Part shown: piece after piece, positions 1 to 23,802 of the stretch
How positions within the stretch are numbered: the first letter of the stretch is position 1
Layout: every line of letters begins with the position of its first letter
Position numbers and translations under genes: made by a program
Assembly: GCA_022826345.1 (NCBI GenBank)
Contig: JAJDVB010000009.1
Coordinates: forward strand, 1 to 23,802
DNA length: 23,802 nt
Reading direction: 5' to 3'
From: Alphaproteobacteria bacterium
GTDB taxonomy: Bacteria; Pseudomonadota; Alphaproteobacteria; UBA828
Notes under the pieces: model-generated
Seen by the model: only the letters and a program-made list of their open reading frames with translations
Databases searched by the model: none
Told to the model about the DNA's origin: nothing

Positions 1-119
1 CCTGCTTGACGGGGTGGCAATGGCTGACCGACCAGCCCGACGTGATCACGAACACGACCCGGCGCAACTGGGCCGTCGCGCCATCGTGATGATCCCAATG
101 CCTCACCGTATCGGTTCAT
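1..119 (+). other. Window-edge sequence before hsp20, possible 3' end of an upstream gene
   Basis: Two plus-strand frames are open from the window edge. One ends with TGA at 87-89 and would encode a short Trp-rich tail (ending NWAVAPS). The other ends with TGA at 137-139, inside hsp20. Either could be the C-terminus of a gene starting outside the window, but the piece is too short to recognise. No convincing Shine-Dalgarno sequence is seen before the hsp20 start at 120. Confidence 0.2.
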
Positions 120-476
120 ATGAATTGCGCCCGGTATGATACCCCCGACCTGAACCTGGTGGAAACCGACGACGCATACGAAGTCGTCGCTGCGCTTCCG
201 GGGCTGGAAGCGTCGGACATCACGCTCGTGATCGAGGGCGTGCTGCTGAGTATCGACGCGGAGCACGAAACGCCTGATACGGGCAGCGACGGGGAAGTGC
301 ACATCACCGAAATCACATTGGGGCGGCTGCACAGGACGCTGGAGCTTCCCGGGCCGGTGGGCAAGACCGAGGCCGAATTCAGCAATGGCCTGCTGACGGT
401 AACGCTGGTCAAGAAGCCGATCCGGCCGCGCCGGATTCGGGTGAAGACTGCCGAGCAGCAAAAGCCGCAAACCTAG
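120..476 (+). CDS. Small heat shock protein, Hsp20/alpha-crystallin family (minimal form)
   Basis: 118 aa, almost only an alpha-crystallin domain (about residues 8-100). Seen: the strand motif LVETDDAYEVVAALPGL near the start, G-R-L-H-R-T-L-E-LP at about 68-77, and the hallmark NGLLTVTLVKK at 89-99. A C-terminal I-R-V (106-108) could serve as the I-x-I/V oligomer contact. Family members are ATP-independent holdases that bind unfolding proteins in the cytoplasm. Most have a longer N-terminal arm (usual total about 140-160 aa); here it is nearly missing, which would be expected to reduce oligomer size. The start is the first ATG after an in-frame TGA; the ribosome site is weak. It lies at the edge of the mobile region, and hsp20 genes are common cargo on plasmids. 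Family is secure; the exact start is less so. Confidence 0.85.
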   Translation: MNCARYDTPDLNLVETDDAYEVVAALPGLEASDITLVIEGVLLSIDAEHETPDTGSDGEVHITEITLGRLHRTLELPGPVGKTEAEFSNGLLTVTLVKKPIRPRRIRVKTAEQQKPQT

Positions 477-485
477 GAGCGAGCC

Positions 486-541
486 GTTTCGGCAAGCGCC
501 CCCTTGTCCGTAGCGATCCATCGCTCGGACCGCCGCGAAAC
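486..541 (+). terminator. Structured stem-loop downstream of hsp20
   Basis: Ten bases after the hsp20 stop the sequence can fold into nested stems: an outer GTTTCG (486-491) with CGAAAC (536-541), and an inner GTCCG-t-AGCGA (506-516) with TCGCTCGGAC (521-530) with one bulged T. There is no T-tract, so it is either a Rho-dependent or 3'-stabilising structure rather than a classical intrinsic terminator. Its role is inferred from position only. Confidence 0.4.
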
Positions 542-553
542 AGTCTGGGCTGT

Positions 554-802
554 ATGAGTGGAGCAAGTGATCCCGTGGTCACTCTTTCTCGCGAATTCGA
601 CAGCAGGGAAGCGGCCCAACAGTGGATCGCCCGGATGAGAGCGTCGAAACATGTCATATCGGCGCATGTCATGACCATTGGAGATCACAAGTACAGAGCG
701 ACTGTCGAAGCTTCGGGCTCCAAACGAAGTCCATTCTTTCGCTGGCCAAAGAAGCCCCGCTTGCACTGCGTTGAGCAAGCGCGCCCAATCCACTTTGGTT
801 GA
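554..802 (+). CDS. Small hypothetical protein
   Basis: 82 aa, family not recognised. The N-terminal half (EFDSREAAQQWIARMRASK, then a run that reads like alternating strands, HVISAHVMTIGDHKYRATVEA) looks like a compact alpha/beta fold with natural amino-acid composition. The tail is basic (SKRSPFFRWPKKPR). No signal peptide or membrane segment is seen. The start is ATG 554, without a clear ribosome site. It follows hsp20 by 77 bases in the same direction and converges on the minus-strand regulator. Composition favours a real gene over a chance frame, but no function can be assigned. Confidence 0.45.
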   Translation: MSGASDPVVTLSREFDSREAAQQWIARMRASKHVISAHVMTIGDHKYRATVEASGSKRSPFFRWPKKPRLHCVEQARPIHFG

Positions 803-854
803 CAAAAGACTGATCGAATATTTCTGCTTCAGCGTGAGATTCGCGCGCATAAAC

Positions 855-866
855 TTCGAATTCGAA
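855..866. repeat. 12-bp perfect palindrome between convergent genes
   Basis: TTCGAATTCGAA is a perfect 12-base palindrome in the AT-richer gap (803-926) between the small hypothetical gene and the CII-like regulator gene, which point towards each other. A weak CCCGA/TCGGG pair lies just to its right. It could be a regulator-binding site or chance; nothing else in the gap is recognised. Confidence 0.3.
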
Positions 867-926
867 ACCCGATACAAAAATGTCGGGAACGCACTTTAAG
901 GTCGCCTACAACCGAGAACAGTCGGG

Positions 927-1397
927 TCAGGAGCGCTCTTCTTCGGTCAGCGCGTCCTCTATCGAATCGAGCTTTTCCTCGAGACGTTCCAGCAGCATCA
1001 CGATGCTGTGCCGCTCGCCCGCCGTGATCTCCGATCCACCCGGGCTCGTCGCACTTCGAGAATCGGCGATGGCCTCGGACAGGTCGCCGACGGCCGCCTG
1101 AAGCGAGAGGGTCGCGAGAATGAGGTCGGCCGGTTCCGGCGGAGGCTCGTCGGACATCGTCTCCACCATCTCCTTGTAGGCCTCCAGAATCGGCGGATCT
1201 CCCCATCCGCCCGACACGTAGGCCGCGTCGAGAATGACCGCCTGGGCTACGTTCGGCCAAACAGGAAGATCCGGATCGGTCCATTTTCGGATCAATGAGG
1301 GAGAGCGCTTGACGAGGGTGGCGCACTGCTCGTCGTCCAGCCGCCTCTTGATGCGCGTAATCGCCGCCGCAAGAGAGTTCGGCTCGCGTGTTTTCAT
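927..1397 (-). CDS. Putative phage/plasmid-type regulator with CII-like helix-turn-helix
   Basis: 156 aa. The N-terminal part (about residues 6-55: LAAAITRIKRRL, then LVKRSPSLIRKWTDPD) has the pattern of phage CII / YdaS-like regulators: a short helix bundle followed by a recognition segment reading 'S-x-S-x-I-R-K-W-x-D-P'. The middle is acidic and Pro-rich (SDEPPPEPADL). The C-terminus (about 128-156, HSIVMLLERLEEKLDSIEDAL) is a leucine-rich amphipathic helix suited to dimerisation. The start ATG at 1397 is followed by MKTREPN. The gene stands alone on the minus strand with a long empty region upstream. It probably controls accessory-element genes; its target is unknown. The assignment rests on motif resemblance, so the family is moderately sure and the role is inference. 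Confidence 0.65.
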   Translation of the reverse strand: MKTREPNSLAAAITRIKRRLDDEQCATLVKRSPSLIRKWTDPDLPVWPNVAQAVILDAAYVSGGWGDPPILEAYKEMVETMSDEPPPEPADLILATLSLQAAVGDLSEAIADSRSATSPGGSEITAGERHSIVMLLERLEEKLDSIEDALTEEERS

Positions 1398-1973
1398 TCG
1401 GGAACGCTCCGCTCACCAACGAGCCTGACGTTCTGGATGCTGTGTGTCAACAAAGGCCCGACTGAGTGTTGGGCCTGGAACGGGAGCCTTTGGGTGGACA
1501 AGCGGTTCGATAGGATGCAACGGGCTCGACGGGTATTCGAAGGCTCGAAGTATTTCTTCCCGCCCCATAGCGGGACTTCGCACATTGCTGGTAAGGGCCG
1601 AAGAGAGGGTCGCACTGCGACGCGCAGCACTTAGAGGCCCCAGAGAATTGTCCGGCGCACGTCAGATCATGCCACTCAAAAGCATCGCTGTGCTGAGAAA
1701 GCTGAAGAAGCCCGTGACGCCGGTCACAGTGGTGAGACTGATCGACGAGGACCGCGCCGGATTCCTGGTGTGGCGCCGCTGCTTGATCGCGGGGTGCGGG
1801 ATGTAGGCGTGGGTCTGGTCGGCGAGACTCATCGCCGTCCGCCACCTCATGTCTCGGGCTTCACGGTTGTCATCCCCGCTTGGAGAGCTGCCGGCCCTTG
1901 TCATTCGGCCTGCTGAGGCCGATATGCCCTACGGCACGAAATACCAACAATTGGTCTTGGATGGGAGGCGCCC
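1398..1973. other. Gene-poor 576-bp stretch, one doubtful small membrane ORF
   Basis: No convincing gene is seen on either strand. The best candidate is a minus-strand frame, 1904 down to 1662 (80 aa, or 56 aa from an inner ATG at MSLADQTH). Its end holds a hydrophobic run (LTTVTGVTGFFSFLSTAMLL) that could be one membrane span. It lacks a good ribosome site and its upstream half has poor composition, so it is not called as a gene. The upstream region of the regulator at 927-1397 and of the membrane protein at 1974 must lie here. Confidence 0.35.
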
Positions 1974-2873
1974 ATGGCGCCGGAGGAGGAGAGGCGCGGC
2001 GGCCCGGATTCCGGAAAGGACGATTTCGACGGTCGCGACCTGCTGGTCGGCCGGCCGGAAGGGGCGGAGGGCAGGACGGCGGCCGGCACCGCAGGAGCGG
2101 CGCAGGCGACAACCTCTCCGCAGCCCGGTGCGCACGACGACGCCGTCCGCGAGATTCTCGAGACGGTACGGGCGATGGCAGCTCGGATCGACGCGCTTCA
2201 GGAGGCGCCGGGCCCGGAGGACGGGACGGCAGAAGCGCTGGGCCGCGAGACGGCGGCGCTGACGCGGGCCGTCGAGGACGCGCGCGGTGCGCTCGCCAAG
2301 GCGGCGGAACTGGCCGCGCAGCAGGATGGACAGGCGTCTGCCGGAGCACAGGCGCTGGCCAAGAGCGTCGACGCGCTGAGGGTCCAGGGCGAGGCGCTCG
2401 ACAAGCGCGTCCGCGCGACGGGCACGCAGGCGCAGGCGAACGCCCGGCAGGCGGAGGCCGCCGCCCAGGGCATTGCTGAGATGAAAGAGGCGGCGGCAGC
2501 GCTCGACAGCCGGCTGCGCACTCACGCCGAGGAATTCTTGCGTGCCGCGCGGAGGCAGCGGTGGCGCCCCTGGCTGACAGGTTTGGCCATCGGGGCCGCG
2601 TCGTTCGTCTTCTTCGTGCTGGGCGCGGTGCTGCAGCGGGAGACCGACGTCGTGTCCTTCGGCGATCCGCGCCACGAGTGGAACGACTACGTCGCGGAGC
2701 ACTACGCACCGACGCTCGCCGCCTGCACATCGAGAGCGCGCCATCACGACCGGATCATCGGATGCGAGCTGCACGTCGGCCCGGCGCGGGATCTGACGGT
2801 CCCGCTTTACGACGACGTGAACCTGGAGAGAGTGCCGCCCGAAGAGGCCTCAGACCCCGCGGCCGGCCGGTAG
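1974..2873 (+). CDS. Coiled-coil single-pass membrane protein paired with the MobF relaxase
   Basis: 299 aa. Residues 1-52 are charged and disordered. About 55-195 are Ala/Glu/Arg-rich heptad-like helix (long coiled coil). One strong transmembrane segment is at about 200-220 (WLTGLAIGAASFVFFVLGAVL), preceded by a basic cluster RAARRQRWR that suggests the long coiled coil is cytoplasmic. The about 75-residue C-terminal domain would be periplasmic and has two cysteines (251, 264). GGGAGG-like Shine-Dalgarno (GGGAGG) sits before ATG 1974. The stop is only six bases before the relaxase start, so the two are almost surely co-transcribed. A likely role is anchoring or guiding the relaxosome at the membrane, but this is inferred from context; no named family was recognised. 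Confidence 0.7.
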   Translation: MAPEEERRGGPDSGKDDFDGRDLLVGRPEGAEGRTAAGTAGAAQATTSPQPGAHDDAVREILETVRAMAARIDALQEAPGPEDGTAEALGRETAALTRAVEDARGALAKAAELAAQQDGQASAGAQALAKSVDALRVQGEALDKRVRATGTQAQANARQAEAAAQGIAEMKEAAAALDSRLRTHAEEFLRAARRQRWRPWLTGLAIGAASFVFFVLGAVLQRETDVVSFGDPRHEWNDYVAEHYAPTLAACTSRARHHDRIIGCELHVGPARDLTVPLYDDVNLERVPPEEASDPAAGR

Positions 2874-2879
2874 TCGACC

Positions 2880-5800
2880 ATGGTCGCGACCGTCACACGC
2901 CTGAAGGCCGCGGCCACGACGGTGCACTACTTCGAGGTGGACGGGTACTACGCGAAGAACGACCCGGAACATCGCAAGGCGAGCCGCTGGTACGGCGAGG
3001 CGGCGGCGCTTCTGGGCCTGCACGGGACGGTCAAGCCGAACCGCTTCGAGAGCGTGTTGGCCGGCTACGTGCCCGGAACCGACCTTCGTCTCGGGCGGAT
3101 GCGCGACGGCGAGCACCAGCACCGGCCGGGCGTGGACGTGACCTTCTCGGCGCCCAAGTCGGTATCCCTGGAGGCGCTGGTCTACGCGGCGCCCAAGACC
3201 CGCGCAAGGGTGGTGCGGGCGCACGACGAGGCTGTGAGCGCCACTCTGGGCTTCATCGAGGCGGAGCTGCTCCAGACCCGGAGCTATGACCCCCGGACCG
3301 GGCGCAGGCCTCGCGTGCAGGCCGACGGCATGGTGGCGGCGACTTTCCGCCACCTGGCGAGCCGCAACCTGGACCCTCAGCTTCACACGCACGCTGTGAT
3401 CGCCAACATGACGCGCGGCCGGGACGGGGACTGGCGCAGCGCCGAGTTCACCTCGGTGGAACGGTCCAAGCTCCTGATCGGGGCCTACTACCGCAACGAG
3501 CTCCGGACCCGACTCGAAGCACTCGGCTACGCCACAGTGCCGACCCTGGTGGGCCGGATGCCGGGGTTCGAGATCGCGGGCTACGAACGGCCAATGCTGG
3601 ACGCATTCTCGACCCGGCGCCGGGAGCTCCTGGACTACATGGCCGACCGTGGCTGGGAGAACACACCCGCCAGGACACAGCAGGCGGCGCTCTACACGCG
3701 GCGGCGCAAGGCGGAGCCGGAGCGGCAGGTCCTGCACGAGACGTGGCAGGAGAGGGCCCAAGAACTCGGCCCGGCGCGGGACCAGGACATCGCAAGGGGC
3801 CGCAACGGCGTTGGCGCATCGGCCTCCCTGCAGAGCGAGCTACGAGCCTACCCATCGGCGCTGTCGGTGGTGCGGCGTGCCGTGGAGCACCTGGAGGAAC
3901 GGTGCACCGTGTTCTCCGCCAACGACCTGCGCGCCTGGGCGCTGGCGCACGGGGGAGGACAGCACTCGCTCGAAGCGCTGGATGCCGGCATCGCTCAACT
4001 GCGGCGCGACAGGCACCTGATCGAGGTGACGGCGAGGCGGGCGGACCTGGCCTTCGTCACCGACCGGGCGCGCAATGCCGAACGCGACATCATCGCCGGC
4101 ATGCGCGCGGGCCTGGACGCCGGGCGGAGCCTGGCACCCGCCGCTGCGGTCGAGGCCGGGCTGGGGGAGGCCGGTTTGAACCCCGGTCAGCGCGACGCGG
4201 CGCGCGCGATCCTGCTCTCGCCCCACCGGACCGTGGGGGTGCAGGGCCACGCGGGCTCCGGCAAGACGACCATGCTGCGCGCGGTGAAAGAGCTGGCGGG
4301 CGAGAATCGGATCATCGGCCTGGCCCCGTCGGCGAGCGCGGTTCATGTGCTGGCGGGCGAAGCCGACATCCCGGCCCGCACGCTACAGGGGTTCCTCACA
4401 CGCTACCGCGACGTGGGCGACGGCATCGCCCCACCCGAGAAGACGGAGGAGGCGCGCAAGGCCCTGGGCGGCGCGGTGCTGATCCTCGACGAGGCGTCGA
4501 TGGTCGGCACCGTGCAGATGCGGGCGCTGACGCGCATCGCGTCGCAGACCGACGTGGCGCGGATGGCCTTGATCGGCGACCGCAGGCAGTTGCGGTCGGT
4601 GGAGGCCGGCCAGCCCTTCGGCCTGCTGCAGGACGCGGGCATGCCCACGGCACGGATGGACGAGGTGGTGCGCCAGCGCGACGCCGACCTGCGGGCCGCG
4701 GTGCTGCACATGGTGGCGGACGAGCCGCGCATGGCGGTGGAGGAGCTCGGCAACGGCGTCCTGGAGACGGAGAGCGACGAGCTTGGCAGGAAGGCGGCGC
4801 AACTCTGGCTCGACCTCGATCCGGACCTGCGCGCCGGGACGGCGATCCTGGCGCCCACGCACGAGCTCAGGGCCGAGATCAACGATGCCGTCCGCCACGG
4901 CCTGGAAGACGAGGGCGTGCTGCACGGTCCCGCGCTGGAGATCGAACGCTACGTCAACCTGCACCTGACGCGCTCGCAGAAGGGCGAGGTCGCGAACTAC
5001 CGGCCGGGGGACGTCGCGGTCTTCCACCACGACGGCTACGGCGTCAAGGCCAGGGCCGGCGACGCCTGCCGCGTGCTGGAGGCACAGGACGACGGGCACG
5101 TGCTGCTGGCGCATCCCGACGGCGGGGAGCGGCGAATCGACCCGGGCGGCTACATCCGCTACCGGCTCGACCTCTACGAGACCCGTCCGATGGTGCTGAG
5201 AGCCGGAGACCAGGTGCGCTGGACCCGCAACGATACTGTGCGCGGCCTCATCAACGGCGAACATGCACGGGTGCTCTCAATCGGCCCGGTGAACGTGAGG
5301 ATGCGCACGCAGGACGGCCGCGAGATCGCCATGGCGCGCGACGATCCGCAGCTTCACCATCTGGACCACGCCTACTCCTCGACCGTGCACGCCGCGCAGG
5401 GCCTCACCTGCGACCGGGTGATCGCGGTGCTGGACACGGACCGGGGCGCGCCGGCCGACCAGGCGATGTTCTACGTGGAGCTCACGCGCGCCCGCGACAA
5501 CGTGGTGCTGCTGACGGACGACCGCGAGGCGCTGATCGAGGCGCTGGAGACGGCGCCTGCGGAGGAGCTGTCGGCGCTCAGGGCTATCGGCGAGCAGTTC
5601 GAGACCTCCTCCCCGGCGGAGACCACTTCTCAGCGCGCGCCGCCTGAGAGGGAAGATGTTCTGAACGAGGCGTCGAGGGAGCGGCGCAGAGAGGCGGCGC
5701 GCTTCGTCGATCGAACCCTGTCGGCGGTAGCGGCCTCGCTCCGGGAGCGTGACGAGCGCGCCCGCGAAGCCCACACGCACGACGCTCATGTCACCCTGGC

Positions 5801-6104
5801 ACCGGGCTATGCCGAGTGGCGCAAGGGCGCGCGGCGGTCGCTCGCCGACTGCCGCAAGATCCTCGACGATCCCGAGACCCGCGGGCATCTCGACCGCCGT
5901 CCCGGCGCGACCGACGAGATGAAACGGCTGTCGGCGCGGATCGAGTCCGACCTCAAGTCCGACGGTGCCGAGATCGAACGCCGTCAAAAGCAGCAGGACC
6001 AGCAACAACTGGAAGAGCAGAAACGGAAGCGCGAAAAGCAGGAGCAGCAGGAGCAGGAACGCCGGAAGGCGAAGACGCGCGACCGCGGCGGTCTCTCGAT
6101 GTGA
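2880..6104 (+). CDS. Conjugative relaxase-helicase, MobF family (TrwC/TraI type)
   Basis: 1074 aa, a complete MobF relaxase. The N-terminal relaxase domain (about 1-300) has the paired nicking tyrosines at GYY (Y23, Y24), the TFSAPKSVSLEALV motif, and the metal-binding histidine triad H158, H169 and H171 (FRH and QLHTHAVIANM). The middle and C-terminal parts form a RecD-like SF1 helicase: Walker A GHAGSGKTT (456-464), Walker B LILDEAS (D537, E538), HAAQG (837-841) and the late motif FYVELTRARDNVVLL. The last about 45 residues are a Gln/Glu/Lys-rich helix. These enzymes cut oriT, stay bound to the 5' end through tyrosine, and unwind the strand during transfer. The start at ATG 2880 lacks a clear ribosome site and is probably coupled to the preceding gene. 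Architecture and length match intact family members; no frameshift is seen. Confidence 0.95.
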   Translation: MVATVTRLKAAATTVHYFEVDGYYAKNDPEHRKASRWYGEAAALLGLHGTVKPNRFESVLAGYVPGTDLRLGRMRDGEHQHRPGVDVTFSAPKSVSLEALVYAAPKTRARVVRAHDEAVSATLGFIEAELLQTRSYDPRTGRRPRVQADGMVAATFRHLASRNLDPQLHTHAVIANMTRGRDGDWRSAEFTSVERSKLLIGAYYRNELRTRLEALGYATVPTLVGRMPGFEIAGYERPMLDAFSTRRRELLDYMADRGWENTPARTQQAALYTRRRKAEPERQVLHETWQERAQELGPARDQDIARGRNGVGASASLQSELRAYPSALSVVRRAVEHLEERCTVFSANDLRAWALAHGGGQHSLEALDAGIAQLRRDRHLIEVTARRADLAFVTDRARNAERDIIAGMRAGLDAGRSLAPAAAVEAGLGEAGLNPGQRDAARAILLSPHRTVGVQGHAGSGKTTMLRAVKELAGENRIIGLAPSASAVHVLAGEADIPARTLQGFLTRYRDVGDGIAPPEKTEEARKALGGAVLILDEASMVGTVQMRALTRIASQTDVARMALIGDRRQLRSVEAGQPFGLLQDAGMPTARMDEVVRQRDADLRAAVLHMVADEPRMAVEELGNGVLETESDELGRKAAQLWLDLDPDLRAGTAILAPTHELRAEINDAVRHGLEDEGVLHGPALEIERYVNLHLTRSQKGEVANYRPGDVAVFHHDGYGVKARAGDACRVLEAQDDGHVLLAHPDGGERRIDPGGYIRYRLDLYETRPMVLRAGDQVRWTRNDTVRGLINGEHARVLSIGPVNVRMRTQDGREIAMARDDPQLHHLDHAYSSTVHAAQGLTCDRVIAVLDTDRGAPADQAMFYVELTRARDNVVLLTDDREALIEALETAPAEELSALRAIGEQFETSSPAETTSQRAPPEREDVLNEASRERRREAARFVDRTLSAVAASLRERDERAREAHTHDAHVTLAPGYAEWRKGARRSLADCRKILDDPETRGHLDRRPGATDEMKRLSARIESDLKSDGAEIERRQKQQDQQQLEEQKRKREKQEQQEQERRKAKTRDRGGLSM

Positions 6105-6128
6105 ACCGGCCCGCACGGCAGCCTTCGG

Positions 6129-6578
6129 TCATGGCGAATCCAGGACCTCAGTACCCATGCGCGCATTGAGGCGCTCCACGGTCGCCGCCGCAGCCCGCTC
6201 CCCGAACAGGTCCGTGAGCAACGCCTTCAGCTCGTACTCGCGGGCGTCGCGCATCATCTCCCGCATCCTCGCTTCGACCAGGAAGGCGAGCGCGTTGCGG
6301 ATGCGCGTCAGCACCGCTTCCTCCGTATCCGCCGCCGCCGTGCGCTCGGCAATCCGCACCAGGCTGTCGTGCAGGCGTCTCTGCTCCGCCTCGTCCAGCA
6401 CCAGGCGCGGCGGCGCCGGTGCCTCCGCCGTGGGATCCACGTTGAGCCCGCACTCCACGAAATAGCGCGACATCGACAATCCCCGCCGCTCGGCCAGCAC
6501 CCGTACACGTTCCCACTCGGCATCGGTGCAGGAGATCGAGTGCGCCCTCGGCGGCGGCCTGCGCTTGCGCCTCATCAT
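6129..6578 (-). CDS. Ribbon-helix-helix-like relaxosome/mobilization protein, copy 3 (distal)
   Basis: 149 aa. A basic start (MMRRKRRPPPRAHS) leads into a strand-helix-helix pattern, ISCTDAEWERVRVLAERRGLSMSRYFVECGL (residues about 14-45, shown in parts by the S-x-SRY core). This is the form seen in MobC/TraJ/TrwA-type oriT-binding proteins. The second half has PRLVLDEAEQRRL and a helical ALAFLVEARM segment. It is the last gene of a three-gene operon of related proteins; its start overlaps the stop of the preceding gene by ATGA (6575-6578). It ends 24 bases from the relaxase gene end, tail to tail. Probably binds DNA at oriT and/or represses the operon. Family by motif; role inferred. Confidence 0.75.
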   Translation of the reverse strand: MMRRKRRPPPRAHSISCTDAEWERVRVLAERRGLSMSRYFVECGLNVDPTAEAPAPPRLVLDEAEQRRLHDSLVRIAERTAAADTEEAVLTRIRNALAFLVEARMREMMRDAREYELKALLTDLFGERAAAATVERLNARMGTEVLDSP

Positions 6579-6934
6579 TCGTCCTCGTCGCCATCATCGG
6601 CATTACCGCCCGCGTCCCTCACCAGGAAGGCCAGCGCCCCGAGCGCCGACATCTCCGTCCCCGGAAGCCGCGCAAGCAGCGCCTCGTTGCACCGGTCCAT
6701 GAGCGCCACCCGCCCGTATAGGCTTCGCTGCTCATCCTCGCTCAGGACCAGACGAGGACCCTCCTCCCCGTCGTCCTCGTCCCCGCCATGAAGCGCGCAG
6801 GCGATCATGAAGCGCGAGAAGTTCATCCCCGCCTCCTGGGCGCGCTTTCCAATCAGCACCCGGTCCGCCGCCGAGCAATAGATGGTGTGCTGGTGCGACC
6901 GGCGCCGCGTTCCGGTCTCCCTGTCAGCCGTCAT
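6575..6934 (-). CDS. Ribbon-helix-helix-like relaxosome/mobilization protein, copy 2 (middle)
   Basis: 119 aa. It shares the pattern of its neighbours: HTIYCSAADRVLIGKRAQEA then GMNFSRFMIACAL, followed by an acidic linker (GGDEDDGEEG) and PRLVLSEDEQRSL, nearly the same as PRLVLDEAEQRRL in the distal copy. ALAFLV is also shared with that copy. The C-terminus is very acidic (DDGDEDE). The gene overlaps both neighbours by ATGA (6575-6578 and 6931-6934), so translation is likely coupled. It has lost the W of the usual 'D-W' in the first helix. An oriT-binding or autorepressor role is likely from context but not proven. Confidence 0.72.
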   Translation of the reverse strand: MTADRETGTRRRSHQHTIYCSAADRVLIGKRAQEAGMNFSRFMIACALHGGDEDDGEEGPRLVLSEDEQRSLYGRVALMDRCNEALLARLPGTEMSALGALAFLVRDAGGNADDGDEDE

Positions 6935-7293
6935 CCCAGCGCCTCATCGGCATCGACGCGTGCCCCGGCACGCCGAACCAAAAGTTCCCAGGTCTCCGCC
7001 CCCGCGCTATCCTCAACGCGCTGCTTCTCGACCTCGTAGAGCACCCGCACCGCCCTCTCGATCCGCGCCACAGCTCCGGCAAGCTCCCTCGTCGCTACCC
7101 CCGATTCCGGCACAGCAGCCGGCGCCGTCAGGCGTTCGACGACGAAGCGCGAGACGTCCATTCCTGCCGCGTCCGCCCGCTCCCGCACCGTCTGCCAGTC
7201 GCTGTCGGTCGCCATCACGGCGCGCTGCCTCTTGCGCTCCTCTGCCCGGTCCATACTGTCCACCTCCCCTCGTCGTGACGGCTTCGCGATCAT
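6931..7293 (-). CDS. Ribbon-helix-helix-like relaxosome/mobilization protein, copy 1 (promoter-proximal)
   Basis: 120 aa from ATG 7293, or 107 aa from ATG 7254 (MDRAEERKRQR), which may be the true start since the core begins just after it. The core reads RAVMATDSDWQTVRERADAA then GMDVSRFVVERL, the same strand-helix-helix layout as the two downstream genes. The rest is helical (ELAGAVARIERAVRVLYEVEKQRV). It is the first gene of the operon; a sigma-70-like promoter lies about 100 bases upstream (7398-7426). R388 TrwA is a known RHH protein in the same genetic setting (upstream of a MobF relaxase system, binding oriT), which supports a relaxosome role by analogy. Confidence 0.75.
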   Translation of the reverse strand: MIAKPSRRGEVDSMDRAEERKRQRAVMATDSDWQTVRERADAAGMDVSRFVVERLTAPAAVPESGVATRELAGAVARIERAVRVLYEVEKQRVEDSAGAETWELLVRRAGARVDADEALG

Positions 7294-7397
7294 CTGGCAC
7301 CGATACAGACTCGAAGCCCAGAGAGCGCATTGCGCTCCGTCAGAAGACGATAATACCTACGGAACTCATATGCGACGCGTAGCACGATCACATGCGT

Positions 7398-7426
7398 TGT
7401 ATATATGTTGTGGTACCTTGACTCAA
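7398..7426 (-). promoter_or_regulatory. Sigma-70-like promoter for the RHH operon
   Basis: On the minus strand TTGAGT (7426-7421) and TATACA (7403-7398) are separated by exactly 17 bases, in an AT-rich segment. Transcription would start near 7391, giving a leader of about 100 bases before ATG 7293 (or about 137 before 7254). The ACGTG/CACGT inverted repeat at 7468-7483 lies upstream. Confidence 0.45.
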
Positions 7427-7467
7427 GCGTCCACGGGCTATCACTAAGGTCCCCGCAGCTTGTCACT

Positions 7468-7483
7468 ACGTGCTAATACACGT
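7468..7483. repeat. Inverted repeat ACGTG-N6-CACGT
   Basis: A five-base perfect inverted repeat with a six-base centre (CTAATA), about 42 bases upstream of the -35 of the RHH-operon promoter. Short, so it may be chance; it is noted because paired sites of this size occur as regulator or relaxosome binding sites. Confidence 0.25.
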
Positions 7484-7649
7484 CCGAAAAAATCCCCGAG
7501 TGCAACTGTGAAGCCAAGCGAGCCTGCAGCTTATGGCATTCTTGCCAGGAAGACAGGCTCTTGACTCAGCGCCCAACCTGTTGTAATGAGGGAATTATCA
7601 GGAGGATCAAGCTACGCCGTATAGACGCGTATAGATAGTCAATTTTTCC

Positions 7650-7663
7650 TGTGACTTGTCACA
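7650..7663. repeat. Inverted repeat TGTGAC-TT-GTCACA overlapping the livH stop codon
   Basis: A six-base perfect inverted repeat with a two-base centre sits across the livH stop (minus-strand TGA at 7661-7659). On the livH transcript it is followed by GGAAAAATT, not a T-run, so it is a poor terminator. It marks the place where gene-dense GC-rich sequence gives way to the AT-richer mobile-region gap, and could be part of a junction. Confidence 0.3.
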
Positions 7664-8576
7664 CCCGTTCCTTGAACGCCCTGGTCGGCACCAGCCCTTG
7701 CGGCCGGGCCAGCAGGATCACCACCACCAGGCCGAACACGAAGGCGTCGCGGAAGCCCCGCATGCCCTCGGGCAGGATCGCGATCAGCACGGTCGAGAAG
7801 ATGCCCACCACGTAGCCGCCGACCACGGCACCGATGAGGCTGCCCATGCCGCCGATCACCGTGGCGATGAAGGCGTAGAGCATCAGGAAGACGCCGCCGC
7901 GGAAGCTCAGGATGCCGGTCTGCGTGTGGTACATCAGCGCCATGATGCCGGCGAGCGCGCCCGAGATGACGAAGGCGAGCGCGATCACCCGGGTCGCGTT
8001 GACGCCGAGCATCCGCGCCATCCTGAAGTCCTCGGCCGCCGCCCGCATCTCGACGCCGATCGGCGTCCGCCTGAGGAAGATCGTGAGCAGGATCAGCAGG
8101 ATCCAGGTCACGGCCACGATCACGAGCTGCAGGATCGGCACCTGCACCTTGTCCGAAAGCGGGATCACGCCGGTGAGCTCCGGCCAGAGGCCCACCGCCT
8201 TGGGCCGCCCGCTGTAGATCATGATGATGAGGTTCTGGATCGAGAAGCTGAGCGCCACGGAGGCGATCATCAGCACCGCCGGCGGCGCCGTCTGAATGTG
8301 CCGGAAGAGCAGGAAGTAGGAGGCGAGCGCCCAAACGATCACCACGCCAACCACGCAGATGACCAGCGCCACCGGGTGAAAGTCGAGAATCAGCGGGACC
8401 GCGACGACCGCCGTGGCCGGCACGATCAACGAGAACCCGCCGATGGTGATGAAGTCGCCGTGGGCGAAATTGATGAGCCGGAGCACGCCGAAGAGCAGCC
8501 CGATGCCCAGCGCGCCAAGCGCGTAGAAGCTGCCGAGGCTCAGGCTGGAAATGATGACCTGGACGACGACTTCCAT
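7659..8576 (-). CDS. livH: Branched-chain amino acid-type ABC transporter permease LivH
   Basis: 305 aa with about eight hydrophobic membrane segments. Family marks seen: the early NFAHGDF motif (36-42), the cytoplasmic EAA-type loop EMRAAAEDFRMARMLGVN (176-193) that docks with the ATPases, and the usual end LLARPQGLVPTRAFKERV. It forms half of the inner-membrane channel for amino acids or related amides; the other half, LivM, is needed for the usual LivHM dimer. Its ATG overlaps the livF stop (TGATG at 8574-8578), so translation is coupled. It is the last gene of livG-livF-livH. No livM follows: the sequence passes directly into the mobile-region gap. Length and both ends look intact. Confidence 0.92.
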   Translation of the reverse strand: MEVVVQVIISSLSLGSFYALGALGIGLLFGVLRLINFAHGDFITIGGFSLIVPATAVVAVPLILDFHPVALVICVVGVVIVWALASYFLLFRHIQTAPPAVLMIASVALSFSIQNLIIMIYSGRPKAVGLWPELTGVIPLSDKVQVPILQLVIVAVTWILLILLTIFLRRTPIGVEMRAAAEDFRMARMLGVNATRVIALAFVISGALAGIMALMYHTQTGILSFRGGVFLMLYAFIATVIGGMGSLIGAVVGGYVVGIFSTVLIAILPEGMRGFRDAFVFGLVVVILLARPQGLVPTRAFKERV

Positions 8577-9322
8577 CAGAAGGTCGCCTCGCCCGCGTGC
8601 TCCACCCCTTCGGTGAAGCCGAAGTAGGCCTGGCGCACCTTCTCGCCGTCCTGCAGGTCCGCGGCGTCGCCTTCGAGCTGAATCTCGCCGCTGCGCAGCA
8701 CGTAGATGCGGTCTGCCGCCTTGATCGCCCGCTCCGAGCTCTGCTCGACGATCAGCAGCGTGAGCCCGCGCGATTCCCTCAGCTCAAGCAACACCTCGTA
8801 GACCCGGTCCACCAGGTTGGGCGCAAGCCCAAGCGAGGGCTCGTCGATGGTCATGATTCTGGGGTTGGTCAGCAGCGCCCGGCCGATCACCAGCATCTGC
8901 TGCTCGCCGCCGGAAAGCTTGCCTGCGGCCCCCCTGCGCCGCTCCGCCAGAACCGGGAAGAGTTCCAGCACCCGCTTGAAGTCGGCCTCGACTTCGGCGC
9001 GGTCGCGGCGCATCCGGGTGCCGAGCCGCAGGTTCTCTTCGACGCTCAGCGTGGTGAAGACGTGCCGGCCTTCCGGCACCTGGGAGATGCCGCGCCGTGC
9101 CACCGCCTCCGGCGTGAGGCCCACGATGGACTGGCCGTCGAAGGTGATCGCACCCTGGGACGGCCGCAGCACGCCCGAGATGGTGAGCAGCGTCGTCGAC
9201 TTGCCGGCGCCGTTGGGGCCGACGACACAGACGATCTCGCCCTCGCTGACGCCGACGGAGACGCCGCGCACCGCCGGGACCCGGCCATAGTGCACGTAGA
9301 TGTCCTCGACAGAGAGCAGCAT
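8576..9322 (-). CDS. livF: Branched-chain amino acid-type ABC transporter ATPase LivF
   Basis: 248 aa from ATG 9322 (MLLSVEDIYVHYGRVPAVRG), the usual LivF start. The open frame runs further upstream, but that part overlaps livG. Walker A is GPNGAGKST (35-43), Q-loop Q81, signature LSGGEQQ (136-142), and Walker B IMTIDE (156-161). LLIVEQ follows, with Gln where many ABC ATPases have the switch His; this is normal for LivF. It pairs with LivG to power the LivH-containing permease on the cytoplasmic face. The start is six bases past the livG stop and the stop overlaps livH. All catalytic motifs are intact. Confidence 0.93.
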   Translation of the reverse strand: MLLSVEDIYVHYGRVPAVRGVSVGVSEGEIVCVVGPNGAGKSTTLLTISGVLRPSQGAITFDGQSIVGLTPEAVARRGISQVPEGRHVFTTLSVEENLRLGTRMRRDRAEVEADFKRVLELFPVLAERRRGAAGKLSGGEQQMLVIGRALLTNPRIMTIDEPSLGLAPNLVDRVYEVLLELRESRGLTLLIVEQSSERAIKAADRIYVLRSGEIQLEGDAADLQDGEKVRQAYFGFTEGVEHAGEATF

Positions 9323-9327
9323 CCGCG

Positions 9328-10083
9328 TCACTCGTGGCCGAGGTAGGCGGCGATGACCGCCTCGTTGCTCTGCACCTCGGCAGGCGTGCCGCGCGCGATG
9401 GTGCGGCCGCTGTCGAGCACATGGATTCGCTCGCAGACTCCCATGATGACCCGCATGTTGTGCTCGATCAGCAGCACACCGCAGCCGAAGCGCTCCGGTA
9501 TCTCGCGCACAAGGTGCATCACGTCGTCGCATTCGAGGTCGGACATCCCGGCCGCAGGCTCGTCCAGCAGGACAAACGTGGGGTTCATCGCCAGCGCGCG
9601 GGCGATGCCGACCCGGCGCTCATCGGTATAGGGCAGCACGCCGGCCGGGTCCTGAGCCTGATCGGCGAGGCCGATCCACTCCAGGATCTCCATCGCCTGC
9701 GCGTGCGCCTTGCGGCGGGAGAGGCCGAGGCTTACGCCTGCGACCTCGACGTTCTCGCTCACCGGCATGTCGCGGAAGAGGCGCCCAGCCTGAAAGGTGC
9801 GGGCCACGCCATGGCGTCTGATCCAGTGGGGCGTGAGCCTGGAGATCACCTTGCCGCCGAGCAGCACCTCGCCGGCAGCGGGGACCTGGAAACCTGTCAT
9901 GGCGTTGACGAGCGTTGTCTTGCCGGCGCCGTTGGGCCCGATGAGGCCGAGGATCTCGCCCTGGTGCAGGGTCTCGTCCACGCTGTCGACAGCAGTAAGG
10001 CCTTCGAAGCGGACCGTGACGCTGCGCGCTTCCAGCGTATGGCCGTTCTGCGCTTCCGCCTTGGATCCGGCGTCTTCTGACAC
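9328..10083 (-). CDS. livG: Branched-chain amino acid-type ABC transporter ATPase LivG
   Basis: 251 aa from GTG 10083, chosen because GGGGAG lies six bases upstream. An ATG at 10155 would add 24 Arg/Gly/Pro-rich residues that look non-coding. Walker A is GPNGAGKTT (49-57), the Q-loop is in RTFQ (95-98), Walker B is FVLLDEP (170-176), and the switch His is in LLIEHNM. The signature reads LPYTDERRVGIARAL (150-164), where LivG proteins usually read L-x-Y-G-x-Q-R-R: Thr replaces the nucleotide-contacting Gly and Glu the Gln. This is unusual and could lower activity. First gene of the livGFH operon, divergent from livK. Confidence 0.9.
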   Translation of the reverse strand: MSEDAGSKAEAQNGHTLEARSVTVRFEGLTAVDSVDETLHQGEILGLIGPNGAGKTTLVNAMTGFQVPAAGEVLLGGKVISRLTPHWIRRHGVARTFQAGRLFRDMPVSENVEVAGVSLGLSRRKAHAQAMEILEWIGLADQAQDPAGVLPYTDERRVGIARALAMNPTFVLLDEPAAGMSDLECDDVMHLVREIPERFGCGVLLIEHNMRVIMGVCERIHVLDSGRTIARGTPAEVQSNEAVIAAYLGHE

Positions 10084-10172
10084 CAGCCGCTCCCCGTTGC
10101 CCAAACCATCCCGCGCGCCGCCGCGCGGACGATGCGGCCGCACGGGCGCCCGCACAGCCGCAGTCCCCTCGT

Positions 10173-10201
10173 TAGCTACCGAACGCCGGGATGCGAATCA
10201 A
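10173..10201 (-). promoter_or_regulatory. Possible promoter of livGFH
   Basis: On the minus strand TTGATT (10201-10196) and TAGCTA (10178-10173) are 17 bases apart. Transcription would start near 10166, about 80 bases before the GTG start of livG. The match is moderate and other starts are possible. Confidence 0.3.
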
Positions 10202-10245
10202 CGGGGAATTCGCATGGTTTGCTCGATGGAACTCGCGGAAATCAC

Positions 10246-10317
10246 TTGACAATGCCATCGGACCTGTTTTTGGCCTTTCAATCGGGCTTGCAAAAGCCGA
10301 CGCCGCATTGACAATGC
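10246..10317. repeat. Direct repeat TTGACAATGC upstream of livK; second copy palindromic
   Basis: TTGACAATGC occurs at 10246-10255 and again at 10308-10317, starts 62 bases apart. The second copy is part of a 13-base palindrome GCATTG-A-CAATGC (10305-10317). Each copy contains TTGACA, but no good -10 hexamer follows at 16-18 bases. Position in the divergent livK/livG control region makes an operator plausible; no regulator gene is adjacent. Confidence 0.35.
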
Positions 10318-10325
10318 GTCGGCTT
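10294..10325 (+). promoter_or_regulatory. Bulged stem-loop in the livK leader
   Basis: AAGCCGACG (10294-10302) pairs with CGTCGGCTT (10317-10325), and CATT (10306-10309) with AATG (10313-10316): 13 pairs with a three-base bulge (CCG) and a GAC loop. It lies 66 bases before the livK start and includes the second TTGACAATGC copy. There is no T-tract. If transcribed it would be a strong leader structure. Confidence 0.45.
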
Positions 10326-10329
10326 AAGG

Positions 10330-10348
10330 GCTCGGCATCCCGCCGAGC
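10330..10348 (+). promoter_or_regulatory. Second stem-loop in the livK leader
   Basis: GCTCGGC (10330-10336), loop ATCCC, GCCGAGC (10342-10348): seven perfect pairs directly after the bulged stem. A small TGGCA-TG-TGCCA repeat (10352-10363) follows, then the ribosome site GGGAGG before ATG 10392. The series of hairpins suggests leader-based control, but no riboswitch class is recognised. Confidence 0.35.
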
Positions 10349-10391
10349 GCTTGGCATGTGCCATTGGACATTCAGAGGGAGGTCACTTCGG

Positions 10392-11609
10392 ATGAGAAAA
10401 CTTGCATCAATCGCTGCGGCCGGCGCACTCGCGCTGGGCGCGGTATCGGCCGCGCCGGCGGTGGCGGACGACCACGAGGTCGTCTTCGGCTTCGCCGCGT
10501 CGTATTCGGGCTGGATGCAGGCCTATAGCGGGCCCTCGACCAACGCCGCGCTGATCGCGATCGACGACTGGAACGCCAAGGGTGGCCTCCTCGGCAAGCA
10601 GATCAGGCCGGTCTTCGCCGACGCCAAGACCGAGCGCGCGGAAGGCGCCAAGGCCGGAATCTCCGTCATCAACGATGGCGCGATCGCCATGGCGGTGGAT
10701 TGCGACTACGACTTCGGCGCGCCCGCCGCGCTGCAGGCGCAGAACGCAGGCCTGATTTCAATCTTCCTGTGTGCGGAGAGTGTGCTCGCCGGCATCCAGG
10801 GCATCGGCAAGTACTCGTTCTCGAGCTCGATCCTTGCCGCGGTGCAGGGTGCCACGATCGCCGAGTGGGGCTACAAGGTGAAGGGCTGGCGCACGGCCTA
10901 CATCCTTCTCGACGACATCCTCGAGTACAACAAGGGCATCTGCTACGGCTTCGACTGGATGTGGCGTGAGGTGCTCGGCGGCGAGGTCGTCGGCCACGAC
11001 GTCTACCAGAACGACGATCCCAGCATCCAGGCGCAGGTGGACCGCATCAGGGCGCTGCCAGAGGAGCCCGACATCATTGAGAACTGCAGCTACATCCCCG
11101 GTGGGGCGAGCGCGATCAAGCAGATCCGCGCGGCCGGTATCACCGCTCCCATCGGCGGCGGCAGTTCCATGACGGGCATCTACTGGCAGGATTCGGTGCC
11201 CGGTCTCTCCGGCCACTTCGTGCCCGAGCAGGCCTCGATCTATGGCGACGATCCGCGCCCGGAGGTGCAGGAGTTCCTCAAGAAGTACGAGGCCAAGTTC
11301 GGTGAGCCGGTGAACAACCAGTACGCCTTCCCCGGCTACGTGGTCTTCGAGATGTGGGCCAAGGCCGTCGAGAAGGCCGGCACCTTCGATTCCGACGCCG
11401 TGGTCGAGGTGCTGGAGAGCTTCCGCGAGGAGCCGGTGCTGGTGGGCACGCGGACCTTCACGGACCAGCTCCACCACCAGAACTTCGCGCCCTATCTCAT
11501 CATCGAGACCACCAACAATCAGCCGGCGGTCGTGGACTCCTGGACCATTTCGGAGCCGGTGCCCATGGACGTGCTGTTCGGCAAGCGTTACGAGTACATC
11601 GCTCGCTGA
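10392..11609 (+). CDS. Periplasmic substrate-binding protein of the LivFGH-type transporter
   Basis: 405 aa from ATG 10392, preceded by GGGAGG at good distance; the open frame continues upstream without coding character. A clear Sec signal peptide (MRKLASIAAAGALALGAVSAAPAVA, cut after AVA, about residue 25) leads to a mature periplasmic protein of the Peripla_BP_6 / Leu-Ile-Val-binding fold. Typical parts seen: AALIAIDDWNAKGGLLGKQI after the first strand, and FLKKYEAKFGEPVNNQYAF near the C-terminal lobe. It delivers its ligand to the LivH permease. Ligands in this family range over branched-chain amino acids, amides and urea, so the substrate cannot be read from sequence. It is divergent from livGFH and ends before a strong terminator. 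Confidence 0.9.
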   Translation: MRKLASIAAAGALALGAVSAAPAVADDHEVVFGFAASYSGWMQAYSGPSTNAALIAIDDWNAKGGLLGKQIRPVFADAKTERAEGAKAGISVINDGAIAMAVDCDYDFGAPAALQAQNAGLISIFLCAESVLAGIQGIGKYSFSSSILAAVQGATIAEWGYKVKGWRTAYILLDDILEYNKGICYGFDWMWREVLGGEVVGHDVYQNDDPSIQAQVDRIRALPEEPDIIENCSYIPGGASAIKQIRAAGITAPIGGGSSMTGIYWQDSVPGLSGHFVPEQASIYGDDPRPEVQEFLKKYEAKFGEPVNNQYAFPGYVVFEMWAKAVEKAGTFDSDAVVEVLESFREEPVLVGTRTFTDQLHHQNFAPYLIIETTNNQPAVVDSWTISEPVPMDVLFGKRYEYIAR

Positions 11610-11658
11610 ACGAGCGTGGAACGATAGCGCCCGCTAGTCGGGTGTAACGACGGGAGGA

Positions 11659-11682
11659 GGCTGCGGCGTCAGCGCCGCAGCC
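11659..11682 (+). other. Perfect 10-bp stem-loop after the binding-protein gene
   Basis: GGCTGCGGCG (11659-11668), loop TCAG, CGCCGCAGCC (11673-11682). No T-run follows. Hairpins of this kind behind binding-protein genes often protect the mRNA 3' end from exonucleases; that role is inferred here. The true terminator lies just beyond. Confidence 0.55.
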
Positions 11683-11703
11683 ACGCCCTTCCGCGTTGAG
11701 ACC

Positions 11704-11736
11704 AACGCCCCGTCCGGGCAACCGGGCGGGGCGTTT
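11704..11736 (+). terminator. Strong intrinsic terminator of the liv binding-protein gene
   Basis: AACGCCCCGTCCGG (11704-11717), short loop GCAA, CCGGGCGGGGCGTT (11722-11735): fourteen pairs with one G-T pair, then TTTCATT. It lies 94 bases past the stop codon and ends the livK transcript. Confidence 0.8.
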
Positions 11737-11756
11737 CATTGCCGGGGCTTCAACCG

Positions 11757-11822
11757 TTTGTTGGTCACATTTCTGCAAAAGTGTCCAACAAGCGAGTTTG
11801 TCGGCCACAGGTGACCGACAAA
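11757..11822. repeat. Four-copy inverted motif array TTTGTYGGNCAC
   Basis: Four copies in alternating orientation: TTTGTTGGTCAC (11757-11768, plus), GTGTCCAACAA (11781-11791, minus, one base shorter match), TTTGTCGGCCAC (11797-11808, plus), GTGACCGACAAA (11811-11822, minus). The first pair encloses 12 bases and the second pair only two, forming a 28-base near-perfect palindrome. This may be an operator array for the downstream gene or a remnant of insertion-sequence ends, since multiple TG...CA repeats of this style occur at IS21-type termini. It is not explained by any gene here. Confidence 0.55.
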
Positions 11823-11974
11823 CGGAGTTCTTCCGCCGCTGCTTTGTGCGCGCGGGATGCTGCTGCGATATCGGTTGGGGACGGGCACAATGAAATGTGA
11901 TGAGACACTTGGTTGTCACCCCCGCCCCGCTTTGCAATGATCGGTGCGAGCCGGGCGGCGCAAGGATTGGTGTG

Positions 11975-12556
11975 ATGGACAGTGGCGGCGAGCACGGCGC
12001 GGGGCCCTACCTGGAGGGGCAGCTGCTGGTCGCCATGCCGACGATGGCGGACCCGCGCTTCGCGCACACCGTCATCTACATGTGCGCCCATTCGGAAGAC
12101 GGCGCAATGGGCCTCGTTGTCAACAAGCTCCTCGAATCGCTCAGCTTCTCGGACCTGCTCGAGCAGCTCGAAATCGAGCCCGCGCACGAGAGCAAGCCCA
12201 TCCCGGTGCATTTCGGCGGCCCGGTGGAGGCTGCACGCGGCTTCGTCCTCCACTCCACCGACTACACCCACGAAGCCACCATGCAGGTGGACGACGGCTT
12301 CGCGCTCACCGCCACCATCGACGTGCTGAAGGCCATGGCAGAGGGCCGCGGGCCGCGCCTCAGCATGCTGGCGCTGGGCTATGCGGGCTGGGCGCCGGGC
12401 CAGCTCGACCGCGAGATTCAGGAGAACGGCTGGCTCACCGTACCGGCGGACGAAGAGCTGGTCTTCGACGAGGCCCAGGACGCCAAGTGGGAGCGCGCCG
12501 TCGGCCGCCTCGGCATCGACCCCGGCAACCTCTCGGGCTTCGCCGGCCGGGCTTAG
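11975..12556 (+). CDS. yqgE: YqgE/AlgH family protein (UPF0301)
   Basis: 193 aa from ATG 11975, which has AAGGA at proper distance. A GTG at 11897 would add 26 residues without family similarity. Family marks: YLEGQLLVAMPTMADPRFAHTVIYMCAHSEDGAMGLVVNK (N-terminal half, shown by the MP-x-M-x-DPRF and G-A-M-G-L-V-V-N-K cores), then the PVHFGGPVE loop and LALGYAGWAPGQLDREI. YqgE/AlgH proteins are small cytoplasmic alpha/beta proteins. They were once named transcription regulators in Pseudomonas but have no firm biochemical role. The gene stands alone between the liv terminator region and a convergent operon. Length is as usual for the family (about 185-200 aa). Confidence 0.92.
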   Translation: MDSGGEHGAGPYLEGQLLVAMPTMADPRFAHTVIYMCAHSEDGAMGLVVNKLLESLSFSDLLEQLEIEPAHESKPIPVHFGGPVEAARGFVLHSTDYTHEATMQVDDGFALTATIDVLKAMAEGRGPRLSMLALGYAGWAPGQLDREIQENGWLTVPADEELVFDEAQDAKWERAVGRLGIDPGNLSGFAGRA

Positions 12557-12557
12557 C

Positions 12558-12593
12558 GCGTTTCCGTTTCTCACGGAAATGCTCCAGCATTTT
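12558..12593 (+). terminator. Overlapping stem-loops, probable yqgE terminator
   Basis: Just after the stop two folds compete for the same bases: GCGTTTCCGT (12558-12567) with ACGGAAATGC (12573-12582, one G-T pair), or AAATGC (12577-12582), loop TCCA, GCATTT (12587-12592) followed by TTTA. The second has the form of a short intrinsic terminator. Forming the first would prevent the second. Confidence 0.5.
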
Positions 12594-12721
12594 ATCGCTC
12601 ACGGCAGCCGGCCTACGGCCGGCGCCTCCGCGAGGGCGCCGCGGGAGCGGCGGGCCGCGGTTGCGGCCTGTCGCGTGTCCGTCAAAGCCGGACGCGCTCC
12701 AGCCGAGACTTCCCGCCGCGC
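12594..12721. other. Hairpin-rich gap between convergent genes
   Basis: A GC-rich stretch between yqgE and the acetyltransferase gene, with no open gene. It has GCCGGCC-TAC-GGCCGGC (12607-12623), seven perfect pairs, and a GTCCG/CGGAC pair near 12677-12693. These could end transcription from either side, or be degenerate extragenic repeats. Confidence 0.4.
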
Positions 12722-13306
12722 TCACGGTCTGCGCGGCGCGATCGTCGCGTAGAGCAGGTGATCCTGCCACTCGCCGGCGATCTTGAGGTAGGCGCGCGCG
12801 TACCCCTCGCAGCGGAATCCGGTCTTCTCCAGCAGCTTCCGGCTCGCGGTGTTCTTGGGCATGCACGCGGCCTCGACCCGGTGCAGGCCGAGGGGCCCGA
12901 AGCAATGGCCGAGCAGGCCGGTGAGCGCCTCGCTCATGTGGCCCTCGCGCGCATGGGGGCGGCCGATCCAGTAGCCGACGCTGCATGACTGCGCGGCGCC
13001 GCGCTGCACGTTGCTCAGCGTCATCCCGCCGAGTAGCGCGTCGTCCTTCCGGCGAAACAGGAAGAAGGCGTAGCCCAGATCGTCCTGACCGTCGCGCAGC
13101 TGGCGGCGGATGCGCCGGCGGAAGGCGCTGCGGGTCAGCGCGTCGCTGGGCCAGATCGGCTCCCAGGGGCTGAGGAACTCCCGCGAGAGCGCCCTGAGCT
13201 CGGCCCAGGCCCGCCAGTCGCGCATCTGCGGCGGCCGGAGGTAGAGCAACCGCGTCTCCATCGTCGCCTCGCGGGCCGAGTCCTGGGCGGGGCGGAGGAA
13301 TGCCAT
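12722..13306 (-). CDS. GNAT-family N-acetyltransferase, RimJ/RimL type
   Basis: 194 aa from ATG 13306. An inner ATG at 13261 (METRLLYLRPPQMRDW) fits the common RimJ-type start and has a GAGG nearby, so the true protein may be 179 aa. The fold is shown by LRPPQMRDWRAWAELR at the start, the strand GYAFFLFRRKDDALLGGMTL, SVGYWIGRPHAREGHMSEAL covering the acetyl-CoA-binding region (R/Q-x-x-G-x-G/A variant), and the ending HRVEAACMPKNTASRKLLEKTGFRCEG, a strong RimJ/RimL signature. It transfers acetyl groups from acetyl-CoA to an amine, often a protein N-terminus; the substrate is unknown. TGATG overlap with tusA makes it the last gene of the thrC operon. Confidence 0.88.
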   Translation of the reverse strand: MAFLRPAQDSAREATMETRLLYLRPPQMRDWRAWAELRALSREFLSPWEPIWPSDALTRSAFRRRIRRQLRDGQDDLGYAFFLFRRKDDALLGGMTLSNVQRGAAQSCSVGYWIGRPHAREGHMSEALTGLLGHCFGPLGLHRVEAACMPKNTASRKLLEKTGFRCEGYARAYLKIAGEWQDHLLYATIAPRRP

Positions 13307-13608
13307 CAGCCGGGCACCCTGATCCTGAATGCGTAGGTGCCGGCGTCCTCATGCCAACCCAGCAGCTCGAACGGCGTGGTCTCGCAGAAGTGCTTGAAGT
13401 CGATCACCGCGGCCGGGTCGGTTGCGAGTACCTCCAGCGTCGCGCCGGGGGCGAGGCGCTTGAGCGCCTTGCGCGCCTTGAGCACCGGCAGCGGGCACAT
13501 CAGGCCGCGCACGTCGAGGGTCTCGGCCGCGTCCGGCGGGACATTGGTCACCGCGGCGTCCGGCGGCCGCCCGGCCGGCTCAGGCGAAGCGGGCGGCGAT
13601 CGAGTCAT
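13306..13608 (-). CDS. TusA-like sulfurtransferase / sulfur-carrier protein
   Basis: 100 aa from ATG 13608, preceded by GGGAGG. A GTG at 13551 is a second possible start and would avoid the overlap. The core LDVRGLMCPLPVLKARKAL (31-49) holds the C-P-x-P motif (Cys38, Pro39, Pro41) of TusA/SirA/YeeD proteins. The cysteine carries persulfide sulfur, for example to tRNA thiolation or sulfur oxidation. The first 25 residues are Pro/Ala-rich and extra to the family. The gene overlaps the end of the M16 peptidase gene by 29 bases and the start of the acetyltransferase gene by TGATG. Its partner cannot be read from context. Family is sure; the pathway is not. Confidence 0.85.
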   Translation of the reverse strand: MTRSPPASPEPAGRPPDAAVTNVPPDAAETLDVRGLMCPLPVLKARKALKRLAPGATLEVLATDPAAVIDFKHFCETTPFELLGWHEDAGTYAFRIRVPG

Positions 13609-14839
13609 GATCTTCGAGCCTCCCGATGGGGCCGAGAGCGGAGACTGTGGGCCGGCCTCCCTGCAGGATGCGGTACGCGGTGCGTTGCACTGCCTCGCGG
13701 TCGACCGCATCGACGCGCTCGATCAACTCGGCGACCGTGAGCGGCCGGCCGAACAGCAGGATGTGGCGGCCCAGCCGCTCCGCCCGCGCCTGGGTGCTCT
13801 CGAGCGACATCAGAAGCCCGGCCTTGAGCTGGGCGCGGGCGCGGGCGACCTCCTCGTCGCCCACCGTGGTGCACGCGTTGACCAGCTCGTCCGCCATCAC
13901 CGGGATCAGCTCGGCAAGCTCGTCCTCGCCGGCGCCGGCGTAGACGCCGAAGATGCCGCCGTCGGCGTAGCTGGAGGCGAAGGTGAAGACCGAGTAGGCG
14001 AGGCCGCGCCGCTCCCGGATTTCCTGGAAGAGCCGCGACGACATGCCGCCGCCGAGCAACGTCGACATCACCTGCAGCGCGTAGAAATCCTCGTCGTCGT
14101 AGGCGAGGCCGTCGAAGCCCACGATCAGGTGCGCCTGCTCCAGGTCGCGCGCGATGCGGCAGTCGCCGCCGCCGTAGACCGCAGCCGCGGGCACCGGCAC
14201 GGGGCCTTCGGGCAGCGCGGTGAAAGCTGCCTCCGCCGCCTGGACGAGGGCGTCGTGATCGACCCGCCCCGAGCCTACCAGCACCATGCGCGCCGCCCGG
14301 TAGTGCGCCCCCATGTAGGCCGCGAGCGCCTCGCACGAATAGGAGCCCACGCGCTCGGGCGGGCCGAGGATTGTGCGGCCGATGGGCTGGTCGGGATAGG
14401 CGGTCTCCTGAAAGCGGTCGAACACGAGGTCGTCCGGCGTGTCGTTGACCTGCGCGATCTCCTGGATCACCACCGCGCGCTCGCGCTCCAGCTCCTCCTC
14501 ATCGAAGGTCGAGTGCTGGAGGATGTCCGCCAGCAGGTCGAGCGCGAGCGGCACGTCCTCCTTCATCACCTTGGCGTAGTAGGCCGTGGTCTCCCTGGAT
14601 GTGTAGGCGTTGAGATGGCCGCCCACCGCCTCGATCTCCTCGGCGATGTCGCGGGCGCTGCGCCGCTCAGTGCCCTTGAAGGCCATGTGCTCCAGCAGGT
14701 GCGAGAGCCCGTTGGTCTCTTCGCTCTCGCAGCGCGCGCCGACATCGACCCAGAGCCCGACCGAGGCCGTCTCCACGTGTTCCACGGGATCGCTGACCAC
14801 CCTGAGCCCGTTGGCGAGCGGCGTGATCTGCACGCTCAC
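13580..14839 (-). CDS. M16-family zinc metallopeptidase (processing-peptidase type)
   Basis: 419 aa. The inverted zinc motif H-x-x-E-H is seen as HLLEH (H47, E50, H51) in GLSHLLEHMAFKGT, with the third ligand E127 exactly 76 residues on, so the enzyme should be active. Typical next elements are EIEAVGGHLNAYTSRETTAYYAKV and the C-terminal-domain motif GGGMSSRLFQEIRERRGLAYSV. Length (about 420 aa) fits single-chain bacterial members related to mitochondrial processing peptidase beta and YmxG. There is no signal peptide, so it is probably cytoplasmic. ATGA overlap with thrC (14836-14839) shows translational coupling; the thrC-M16 pairing is common in Alphaproteobacteria. Physiological substrates are unknown. 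Confidence 0.93.
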   Translation of the reverse strand: MSVQITPLANGLRVVSDPVEHVETASVGLWVDVGARCESEETNGLSHLLEHMAFKGTERRSARDIAEEIEAVGGHLNAYTSRETTAYYAKVMKEDVPLALDLLADILQHSTFDEEELERERAVVIQEIAQVNDTPDDLVFDRFQETAYPDQPIGRTILGPPERVGSYSCEALAAYMGAHYRAARMVLVGSGRVDHDALVQAAEAAFTALPEGPVPVPAAAVYGGGDCRIARDLEQAHLIVGFDGLAYDDEDFYALQVMSTLLGGGMSSRLFQEIRERRGLAYSVFTFASSYADGGIFGVYAGAGEDELAELIPVMADELVNACTTVGDEEVARARAQLKAGLLMSLESTQARAERLGRHILLFGRPLTVAELIERVDAVDREAVQRTAYRILQGGRPTVSALGPIGRLEDHDSIAARFA

Positions 14840-16251
14840 GCCACACGCTCCCGCTGCGGCGCGTGGACCCGGTCGCGAACGAAGCGCGTGAGCAGGGCCG
14901 CATCCACAGGCAGCTCAGTCACCCTTTCCGGTTTCGCCGCGAGCGCCGCGAGCCTGGGCGGGAGCGCCGGGCGAACGCCGATGGCGCGCTCGATGGCGTC
15001 GGGGAACTTGGCGGCGTGGGCGGTCGCCAAGCTCAGCATCGGTCCCGTGCCGGAGCCGTGGAGGCGGGCGGCGTGAACGCCTGCCGCGCTGTGCGGGTCG
15101 ATCATGCGGCCGCAGGTGCGCCACACGTCCGCGATGGTGGCGAGGCAGGCGTCGTCGTCGGCACGCGCGGCGGCGAAGGCGACCTTGGCCTGTGCCAGCC
15201 GGGCGCCGCGCAGGGTGAACTCACCATGCTCGGTAAGCTCGGCCATCAGCGCACGCACGGCAGCGCCGTCGCGGCCCGAGAGGTCGGCCAGCAGCCGCTC
15301 GAAGTTGCTCGCAACCTGGATGTCCATGCTGGGGCTCAGTGTGCTGTGGACCGTCCCCTTGCGGTAGAGGCCGGTCTCGAAGAAGCGGGCGAGAATGTCG
15401 TTCCGGTTTGTGGCGACCATGAGGCGTTCGATCGGCACGCCCATCTGCCGCGCCGCGTAGCCGGCATAGACGTTGCCGAAGTTGCCGGTGGGCACGGTGA
15501 ACGAAACCGCGCGAGCAGGCGCGCCCAAGGCCAAAGCCGCGTACACGTAGTAGGCGGTCTGCGCCGCGACCCGGGCCCAGTTGATCGAGTTGACCGCGGC
15601 GAGCCCGATTTCGTCGCGAAGCGTGAGGTCGGCGAAGAGCGCCTTCACCAGCGCCTGGCAGTCGTCGAAGGTGCCGGCGATGGCGACGTTGTGGACGTTG
15701 GGCTCGGCCGCCGTCGTCATCTGGCGCCGCTGCATCTCGGAGACTCGGCCCGCCGGGTGGAGCACGACCACCGAGAGCGCCTCGCGGCCGCGGAAGGCTT
15801 CGATCGCCGCGGCCCCCGTGTCGCCCGAGGTCGCGGCCAGGATCGTCGCCGTCCGCCCACGCTTCGCCAGCACCGCGTCCAGCAGGCGCGCCACCATCTG
15901 CAGCGCAAAGTCCTTGAAGGCGAGCGTGGGGCCGTGGAAGAGCTCCAGCAGCCACTGGTCGGGGCCGAGCTGCACCAACGGCGCCGTCGCGGGGTGGTCG
16001 AAGCCGGCGTAGCTCTCCGCAGCGATCTCCGCGAGCTGCGTGCGCGAGAAGGCGCGCCCGGTGAACTCTGCCATGACGGCTGCGGCGACGTCGGCGTAGG
16101 GCCGGCCGCGGAGCGCCGCGAGCGCATCGGCGTCGAGGACCGGCCAGCGCTCAGGGATATAGAGGCCGCCGTCGCGCGCGAGACCCTGGAGCAGGGCGTG
16201 TTCGAACGAGACCGTCTGCCCTCCGGTCTGCCGCGTGCTGATGTAGCGCAA
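14836..16251 (-). CDS. thrC: Threonine synthase
   Basis: 471 aa. It converts O-phosphohomoserine to threonine with PLP. Seen: the N-terminal MRYISTRQTG and LQGLARDGGLYIPE motifs of the ThrC type found in proteobacteria, the PLP-lysine region FHGPTLAFKDFALQMVARLL (K113), the phosphate-binding ATSGDTGAAA loop, and FTVPTGNFGNVYAGYAARQMG. The start codon is TTG at 16251, with GGAGAG six bases upstream; the first residues fit the family well, so TTG is preferred. It is the first gene of the thrC - M16 - tusA - GNAT operon and is divergent from the peptide transporter. A good promoter lies about 45 bases upstream. Confidence 0.95.
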   Translation of the reverse strand: MRYISTRQTGGQTVSFEHALLQGLARDGGLYIPERWPVLDADALAALRGRPYADVAAAVMAEFTGRAFSRTQLAEIAAESYAGFDHPATAPLVQLGPDQWLLELFHGPTLAFKDFALQMVARLLDAVLAKRGRTATILAATSGDTGAAAIEAFRGREALSVVVLHPAGRVSEMQRRQMTTAAEPNVHNVAIAGTFDDCQALVKALFADLTLRDEIGLAAVNSINWARVAAQTAYYVYAALALGAPARAVSFTVPTGNFGNVYAGYAARQMGVPIERLMVATNRNDILARFFETGLYRKGTVHSTLSPSMDIQVASNFERLLADLSGRDGAAVRALMAELTEHGEFTLRGARLAQAKVAFAAARADDDACLATIADVWRTCGRMIDPHSAAGVHAARLHGSGTGPMLSLATAHAAKFPDAIERAIGVRPALPPRLAALAAKPERVTELPVDAALLTRFVRDRVHAPQRERVA

Positions 16252-16295
16252 GCCGCGCTCTCCGTGCTGGTGCGCCCTCGTCCCGCCCTGGCCAG

Positions 16296-16323
16296 ACTAT
16301 ACGCGCCCGCCGCCGGCCGGCAA
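16296..16323 (-). promoter_or_regulatory. Promoter of the thrC operon
   Basis: On the minus strand TTGCCG (16323-16318) and TATAGT (16301-16296) are 16 bases apart. Transcription would start near 16289, giving a leader of about 38 bases before the TTG start of thrC. Confidence 0.5.
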
Positions 16324-16355
16324 GGAACCGCCGTGCTCGGTGGGAATTTCGCCAT

Positions 16356-16384
16356 TTGGCCGGGGCGCCCGAGGGTTGTACGCT
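16356..16384 (+). promoter_or_regulatory. Possible promoter of the peptide transporter operon
   Basis: TTGGCC (16356-16361) and TACGCT (16379-16384) with a 17-base spacer; start expected near 16391, about 64 bases before ATG 16455. The match to consensus is only moderate. It sits back to back with the thrC promoter. Confidence 0.35.
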
Positions 16385-16454
16385 GCGCCCGCGGCCTGGG
16401 GCGGCCACCGAGCCGGCCAGCGGCGCGCATGAGCGATTCAAGGGAGACACACAC

Positions 16455-18059
16455 ATGCTTCGATCGTTGCGAACGGTGGCCCTGGCAGGCGCCGCCACGG
16501 TGGCCGGTGCCGCGTTGGCGCTGGGCGCTCTCGACACCAAACCCGCCAAGGCCGAAAGCGGTGGCACGCTGATCTGGTCGATCCCGGCGGCGATGAGCCT
16601 GTTCGACCCGCCGCAGTCCTGCGGTTGGCTCACTAAGAACGCCACCCACATGATCTTCGACGGCTTGGTCGAGCTTGAGCTCGGCAAGCCCGAGAAGGGG
16701 TGGGCGACGCTCCGGCCGGCACTCGCCGAGTCCTGGACCGTCTCCGAGGACGGCAAGACCTACACCTTCCACCTGCGCAAGGGCGTGAAGTTCCACGACG
16801 GCACGCCGTTCAACGCCGAGGTGGCGAAGTGGAACTACGACCGCTTCTCCAACCCCGACGCGCCGCAGTACAACTCGGTCGCCAATGCCTACTTGAACTT
16901 CTACGCGCGCTGGATCGCGTCCAGCCGCGTGGTCGACGAGCACACCTTCGAGATCGTGCTCACCCAGCCGCACTACGAGTGGCTGCAGATCGGCCAGTCC
17001 TCCTGCGGGCAGCCAGAGATGATCAGTCCGACCGCGTGGGAGATTCACGGCGATCAGGACATCGCGCTCCACCCGGTCGGCACCGGGCCGTTCAAGTTCG
17101 TCGAGCGTGAGATCGACGTGATGGTCGTGCTCGAGCGCAACGAGGACTATTACGGTGAGCCGGCGAAGCTCGACTACATGGTCTATCGCCAGATCACCGA
17201 CCCGGCGACCCGCATCGCCGCGCTCAGGGCCGGCGAGATCAACATGGTCACCGAGCCCACCTGGGACGAGATCGAGAACCTCGTGGACGAGGGTTTCCAG
17301 CTTCTGCTGCAGCCCAACGTGCCCTCGGTCTGGTACGCCGCGTTCAACATGAAGCACCCCGCGCTTCAGGACGTGCGCGTGCGCAAGGCGATCAACATGG
17401 CGATCGACCGTGAGGGCGTGGCCCGCGAGGTGCTGAGAGGCACCGGCAAGGCCGAGCACGGCATGCTCTCCGCCGGCACCTTCGCCTACGATCCCAACTA
17501 CAATCCCTATCCCTACGACCCCGAGGGCGCAAAGGCGCTGCTGGCCGAGGCCGGTTACGGGGACGGTGGACTCGAGCTCACCTTCGAGATCTTCGACTAC
17601 GGCTGGAACGAGGCTTGGGAGAAGTGGATGCAGCGCGACCTCAAGAAGGTCGGCATCGATCTCAAGCTGGAGAAGCTGGAGTGGATGACCTATCTCGGCA
17701 AGTGGCTCCAGGGCATGCCGGAGACCGTGGCGATGAACAGCATGGGCTGGGGCTGGTCGGTGCCTTACTGGACCGCCCACGCCACCCGTTGCGACCATCA
17801 CCCGCCGAACGGCATCAACGGCGGCTGGTACTGCAACGAGAAGGTCGATGCGCTCTATCAGCAGGCGATCCAGACCGAGGATCAGGCTGAGGCCACGAAG
17901 CTCTATCGCGAGGCCAACCGCATCATCATGGAAGAGGACGTCGCCTTCGTGCCGGTGTTCAGCTACCACAATCCGATCATTCTGGCGCCCAACGTGAAGG
18001 GCTTCGTGAACGGTCAGGAGAACTGGTACGACTACACCCTGCCCTGGGTTGAGGAGTAG
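16455..18059 (+). CDS. Periplasmic peptide-binding protein of a Dpp/Opp-type ABC transporter
   Basis: 534 aa from ATG 16455, with AGGGAG before it; the frame upstream lacks coding character. A Sec signal peptide (MLRSLRTVALAGAATVAGAALALGAL..., ending near KAES, about residue 30-35) leads to a family-5 solute-binding protein (SBP_bac_5). Marks seen: GGTLIWSIPAAMSLFDP, LAESWTVSEDGKTYTFHLRKGVKFHDGTPF (the usual 'yTFhLRkGVKFHDG' motif, in parts), NYDRFSNP, and GTGPFKFVER near the middle. It captures peptides or similar solutes and passes them to the DppBC-type permease. Ligand cannot be read. First gene of a five-gene operon with a long hairpin after it. Confidence 0.92.
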   Translation: MLRSLRTVALAGAATVAGAALALGALDTKPAKAESGGTLIWSIPAAMSLFDPPQSCGWLTKNATHMIFDGLVELELGKPEKGWATLRPALAESWTVSEDGKTYTFHLRKGVKFHDGTPFNAEVAKWNYDRFSNPDAPQYNSVANAYLNFYARWIASSRVVDEHTFEIVLTQPHYEWLQIGQSSCGQPEMISPTAWEIHGDQDIALHPVGTGPFKFVEREIDVMVVLERNEDYYGEPAKLDYMVYRQITDPATRIAALRAGEINMVTEPTWDEIENLVDEGFQLLLQPNVPSVWYAAFNMKHPALQDVRVRKAINMAIDREGVAREVLRGTGKAEHGMLSAGTFAYDPNYNPYPYDPEGAKALLAEAGYGDGGLELTFEIFDYGWNEAWEKWMQRDLKKVGIDLKLEKLEWMTYLGKWLQGMPETVAMNSMGWGWSVPYWTAHATRCDHHPPNGINGGWYCNEKVDALYQQAIQTEDQAEATKLYREANRIIMEEDVAFVPVFSYHNPIILAPNVKGFVNGQENWYDYTLPWVEE

Positions 18060-18081
18060 GGATCGCGGATAGCAGCGAGTG

Positions 18082-18108
18082 GGCCGCCGGGCGCAACGCC
18101 CGGCGGCC
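18082..18108 (+). other. Perfect 12-bp stem-loop between binding-protein and permease genes
   Basis: GGCCGCCGGGCG (18082-18093), loop CAA, CGCCCGGCGGCC (18097-18108). Only a short GCTTT follows, so it is likely a partial terminator or a 3'-end protector that lets the binding protein be made in excess over the membrane parts, as is usual in such operons. Confidence 0.65.
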
Positions 18109-18197
18109 GGCTGCTTTAGCGGTGCGGGGCAGCGCCGCAGCGACCGAGTGTTCGTCACCGTGATTGTTCGCTCACCGATGGGAGGCGCCGCCGCGCC

Positions 18198-19166
18198 ATG
18201 ACGCGGTTCATCGTCATGCGCCTCCTCACGATCGTCCCGATCATGTTCGGGGTGTCGTTCTTCGTCTTCATCCTGGCGCATCTCGCGCCGGGCGACGTCA
18301 CCACGACGCTGACGGGGCCCTACGCGACCGAGGAGACGCGCGAGCAGATCCGCGAATCCCTCGGGCTCAACGAGCCGCTGCCGGTCCAGTACGGCAAGTG
18401 GCTGAGCCACATCCTCCAGGGCGAGTTCGGCAAGTCCATCGCCAACCGGCGCATGGTCGCGGAGCTGATCTTCCCCAAGTTCGTCAACTCCGCGATCCTA
18501 GCGGTGACCAGCGCGGCACTGGCCTACGTCATCGGGCTCTTCGCCGGCATCTTCGCGGCGTCCAGGCCCTACGGCTATTTCGACCGATTCACCATCGCCG
18601 GCACCCTTATGTTCGGCAGCATTCCGCCCTACTGGTTCGGGCTGCTGCTGGTGCTGCTGTTCTCGCTGACCTGGCGCTGGCTGCCGGCGACGGGCATGAC
18701 CAAGATCTTCGGCGGCGGCGGGCCGATCGACGTGATCCTGCATCTGATCCTGCCAACCATCGCCGCGGGCGCGGCGCCCGCGGCGATCATCGCGCGCACC
18801 GTGCGCGCGACCATGCTCGAAATCCTGAGTCAGAACTACATCAAGGTCGCCCGCGCCAAGGGCATCCGGCGCGGCGTGATCCTGCGCAAGCACGCGCTCC
18901 GCAACGCGCTGCCGCCCATCGCCACCATCTGCGGCCTGCAGCTCGGCTACCTCTTGGGCGGCGTGCTCTTCGTCGAGGTGATCTTCGCCTGGCCCGGCAT
19001 CGGCTATCAGCTCTGGCAGGCGATTCAGGCGCGCGATATCCCCACCATACAGGGCGCCTCGCTCATCATCGCGGTCGCCTTCGTTCTGGTGAACCTCGCT
19101 GTCGACGTGTTCAACGCCTACACCGACCCGAAGATCCGCATCTCCGAGGGAGTGCGCTCGCGATGA
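18198..19166 (+). CDS. Peptide ABC transporter permease, DppB type
   Basis: 322 aa. The N-terminal MTRFIVMRLLTIVPIMFGVSFFVFILAHLAPGD is the classic first membrane segment of DppB/OppB. About six membrane segments are visible, and the ATPase-docking loop reads SQNYIKVARAKGIRRGVILRKHALRNALPP. It forms the inner-membrane channel with the next gene product. GGGAGG lies about 12 bases upstream of ATG, slightly far. The stop overlaps the next start by ATGA (19163-19166). Confidence 0.92.
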   Translation: MTRFIVMRLLTIVPIMFGVSFFVFILAHLAPGDVTTTLTGPYATEETREQIRESLGLNEPLPVQYGKWLSHILQGEFGKSIANRRMVAELIFPKFVNSAILAVTSAALAYVIGLFAGIFAASRPYGYFDRFTIAGTLMFGSIPPYWFGLLLVLLFSLTWRWLPATGMTKIFGGGGPIDVILHLILPTIAAGAAPAAIIARTVRATMLEILSQNYIKVARAKGIRRGVILRKHALRNALPPIATICGLQLGYLLGGVLFVEVIFAWPGIGYQLWQAIQARDIPTIQGASLIIAVAFVLVNLAVDVFNAYTDPKIRISEGVRSR

Positions 19167-20089
19167 CCGCCGAGCCGACCCTCCACGGCCAGTCAACGCG
19201 GCAGCGCTCCGCCGCCGAGCTCCGGCGCGAGAACCTCCACATCATGTGGCGGACGCTCACGCTCGCCTGGCACGCCTATGCCAAGGACAAGGCGGCGGTG
19301 GGTGCGCTGGTCTTCATGATCATCGTGGTGCTGATCTCCATCTTCGCGCCCTACATCAGCCCGCATGACCCGACCGAGGCGGTGGGCACCCGCGGCGGCC
19401 TGCCGGGGACCGACGGCCTGGTCCTCGGCGGCGACATGGACGGCCGCGACATGCTCTCCCGCCTCTTCTGGGGCGGGCGCGTGTCGCTGCTGATCGGCGT
19501 GGTGCCGACCGTGGCCGCCACCTTCATCGCCGTGGTGCTCGGGCTCTTCGCCGGCTACATCGGCGGCTGGGTGGACCAGGTGGTGATGCGCATCCTCGAT
19601 GTCTTCTTCGCCTTCCCGCTGGTGCTGCTCGCCATCGTCATCGCCGGCATCCTGGACCCCGGCGTCGCCACCCTGATCCTCTCCATCACCGTCGCGCTGG
19701 TGCCCTACATCTCGCGCCTGGTGCGAACCACCACGGTCTCGGTCAAGCAGGAGCCCTACATCGAGGCCGCGCGCGCCGGCGGCGCCACCACGCCCACCAT
19801 CCTCGCCCGCTACGTCCTGCCCAACATGCTGGCGCCGGTGATCGTCTACTCGACCACGCTGATCGGGCTGATGATGGTGGTGGGCTCCGGCCTCTCCTTC
19901 CTCGGCCTCGGCATTCAGCCGCCGGACGCCGACTGGGGCACCATGGTCTCCGACGGCCGCGCGGTGCTGAAGAAGGCGCCGCACGCGACCGCCTTCCCCG
20001 GCTTCGTCATCGTCATCGTGTCCCTGGCCTTCTCTTTCATCGGCGACGGGCTGCGCGATGCGCTCGATCCGCGCGCCAGGGTGCGTTGA
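19163..20089 (+). CDS. Peptide ABC transporter permease, DppC type
   Basis: 308 aa from ATG 19163, coupled to the upstream permease gene by ATGA. The open frame extends far upstream but there it is only the other frame of dppB. A soluble N-terminus of about 45 residues is followed by the first membrane segment (AVGALVFMIIVVLISIFAPYISPHDP), then the DppC hallmarks GTDGLVLGGDMDGRDMLSRLFWGGRVSLLIG (in parts), the EAA loop EPYIEAARAGGATTPTILARYVLPN, and GSGLSFLGLGIQPPDADWG. Pairs with the DppB-type permease. Confidence 0.92.
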   Translation: MTAEPTLHGQSTRQRSAAELRRENLHIMWRTLTLAWHAYAKDKAAVGALVFMIIVVLISIFAPYISPHDPTEAVGTRGGLPGTDGLVLGGDMDGRDMLSRLFWGGRVSLLIGVVPTVAATFIAVVLGLFAGYIGGWVDQVVMRILDVFFAFPLVLLAIVIAGILDPGVATLILSITVALVPYISRLVRTTTVSVKQEPYIEAARAGGATTPTILARYVLPNMLAPVIVYSTTLIGLMMVVGSGLSFLGLGIQPPDADWGTMVSDGRAVLKKAPHATAFPGFVIVIVSLAFSFIGDGLRDALDPRARVR

Positions 20090-20101
20090 GGGGAGGGCGC
20101 C

Positions 20102-21108
<1,007 letters not shown>

Positions 21109-21112
<4 letters not shown>

Positions 21113-22116
21113 GCGATATCACCACCGGCGGCGGCGCGAACGGCGGCGAGGGCCCGCTCCTCTCGGTCGAGGGGCTGGTCAAGCACTTCAAGCTCGACCC
21201 CAAGGGCCTGTTCGACGCGCCGCCCATCCTGCGCGCGGTCGACGGCGTCGATTTCGACGTGATGCGGGGCGAGACCCTTGGCCTCGTCGGCGAATCCGGC
21301 TGCGGCAAGTCCACCACCGCGCGCCTCGTCCTGCGGCTGATCGAGCCCACCGCAGGCTCGGTCACGCTCGACGGCGAGGACGTGCTGGCGTGTTCCAAGA
21401 AGGAGCTGCTGGCGCTCAGGCGCGAGATGCAGATCGTCTTCCAGGACCCGCTCAGCTCGCTCAACCCGCGCATGTCGGTCGGCAACCAGATCGCCGAGCC
21501 GCTCCGCTTCCACGGCATCGGCGACAAGGTGGACCGCTTCGACCGCGCCCGCGAGTTCCTGGAGGTCGTCGGCCTCAGCTCGGACTATTACGACCGCCTG
21601 CCGCACGAGTTCTCCGGCGGGCAGAACCAGCGCGTCGCCATCGCCCGCGCGCTCATCCTCCAGCCCAAGCTGCTGATCCTGGACGAGCCGGTCTCCGCGC
21701 TGGACGTCTCGATCCGCGCCCAGATCCTGCGCCTCCTGATCGACCTGCAGGGGCGCTTCCAGCTCACCTACGTCTTCATCTCCCACGACCTCTCGGTGGT
21801 GAAGCGCTTCTGCAACCGCACCGCCGTGCTCTACCTCGGCCGCATCGTGGAGATTGCGGAGAGCGAGAGCCTCTACCGCGAGCCGCTGCACCCCTATTCC
21901 CAGGCGCTGATCAGCGCGATCCCCGAGGCCAACCCCGACGGCCCGCGCGCCGACTCCCTCGGCGGCCTCGAAGGCGACGTGCCGAGCCCGATCAGCCCGC
22001 CCGCCGGCTGCCCCTTCCACACCCGCTGCCCGCACCGCATGCCCGAATGCTCCGAGCGGACCCCGGTGCTCAAGGAAGTGAAGCCCGGCCACCAGGTCGC
22101 CTGCTTCCTGCATTAA
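21109..22116 (+). CDS. Peptide ABC transporter ATPase, DppF type
   Basis: 335 aa, last gene of the transporter operon. Walker A GESGCGKST (61-69), Q-loop Q112 in VFQDPLSSLNPRMSVG, signature FSGGQNQR (168-175; Asn where Arg is usual, otherwise normal), Walker B LLILDEP (188-194) and His226 in FISHDLSVV. The C-terminal PPAGCPFHTRCPHRMPEC motif is typical of DppF/OppF. The first 16 residues are Gly-rich and not conserved. With the four preceding genes this completes a full peptide importer. It is followed by GC hairpins. Confidence 0.93.
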
Positions 22117-22155
22117 AGAATCGGCATCGGACGAAGTATCTGCCATGGACGGGAA

Positions 22156-22208
22156 CCGGGCTGCGCAGCAGCCCGGAGCGCGCGACCGCGCGCCGCGCCG
22201 AAGGCGCG
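22156..22208 (+). terminator. Cluster of three GC stem-loops after the peptide transporter operon
   Basis: Three consecutive hairpins: CCGGGCTGC-GCA-GCAGCCCGG (22156-22176, nine pairs), GCGCGC-GACC-GCGCGC (22178-22193) and CGCGCC-GAA-GGCGCG (22194-22208). No T-tract follows. They probably end or protect the dpp transcript, Rho-dependently; they may also be an extragenic repeat. Confidence 0.5.
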
Positions 22209-22228
22209 TAGCCAAGCGAGCGGAGCGA

Positions 22229-22292
22229 GCGCCCGGCGACTGAGGGAAATGGTTAAACCCGCGCCCGGCGACTGAGGGAACTGATTAAACGA
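22229..22292. repeat. 32-bp tandem duplication
   Basis: Two direct copies starting with GCGCCCGGCGACTGAGGGAA, at 22229-22260 and 22261-22292, agree at 28 of 32 bases; GCGCCC starts again at 22293. It lies between the peptide transporter hairpins and the end of the Mu gp27-like gene, so it may be a junction scar or part of an extragenic repeat. Confidence 0.6.
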
Positions 22293-22303
22293 GCGCCCCC
22301 TCC

Positions 22304-23095
22304 TCACTTGGGCCCGAGGGACAGGATCGATGTGGGGCTGGTGCGATACACCCGCGGAGCGATTTCCGTCCAGGATTCATAGTGATTAGCCGGGCTCGAG
22401 TGGGATTCGCCGGGATTGTCCGGGACAGCGGGGAACTCTGCGGGATTCCACGGGTCCACCGGCACCGACGTCACGGTGCGGGGAGCAGGCGGCGGCGGGG
22501 GCGGATCGCCCTCCACCTCCGCCCGGATGATGGCGACCGCCTCCGGCGAGAGCCCGCCCTGGCCCTTGGCCCGGCCGGCGGACTTGGCCTTCTCCGCCTT
22601 CGCCTTCTCCGCTGCGCGTTCCCGGTCCTTGCGGAGCTTCTCGGTGGCCTCGATGCGCTTGAGGATGTGGGAGAGTCGGGCAAGCTCCTCCGTCGACACG
22701 GGCTCTTCCCGCGCGCTGAGATCGGCCATGGTGGCGAGCACCATCGTTTGCAGCGTCTCGATCAGGATGGGCCCGGCGCCGCCCTCCGGGCGCTCGCCCA
22801 GCGCGTCCACCCACGCCTTGATGGTGCGGTCGGTCTCCTGCTGCTTGCGGATCAGGTCGTGCATGTTCTTGGCGTAGCGGCCGACGGCCGAGCGCGAGCA
22901 GTCCTCGCCCCCCGCCCTGATGCGGGCTGTGATCTGGTCGATGGTGGCGCCGTCGGCGATGGCCTGATCGACGGCCTCGCGGAGCTTGGGCGGCAGACGC
23001 TTGACGGAGGAGCGACTGGATGCCGCGGCCGGCGTGGTCTGTCGGGTTTCGTTCTGCATGGCGTGGACGTGCTCGCGGGTGGTGTTGTGGCTCAT
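22304..23095 (-). CDS. Mu gp27-like protein (DUF3486), orphan phage gene
   Basis: 263 aa from ATG 23095 (MSHNTTREHVHAM); starts at 23170 or 23059 are also possible. The core resembles DUF3486: KRLPPKLREAVDQAIADGAT, then IDQITARI, SRSAVGRYAKNM, QETDRTIKAWVDALGERPEGG, and a helix around ILIETLQTMVLATMADLSARE. In Mu the gp27 position belongs to the DNA-packaging genes and is taken as small-terminase-like. A Lys/Ala/Glu-rich helix (KLRKDRERAAEKAKAEKAKS) and a long Pro-rich tail (DPPPPPPAPRTV) follow and are not typical of the family. No other Mu genes are in the window on either side, so it is either the end of a prophage remnant or a domesticated gene. Confidence 0.75.
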   Translation of the reverse strand: MSHNTTREHVHAMQNETRQTTPAAASSRSSVKRLPPKLREAVDQAIADGATIDQITARIRAGGEDCSRSAVGRYAKNMHDLIRKQQETDRTIKAWVDALGERPEGGAGPILIETLQTMVLATMADLSAREEPVSTEELARLSHILKRIEATEKLRKDRERAAEKAKAEKAKSAGRAKGQGGLSPEAVAIIRAEVEGDPPPPPPAPRTVTSVPVDPWNPAEFPAVPDNPGESHSSPANHYESWTEIAPRVYRTSPTSILSLGPK

Positions 23096-23171
23096 CCCGC
23101 AATGCTGCCCCACGCCGCCCACGCCCTCTACCGCACCATGGTCCGGGGAGTCGCGCACGCCCTCCCCCACT

Positions 23172-23201
23172 CGTCATGCGCGGACTTGATCCGCGCATCC
23201 A
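23172..23201 (+). repeat. REP palindrome 1
   Basis: CGTCATGCGCGGACTTGATC followed by CGCGCATCCA. The stem ATGCGCGGA / TCCGCGCAT has nine perfect pairs. A C-rich CTCCCCC precedes it, as in REP 3. Short extragenic palindromes of this form are common in Alphaproteobacteria. In frame it reads MRGLDPRIH, a well-known false peptide in annotations. Confidence 0.8.
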
Positions 23202-23225
23202 TTTCGGCCCCGTGCGGCGGCGCGA

Positions 23226-23257
23226 CGTGGATGGCCGCAACAAGTGCGGCCATGACG
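23226..23257 (-). repeat. REP palindrome 2 (inverted orientation)
   Basis: On the plus strand it starts CGTGGATGGCCGCAACAAG and ends TGCGGCCATGACG: the reverse of the REP type, with stem ATGGCCGCA / TGCGGCCAT, nine pairs. The stem bases differ from REPs 1 and 3 but pairing is kept, so the fold is conserved rather than the sequence. Confidence 0.75.
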
Positions 23258-23300
23258 AGAGGAGATCGGTGCGTGTTCTCTTCGACCTCACTCCCCCCTT

Positions 23301-23330
23301 CGTCATGCGCGGACTTGTTCCGCGCATCCA
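23301..23330 (+). repeat. REP palindrome 3, just upstream of the GIY-YIG gene
   Basis: Same as REP 1 except for one loop base (CTTGTT in place of CTTGAT), with stem ATGCGCGG / CCGCGCAT. It ends 20 bases before the GIY-YIG start and is in the same reading frame. Confidence 0.8.
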
Positions 23331-23349
23331 CGGCTTGCAGCATAGCGAC

Positions 23350-23637
23350 ATGAGCGGAGGCTGGGTCTACATCATGACCAACCGACCCAACGGCACGCTC
23401 TATCTCGGCGTGACCAGCGACATCGCGCGCAGGGCGTGGGAACACCGCGAAGGCCTGGTTGAAGGGTTCACCAAGAGGTACGACCTGACCCGGCTCGTCT
23501 ACGCGGAGCGCCATGATGAGATCGCCACAGCCATCCAGCGGGAGCGGACCTTGAAGCACTGGCCGCGCGCCTGGAAGGTCAGACTCATCCGCAAACAGAA
23601 CCCCGATTGGGACGACCTTTACGAAACCCTGCCGTAG
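23350..23637 (+). CDS. Small GIY-YIG nuclease-domain protein
   Basis: 95 aa, one complete GIY-YIG domain of the UPF0213/YhbQ kind. The first strand is WVYIM (GIY position: V6-Y7-I8), the second LYLG (YIG position: Y18-L19-G20); the catalytic Arg is R27 in SDIARRAWEH, followed by H32, and the metal-binding Glu is E65 in AIQRERTLKHW. It ends NPDWDDLY. All usual catalytic positions are present. Start ATG 23350 fits the family, though the ribosome site is weak; an ATG inside REP 3 (23305) is in frame and would add MRGLVPRIHGLQHSD. The gene is enclosed by REP palindromes pointing inwards (REP 3 before, half REP 4 after). Function of these one-domain proteins is unsettled; DNA cleavage at hairpins is a reasonable guess. 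Confidence 0.88.
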   Translation: MSGGWVYIMTNRPNGTLYLGVTSDIARRAWEHREGLVEGFTKRYDLTRLVYAERHDEIATAIQRERTLKHWPRAWKVRLIRKQNPDWDDLYETLP

Positions 23638-23650
23638 CCTTGCGGGGAGA

Positions 23651-23672
23651 CGTGGATGCCCGGAACGAGTCC
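23651..23672 (-). repeat. REP palindrome 4, truncated by the insertion sequence
   Basis: CGTGGATGCCCGGAACGAGT continues with CC and then stops matching. A full REP would go on with GGGCATGACG to complete the ATGCCCGGA stem. It begins 14 bases after the GIY-YIG stop, in inverted orientation to REP 3. The lost half coincides with the start of the IS. Confidence 0.7.
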
Positions 23673-23705
23673 ACTGCTGTCCGGTTTAGAGGGGTGGACA
23701 AGGTG

Positions 23706-23775
23706 CATGACATTGATTCTATTCGTCTCCGGACGTTTTGCGGCGTTCTGGACACGAACGGAGGTCAATGTCATG
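23706..23775. promoter_or_regulatory. Inverted repeat that includes the transposase start codon
   Basis: CATGACATTGA (23706-23716) and TCAATGTCATG (23765-23775) are perfect 11-base reverse complements, 48 bases apart. The right arm covers the bases from just after the Shine-Dalgarno GGAGG (23760-23764) to the ATG at 23773-23775. A transcript containing both arms could hide the start codon; one starting between the arms could not. Confidence 0.65.
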
Positions 23776-23802
23776 CGGCACCAGAATAGCGTCTTTCATC
23801 AG
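23773..23802 (+). CDS. IS4-family transposase, first 10 codons only
   Basis: ATG 23773 with GGAGG eight bases upstream. The ten residues MRHQNSVFHQ match the usual start of an IS4-type transposase group (M-x-H-x-N-S-V-F-H). The rest is outside the window, so activity cannot be judged. Recognition rests on a short but distinctive N-terminus and on the IS-like end upstream. Confidence 0.6.
   Translation, partial: MRHQNSVFHQ

What the first reader, a model, noticed from the sequence alone, without database searches (positions are those of the whole stretch)
23172..23672. GIY-YIG nuclease gene enclosed by inverted REP palindromes: possible REP-mobilizing unit
Four REP-type palindromes in alternating orientation (+,-,+, then - after the gene) lie within 500 bases, and a single-domain GIY-YIG gene sits exactly between REP 3 (20 bases upstream) and inverted REP 4 (14 bases downstream). 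REPs elsewhere are known to be associated with RAYT transposases of the Y1 type. No RAYT is seen here; the GIY-YIG protein, with intact catalytic residues, occupies the equivalent place. Hypothesis: this domain family recognises or cuts REP hairpins and helps spread them, or the REP pair plus gene moves as a unit.
Basis: partly seen in the sequence, partly recalled or inferred. Interest (0 to 1): 0.75.

Follow-up and report, generated by a model that had tools for sequence, protein, structure and literature searches.

The report
Nuclease gene paired with repeat palindromes
A tiny DNA-cutting enzyme gene sits between the short hairpin repeats that litter many bacterial genomes, such genes tend to have their own matching repeat family, and the pair looks like the long-missing engine that spreads these repeats.

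Summary
The REP/GIY-YIG pairing is not local. Among 80 alphaproteobacterial relatives, REPs lie within 200 nt on both sides of 46 of 73 testable genes, against 2 of 401 control ORFs; ParE and RAYT loci scored 0 of 30 and 0 of 10. Flanking palindromes match each other better than those of paralogues in the same genome (p=8e-8), and protein and REP co-vary (rho 0.67). Two paralogues in one genome each sit in their own dispersed REP class. REP dimers, and in one pair of species the gene-bearing unit, are bounded exactly by the CGTC tags. In two loci a REP dimer is the gene unit with its interior deleted. Sites lacking the block exist. [quoted passage not shown] From memory only: Neisseria's GIY-YIG nuclease 'Ssn' (2025) is reported to cut its own repeats as single strands, so the pairing may be partly known; a Neisseria homologue is REP-flanked here. 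Cleavage and transposition were not tested.

The parts
23172..23203 (+). REP1, intact CGTC-tagged palindrome (9-bp stem, 5-nt loop)
   Evidence: structural scan; pattern match
23226..23257 (-). REP2, intact CGTC-tagged palindrome with a different stem
23172..23257 (.). REP1-REP2 inverted dimer (86 bp), a dispersed unit with exact CGTC...GACG ends
   Evidence: 98% identical copy in another context in a related MAG; 15 end-to-end copies (window included) with first/last 30 nt 91-92% identical and outside flanks 31% identical
23301..23332 (+). REP3, intact CGTC-tagged palindrome 17 nt before the gene
23350..23637 (+). single-domain GIY-YIG nuclease gene, 95 aa
   Evidence: Pfam PF01541, conserved residues, AlphaFold model pLDDT 92.9, UPF0213/Slx1/UvrC fold matches, only the UPF0213 one with E below 0.001
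23651..23682 (-). REP4, decayed REP: 3' half kept, 5' half and tag lost
   Evidence: 24 of 32 matches to REP3, 20 shuffled windows 19-22; repeat D2
22304..23170 (-). neighbouring Mu Gp27-like ORF; in relative L001 the same gene adjoins the GIY-YIG unit in the opposite relative orientation
   Evidence: PF11985 E=1e-29 on 22304-23092; blastn of window to L001

Best explanation
The block is a REP-plus-nuclease element: a one-domain GIY-YIG endonuclease with its own class of CGTC-tagged palindromes as cis sites. It works like a RAYT/REPIN 'REPtron' but with an unrelated enzyme. Shown: the association across many genera, gene-specific matching of flanking palindromes, protein/REP covariation, dispersed dimers with exact tag-to-tag ends, one gene-bearing unit with exact tag-to-tag ends at two unrelated places, dimers that are the gene unit with its interior deleted, and presence/absence of the block between relatives. 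Inferred: the protein recognises the tagged hairpin when it is single-stranded (for example on the lagging-strand template or in a cruciform), cuts near the tag, and host replication or repair then copies, inverts, deletes or re-inserts the REP-bounded segment. GIY-YIG enzymes are not known to me to make a covalent DNA intermediate, so strand transfer would be left to the host. Gene-bearing units would be the autonomous form and REP dimers the MITE-like form mobilised in trans.
For: Flanking (73 of the 80 loci, those with 260 nt on both sides): both sides 46 and either side 65, against 2 and 44 of 401 control ORFs; REP density 9.0 and 11.5 per kb within 50 nt, 0.06 and 0.11 per kb beyond 2 kb. 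Sample not chosen by closeness to the window: 88 genes in 144 class genomes, 46 with a tagged palindrome within 200 nt on either side, 23 on both; of 45 that the strict CGTC scan missed, 20 have upstream and inverted downstream flanks more alike than with any of the other 44 loci. Controls ParE 0 of 30 loci (13 of them in REP-positive genomes), RAYT 0 of 10 (6 in REP-positive genomes). Own-flank inverted similarity exceeds that of paralogues in the same genome, 18.2 vs 10.2, own above best paralogue in 44 of 65, p=8e-8. Mantel rho 0.67, 0 of 1000 permutations, n=99. Co-occurrence of REPs and gene in 144 genomes: 32 both, 8 REP only, 22 gene only, 82 neither, p=2e-10. Two paralogue-specific dispersed REP classes in one genome, 19 and 13 copies, control 0. 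Exact-ended dimers. A gene-bearing unit in two Bradyrhizobium species at unrelated places, DNA similarity running from the first base of one REP to 2 bases past the other. Dimers carrying the gene's 3' end in L285 and L022, and three 3'-end fragments in L176. Sites lacking the block: Azospirillum, Sinorhizobium, Bradyrhizobium.
Against: No biochemistry. No target-site duplication seen and no base-exact empty site for an intact gene unit. Direction is not always clear: the Sinorhizobium K101 site looks like a deletion scar, i.e. loss rather than gain. At several loci flanks are shared between genera, so the unit can be inherited vertically and moves rarely. 8 of 40 REP-positive genomes had no GIY-YIG hit, two of them with 48 or more REPs. 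42 of 88 genes in the class sample show no tagged palindrome within 200 nt. REP4 of the window itself is decayed. The REP model was trained on REPs near these genes and scored at most 50 candidates per genome, so the co-occurrence test is partly circular. RAYTs too are somewhat commoner in REP-positive genomes (6 of 40 against 3 of 104, p=0.014). Shared ancestry inflates the Mantel value.
Confidence: 0.65

Rival explanations
1. Domesticated site-specific single-strand nuclease of the Ssn type: it cuts its repeats in incoming or replicating single-stranded DNA to shape recombination, and REP spread is caused by something else.
For: A Neisseria gonorrhoeae homologue (52% identity over 91% of the query) is flanked by CGTCATTCCCGC...-type REPs. 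Recalled, not read: Chenal et al. 2025 report that meningococcal Ssn cuts ssDNA at repeats called NTS and modulates transformation. Conserved position across genera at some loci fits a host function.
Against: Multiple copies per genome (11 matches in G121, 10 of them stronger than 1e-20), a tandem identical pair, internally deleted derivatives, a unit with exact ends at two places and blocks that vary between relatives look element-like. It is not exclusive of the best explanation.
Confidence: 0.25
2. REPs are insertion hot spots and the GIY-YIG gene is a passenger that happens to land there.
For: In Bradyrhizobium the same intergenic slot holds the unit in one species and a different REP dimer in its sister. 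Insertion sequences are reported to target REPs (title and start of the abstract of PMC1525189 in the listing).
Against: ParE and RAYT genes are not found beside such REPs (0 of 30, 0 of 10). Flanks are gene-specific within one genome and co-vary with the protein.
Confidence: 0.06
3. The REPs are ordinary 3'/5' regulatory hairpins (terminators, mRNA stabilisers) of the gene.
For: They sit close to start and stop; REPs can stabilise or terminate RNA (established for E. coli, recalled).
Against: Control genes rarely have them on both sides, the same REPs are dispersed genome-wide, and the two sides often carry matched inverted copies.
Confidence: 0.03
4. Chance clustering in a REP-rich genome.
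For: Some genomes hold 150 or more REPs (cap; 190 for one pattern in G009).
Against: About hundredfold local enrichment over distant sequence in the same loci, 0 in shuffles.
Confidence: 0.01

Closest known systems
CGTC-tagged REP superfamily (Di Nocera et al. 2013, PMC3733652; abstract and passages seen)
   Same: Tag, 9-bp stem, 5-nt loop, AT at the stem base, CCA tail, inverted dimers, alphaproteobacterial distribution, Neisseria dRS3 as member
   Different: That paper found no associated transposase ('apparently lack a dedicated transposase'); here a GIY-YIG gene is often adjacent
RAYT (TnpA_REP) with GTAG REPs and REPINs (PMC8266576 passages; PMC3116915 search listing only)
   Same: Single gene flanked by inverted tagged palindromes, enzyme-specific REP class, dispersed REP dimers
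   Different: RAYT is an HUH Y1 enzyme and its tag is GTAG; here GIY-YIG and CGTC. The 10 RAYT loci looked at here have no CGTC-type REP beside them
Ssn family of GIY-YIG site-specific ssDNA nucleases (Chenal et al. 2025; recalled, nothing of it seen: not found or not held)
   Same: One-domain GIY-YIG; Neisseria homologue beside dRS3-type repeats
GIY-YIG proteins UPF0213 (PDB 1zg2, 1ywl), Slx1, UvrC, I-TevI
   Same: Fold (only 1zg2 below E 0.001 in both)
   Different: Low identity (18-26%); none is known to me to be paired with REPs

Membership tests
CGTC-tagged REPs | unpaired CGTC/TGTC tag, 8-9 bp stem, 4-5 nt loop, CCA tail | tested here: met
   REP1-3 of the window; REP4 fails
CGTC-tagged REPs | mostly inverted dimers | tested here: met
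   +- 62, -+ 24, -- 5, ++ 2 among neighbours closer than 120 nt in 80 loci; the paper's HH/TT naming was not mapped
RAYT / REPIN system | HUH Y1 transposase gene | tested here: not met
   gene is PF01541 GIY-YIG; RAYT model over cut-off in 9 of 144 class genomes, 6 of the 40 REP-positive ones
RAYT / REPIN system | GTAG tag | tested here: not met
   tag is CGTC
RAYT / REPIN system | enzyme gene flanked by its own inverted REP class that is dispersed in the genome | tested here: met
   for the family; for the window's own genome, which is not held, only relatives were tested
RAYT / REPIN system | enzyme cleaves single-stranded REP | not testable with these tools
   needs biochemistry
Ssn (recalled definition) | homologous one-domain GIY-YIG beside cognate repeats in Neisseria | tested here: inconclusive
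   homologue at 52% identity, 91% of query, CGTC REPs at 114 and 193 nt upstream and 3 nt downstream; that this gene is the published ssn was not verified
Ssn (recalled definition) | site-specific ssDNA cleavage | not testable with these tools
   needs biochemistry
GIY-YIG superfamily | conserved Tyr, Tyr, Arg, Glu and Asn of the active site (residue roles recalled) | tested here: met
   Y6, Y17, R27, E64, N83 invariant in 20 aligned proteins; fold match

The most novel reading that the evidence does not exclude
The GIY-YIG protein is the missing dedicated enzyme of the CGTC REP superfamily: gene plus inverted REPs is an autonomous minimal element (about 0.4 kb) that spreads with a metal-dependent single-strand nuclease instead of an HUH transposase, and REP dimers are its internally deleted MITEs, mobilised in trans. 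RAYT and GIY-YIG would then be two unrelated enzymes that converged on tagged-hairpin repeats.
Probability: 0.5. Interest if true: 0.87.

Novelty: new variant of a known kind. Interest (0 to 1): 0.73.

Why it matters
Which enzyme spreads the CGTC palindromes of alphaproteobacteria (and Neisseria dRS3) was left open in 2013 (PMC3733652). A gene-specific, paralogue-specific pairing with one small nuclease makes that question directly testable, would give REP/REPIN systems a second and unrelated enzyme class, and would supply a large set of candidate nuclease-recognition pairs for single-stranded DNA.

Tried and rejected
Whole-genome statistics for the window's own genome were impossible. A REP-dimer remnant search with tblastn gave 0 fragments, presumably because composition-based statistics removed short hits; it was repeated without them, one locus at a time, and 7 of 178 loci (some are the same place fetched twice, such as L005 and L081) had a further match: L010 and L058 are full-length second copies, L004 a distant nearly full-length match, L127 an antisense match that I take to be REP-derived, and L022, L176, L285 are the remnants used here. 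A regular expression that counted REP-translated N-termini gave 5 and was badly written; by eye 36 of the 120 proteins have such an extension. The Bradyrhizobium site of L072 is not a clean empty site: the sister genome has another REP dimer there. In G207 a unit like that of L072 is followed by similar downstream sequence; whether this is the same place is unclear and it was not used. The search for a preferred sequence next to the tag gave only a pyrimidine-rich, G-poor stretch. One pairwise-alignment step failed by a script error after printing the BLAST pieces and was replaced. Phage records: one phage, deposited twice, has a weak homologue (35% identity, E=5e-6). ParE and RAYT control loci were taken as centred at base 1501 of each locus; the RAYT locus L235 was cut short so its position is approximate, and RAYT locus L239 is under the curated cut-off.

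In print: the listings of ten text searches show no held paper that I could recognise as linking GIY-YIG proteins to REPs. In PMC3733652, PMC12306157 and PMC5082802 the word GIY does not occur. The library lacks most subscription and non-CC-BY papers.

Full report
What is in the window. The last 650 bases hold three intact CGTC-tagged palindromes at 23172-23203 (+), 23226-23257 (-) and 23301-23332 (+), a 95-residue GIY-YIG gene at 23350-23637, and a decayed fourth REP at 23651-23682 (-) that keeps only its 3' half. The protein is one Pfam GIY-YIG domain. Y6, Y17, R27, E64 and N83 are invariant in 20 relatives (their catalytic roles are recalled). The AlphaFold model has pLDDT 92.9; its best matches are UPF0213 (1zg2, E=3e-4), then, above E 0.05, a second UPF0213, Slx1 and UvrC. 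No NCBIfam model matched it at E 0.001.

The arrangement shows in the proteins themselves. Of the 120 listed relatives (of 7591 found), 36 by my count carry an N-terminal extension such as MPGLVPGIHGLQHG that is a translated REP joined in frame to the gene.

Context in relatives. A structural scan finds 262 REPs in 820 kb, 0 after one mononucleotide shuffle of each locus, and 187 of the 262 lie within 400 nt of the GIY-YIG gene. Density falls from 9.0 (upstream) and 11.5 (downstream) per kb in the first 50 nt to 0.06 and 0.11 per kb beyond 2 kb. Among the 73 loci with 260 nt or more on both sides, 46 have REPs within 200 nt on both sides and 65 on at least one; among 401 other ORFs of the same loci, not within 600 nt of the gene, the numbers are 2 and 44 (the ORFs are mechanical, not curated genes). 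Of 24 loci with a '+ gene -' pair within 100 nt, 13 pairs have identical stem and loop, against 4.4 (maximum 11) when pairs are shuffled.

A sample not chosen by closeness to the window. In 144 class genomes, 54 have a match to the protein profile. I used the 88 matches stronger than 1e-20 and left out 23 weaker or partial rows. With a generalised tag, 46 of 88 have a tagged palindrome within 200 nt on either side, 23 on both, 42 none. Of the 45 that lacked a strict CGTC REP, 20 have upstream and inverted downstream flanks more alike than with any of the other 44 loci, several of them palindromes with a variant tag. Controls: ParE toxin loci 0 of 30, one per genome, 13 of them in REP-positive genomes; RAYT loci 0 of 10, 6 of them in REP-positive genomes. 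REPs detected by a covariance model occur in 40 of the 144 genomes; 32 of these have the GIY-YIG, 22 genomes have the gene without detected REPs, 8 have REPs without the gene (p=2e-10). The model was built from REPs of loci around such genes and only 50 candidates per genome were scored, so this test is partly circular. RAYTs over the curated cut-off occur in 6 of the 40 REP-positive genomes and 3 of the other 104 (p=0.014), ParE in 20 of 40 and 33 of 104 (p=0.054).

Specific pairing. If REPs were just common, flanks would match the genome, not the gene. For 65 genes with a paralogue in the same genome, the inverted similarity of a gene's own two flanks averages 18.2 against 10.2 with the paralogues' flanks (Wilcoxon p=8e-8; own above the best paralogue in 44 of 65). 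Across 99 of 110 loci with a REP (near-identical proteins dropped), protein distance and REP distance correlate with rho 0.67, 0 of 1000 permutations as high (shared ancestry contributes). In G003 (Parvibaculum sedimenti, from L012) one paralogue sits between REPs of a class with 19 copies in the genome and another between REPs of a class with 13 (up to 3 mismatches, flanking copies included), reversed-pattern controls 0.

Mobility of dimers. The window's 86-bp REP1-REP2 dimer recurs at 98% identity in a related MAG, but downstream of its GIY-YIG gene instead of upstream. Fifteen copies (the window plus 14 among 29 fetched loci that align end to end) have first and last 30 nt 91% and 92% identical while outside flanks are 31% identical, close to chance for this composition, so the unit ends at CGTC...GACG. 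No target duplication was evident by eye.

Exact ends of a gene-bearing unit. The unit of L072 (Bradyrhizobium SSBR45G, G015) has a relative in another Bradyrhizobium genome, G261. The DNA similarity runs from query base 1050, the first base of the CGTC tag of one REP, to 1441, two bases past the GACG of the other; the two 30-nt outside flanks are unlike by eye and the proteins are 77% identical. The same piece thus lies at two unrelated places with tag-to-tag ends.

Dimers derived from the gene unit. In L022 a 122-bp REP dimer (1271-1392) equals the neighbouring intact unit (1539-1935) with the interior deleted: same left end, then the last codons of the gene, stop and right REP. In Sinorhizobium meliloti Ak57 a dimer at 1165-1325 of L285 holds the last 27 codons of the gene beside the intact gene, whose own downstream REP is altered. 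L176 has three further 3'-end fragments running into REP or REP-like sequence. These are 3 of 178 loci tested.

Presence and absence. Azospirillum lipoferum 4B carries the unit between sufB and sufC (617 nt apart), while A. ramasamyi, oryzae, sp. B510 and thermophilum have 55-129 nt there and no REP. Of 122 records matched, only the source covers 80% of the query. Sinorhizobium sp. K101 has no gene between the flanks that surround it in S. meliloti Ak57, only REP-like remnants that look like a deletion scar, so this may be loss. In 146 Bradyrhizobium genomes only the source genome is listed with a match over the whole query; its sister with a 92%-identical flank has another REP dimer there (the list was cut). 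Spacers around the Azospirillum unit have diverged, so junctions are not base-exact. At several loci flanks are shared between genera, so the unit can also stay put for long.

Beyond alphaproteobacteria. A tblastn of the plasmid collection hits 34 records, among them a 2.2-Mb N. gonorrhoeae record, evidently a chromosome, at 52% identity whose gene is flanked by CGTCATTCCCGC-type REPs. Of the 13 of 34 records inspected, tagged palindromes lie within 200 nt in Neisseria, Aeromonas, Photobacterium (one side), Azospirillum, Shinella, Sphingobium, Rhizobium CIAT894, S. meliloti and, at 180 nt on one side, R. tumorigenes; Novosphingobium has inverted variant palindromes; none was found for Planktothrix, Spirosoma and Subdoligranulum.

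Relation to what is known. Di Nocera 2013 (abstract and passages) defines the CGTC superfamily, includes Neisseria dRS3, and concludes that it apparently lacks a dedicated transposase; 'GIY' does not occur in it. RAYT enzymes cut single-stranded GTAG REPs (passages). I recall, without having been able to see any of it, a 2025 paper on the GIY-YIG nuclease Ssn of Neisseria meningitidis that cuts its repeat as single-stranded DNA, with homologues that have their own sequences. If so, the core pairing is known, and what is added here is the link to the CGTC REPs of alphaproteobacteria, the counted association, the paralogue-specific pairing, and the element-like behaviour. The listings of ten text searches show no held paper making this link.

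Verdict. Association: very likely real (I would say 0.98). Unit-like element with cognate REPs: likely. Enzyme-driven spread by REP cutting: the best explanation (0.65), not demonstrated.

Noticed in passing
window 23705-23716 and 23765-23776: Perfect 12-nt inverted repeat 48 nt apart just downstream of the block; the window ends before its meaning can be judged.
   Followed up: no
window 2880-6104: 1074-aa ORF whose translation looks like a conjugative relaxase/helicase (judged by eye, not searched), followed by small ORFs of mobilisation type: a possible mobile region at the start of the window.
   Followed up: no
L279 (Planktothrix agardhii plasmid): A GIY-YIG homologue without detected REPs lies between an MmeI-type restriction enzyme and drmA of a DISARM system, a defence-island context.
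   Followed up: no
G121: One alphaproteobacterial genome with 11 profile matches of this GIY-YIG family (10 stronger than 1e-20), several with different flanking palindromes.
   Followed up: partly
G308 C22:168324 and 168946 (L010): Two gene units in tandem, 622 bp apart, whose proteins are identical over the 92 matched residues.
   Followed up: partly
L001 versus window 22303-23201: The same Mu Gp27-like gene adjoins the GIY-YIG unit in both, but with the unit in opposite relative orientation, as if flipped between inverted REPs.
   Followed up: partly
262 REPs of 80 loci: The stretch before the CGTC tag is pyrimidine-rich and G-poor: G 0.08-0.15 at positions -10 to -3, against 0.32 background.
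   Followed up: no
G082 and G094: Genomes with 48 or more CGTC REPs but no GIY-YIG hit: lost enzyme, incomplete assembly, or another enzyme.
   Followed up: no
L072 query region 1530-2057 and L338, L339, L340: Sequence downstream of the Bradyrhizobium unit recurs (about 80-87% identity) elsewhere in the same and other Bradyrhizobium genomes without the gene: another dispersed repeat.
   Followed up: no
plasmid collection NZ_CP119142.1, NZ_AP026896.1, CP090106.1: Records of 2.2, 4.9 and 3.7 Mb labelled as plasmids look like chromosomes.
   Followed up: no
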